A DNA stretch of 10,397 bases from Chloroflexota bacterium (GTDB taxonomy: Bacteria; Chloroflexota; Dehalococcoidia; Dehalococcoidales; RBG-16-60-22), in the NCBI GenBank assembly GCA_025358235.1, contig JANYKH010000012.1, positions 1 through 10,397 of the forward strand, given 5' to 3'. Shown here one piece after another: positions 1 to 10,397 of this stretch. Position 1 is the first letter of the stretch; each line of letters starts with the position of its first letter. The notes below the pieces were generated by a model. That model was given only the letters and a program-made list of their open reading frames with translations. It was not told where the DNA came from and did no database searches. Position numbers and translations under genes: made by a program.

Positions 1-140
1 GGATATCATCCGGGGCAGCAGTTTTCGCCGCGGGCAAGTTAGCCTGCCGTGATGCCAACAAGGGCAAATTAATCGTGGTGATTCTGCCGGATACCGGGGA
101 GCGTTATTTGTCCACATGGCTGTTCCAAGAACTTTATTAG
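1..140 (+). CDS. cysK: Cysteine synthase (O-acetylserine sulfhydrylase), C-terminal end only
   Basis: Only the last 45 residues and the TAG stop (138-140) are in the window, read in the frame starting at base 3. The visible part begins ISSGAAV and continues with [17 protein letters not shown], the conserved C-terminal signature of PLP-dependent cysteine synthases of the CysK/CysM family; the GISSGAA loop is known to contact the substrate or PLP phosphate region. The protein makes cysteine from O-acetylserine and sulfide in the cytoplasm. The gene for the enzyme producing O-acetylserine (cysE) follows 50 bases downstream on the same strand, which supports the call. The tail ends shortly after the TGERYLST motif (WLFQELY), normal for the family. 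CysK versus CysM cannot be decided from this fragment. Confidence 0.9.
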
Positions 141-168
141 CCCGGCATTCAAATAAAGTGGGATGGGC

Positions 169-190
169 TATAATACAAATATAATTTGAA
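169..190 (+). promoter_or_regulatory. Tandem TATAAT boxes directly upstream of cysE; possible leaderless promoter
   Basis: Two perfect TATAAT hexamers lie at 169-174 and 180-185. The second is followed by only five bases (ttgaa) before the cysE ATG at 191, so transcription from it would begin at or next to the start codon. No Shine-Dalgarno sequence is visible between the cysK stop and the ATG, which fits leaderless translation. No good -35 hexamer sits 16-18 bases upstream of either box. The region is AT-rich, so one box could be chance. Read-through from cysK is also possible. Confidence 0.45.
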
Positions 191-988
191 ATGTTCAACA
201 CGATAAGAGAAGACATCAACAACGTTTTCAAGAAAGACCCTGCCGCACGCAGTGTGGCCGAGGTTATTATCTGCTATCCGGGGCTGCACGCCCTGTGGTG
301 GCACCGCATCGCCCACTGGTGCTGGCGGCACAACATGCGGCTGCTGGCGCGCATGATATCCCAGTGGAACAGGTTCCAGACGTTGATTGAAATTCACCCG
401 GGCGCCATCATCGGGCGACGACTGTTTATCGACCACGGCGCAGCGATCGTCATCGGAGAAACGGCGGAGATAGGTGATGACGTGCTGATATACCAGGGGG
501 TGGTGCTGGGGGGAACATCGCTGGAAAAGAAGAAACGCCATCCAACTGTGGGTAATAACGTCGTGCTGGGCACAAAAGCCGTCTTGCTGGGCGCAATTAC
601 CATCGGGGACGGCGCGCGCATCGGGTCAGGCTCAGTCGTCGTCAGTTCAGTCCCGGCGGGGGCGACGGTGGTGGGCATTCCGGGGCGCGTGGTCAGCCCG
701 CAGAAAAAAGTGCAGGAACTGGAACACAACAAACTCCCGGACCCCGTTGCACAGGCCATACGAACCGCGTTAAAGGGTCAGTTGCGGATGGAAGAGCGCT
801 TGCGGCAGCTTGAAAAGGCGGCGGGCGTGCCTTCCCCGTCTGAGGACTACAGCCTGATGGAAGCAGAAGTGGAAAGAGAGTTCGGCGAGGGCGAAGGGAT
901 AACCGGATTAATGGATTACGGCTTTCAGCCTCTTTTCAGAACACAAACTGTAGTAGTGTCCCCTCACCCTAACCCTCTGTGGTATTGA
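191..988 (+). CDS. cysE: Serine O-acetyltransferase
   Basis: This cytoplasmic enzyme acetylates serine with acetyl-CoA to give O-acetylserine, the substrate of the cysteine synthase encoded just upstream. The N-terminus ([20 protein letters not shown]) matches the start of the short Gram-positive-type CysE family, which fixes the start at 191. An N-terminal helical domain (about 1-65) is followed by a left-handed beta-helix of hexapeptide repeats (about 66-167). By alignment with E. coli CysE, His82 in the DHG motif is the catalytic base, Glu67 replaces the partner Asp143 (Glu is usual in this subgroup), and RHP at 116-118 holds the second conserved His. The family signature VVGIPGRVV is at 160-168. 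A charged helical tail follows (about 171-235). The final residues (about 257-263) are encoded by a dispersed repeat motif, so the natural C-terminus may have been altered. No SD precedes the start. Confidence 0.95.
960..978. repeat. Dispersed repeat motif CCCCTCACCCTAACCCTCT, copy 1
   Basis: The 19 bases at 960-978 match those at 4103-4121 except for two C/T differences. Here the motif lies inside the 3' end of cysE and supplies most of its last nine codons. Motifs of this kind are, from general knowledge, common intergenic short repeats in several bacterial groups. The copy at 4103 continues into a hairpin; this one diverges after base 978. Confidence 0.5.
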
Positions 989-1012
989 TTAAGTTGTTTA
1001 AGGGGCAAGGGC

Positions 1013-1072
1013 AAAAAAGGGGAAACTACTTCGCCTGACATGTTACAGGTCTAACAGCTCAGGGGAAGTAGT
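1013..1072 (-). terminator. Probable terminator for the PH-domain gene
   Basis: An inverted repeat with 14-base arms at 1025-1038 and 1059-1072 has a single internal mismatch and a 20-base loop. On the minus strand the hairpin is followed by TTTCCCC and then six T residues (1018-1013). It begins about 41 bases after the stop of the minus-strand gene ending at 1114. The large loop and the interrupted T-tract make it less than ideal. On the plus strand no T-run follows, so it does not look like a cysE terminator. Confidence 0.45.
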
Positions 1073-1113
1073 GAGGTATGGCACCGATAATCCCGGTTTC
1101 AAAGCAAGGATTT

Positions 1114-1596
1114 CTAGCGCAATGCCGGCTTTTTAGATTCGGGTCGCGTGGTTAGACCTTCTATCTTGTCTGCGCCCAGATAATTGGACAACTGCTCCAG
1201 AAACAGGTCCGGGCGAGCCGGCGTTATCGCAATCGACATACCGTGGAGTTTATCAATCTGGACGACTCCCCGGAATGAAGTCACAAAGTTAACCGTGGGG
1301 GCCCACCCCTGGCTGCCGTATTGCACCTTTTTGATTTGAGAAAATGGGATATTCATGCCCAGCGGCCCGCCGAGAACGATGCGGACATGATCGTCATAAA
1401 TCAAGTACTTTTTTGGCATGACGGCCCGGAACACCAGGAAAATGAACACCGCCGTACCCAGCATGACGAACGCCCCAATGGGGTCCATACCCCACAGCGC
1501 GAAGGCAGCGAGAACCGCGGCTAAGGGAGGCAGGGTCAAAATGGCTTTAAGCCAAAAATCATATTGGGGTATATCTTCATAAACCGGCATGCGCAT
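1114..1596 (-). CDS. Small two-helix membrane protein with bacterial PH-like domain
   Basis: The 160-residue protein (from the ATG at 1596) has a short polar N-terminus (MRMPVYEDIPQYDFW), two hydrophobic helices at about 17-35 and 39-58 joined by a tight turn, and then a cytoplasmic beta-rich domain (about 61-142). This is the layout of bacterial PH-domain proteins (bPH/YdbT-like), with the typical pattern of strands and a final ITPxxPDxFLEQL helix segment. Function is unknown; such proteins sit in the inner membrane. The reading frame is open to a GTG at 1641, but that start would lie inside the rho-independent terminator of the neighbouring upstream gene. The ATG at 1596, or one two codons later at 1590, is therefore preferred. 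No SD is visible. A TAAGAT box at 1602-1607 lies five bases before the ATG, a layout similar to cysE. Confidence 0.75.
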   Translation of the reverse strand: MRMPVYEDIPQYDFWLKAILTLPPLAAVLAAFALWGMDPIGAFVMLGTAVFIFLVFRAVMPKKYLIYDDHVRIVLGGPLGMNIPFSQIKKVQYGSQGWAPTVNFVTSFRGVVQIDKLHGMSIAITPARPDLFLEQLSNYLGADKIEGLTTRPESKKPALR

Positions 1597-1609
1597 GGTA
1601 TATCTTACC

Positions 1610-1635
1610 AAAAAAGAAAGGGGGCTCGCGCCCCC
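1610..1635 (-). terminator. Rho-independent terminator of the 46-codon small gene
   Basis: On the minus strand, GGGGGC (1635-1630), loop GCGA (1629-1626) and GCCCCC (1625-1620) form a perfect six-pair GC stem closed by a GNRA tetraloop. TTTCTTTTTT (1619-1610) follows at once. This is a canonical intrinsic terminator, 17 bases after the stop codon at 1653-1655. It separates the small gene from the PH-domain gene downstream. Confidence 0.8.
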
Positions 1636-1652
1636 CTCCACCCGGACCAGGA

Positions 1653-1793
1653 CTATTTTTTCTTCTTTTTGTCAGCGGCGGCTTTCTCAGCTTTAAGCTT
1701 CTTCAGTTTTTCTTCGTCTTCCTTGATTCGCCGATCAAGTTCCTCATCAACTTCGGGTCTAACCGGACCCCAACTAATCGGTCCTCACCCCAT
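1653..1793 (-). pseudogene. Lysine-rich small gene, 46 codons, with in-frame TGA at codon 3
   Basis: On the minus strand the ATG at 1793-1791 follows a strong SD, GGGAGG (1803-1798), at four bases. Codon 2 is GGG and codon 3 is TGA (1787-1785). The frame is then open for 43 codons to TAG (1655-1653). The encoded peptide has a Gly/Trp/Pro part (GPISWGPVRPEVDEELDRR), a charged helix rich in Glu and Lys, and a KKKKK end. Codons 3-5 (TGA GGA CCG) resemble codons 8-10 (TGG GGT CCG), so an ancestral Trp at codon 3, changed by one G-to-A mutation, is a reasonable inference. A promoter and a terminator flank the frame, which argues for a genuine transcription unit. There is no in-frame ATG, GTG or TTG after the TGA. 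I do not recognise the family. Alternatives are selenocysteine or read-through at TGA, an ATT start at codon 6, or disruption by a repeat, because the segment around the SD and ATG resembles the repeat at 4103-4124. Confidence 0.55.
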
Positions 1794-1843
1794 AAATCCT
1801 CCCTTTTGGCGCGCTGCGCCGGCTGATATTTCTATTTAGCCTC

Positions 1844-1873
1844 ATGATAGTGGAATAAAATAAGGCATGTCAA
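1844..1873 (-). promoter_or_regulatory. Sigma70-type promoter for the small gene
   Basis: On the minus strand a perfect TTGACA (1873-1868) is separated by 18 bases from TATCAT (1849-1844). The predicted start site near 1837 gives a leader of about 44 bases. The leader includes a five-pair hairpin (1808-1820) just upstream of the SD at 1803-1798. The promoter lies directly in front of the small frame and of nothing else. Confidence 0.6.
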
Positions 1874-2159
1874 TGATAAAACGTCTGTATTCGTACTGAA
1901 TATTGCAACGTTTTTGAGCATGGAAACTATTTGGCTAAGATTGATAGGTTTAAGTTCTGATTTGATTCGAGGCGAATTAACATCACCCCTGCCCCTCTTC
2001 GACATATTCTTCGCCAATAAATCGCAAGGCTCTACGGTTGAAGAGAGGTTTCTATTAGCGGGGAAGGCTGCGCCCCCTCGCGAGATGTCGCCCTTGCTGC
2101 ATGAACCTACGCCAAAAGCAATTTACGGCATATCAACCAAACGGAAACTTAACCCATTT
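1874..2159. other. Divergent intergenic region without a recognisable gene
   Basis: The region lies between the minus-strand promoter of the small gene and the plus-strand promoter of yebC. The left part is AT-rich. An open frame on the plus strand (TTG 1914 or ATG 1920 to 2177) has no SD and runs into the yebC promoter, and its product resembles nothing I know. An imperfect inverted repeat pairs 1995-2003 with 2037-2045. No hairpin with a T-tract and no tRNA-like fold was seen. Confidence 0.5.
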
Positions 2160-2188
2160 TTGACCATACAGGGTTGAAATGCTACAAT
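2160..2188 (+). promoter_or_regulatory. Strong sigma70-type promoter of yebC-ruvC-ruvA
   Basis: TTGACC (2160-2165), a 17-base spacer and TACAAT (2183-2188) make a near-consensus promoter. A TGC directly before the -10 box (2180-2182) adds an extended -10 element. The predicted start near 2195 gives a leader of about 30 bases. It ends in a consensus SD, AGGAGG (2214-2219), six bases before the yebC ATG. Confidence 0.8.
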
Positions 2189-2225
2189 ATCCCAGCGAAG
2201 GCAATGGAGTCCCAGGAGGTTTTGC

Positions 2226-2981
2226 ATGTCCGGACATTCTAAATGGTCAAAAGTTAAGAATATTAAGGCAGGCATTGACGCCAAAAAAGGCCAATTTTTC
2301 ACCAAAATGACGCGGGAAATCATGATCGCCGTCAGAGAGGGCGGCCCGAGCGTCGATTCTAACTTCCGACTCCGCCTGGCCATCCAGAAATCACGGGACG
2401 GGGCCATGCCTAATGAAAACATCGAGCGCGCTATCAAGAAAGCCAGCGGCGGCGCTGAAGCCACCGCGATTGTTGAACTCAATATGGAAGGTTACGGCCC
2501 CGGCGGCATCGCCATCATAGTACAGGCGGCTACAGACAACCGGAACCGGACCATCCAGGAAATCCGGAGCGCCTTCAACCGGCACGGGGGCAACCTTGGC
2601 GAGAACGGCTGCGTCGGCTGGATGTTTGAATCACGTGGCATTATCACGATCCCCCTTGAGAAACTGGACAAAGATGAACTTGAATTAGCCGCCATCGATG
2701 CCGGCGCAGAGGATGTGCAGGCCGGCGACGAATTTGTCGATGTTTACACCTCCCCCCAGGATATGTTTAAAATCAGAACCGCCCTGGAAGCCAAACACTA
2801 CCCCGTTCAGAATGCTGAAGTGAGCATGAACGCCAAGAACCCCGTCGTACTGGAAGAAAAGGTCGCTTTCCAGGCCATCAAGCTGCTCAACAGGCTGGAA
2901 GAAATGGACGATGTCCAGACCGTAGCCAGCAACGCTGATATCACCGACGAGATAATGGCGAAGTTCGAAGAGCAAGCCTGA
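2226..2981 (+). CDS. yebC: YebC/TACO1-family protein
   Basis: The protein has 251 residues, the usual length, and opens with the family signature MSGHSKWSKVKNIKAGIDAK. It carries the conserved KGQFFTKMTREI segment (21-32), GYGPGG (about 89-94), RTIQEIRSAFNRHGG (about 108-122) and the GWMFESRG stretch where most members have a SWLFxxKG type of sequence. Family members have been described as DNA-binding regulators and, more recently, as ribosome-associated factors that help translation through stalling stretches such as polyproline. Either role would be cytoplasmic, and the sequence does not decide between them. The start is fixed by AGGAGG six bases upstream and by the N-terminal match. ruvC follows after 10 bases, a common association, so these genes share the promoter at 2160-2188. 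Confidence 0.95.
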   Translation: MSGHSKWSKVKNIKAGIDAKKGQFFTKMTREIMIAVREGGPSVDSNFRLRLAIQKSRDGAMPNENIERAIKKASGGAEATAIVELNMEGYGPGGIAIIVQAATDNRNRTIQEIRSAFNRHGGNLGENGCVGWMFESRGIITIPLEKLDKDELELAAIDAGAEDVQAGDEFVDVYTSPQDMFKIRTALEAKHYPVQNAEVSMNAKNPVVLEEKVAFQAIKLLNRLEEMDDVQTVASNADITDEIMAKFEEQA

Positions 2982-2991
2982 AGAGGCTAAA

Positions 2992-3489
2992 ATGAGAGTG
3001 CTCGGCATAGATCCCGGCACGCGGATAATGGGTTACGGGATCGTGGAGGAGCGGGGGGACATTCTCTCCGCCGTGGAATTTGGGGCTCTCACCAGCAGCG
3101 AAAAAACTCCAATCGCCGAACGACTGGCCGGAATCTACCGTGATCTGGCCTCAATTATCGAACAATATCATCCCGACGAGGTTGCTGTTGAGCAGCCTTT
3201 CTTTGCCAAAAACGCGCGTTCCGCACTGGCCATCGGGCGGGCCCAATCAATCGCCCTGCTGGCCGCCGCAATGCAGAAAATACCCGTTTACGAGTACACC
3301 CCCACCCAGGTAAAGTCAGCCGTAGCCAGCTACGGAGCCAGCAGCAAAGAGCAGGTGCAGGAAATGGTGCGCCTCCAGTTATGCCTGACCGAAACACCCC
3401 AGCCCAATGATGCCGCGGACGCACTGGCCGTAGCGATATGCCATATCCAGCAGGCGCATCTGCGCCACCTTTTACAGGAGGAAACATGA
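2992..3489 (+). CDS. ruvC: Holliday junction endonuclease RuvC
   Basis: RuvC is a dimeric, Mg-dependent nuclease that cuts Holliday junctions symmetrically during recombinational repair. The 165 residues begin MRVLGIDPGT. The four catalytic acidic residues of the RNase H fold are visible: Asp7, Glu67 (in VAVEQPFF), Asp140 and Asp143 (in NDAADALAVA). The DNA-contact stretch FFAKNARSALAIGRAQS (70-86) is also conserved. An AGAGG stretch just before the ATG can act as the ribosome site. The stop overlaps the ruvA start in an ATGA (3486-3489), and the ruvA SD lies inside the ruvC end, which points to translational coupling. Confidence 0.96.
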   Translation: MRVLGIDPGTRIMGYGIVEERGDILSAVEFGALTSSEKTPIAERLAGIYRDLASIIEQYHPDEVAVEQPFFAKNARSALAIGRAQSIALLAAAMQKIPVYEYTPTQVKSAVASYGASSKEQVQEMVRLQLCLTETPQPNDAADALAVAICHIQQAHLRHLLQEET

Positions 3490-4067
3490 TCGCCAGTTTA
3501 CAGGGAATACTGGAATCCGCAGGCGTAGACAGGGCGGTGATCAACGTGGGAGGGGTGGGGTACCTCGTCCTGATGTCTCCCAATACCATCGCGGAACTCG
3601 GGTCAATCGGGCATAAAGTTAAGGTGTTTACTCATCTGCACGTCCGTGAAGATAACCTGACCCTGTACGGATTTTTATCTACAGACGAATTACAGCTTTT
3701 CGATACGTTAACCACCGTGTCCGGCATCGGACCCAAGCTGGGACTCGGCATGCTCTCCGCGATGAAAGTGCCGGATCTGACTTCGTGCATCGCGACGGGG
3801 AATGCAGATCTGCTGACCACAATTCCGGGCATCGGCAAGAAGACGGCCAGCCGGATCGTGCTGGAACTGAAGGAGAAGATCGGGGCGGGGTGGGTGATCA
3901 GCACCGCCGGCGCACCGGCCCGAGAAAACGCGGAGGTTTTGTCCGCGCTGACCTCGCTGGGCTATTCCAACGTGGAAGCGATGCGGGCGGTTTCCGCCCT
4001 GCCGGACGATCCGGCGCTGACGCTGGAAGACAAGATAAAGATGGCCTTGCAGAGTTTAAGCGGGTAG
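3486..4067 (+). CDS. ruvA: Holliday junction branch migration protein RuvA
   Basis: RuvA binds Holliday junctions as a tetramer and loads the RuvB motor. The start at 3486 is chosen because it gives the canonical N-terminus MIASLQGILES, has AGGAGG four bases upstream (3476-3481), and overlaps the ruvC stop as ATGA; a longer in-frame start at 3438 lies inside ruvC. The 193 residues comprise an OB-like domain (1-63), two helix-hairpin-helix motifs (VSGIGPKLG at 78-86 and IPGIGKKTA at 113-121), a variable linker (about 134-148) and the C-terminal RuvB-binding domain III (149-193). ruvB does not follow: the next gene is convergent, so ruvB must be elsewhere. Confidence 0.96.
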   Translation: MIASLQGILESAGVDRAVINVGGVGYLVLMSPNTIAELGSIGHKVKVFTHLHVREDNLTLYGFLSTDELQLFDTLTTVSGIGPKLGLGMLSAMKVPDLTSCIATGNADLLTTIPGIGKKTASRIVLELKEKIGAGWVISTAGAPARENAEVLSALTSLGYSNVEAMRAVSALPDDPALTLEDKIKMALQSLSG

Positions 4068-4081
4068 CCCACGTTAGAAAA

Positions 4082-4097
4082 ATGCGCTTACGCGCAT
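4082..4097 (+). terminator. Weak candidate terminator after ruvA
   Basis: ATGCGC (4082-4087) and GCGCAT (4092-4097) form a six-pair stem with a TTAC loop, followed by ATTTA. It starts 14 bases after the ruvA stop. The T-tract is short, so this is only a candidate. The GC-rich hairpin at 4117-4137 could share the role. Confidence 0.3.
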
Positions 4098-4102
4098 ATT
4101 TA

Positions 4103-4137
4103 CCCCTCACCTTAATCCTCTCCCTCAGGGGGAGAGG
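4103..4137. repeat. Dispersed repeat copy 2 with hairpin
   Basis: Bases 4103-4121 match the motif at 960-978 with two C/T differences. Here the element continues into a GC-rich hairpin, CCTCTCCC (4117-4124) with GGGAGAGG (4130-4137) and a five-base loop. It lies in the gap between convergent ruvA and ilvC. It could act as a transcription barrier, but no T-run follows. Confidence 0.55.
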
Positions 4138-4150
4138 AAATTAGTAACGG

Positions 4151-4184
4151 ATTGCTTTGGTTCGCCTGTGGCGAATCGCGCAAT
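4151..4184. repeat. Imperfect palindromic repeat of the ATTGC...GCAAT type
   Basis: ATTGC (4151-4155) pairs with GCAAT (4180-4184), and TTCGCC (4161-4166) pairs with GGCGAA (4170-4175) around a three-base loop, with unpaired bases between the two stems. From general knowledge, short palindromes with GGATTGC ... GCAATGAC ends are scattered in many copies through some bacterial genomes. Only one copy is in the window. Confidence 0.5.
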
Positions 4185-4233
4185 GACATTTATATTCTTT
4201 TGATTTACCGAACTTAAACATGCGCATTGTCGG

Positions 4234-4270
4234 AAATAGAAAAAGGGGCAGGTTTTAGACCTGCCCCTTT
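4234..4270 (-). terminator. Rho-independent terminator of ilvC
   Basis: A perfect 12-base inverted repeat (4242-4253 and 4259-4270, containing GGGGCAGG/CCTGCCCC) with a five-base loop is followed on the minus strand by TTCTATTT after the terminal TTT of the stem. It begins about 23 bases after the ilvC stop. On the plus strand only a short AGTTT follows the stem, so termination of plus-strand transcripts would be weaker. Confidence 0.85.
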
Positions 4271-4293
4271 AGTTTAAGTCAGTTATTTAAAAA

Positions 4294-5394
4294 CTAGTTA
4301 GATTTTCTGCCGCCAATTCCGGTCGCGGAACCAGCATTGGCCTTCTGTTTTTCTTTAGGCCGCAGATTGCGGGTGGTTTTTCCTGCCTGCCACATTTCAG
4401 AGTCGCCCATTTTCTTGAGTTCTTTACCCAACTGGGTCTTATAATTGACTTTGCCGCACGCGGAGATAACTCTCTTGGTCTCAGCGCCGGTGGCAACTCT
4501 CTCGTACAGGTCCTTGAACACGGGCATGACGGCTTTCTTGAACTTGGGTTTCCAGTCAAGCGCGCCTCTCTGGGCGGTAGCTGAGCAGTTGGAATACATC
4601 CAGTCCATGCCATTTTCCGCGACCAAGCGGATGAGGCTTTCGGTTAATTCTTCGACAGTCTCGTTAAAGGCTTCACTCGGGCTGTGTCCATGCTTGCGCA
4701 GGGTGTCATACTGGGCTTCCATGATACCGGCAAGAGCACCCATGAGGACGCCTCTTTCGCCTACGAGGTCGCTATAAACTTCTTTTTCAAAGGTTGTGGG
4801 GAAAAGATAGCCGGCGCCGATGCCGATACCCAGGGCGATGGCGCGGTCCATAGCGCGGCCGGTAGCATCCTGGAAAACGGCAAAGCTGGCATTGATGCCT
4901 TCACCGGAGAGGAAATTGCGGCGCAGGGAAGTGCCGGACCCCTTGGGGGCCACCATGATTACATCCACATTTTTCGGGGGAATAACCTTGGTCTGTGTTT
5001 TATAAACAATCGAGAACCCGTGGGAGAAATAAAGGGCGCTGCCGGGTTTCATATTCTTTTTAATCAGGGGCCATACGACGCGCTGAGCGGCATCCGAAAC
5101 CAGCACTTCAATAATGGTGGCTTTCTGTACTGCTTCCTCAATTTCGAAAAGGGTTACGCCGGGCTTCCAGCCGTCTTTGACCGCTCTGTCCCAGTCTTCT
5201 TGAAACTGCTTGGACTGGCCGATGATTACTTTGAAGCCATTGTCCTTGAGGTTCAGTGACTGGCCCGGGCCCTGCACGCCGTAGCCAAGTATGGCGATGG
5301 TCTCATCCTTGAGCACCTTACGGGCTTTCTCAAGCGAGAACTCACTGCGCGTGACTACCTCTTCTTTAGTACCGCCAAAATCCATGATTGCCAT
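4294..5394 (-). CDS. ilvC: Ketol-acid reductoisomerase, Bacteroidetes/fungal-like class I
   Basis: This enzyme converts acetolactate or acetohydroxybutyrate, with Mg2+ and NADPH, to the dihydroxy acids leading to valine, leucine and isoleucine. The Rossmann motif GYGVQG (37-42) is followed by a Ser/Lys-containing loop (SKQ, 61-63), in line with NADPH use. FSHG (123-126), Lys151 in VAPKGSG, the metal ligands Asp209 and Glu213, Glu245 and Glu249 in AFNETVEE, and Ser271 are all present. The layout GYGVQGPGQSLNLKDNGF, the phrase APKGSGTSLRR and the ending WQAGKTTRNLRP resemble yeast Ilv5 and Bacteroidetes IlvC more than the common bacterial form. The length of 366 exceeds the usual 330-350 through a Lys/Gly-rich tail after residue 346. 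The start has GGAGG ten bases upstream (5405-5409). No ilvB, ilvN or leuA is adjacent, which is unusual and compatible with separate acquisition. Confidence 0.93.
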   Translation of the reverse strand: MAIMDFGGTKEEVVTRSEFSLEKARKVLKDETIAILGYGVQGPGQSLNLKDNGFKVIIGQSKQFQEDWDRAVKDGWKPGVTLFEIEEAVQKATIIEVLVSDAAQRVVWPLIKKNMKPGSALYFSHGFSIVYKTQTKVIPPKNVDVIMVAPKGSGTSLRRNFLSGEGINASFAVFQDATGRAMDRAIALGIGIGAGYLFPTTFEKEVYSDLVGERGVLMGALAGIMEAQYDTLRKHGHSPSEAFNETVEELTESLIRLVAENGMDWMYSNCSATAQRGALDWKPKFKKAVMPVFKDLYERVATGAETKRVISACGKVNYKTQLGKELKKMGDSEMWQAGKTTRNLRPKEKQKANAGSATGIGGRKSN

Positions 5395-5418
5395 TAATTT
5401 TCTTCCTCCGTTTTATTT

Positions 5419-5470
5419 TTCGAAGCGGGAGCGTTAAAAACCTGATGTCCGATTCACTCGATGCTTCGAA
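5419..5470. repeat. 8-bp inverted repeat in the ilvC leader
   Basis: TTCGAAGC (5419-5426) and GCTTCGAA (5463-5470) are perfect inverted copies 36 bases apart, each containing the palindrome TTCGAA. They lie in the predicted untranslated leader between the -10 box and the SD of ilvC. They could form a stem or be paired protein-binding sites. No leader peptide rich in Ile, Val or Leu codons was seen. Confidence 0.35.
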
Positions 5471-5492
5471 CCTGTTCCAATTTTATCCCACT

Positions 5493-5521
5493 ATTATAAC
5501 TAATGGAGCGGATAATAAAAA
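5493..5521 (-). promoter_or_regulatory. Candidate ilvC promoter
   Basis: A perfect TATAAT lies on the minus strand at 5498-5493. The bases 17 upstream (5521-5516, TTTTTA) are a poor -35 match, so the promoter may depend on an activator or be weak. The predicted start near 5486 gives a leader of about 90 bases. Bases 5522-5595, between this promoter and the end of the acyltransferase gene, hold only a weak hairpin (5531-5547) and no clear terminator for the polysaccharide operon. Confidence 0.45.
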
Positions 5522-5595
5522 GTGCGATGTATCGGGGCACGGCCGATTACTCCGCGAGTCAGGGATTTGTACGAGACTGCGAGTTCAGGGCAGCT

Positions 5596-6129
5596 TTACC
5601 ACGGATAGGGAAACAGTTTAAGCAGTTCTGACTTCATGTCCCGTTTCATGGCTTCTTTATCATAAACCGGGCTTTCCGCGGCGCATTTGGCAGCATAGTC
5701 TTCAAGCGTAGATATTACCCGGGCCGGAGACCCTGCCGCGACCGAGTTCGGCGGAACGGTTTTGGTGACGACCGACCCCGCTGCAACGACCGAGTTGGGC
5801 CCGATTTCTACTCCCGGGAGGATGGTGCTGCCGATGCCGATAAAACAATTGTCATGGACGGTAATCCGTCCGTATTTAATGACGTCTTTGAATTCAGGTA
5901 AATCACGGAAGCCCCATGTGGCGCCGTCATGAGTCAGAAAAGTCACTTTACCTGTGATCTGCACATGCTTCCCGATACTGATCAGGTAAGGCTCAGAGCC
6001 GAAGACGGGGAAACCTACGAGGTTACAGTCATCCGCAATTTGCAGTCCCTGGCGTTTGGCGCGCCAGAGTAAAAACTTCATTATCAGACGTCCGAAAAAC
6101 GCGGCAAAAGGACCCAATCCTGCAATCAT
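5596..6129 (-). CDS. Hexapeptide-repeat acyltransferase (LbH family)
   Basis: The 177-residue protein has a short hydrophobic N-terminal helix (about 4-22) and then a left-handed beta-helix: SIGKHVQITGKVTFLTHDGA (51-70), repeats VHDNCFIGIGSTILPGVEIG (91-110), and the family ending GSVVTKTVPPNSVAAGSPAR (118-137). His67 in the THDG motif matches the catalytic His of maltose/galactoside-type O-acetyltransferases (WbbJ-like). It probably transfers an acetyl group from acetyl-CoA to a sugar of a surface polysaccharide. The ATG overlaps the stop of the upstream glycosyltransferase (ATGA, 6126-6129), and GGAGG lies four bases before it (6134-6138), so the two are translationally coupled. It is the last gene of the operon. 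The exact substrate cannot be read from the sequence. Confidence 0.88.
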   Translation of the reverse strand: MIAGLGPFAAFFGRLIMKFLLWRAKRQGLQIADDCNLVGFPVFGSEPYLISIGKHVQITGKVTFLTHDGATWGFRDLPEFKDVIKYGRITVHDNCFIGIGSTILPGVEIGPNSVVAAGSVVTKTVPPNSVAAGSPARVISTLEDYAAKCAAESPVYDKEAMKRDMKSELLKLFPYPW

Positions 6130-7244
6130 CTAACCTCCGGGGGAGTCGTCTCAAATCTATTTATCAGGTCTTTGAATAATATCCGGTATTTTTCTGATAT
6201 TTTATGAGGACTGTGCTCCGAGATAATATAATCGCGCCCTCTTTGTCCCATTTCAAAGCGCAGTGTATTACTAATTAATAATTGTTCAAGGTCTTTCACC
6301 AGCTTATCAAAACTGCGGGAATGCAAACCGAGATTAAGCCTGCAGATGATTTCATCCGGGTCAGCGTCAAGTGTAATGACGGGAGTCCATCTTTCCCAGG
6401 CCTGCAAAAAAGTATTGGAAAAGCCTTCCGCGGTGGAAGTGTTTACCAGCACGGAAGCCCGGTCAAAATAGCCGCCGATTTCAGCGTAAGGCACCGGACC
6501 CCGGAAATCCAAATTTTTGAATACTTCCGCTTCTTTCCTGACCTTTTCATAGAGAGATTCAGCACCTTTGGCCGGCCCGCCGATCATGATAAAACGGTAT
6601 TGGGGCAGTGCTTTTGCCAGCCTCAGAAACAATTCCGGCCGTTTTTCCGGGCGGATATTGCCCACCCACAAAACCTCCGCCGGGGCGGCTTTTTGGGACG
6701 GTTGGTTACTGACGGGACAGATGCTGTTAATGGCCATACTCTCGCGGTTAAAATTAGCGCGCAGAGAAGATTGCTGAGACTGTTTTTGAGTTACGATTGT
6801 ATCCGCCAACCTGAAATCGAGGCGTTTCAGCCATTTATCAGCCAGAGGGGCGGAACGCCGCGGGTCAACAATTTCATCATTGGCGACGGCATAGACAAAA
6901 CGCTTGCGGTGCGCCCAGCAGAACAGGGCCACGATGCCGGAGACGCCCGACCGCTGATAATAAATATCGGCATCCGCTTTTTTCATCGCCTGCCAGAGAA
7001 GACGGATTTTAACCGGGGTAACACCCTTACCCGCTCCGGCCGGATATGATCTCAAAACGGTGATACCGTCGATTTTCTCGATGGCGGGCTGTCCGTAATC
7101 GCCGGTAACGAAAAGAACCTCAATGCCGTGCTTAACCAGTTCTCTACCAAGCAGAACCTGCTGCAATTCTGCTCCGCCGGTGACACCTTCGGCATTCCCC
7201 GAAAGGAGCGGATAGGCTGCGGGAGAGACAAAACAAATTTTCAT
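6126..7244 (-). CDS. Glycosyltransferase family 4 protein with altered EX7E motif
   Basis: This 372-residue protein has the GT-B two-domain layout: an N-terminal Rossmann-like domain beginning MKICFVSPAAYPLLSG with the donor or acceptor loop GGAE (23-26), and a C-terminal domain from about 190 with VGNIRPEKRPE (194-204), FRGPVPYAEIGGYFDRASVLV (about 247-267) and the nucleotide-sugar motif TAEGFSNTFLQAW (271-283). In GT4 enzymes this last motif is EX7E; here Glu273 is kept but the second Glu is Gln281. It presumably transfers a sugar from a nucleotide donor to a membrane-linked acceptor on the cytoplasmic face. It starts three bases after the membrane-protein gene, with no visible SD, so it probably relies on coupling. 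Confidence 0.88.
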   Translation of the reverse strand: MKICFVSPAAYPLLSGNAEGVTGGAELQQVLLGRELVKHGIEVLFVTGDYGQPAIEKIDGITVLRSYPAGAGKGVTPVKIRLLWQAMKKADADIYYQRSGVSGIVALFCWAHRKRFVYAVANDEIVDPRRSAPLADKWLKRLDFRLADTIVTQKQSQQSSLRANFNRESMAINSICPVSNQPSQKAAPAEVLWVGNIRPEKRPELFLRLAKALPQYRFIMIGGPAKGAESLYEKVRKEAEVFKNLDFRGPVPYAEIGGYFDRASVLVNTSTAEGFSNTFLQAWERWTPVITLDADPDEIICRLNLGLHSRSFDKLVKDLEQLLISNTLRFEMGQRGRDYIISEHSPHKISEKYRILFKDLINRFETTPPEVR

Positions 7245-7247
7245 GGT

Positions 7248-9209
7248 TTATGATTTCAGACGGTAAACCGTCATCACGCCGTTGTCATACAGGCGGGAGA
7301 CGCCCCGCAAAGACTCGTAAACATTAACCGGCACACGTATTTCATAAAGGAACATCGTCCGGTCACGTAGAATCTCAGTTTGTTCTTCCACCTGGCCTAT
7401 TTTATCAGGGGCGATGTAGGAGTAAAAACCCACCATCTGCCCCACCAAACGCTGGTCCATAACAATGCAGGCGCCTGGTTTGATATTGACGAATGAGATT
7501 TCACCGTTCTTGTTTAGTAACAGAGGATCAGCGGTAAGCGCATGCTCCGCCGAATAAAGATCCCAGTTAAACGTATAAACTTTTTCTCTGGTCAAGGTTG
7601 GATCATGAGCCAACTGCACCGTATCGGAACCGGGCACTCTTTCGCTGAGCCATCCGACTGCGCTCTTAAGGAATTCAGGCTGGGTAGCCTGGGAAACGGC
7701 GTAACGCCCTCCCACCGGGGTAAAAGTAGAGAACGCATTGACGCTCGTGGTCATGAAAATTGCCGCCACCAGGAAGACAACGGCCAGTACGCCAAGTTTC
7801 ATAAAACTGCCGCGATTGAAAAACATGACCGCCAGCGCATCCGCCGCAGGGATGACCAGCAACGGCTCGACGAAGCTGTATACCCGGCCGGGCAGGAACT
7901 GGTAAAAAGCCGGAAACACATAACCCACCGCGATGTAGGCGAAAAATGCGGCGGAAGACGTTATCAGGATAACTTTGAAAACAGACAGCGGTTTATCGAT
8001 CCTGCGCAAAACCGAATAGACCGAGAGGAAGATCAAAAAGGCCAGCCCGGCTTCAGTCAGCCAGTTAATATACATGGGGCGCGAAGAGGACACCGAAGAC
8101 AATGTAGCCGCCTGATGCACGTCCGTCTCAGCAAAAAAGGTGACAAAACTGCCAAGCCATTCAAACGTCTTGGAAAAATACATCCAGTAGACGACGACGA
8201 GCGCCATGTATAGAAAAGAGACAGTCCAGAAATTGACACTCAACCCTTTCCGGTCCAGCGGGAAATAACGGTATAAAATCTGTGTCGCCAGCAGCGACAT
8301 GACAATCAGGATGACCAGCGCTGCGGACCAGTGGTGAGTGAGGATCAAAAGCACCATAAACAGCACGGCCAAAAAGGAAAACTTGAGAGACCGGCGCCCC
8401 TCCAGAATGGCATACAGGATTACCAGCGCCAGGACCGGGGTCAGAGACAATATCGCCATTACGGCCCCGTTCGAAATGGGGTGCTCGGCGATGCCGAAAA
8501 GGAGCGCGGCGAAAAGGGCCGCCGTGCCGCTGACATATTCACGCGCCAGCAGATAAACGAACAAAGCGCCGATAGCGGCAGTAAACGCGCCGACGGCGCA
8601 GGATACGAGCCAGACATCCCCGCCGGTGACCAGTATCACGAAGGCGCTGATGAGGTGTTGGGCGGGGTAGTAGGTGTAGATTGTCCCCGGGGGAATGGAG
8701 CCGGTCTCAACGATGCCCCTCGTGACGTTGTAAATATGATACGGCGCGTCGCGGCTGGCAACCCCAAAAAATACCAGGGTGAGACTAAACCTCAGGTTGA
8801 CGGCAATTAACAATGACTGCAGCAAAGATACGCCGACTGCCCCACTTGATTTGGCGGAAGGTATGGTAATGGCCGTAACGGCCGCAGCGCCGGCGATCAT
8901 GATGAAGTACAGGTAATTTAACTGGGTGCTCTGGTAATCGACAAGGTAAAGCGCCACCAGACTGGCCCCGAAAAACAGCCAGAAAAACAGGTAGAGAAGG
9001 GGACGGTTTAGGGGGCGGGGTTCTACGTCTTTCGGCAAGCTGTCATTACGAGAAAACCAGAACCGGACCAAAACAAAAGCGATCCCCAGCACCAGCGCGA
9101 GACAGAGGTGTATAAACCGGAAGCCGGAAAGTTTTACCACCGCCAGCGAGCCGATAATGCTCACGGCAAGGAGGATACTTAAAACAATCAGCGCGTTTTC
9201 CCGGCTCAT
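7248..9209 (-). CDS. Large multi-spanning membrane protein, GT-C-like glycosyltransferase candidate
   Basis: The 653-residue protein has about a dozen hydrophobic helices in residues 7-505 (for example 7-26, 33-50, 71-90, 98-117) and a soluble C-terminal domain of about 150 residues. Between helices lies a loop with SRDAPYHIYNVTRG (152-165); an acidic residue in an early extracytoplasmic loop is the catalytic feature of GT-C enzymes, so Asp154 and His158 are candidates. YYPAQH (180-185) and LTHHWSA (290-296) are further polar motifs within membrane segments, as in PMT/ArnT/STT3-like proteins. It would use a polyprenyl-phosphate sugar on the outer face of the membrane. An alternative is a polysaccharide polymerase or other envelope protein. 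The start at 9209 lies seven bases after the preceding gene's stop, with only a weak SD (TAGGTAGAG). Confidence 0.7.
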   Translation of the reverse strand: MSRENALIVLSILLAVSIIGSLAVVKLSGFRFIHLCLALVLGIAFVLVRFWFSRNDSLPKDVEPRPLNRPLLYLFFWLFFGASLVALYLVDYQSTQLNYLYFIMIAGAAAVTAITIPSAKSSGAVGVSLLQSLLIAVNLRFSLTLVFFGVASRDAPYHIYNVTRGIVETGSIPPGTIYTYYPAQHLISAFVILVTGGDVWLVSCAVGAFTAAIGALFVYLLAREYVSGTAALFAALLFGIAEHPISNGAVMAILSLTPVLALVILYAILEGRRSLKFSFLAVLFMVLLILTHHWSAALVILIVMSLLATQILYRYFPLDRKGLSVNFWTVSFLYMALVVVYWMYFSKTFEWLGSFVTFFAETDVHQAATLSSVSSSRPMYINWLTEAGLAFLIFLSVYSVLRRIDKPLSVFKVILITSSAAFFAYIAVGYVFPAFYQFLPGRVYSFVEPLLVIPAADALAVMFFNRGSFMKLGVLAVVFLVAAIFMTTSVNAFSTFTPVGGRYAVSQATQPEFLKSAVGWLSERVPGSDTVQLAHDPTLTREKVYTFNWDLYSAEHALTADPLLLNKNGEISFVNIKPGACIVMDQRLVGQMVGFYSYIAPDKIGQVEEQTEILRDRTMFLYEIRVPVNVYESLRGVSRLYDNGVMTVYRLKS

Positions 9210-9216
9210 GCTCTAC

Positions 9217-10397
9217 CTAGCGCGAGATCATAATGATATCTCGATCAATGATCTTTTTAAACTTTTTATAGACCACGTCGTAACTGTATTTTTCCATGAT
9301 AGTGCGGCGGGCTTCCACGCCCAGTTTCAGGGCAAGACTGCGCTCGCGGATAAGCCAAACGATGTTTTCCGCCAGACCTTTGACGTCGTCAACGGGAGAC
9401 AGCAGGCCGTTAACCCCACCGGTAATGACCTCTTTCGTGCCGTCCGCATTAGTGGCCGCCACCGGTTTGGCCATGGCCATAGCTTCCAGGAGGGCATTGG
9501 GCAAGCCTTCCATTATCGATGGCAAAACAAAAATATCACCGGCAGCATAGTATTCCGGCAGTTCGGCGTGTTTCACTGCGCCCGCCCGAATCACGTAATC
9601 CGTCAAGCCCAGTTCTTTCGTAAGGTCGGTGATTTTCTTTTCTTCGTCTTCGTACGGCCCCGCCCCCACGATCAACAACCGGGCATCCTCCCCGGCATCA
9701 CGGACCAGTTTAAGAGCGCTGATGGCATTGCCAACCCGCTTCTCCGGCCGGATGCGGCCAACGTAAAGCAGCACCGTGCCGTGCAGATTGAATTTTTCGC
9801 GTATCGTTTTCCGACTCACCGAGGGATCAAAGGCGCGGGTGTCTACCGGGGTGGGAATACATTTTATGCGGTGTGATTTAACACCAAGTTTTTCAGCCTT
9901 GCGGCTAAGCATTTCCGTGAGAGTAATTACTTCAGCGGCGTGCAGCAGGGAAAGTTTAGTAATCAGATAAAACAGGCCGTAATTAATACGATCAGTCAGC
10001 GTTTTTGAATTGGCCTTAACGCTGTAAAGGCTGTCCGCGCGGTAGGAGATGACCAGCGGTTTATGGCTCAGAAAGCTGCCGATGGCAGCCTGTAATTCCG
10101 CCCCGGAGCCGTCTGCCCTAATCAAGTCACATTCCCGGGCAATCTTGCCGATTTTAAAGCCGCCGCGGATAAGGTACCAGGCGGCGCTGAGGGAGCGGGG
10201 ACCGGAAATCGGCTTAATCGGGACATGGACAAACCTTTCGCAATCAGAAAGGGCATAGTTTTTAGCATCATTGGAAACAAAATAAACTTTGTCATAACGG
10301 CTGAGGGCAAATTCCACCATTTCCCGGTAGTGATAGGTCTCCCCGGATTTTTCGATGGTTTGGAGCGAGACCAGCGGATTGCCGGTAATGCAGATAG
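9217..10397 (-). CDS. Glycosyltransferase family 4 protein, 5' end outside window
   Basis: The reading frame stays open to the window edge: upstream of the ATG at 10320, 25 further codons read ICITGNPLVSLQTIEKSGET and on, a typical first beta-strand and loop of a GT-B glycosyltransferase. The true start is therefore just outside, and at least 392 residues are encoded. Counted from the ATG at 10320, the C-terminal domain has LLYVGRIRPEKR (184-195), LLIVGAGPYEDE (215-226), VLPSIMEGLPNALLEAMAMAKP (265-286) with an intact EX7E pair (Glu271 and Glu279), and TGGVNGLLSP (300-309). These are the hallmarks of retaining GT4 enzymes that act on nucleotide sugars in polysaccharide assembly. The GT-C-like gene follows after seven bases in the same operon. 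Confidence 0.9.
   Translation of the reverse strand, partial: ICITGNPLVSLQTIEKSGETYHYREMVEFALSRYDKVYFVSNDAKNYALSDCERFVHVPIKPISGPRSLSAAWYLIRGGFKIGKIARECDLIRADGSGAELQAAIGSFLSHKPLVISYRADSLYSVKANSKTLTDRINYGLFYLITKLSLLHAAEVITLTEMLSRKAEKLGVKSHRIKCIPTPVDTRAFDPSVSRKTIREKFNLHGTVLLYVGRIRPEKRVGNAISALKLVRDAGEDARLLIVGAGPYEDEEKKITDLTKELGLTDYVIRAGAVKHAELPEYYAAGDIFVLPSIMEGLPNALLEAMAMAKPVAATNADGTKEVITGGVNGLLSPVDDVKGLAENIVWLIRERSLALKLGVEARRTIMEKYSYDVVYKKFKKIIDRDIIMISR

Follow-up and report, generated by a model that had tools for sequence, protein, structure and literature searches.

Organization of the locus

The window analysed here, a stretch of 10,397 nucleotides from a Chloroflexota bacterium, carries on its minus strand a small open frame equipped with the usual gene signals and interrupted by a TGA at its third codon. 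Re-reading of the strand bears out the layout given in the original prediction, in which a promoter-like site, a GGGAGG, ATG GGG TGA, 43 codons, TAG and a terminator follow one another. The features are:

1844..1873, minus strand: promoter-like sequence TTGACA-N18-TATCAT, matching 11 of 12 consensus bases
1798..1803, minus strand: GGGAGG ribosome binding site, 4 nt 5' of the ATG, read from the sequence
1653..1793, minus strand: 46-codon open frame whose third codon is TGA and whose stop is TAG, from translation and codon-usage statistics
1785..1787, minus strand: TGA, codon 3, a probable selenocysteine (Sec) codon, judged by the hairpin and the Sec machinery
1755..1770, minus strand: SECIS-like hairpin GGGUC-CGGUUA-GACCC, its loop starting 19 nt after the UGA, from folding and motif comparison
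1616..1639, minus strand: intrinsic terminator with a 10-pair stem, a GCGA loop and a T tail, from sequence analysis

The frame, read from 1793 to 1653, translates as Met-Gly, the stop at codon 3, GPISWGPVRPEVDEELDRRIKEDEEKLKKLKAEKAAADKKKKK and the terminal stop, which is the TAG at 1655-1653; 43 open codons follow the TGA. The peptide has no Cys, and neither a UxxC motif nor any other known redox motif is present. From the in-frame TAA on the upstream side to codon 3, the ATG at 1793 is the sole in-frame ATG, GTG or TTG, and none of these three codons occurs in frame 3' of codon 3 within the 46-codon frame. Because the UGA comes as early as codon 3 and is followed by no standard start, gene callers would miss even a shortened form of the gene. 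The promoter match alone is not rare, since two promoter-like sites (at least 9 of 12 bases) are found in the 1.3 kb region and shuffled sequences yield 1.4 ± 1.2.

Family scans identify the neighbours in the window as a PH-domain protein downstream, YebC, RuvC, RuvA, ketol-acid reductoisomerase and CysE. The PH-domain gene, whose bPH_4 score of 21.8 bits is slightly under the cut-off of 22.9, starts at 1596 on the same strand as the 46-codon frame, and the terminator sits between the two. Elsewhere in the window, two similar stretches, CCCCTCACCYTAAYCCTCT, lie at 960-978, where the cysE frame ends, and at 4103-4121, after ruvA; they look like a dispersed repeat.

Selenocysteine machinery of the genome

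The genome to which the window belongs encodes SelA (439 bits; TIGR00474 534 bits), an adjoining SelB (TIGR00475 332 bits, cut-off 242) and a tRNA-Sec with anticodon TCA (76.6 bits, gathering score 47), on which ARAGORN agrees. Its SelD carries one in-frame TGA. With SelA, SelB, a tRNA-Sec (UCA) and a TGA-bearing SelD all in place, the genome should therefore decode UGA as selenocysteine, and UGA should have a second meaning in it besides that of an ordinary stop. A genome-wide reading of UGA as Trp is rejected, because TGA terminates 4 of the 10 window genes that were scored. Across the order, SelD is found at E values up to 1e-50 in 96 of 156 genomes.

The hairpin behind codon 3 and the SelD signal

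The sequence behind codon 3 has the form TGA-N14-GGGUC-CGGUUA-GACCC, which can also be read as TGA-N15-GGTCCGG-TTA-GACC. SelD (TIGR00476) of the same genome likewise has an in-frame TGA and then a GGTCCGG..GACC hairpin, in the same frame relative to the UGA. The two signals differ in that the SelD loop has 5 nt and starts 16 nt after the UGA, whereas that of the peptide gene has 6 nt and starts after 19 nt, a spacing that is 3 nt longer. The proteins themselves are different: the SelD enzyme has about 350 residues, and the 46-residue peptide shows no similarity to it.

The TGA region was extracted from 27 of 30 fetched SelD loci, that of the own genome included; the other three are L106 and L119, with TGA, and L117, with TGC. 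The pattern TGA-N12-GGTCCGG-NN-GACC is present in 22 of the 27 and likewise in L106 and L119, which makes 24 of 29. The signal in these 24 is a GGUC/GACC stem with a CGGNN loop, and the five other extracted SelDs differ from it. The GGTCCGG partly reflects the protein motif GPGDL, but GGT and CCG are almost invariant at the codon level as well. In the SelD of L117 (genome G148), where TGC (Cys) replaces TGA, the hairpin region has GGGCC for GGTCC, a form also seen in three TGA-bearing SelDs (L092, L102 and L114).

The scan of the own genome covered 325 kb in 72 loci (60 of 329 contigs and single loci) and 9267 TGAs. GGTCCGG-N1to4-GACC occurs three times in this sequence, in SelD, in the peptide gene and in L121. 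The last of these, on the minus strand at 1377 of L121 (own contig C2), is a SECIS-like motif, GGTCCGGGTAGACC, with no TGA in the preceding 40 nt. A five-pair stem with a CGG loop at a stem spacing of 9-16 follows 57 of the 9267 TGAs, and the stem is of the GGTC type in two of the 57, namely SelD and the peptide gene; like the CGGTNA loop discussed below, the GGTC stem is a narrow pattern that was set after the genes sharing it had been seen.

A second control is provided by an OsmC-like gene of a relative (genome G005, L231:16459-16920), which scores 41.2 bits against PF02566 (cut-off 27.5) and has an in-frame TGA followed by a CUGGCUA/UGGCCAG stem. It was chosen by eye from a long list of candidates in sampled contigs of relatives, most of which look like chance frames. 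Its loop, CGGUGA, starts 19 nt after the UGA, as does the CGGUUA loop of the peptide gene; the stem sequence is another one, the protein has 153 residues and Cys homologs, and the peptide is unrelated to it. A search of solved structures gave no match for this protein, and 2023 homologs of it were found. Among the best 120 of the 2023, 17 are long, and these have Cys (8) or Trp (8) at the site or are unmatched by the motif (1). The other 103 of the best 120 have their first residue directly behind the site (MMGTL in 82, MGTLA in 21), as would be expected of Sec genes truncated by gene callers. Judged by these homologs, the OsmC-like gene is a convincing Sec gene. We think that in the rows with Trp a TGA was translated with the wrong code; reading codon 3 as TGG falls into the same trap. 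The family seems to be widely misannotated. Among 39,863 TGAs, from the own sequence and samples of three relatives, a spacer of N13-15, five pairs and a CGGTNA loop follow four; exactly N14 is found in two, the peptide gene and the OsmC-like gene. Since this pattern was set after both genes had been seen, the number shows how alike they are and should not be taken as a clean test.

Specificity of the hairpin

The limits published for bacterial SECIS elements (PMC13188914) are a loop of 3-9 nt, a stem of 4-16, a G in the first two loop bases, a distance of 16-37 nt from the UGA and an MFE of at most -7.5. The hairpin of the peptide gene lies within the limits that this source gives, with a loop of 6 nt, a stem of 5 pairs, a G at loop position 2 and a spacing of 19. 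The MFE of the hairpin region is -11.4 to -16.1 kcal/mol over 40-55 nt, and the fold changes when the region is limited to 35 nt. Passing these loose limits proves little, because 298 of 1027 own TGAs (29%) also pass them, as do 585 of 1000 sequences obtained by shuffling the 55 nt; they were rejected as evidence on their own.

A stricter filter requires a CGG loop starting 15-20 nt after the codon and at least five pairs, three of them G-C. It is passed by 9 of 8487 TGAs of the own genome, SelD and the peptide gene included, compared with 26 of 8964 TGG, 12 of 7738 TGC, 16 of 8473 TCA and 17 of 8233 GGA control codons. The corresponding counts in three relatives are 83 of 31,362 for TGA, 127 of 40,691 for TGG, 81 of 29,395 for TGC, 84 of 31,362 for TCA and 96 of 36,057 for GGA. 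Such hairpins are thus rare, and a general enrichment behind TGA is rejected, since they are no commoner there than behind the control codons; with few Sec genes, no enrichment is expected. The most conservative control recoded the peptide with synonymous codons 20,000 times, and 1678 of these recodings (8%) also form a CGG-loop hairpin. The presence of this hairpin was not selected for, because the locus was originally picked for the TGA at codon 3 and not for what follows it.

A wider scan examined 50,151 TGAs, overlapping loci included, for frames that have a start codon and continue for 15 or more codons downstream; candidates sharing identical downstream DNA were counted once. Its 42 candidates consist of 21 SelDs, the OsmC-like gene, the peptide gene and 19 others, which are probably due to chance; in 8 of the 19 the TGA also lies within 10 codons of a start. 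A frame in genome G005 (L226:10098, plus strand) is of the same type as the peptide gene, though probably also a product of chance: it begins with ATG-TGA, reads MUTFKLVRRGWQGKSRKLT, has a purine-rich stretch on its 5' side and a 7-pair hairpin with a CGGCGA loop at 15 nt.

Distribution of the peptide and the reading of codon 3

No homolog of the peptide was found among the approximately 5.8 billion proteins of the protein database search, no copy was found in plasmids and phages, and no NCBIfam family matches the peptide (P0001) at cut-off. Copies were found neither in 60 relatives (8 weak matches, E up to 1), nor in 30 other genomes of the family, where one of the earlier weak matches recurs (G027), nor in 155 other genomes of the order, with L031 as an extra weak match, nor in 392 other, evenly sampled genomes of the class, with two unsupported frames; these genome sets overlap. 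Judged by eye, the weak matches L002, L004, L005, L007 and L008 are presumably coils of the ATP synthase b-subunit, and we take L006 to be an RNase Y-like coil and L009 a ribosomal L7/L12-like frame. As homologs, L031 was rejected as an ATP synthase-like coil, L003 as a frame of 29 residues lacking any hallmark of a small gene, and the class-level matches L057 (a 38-residue frame with one stop) and L058 as frames without gene support. The pattern WGP-x2-WGPV-x-P, with TGG or TGA, occurs at 18 loci in contigs, none of which has a Lys/Glu tail.

The DNA from 1600 to 1900 has short matches only in the 60 relatives, the best of which (E 1.1e-4) covers 31 nt in the terminator. The PH-domain neighbour is matched in 11 of the 60 relatives and yebC in 24 of 30 relatives of the family; a contig search with the PH protein confirmed nothing. 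Two homologs of the PH-domain gene, L015 (G030) and L017 (G023), have one in-frame TAA each. When the first 30 residues of the peptide were aligned locally to 36 neighbour loci (L011-L022 and L033-L056), the scores were no better than those of shuffled queries. Among the genomes searched, the genus is represented by the window's genome alone, whose YebC is only 51-58% identical to the 24 family YebCs found; a genus-specific gene would thus look like an orphan. The original prediction took the lack of a similar frame in related genomes to speak against it, and no such frame was found in the genomes searched. Missing frames do not refute a genus-specific gene, because the searched genomes include no second one of this genus.

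The same searches bear on a fresh inactivation, in which a single base change turned a Trp codon at position 3 into TGA, or on an assembly error with the same outcome. The original prediction leaned towards TGG because codons 3-5 resemble codons 8-10. The resemblance is real, but it does not prove that a TGG has been lost, and no TGG copy is found in the genomes searched. This leaning was probably wrong. The contig, 10.4 kb long, comes from a genome in 329 contigs that is 76% complete, so a base error could have occurred. Either event would leave a SECIS hairpin of the lineage's type, placed at a fitting distance from the TGA, unexplained; even taken together, these two readings are unlikely.

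Coding signal of the frame

Scored with the codon usage of the window itself, trained on 2994 codons from its other genes, codons 4-46 rank highest of the six frames. When these codons were shuffled 5000 times with dinucleotides preserved, 5 shuffles reach the score and 441 are open, and none does both. This result argues against a non-protein origin, in which promoter and terminator would delimit a short RNA and its purine-rich sequence would be open by accident. Purine-rich DNA readily yields Lys/Glu-rich frames, promoter-like matches are expected by chance and no search made returned a homolog, all of which such an origin would accommodate. The window holds no Rfam family at gathering score, with weak matches only, and folding of the 227-nt transcript gives nothing out of the ordinary, its stability being unexceptional (z -0.67). 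A non-protein origin is improbable, more so than the loss of a Trp codon.

The UGA might also be avoided, either by a start at the ATT of codon 6 or by near-cognate reading with tRNA-Trp. The sequence GAGG-ACCG-ATT, with GAGG 4 nt before the ATT, and the lack of a standard start further on fit such a bypass. Against this, ATT starts are rare, a good ribosome site and an ATG are present upstream, and UGA is a real stop in the scored genes of the window, so that bypass of the codon is quite improbable. Least probable of all is a selenium-sensing leader in which the Sec supply at codon 3 sets terminator read-through into the PH-domain gene at 1596: the terminator does separate the peptide from the gene that follows it in the same orientation, but the 46 codons have a protein-like tail and their own stop ahead of the terminator, and we know of no selenium link for the PH gene.

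A probable, very small selenoprotein

The locus is probably an intact orphan gene for a 46-residue selenoprotein with Sec at position 3. Programmed decoding of the UGA, one of the options in the original prediction, is favoured in the form of selenocysteine insertion, because the genome has the Sec machinery and the hairpin is SECIS-like and of the type found in the lineage. Slightly less firmly, the peptide is likely to represent a previously undescribed selenoprotein family, free-standing with 46 residues, Sec at position 3 and no Cys, and so far seen in one genome only.

The gene is predicted to be transcribed as a monocistronic RNA of about 220 nt, starting just past the promoter-like site that ends at 1844 and ending near 1616. 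Translation would be initiated at the ATG at 1793. With the UGA of codon 3 in the A site, Sec-tRNA(Sec) would be brought in by SelB attached to the hairpin at 1770-1755. Translation on to the TAG would then give the product MGUGPISWGPVRPEVDEELDRRIKEDEEKLKKLKAEKAAADKKKKK, where U is Sec. The frame with its coding statistics, the hairpin, the Sec genes of the genome and the hairpin class shared with SelD and the OsmC-like gene are observed, whereas the insertion of Sec at codon 3 and the expression of the gene are inferred. As a general rule, a Met that precedes Gly is removed. The mature N-terminus would accordingly be Gly-Sec-Gly-Pro, a flexible tip bearing a selenol, and the tip, (G)UGPISWGP, would sit on a charged, probably helical stalk with a lysine tail. 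A role as a small redox or metal-binding partner or accessory protein is our guess.

The lineage's form of the SECIS element, with a CGG loop at 16-19 nt as derived from SelD and the OsmC-like gene, singles out a gene that would otherwise be dismissed as a fragment carrying a nonsense mutation. If the interpretation is true, counts of selenoproteins in uncultured bacteria are too low for the smallest ones, and a Sec placed only two residues behind the start would provide a test of how near to initiation SelB can work.

Comparison with known selenoproteins

In Dehalogenimonas alkenigignens, PMC4918011 reports selC and a SelB-type factor, together with UGA codons inside the frames of SelD and formate dehydrogenase, and Sec-containing formate dehydrogenases are described for deep-sea Chloroflexi in PMC5736913; both are assumed to be near this lineage. 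A comparable peptide was not found in literature searches, which is weak evidence of its absence. Three new hypothetical selenoproteins without known domains are described in the deep-Sep paper (PMC12013277), and these have Cys homologs. The Sargasso Sea survey, as described in PMC1088965, required at least two Cys homologs per selenoprotein; because a survey of this type pairs the UGA with Cys in homologs, orphan and very short selenoproteins would escape it.

Table 1 of PMC13188914, in which protein sizes are not given, lists no motif that equals GUGP together with the sequence that follows it in the peptide. Several families in the same table resemble the peptide in having Gly or Pro beside Sec: the HesB-like proteins with UxGP, the hypothetical protein DG with GUxG, the HUGP/GUXX-star family and the selenobacteriocins with SGUG.
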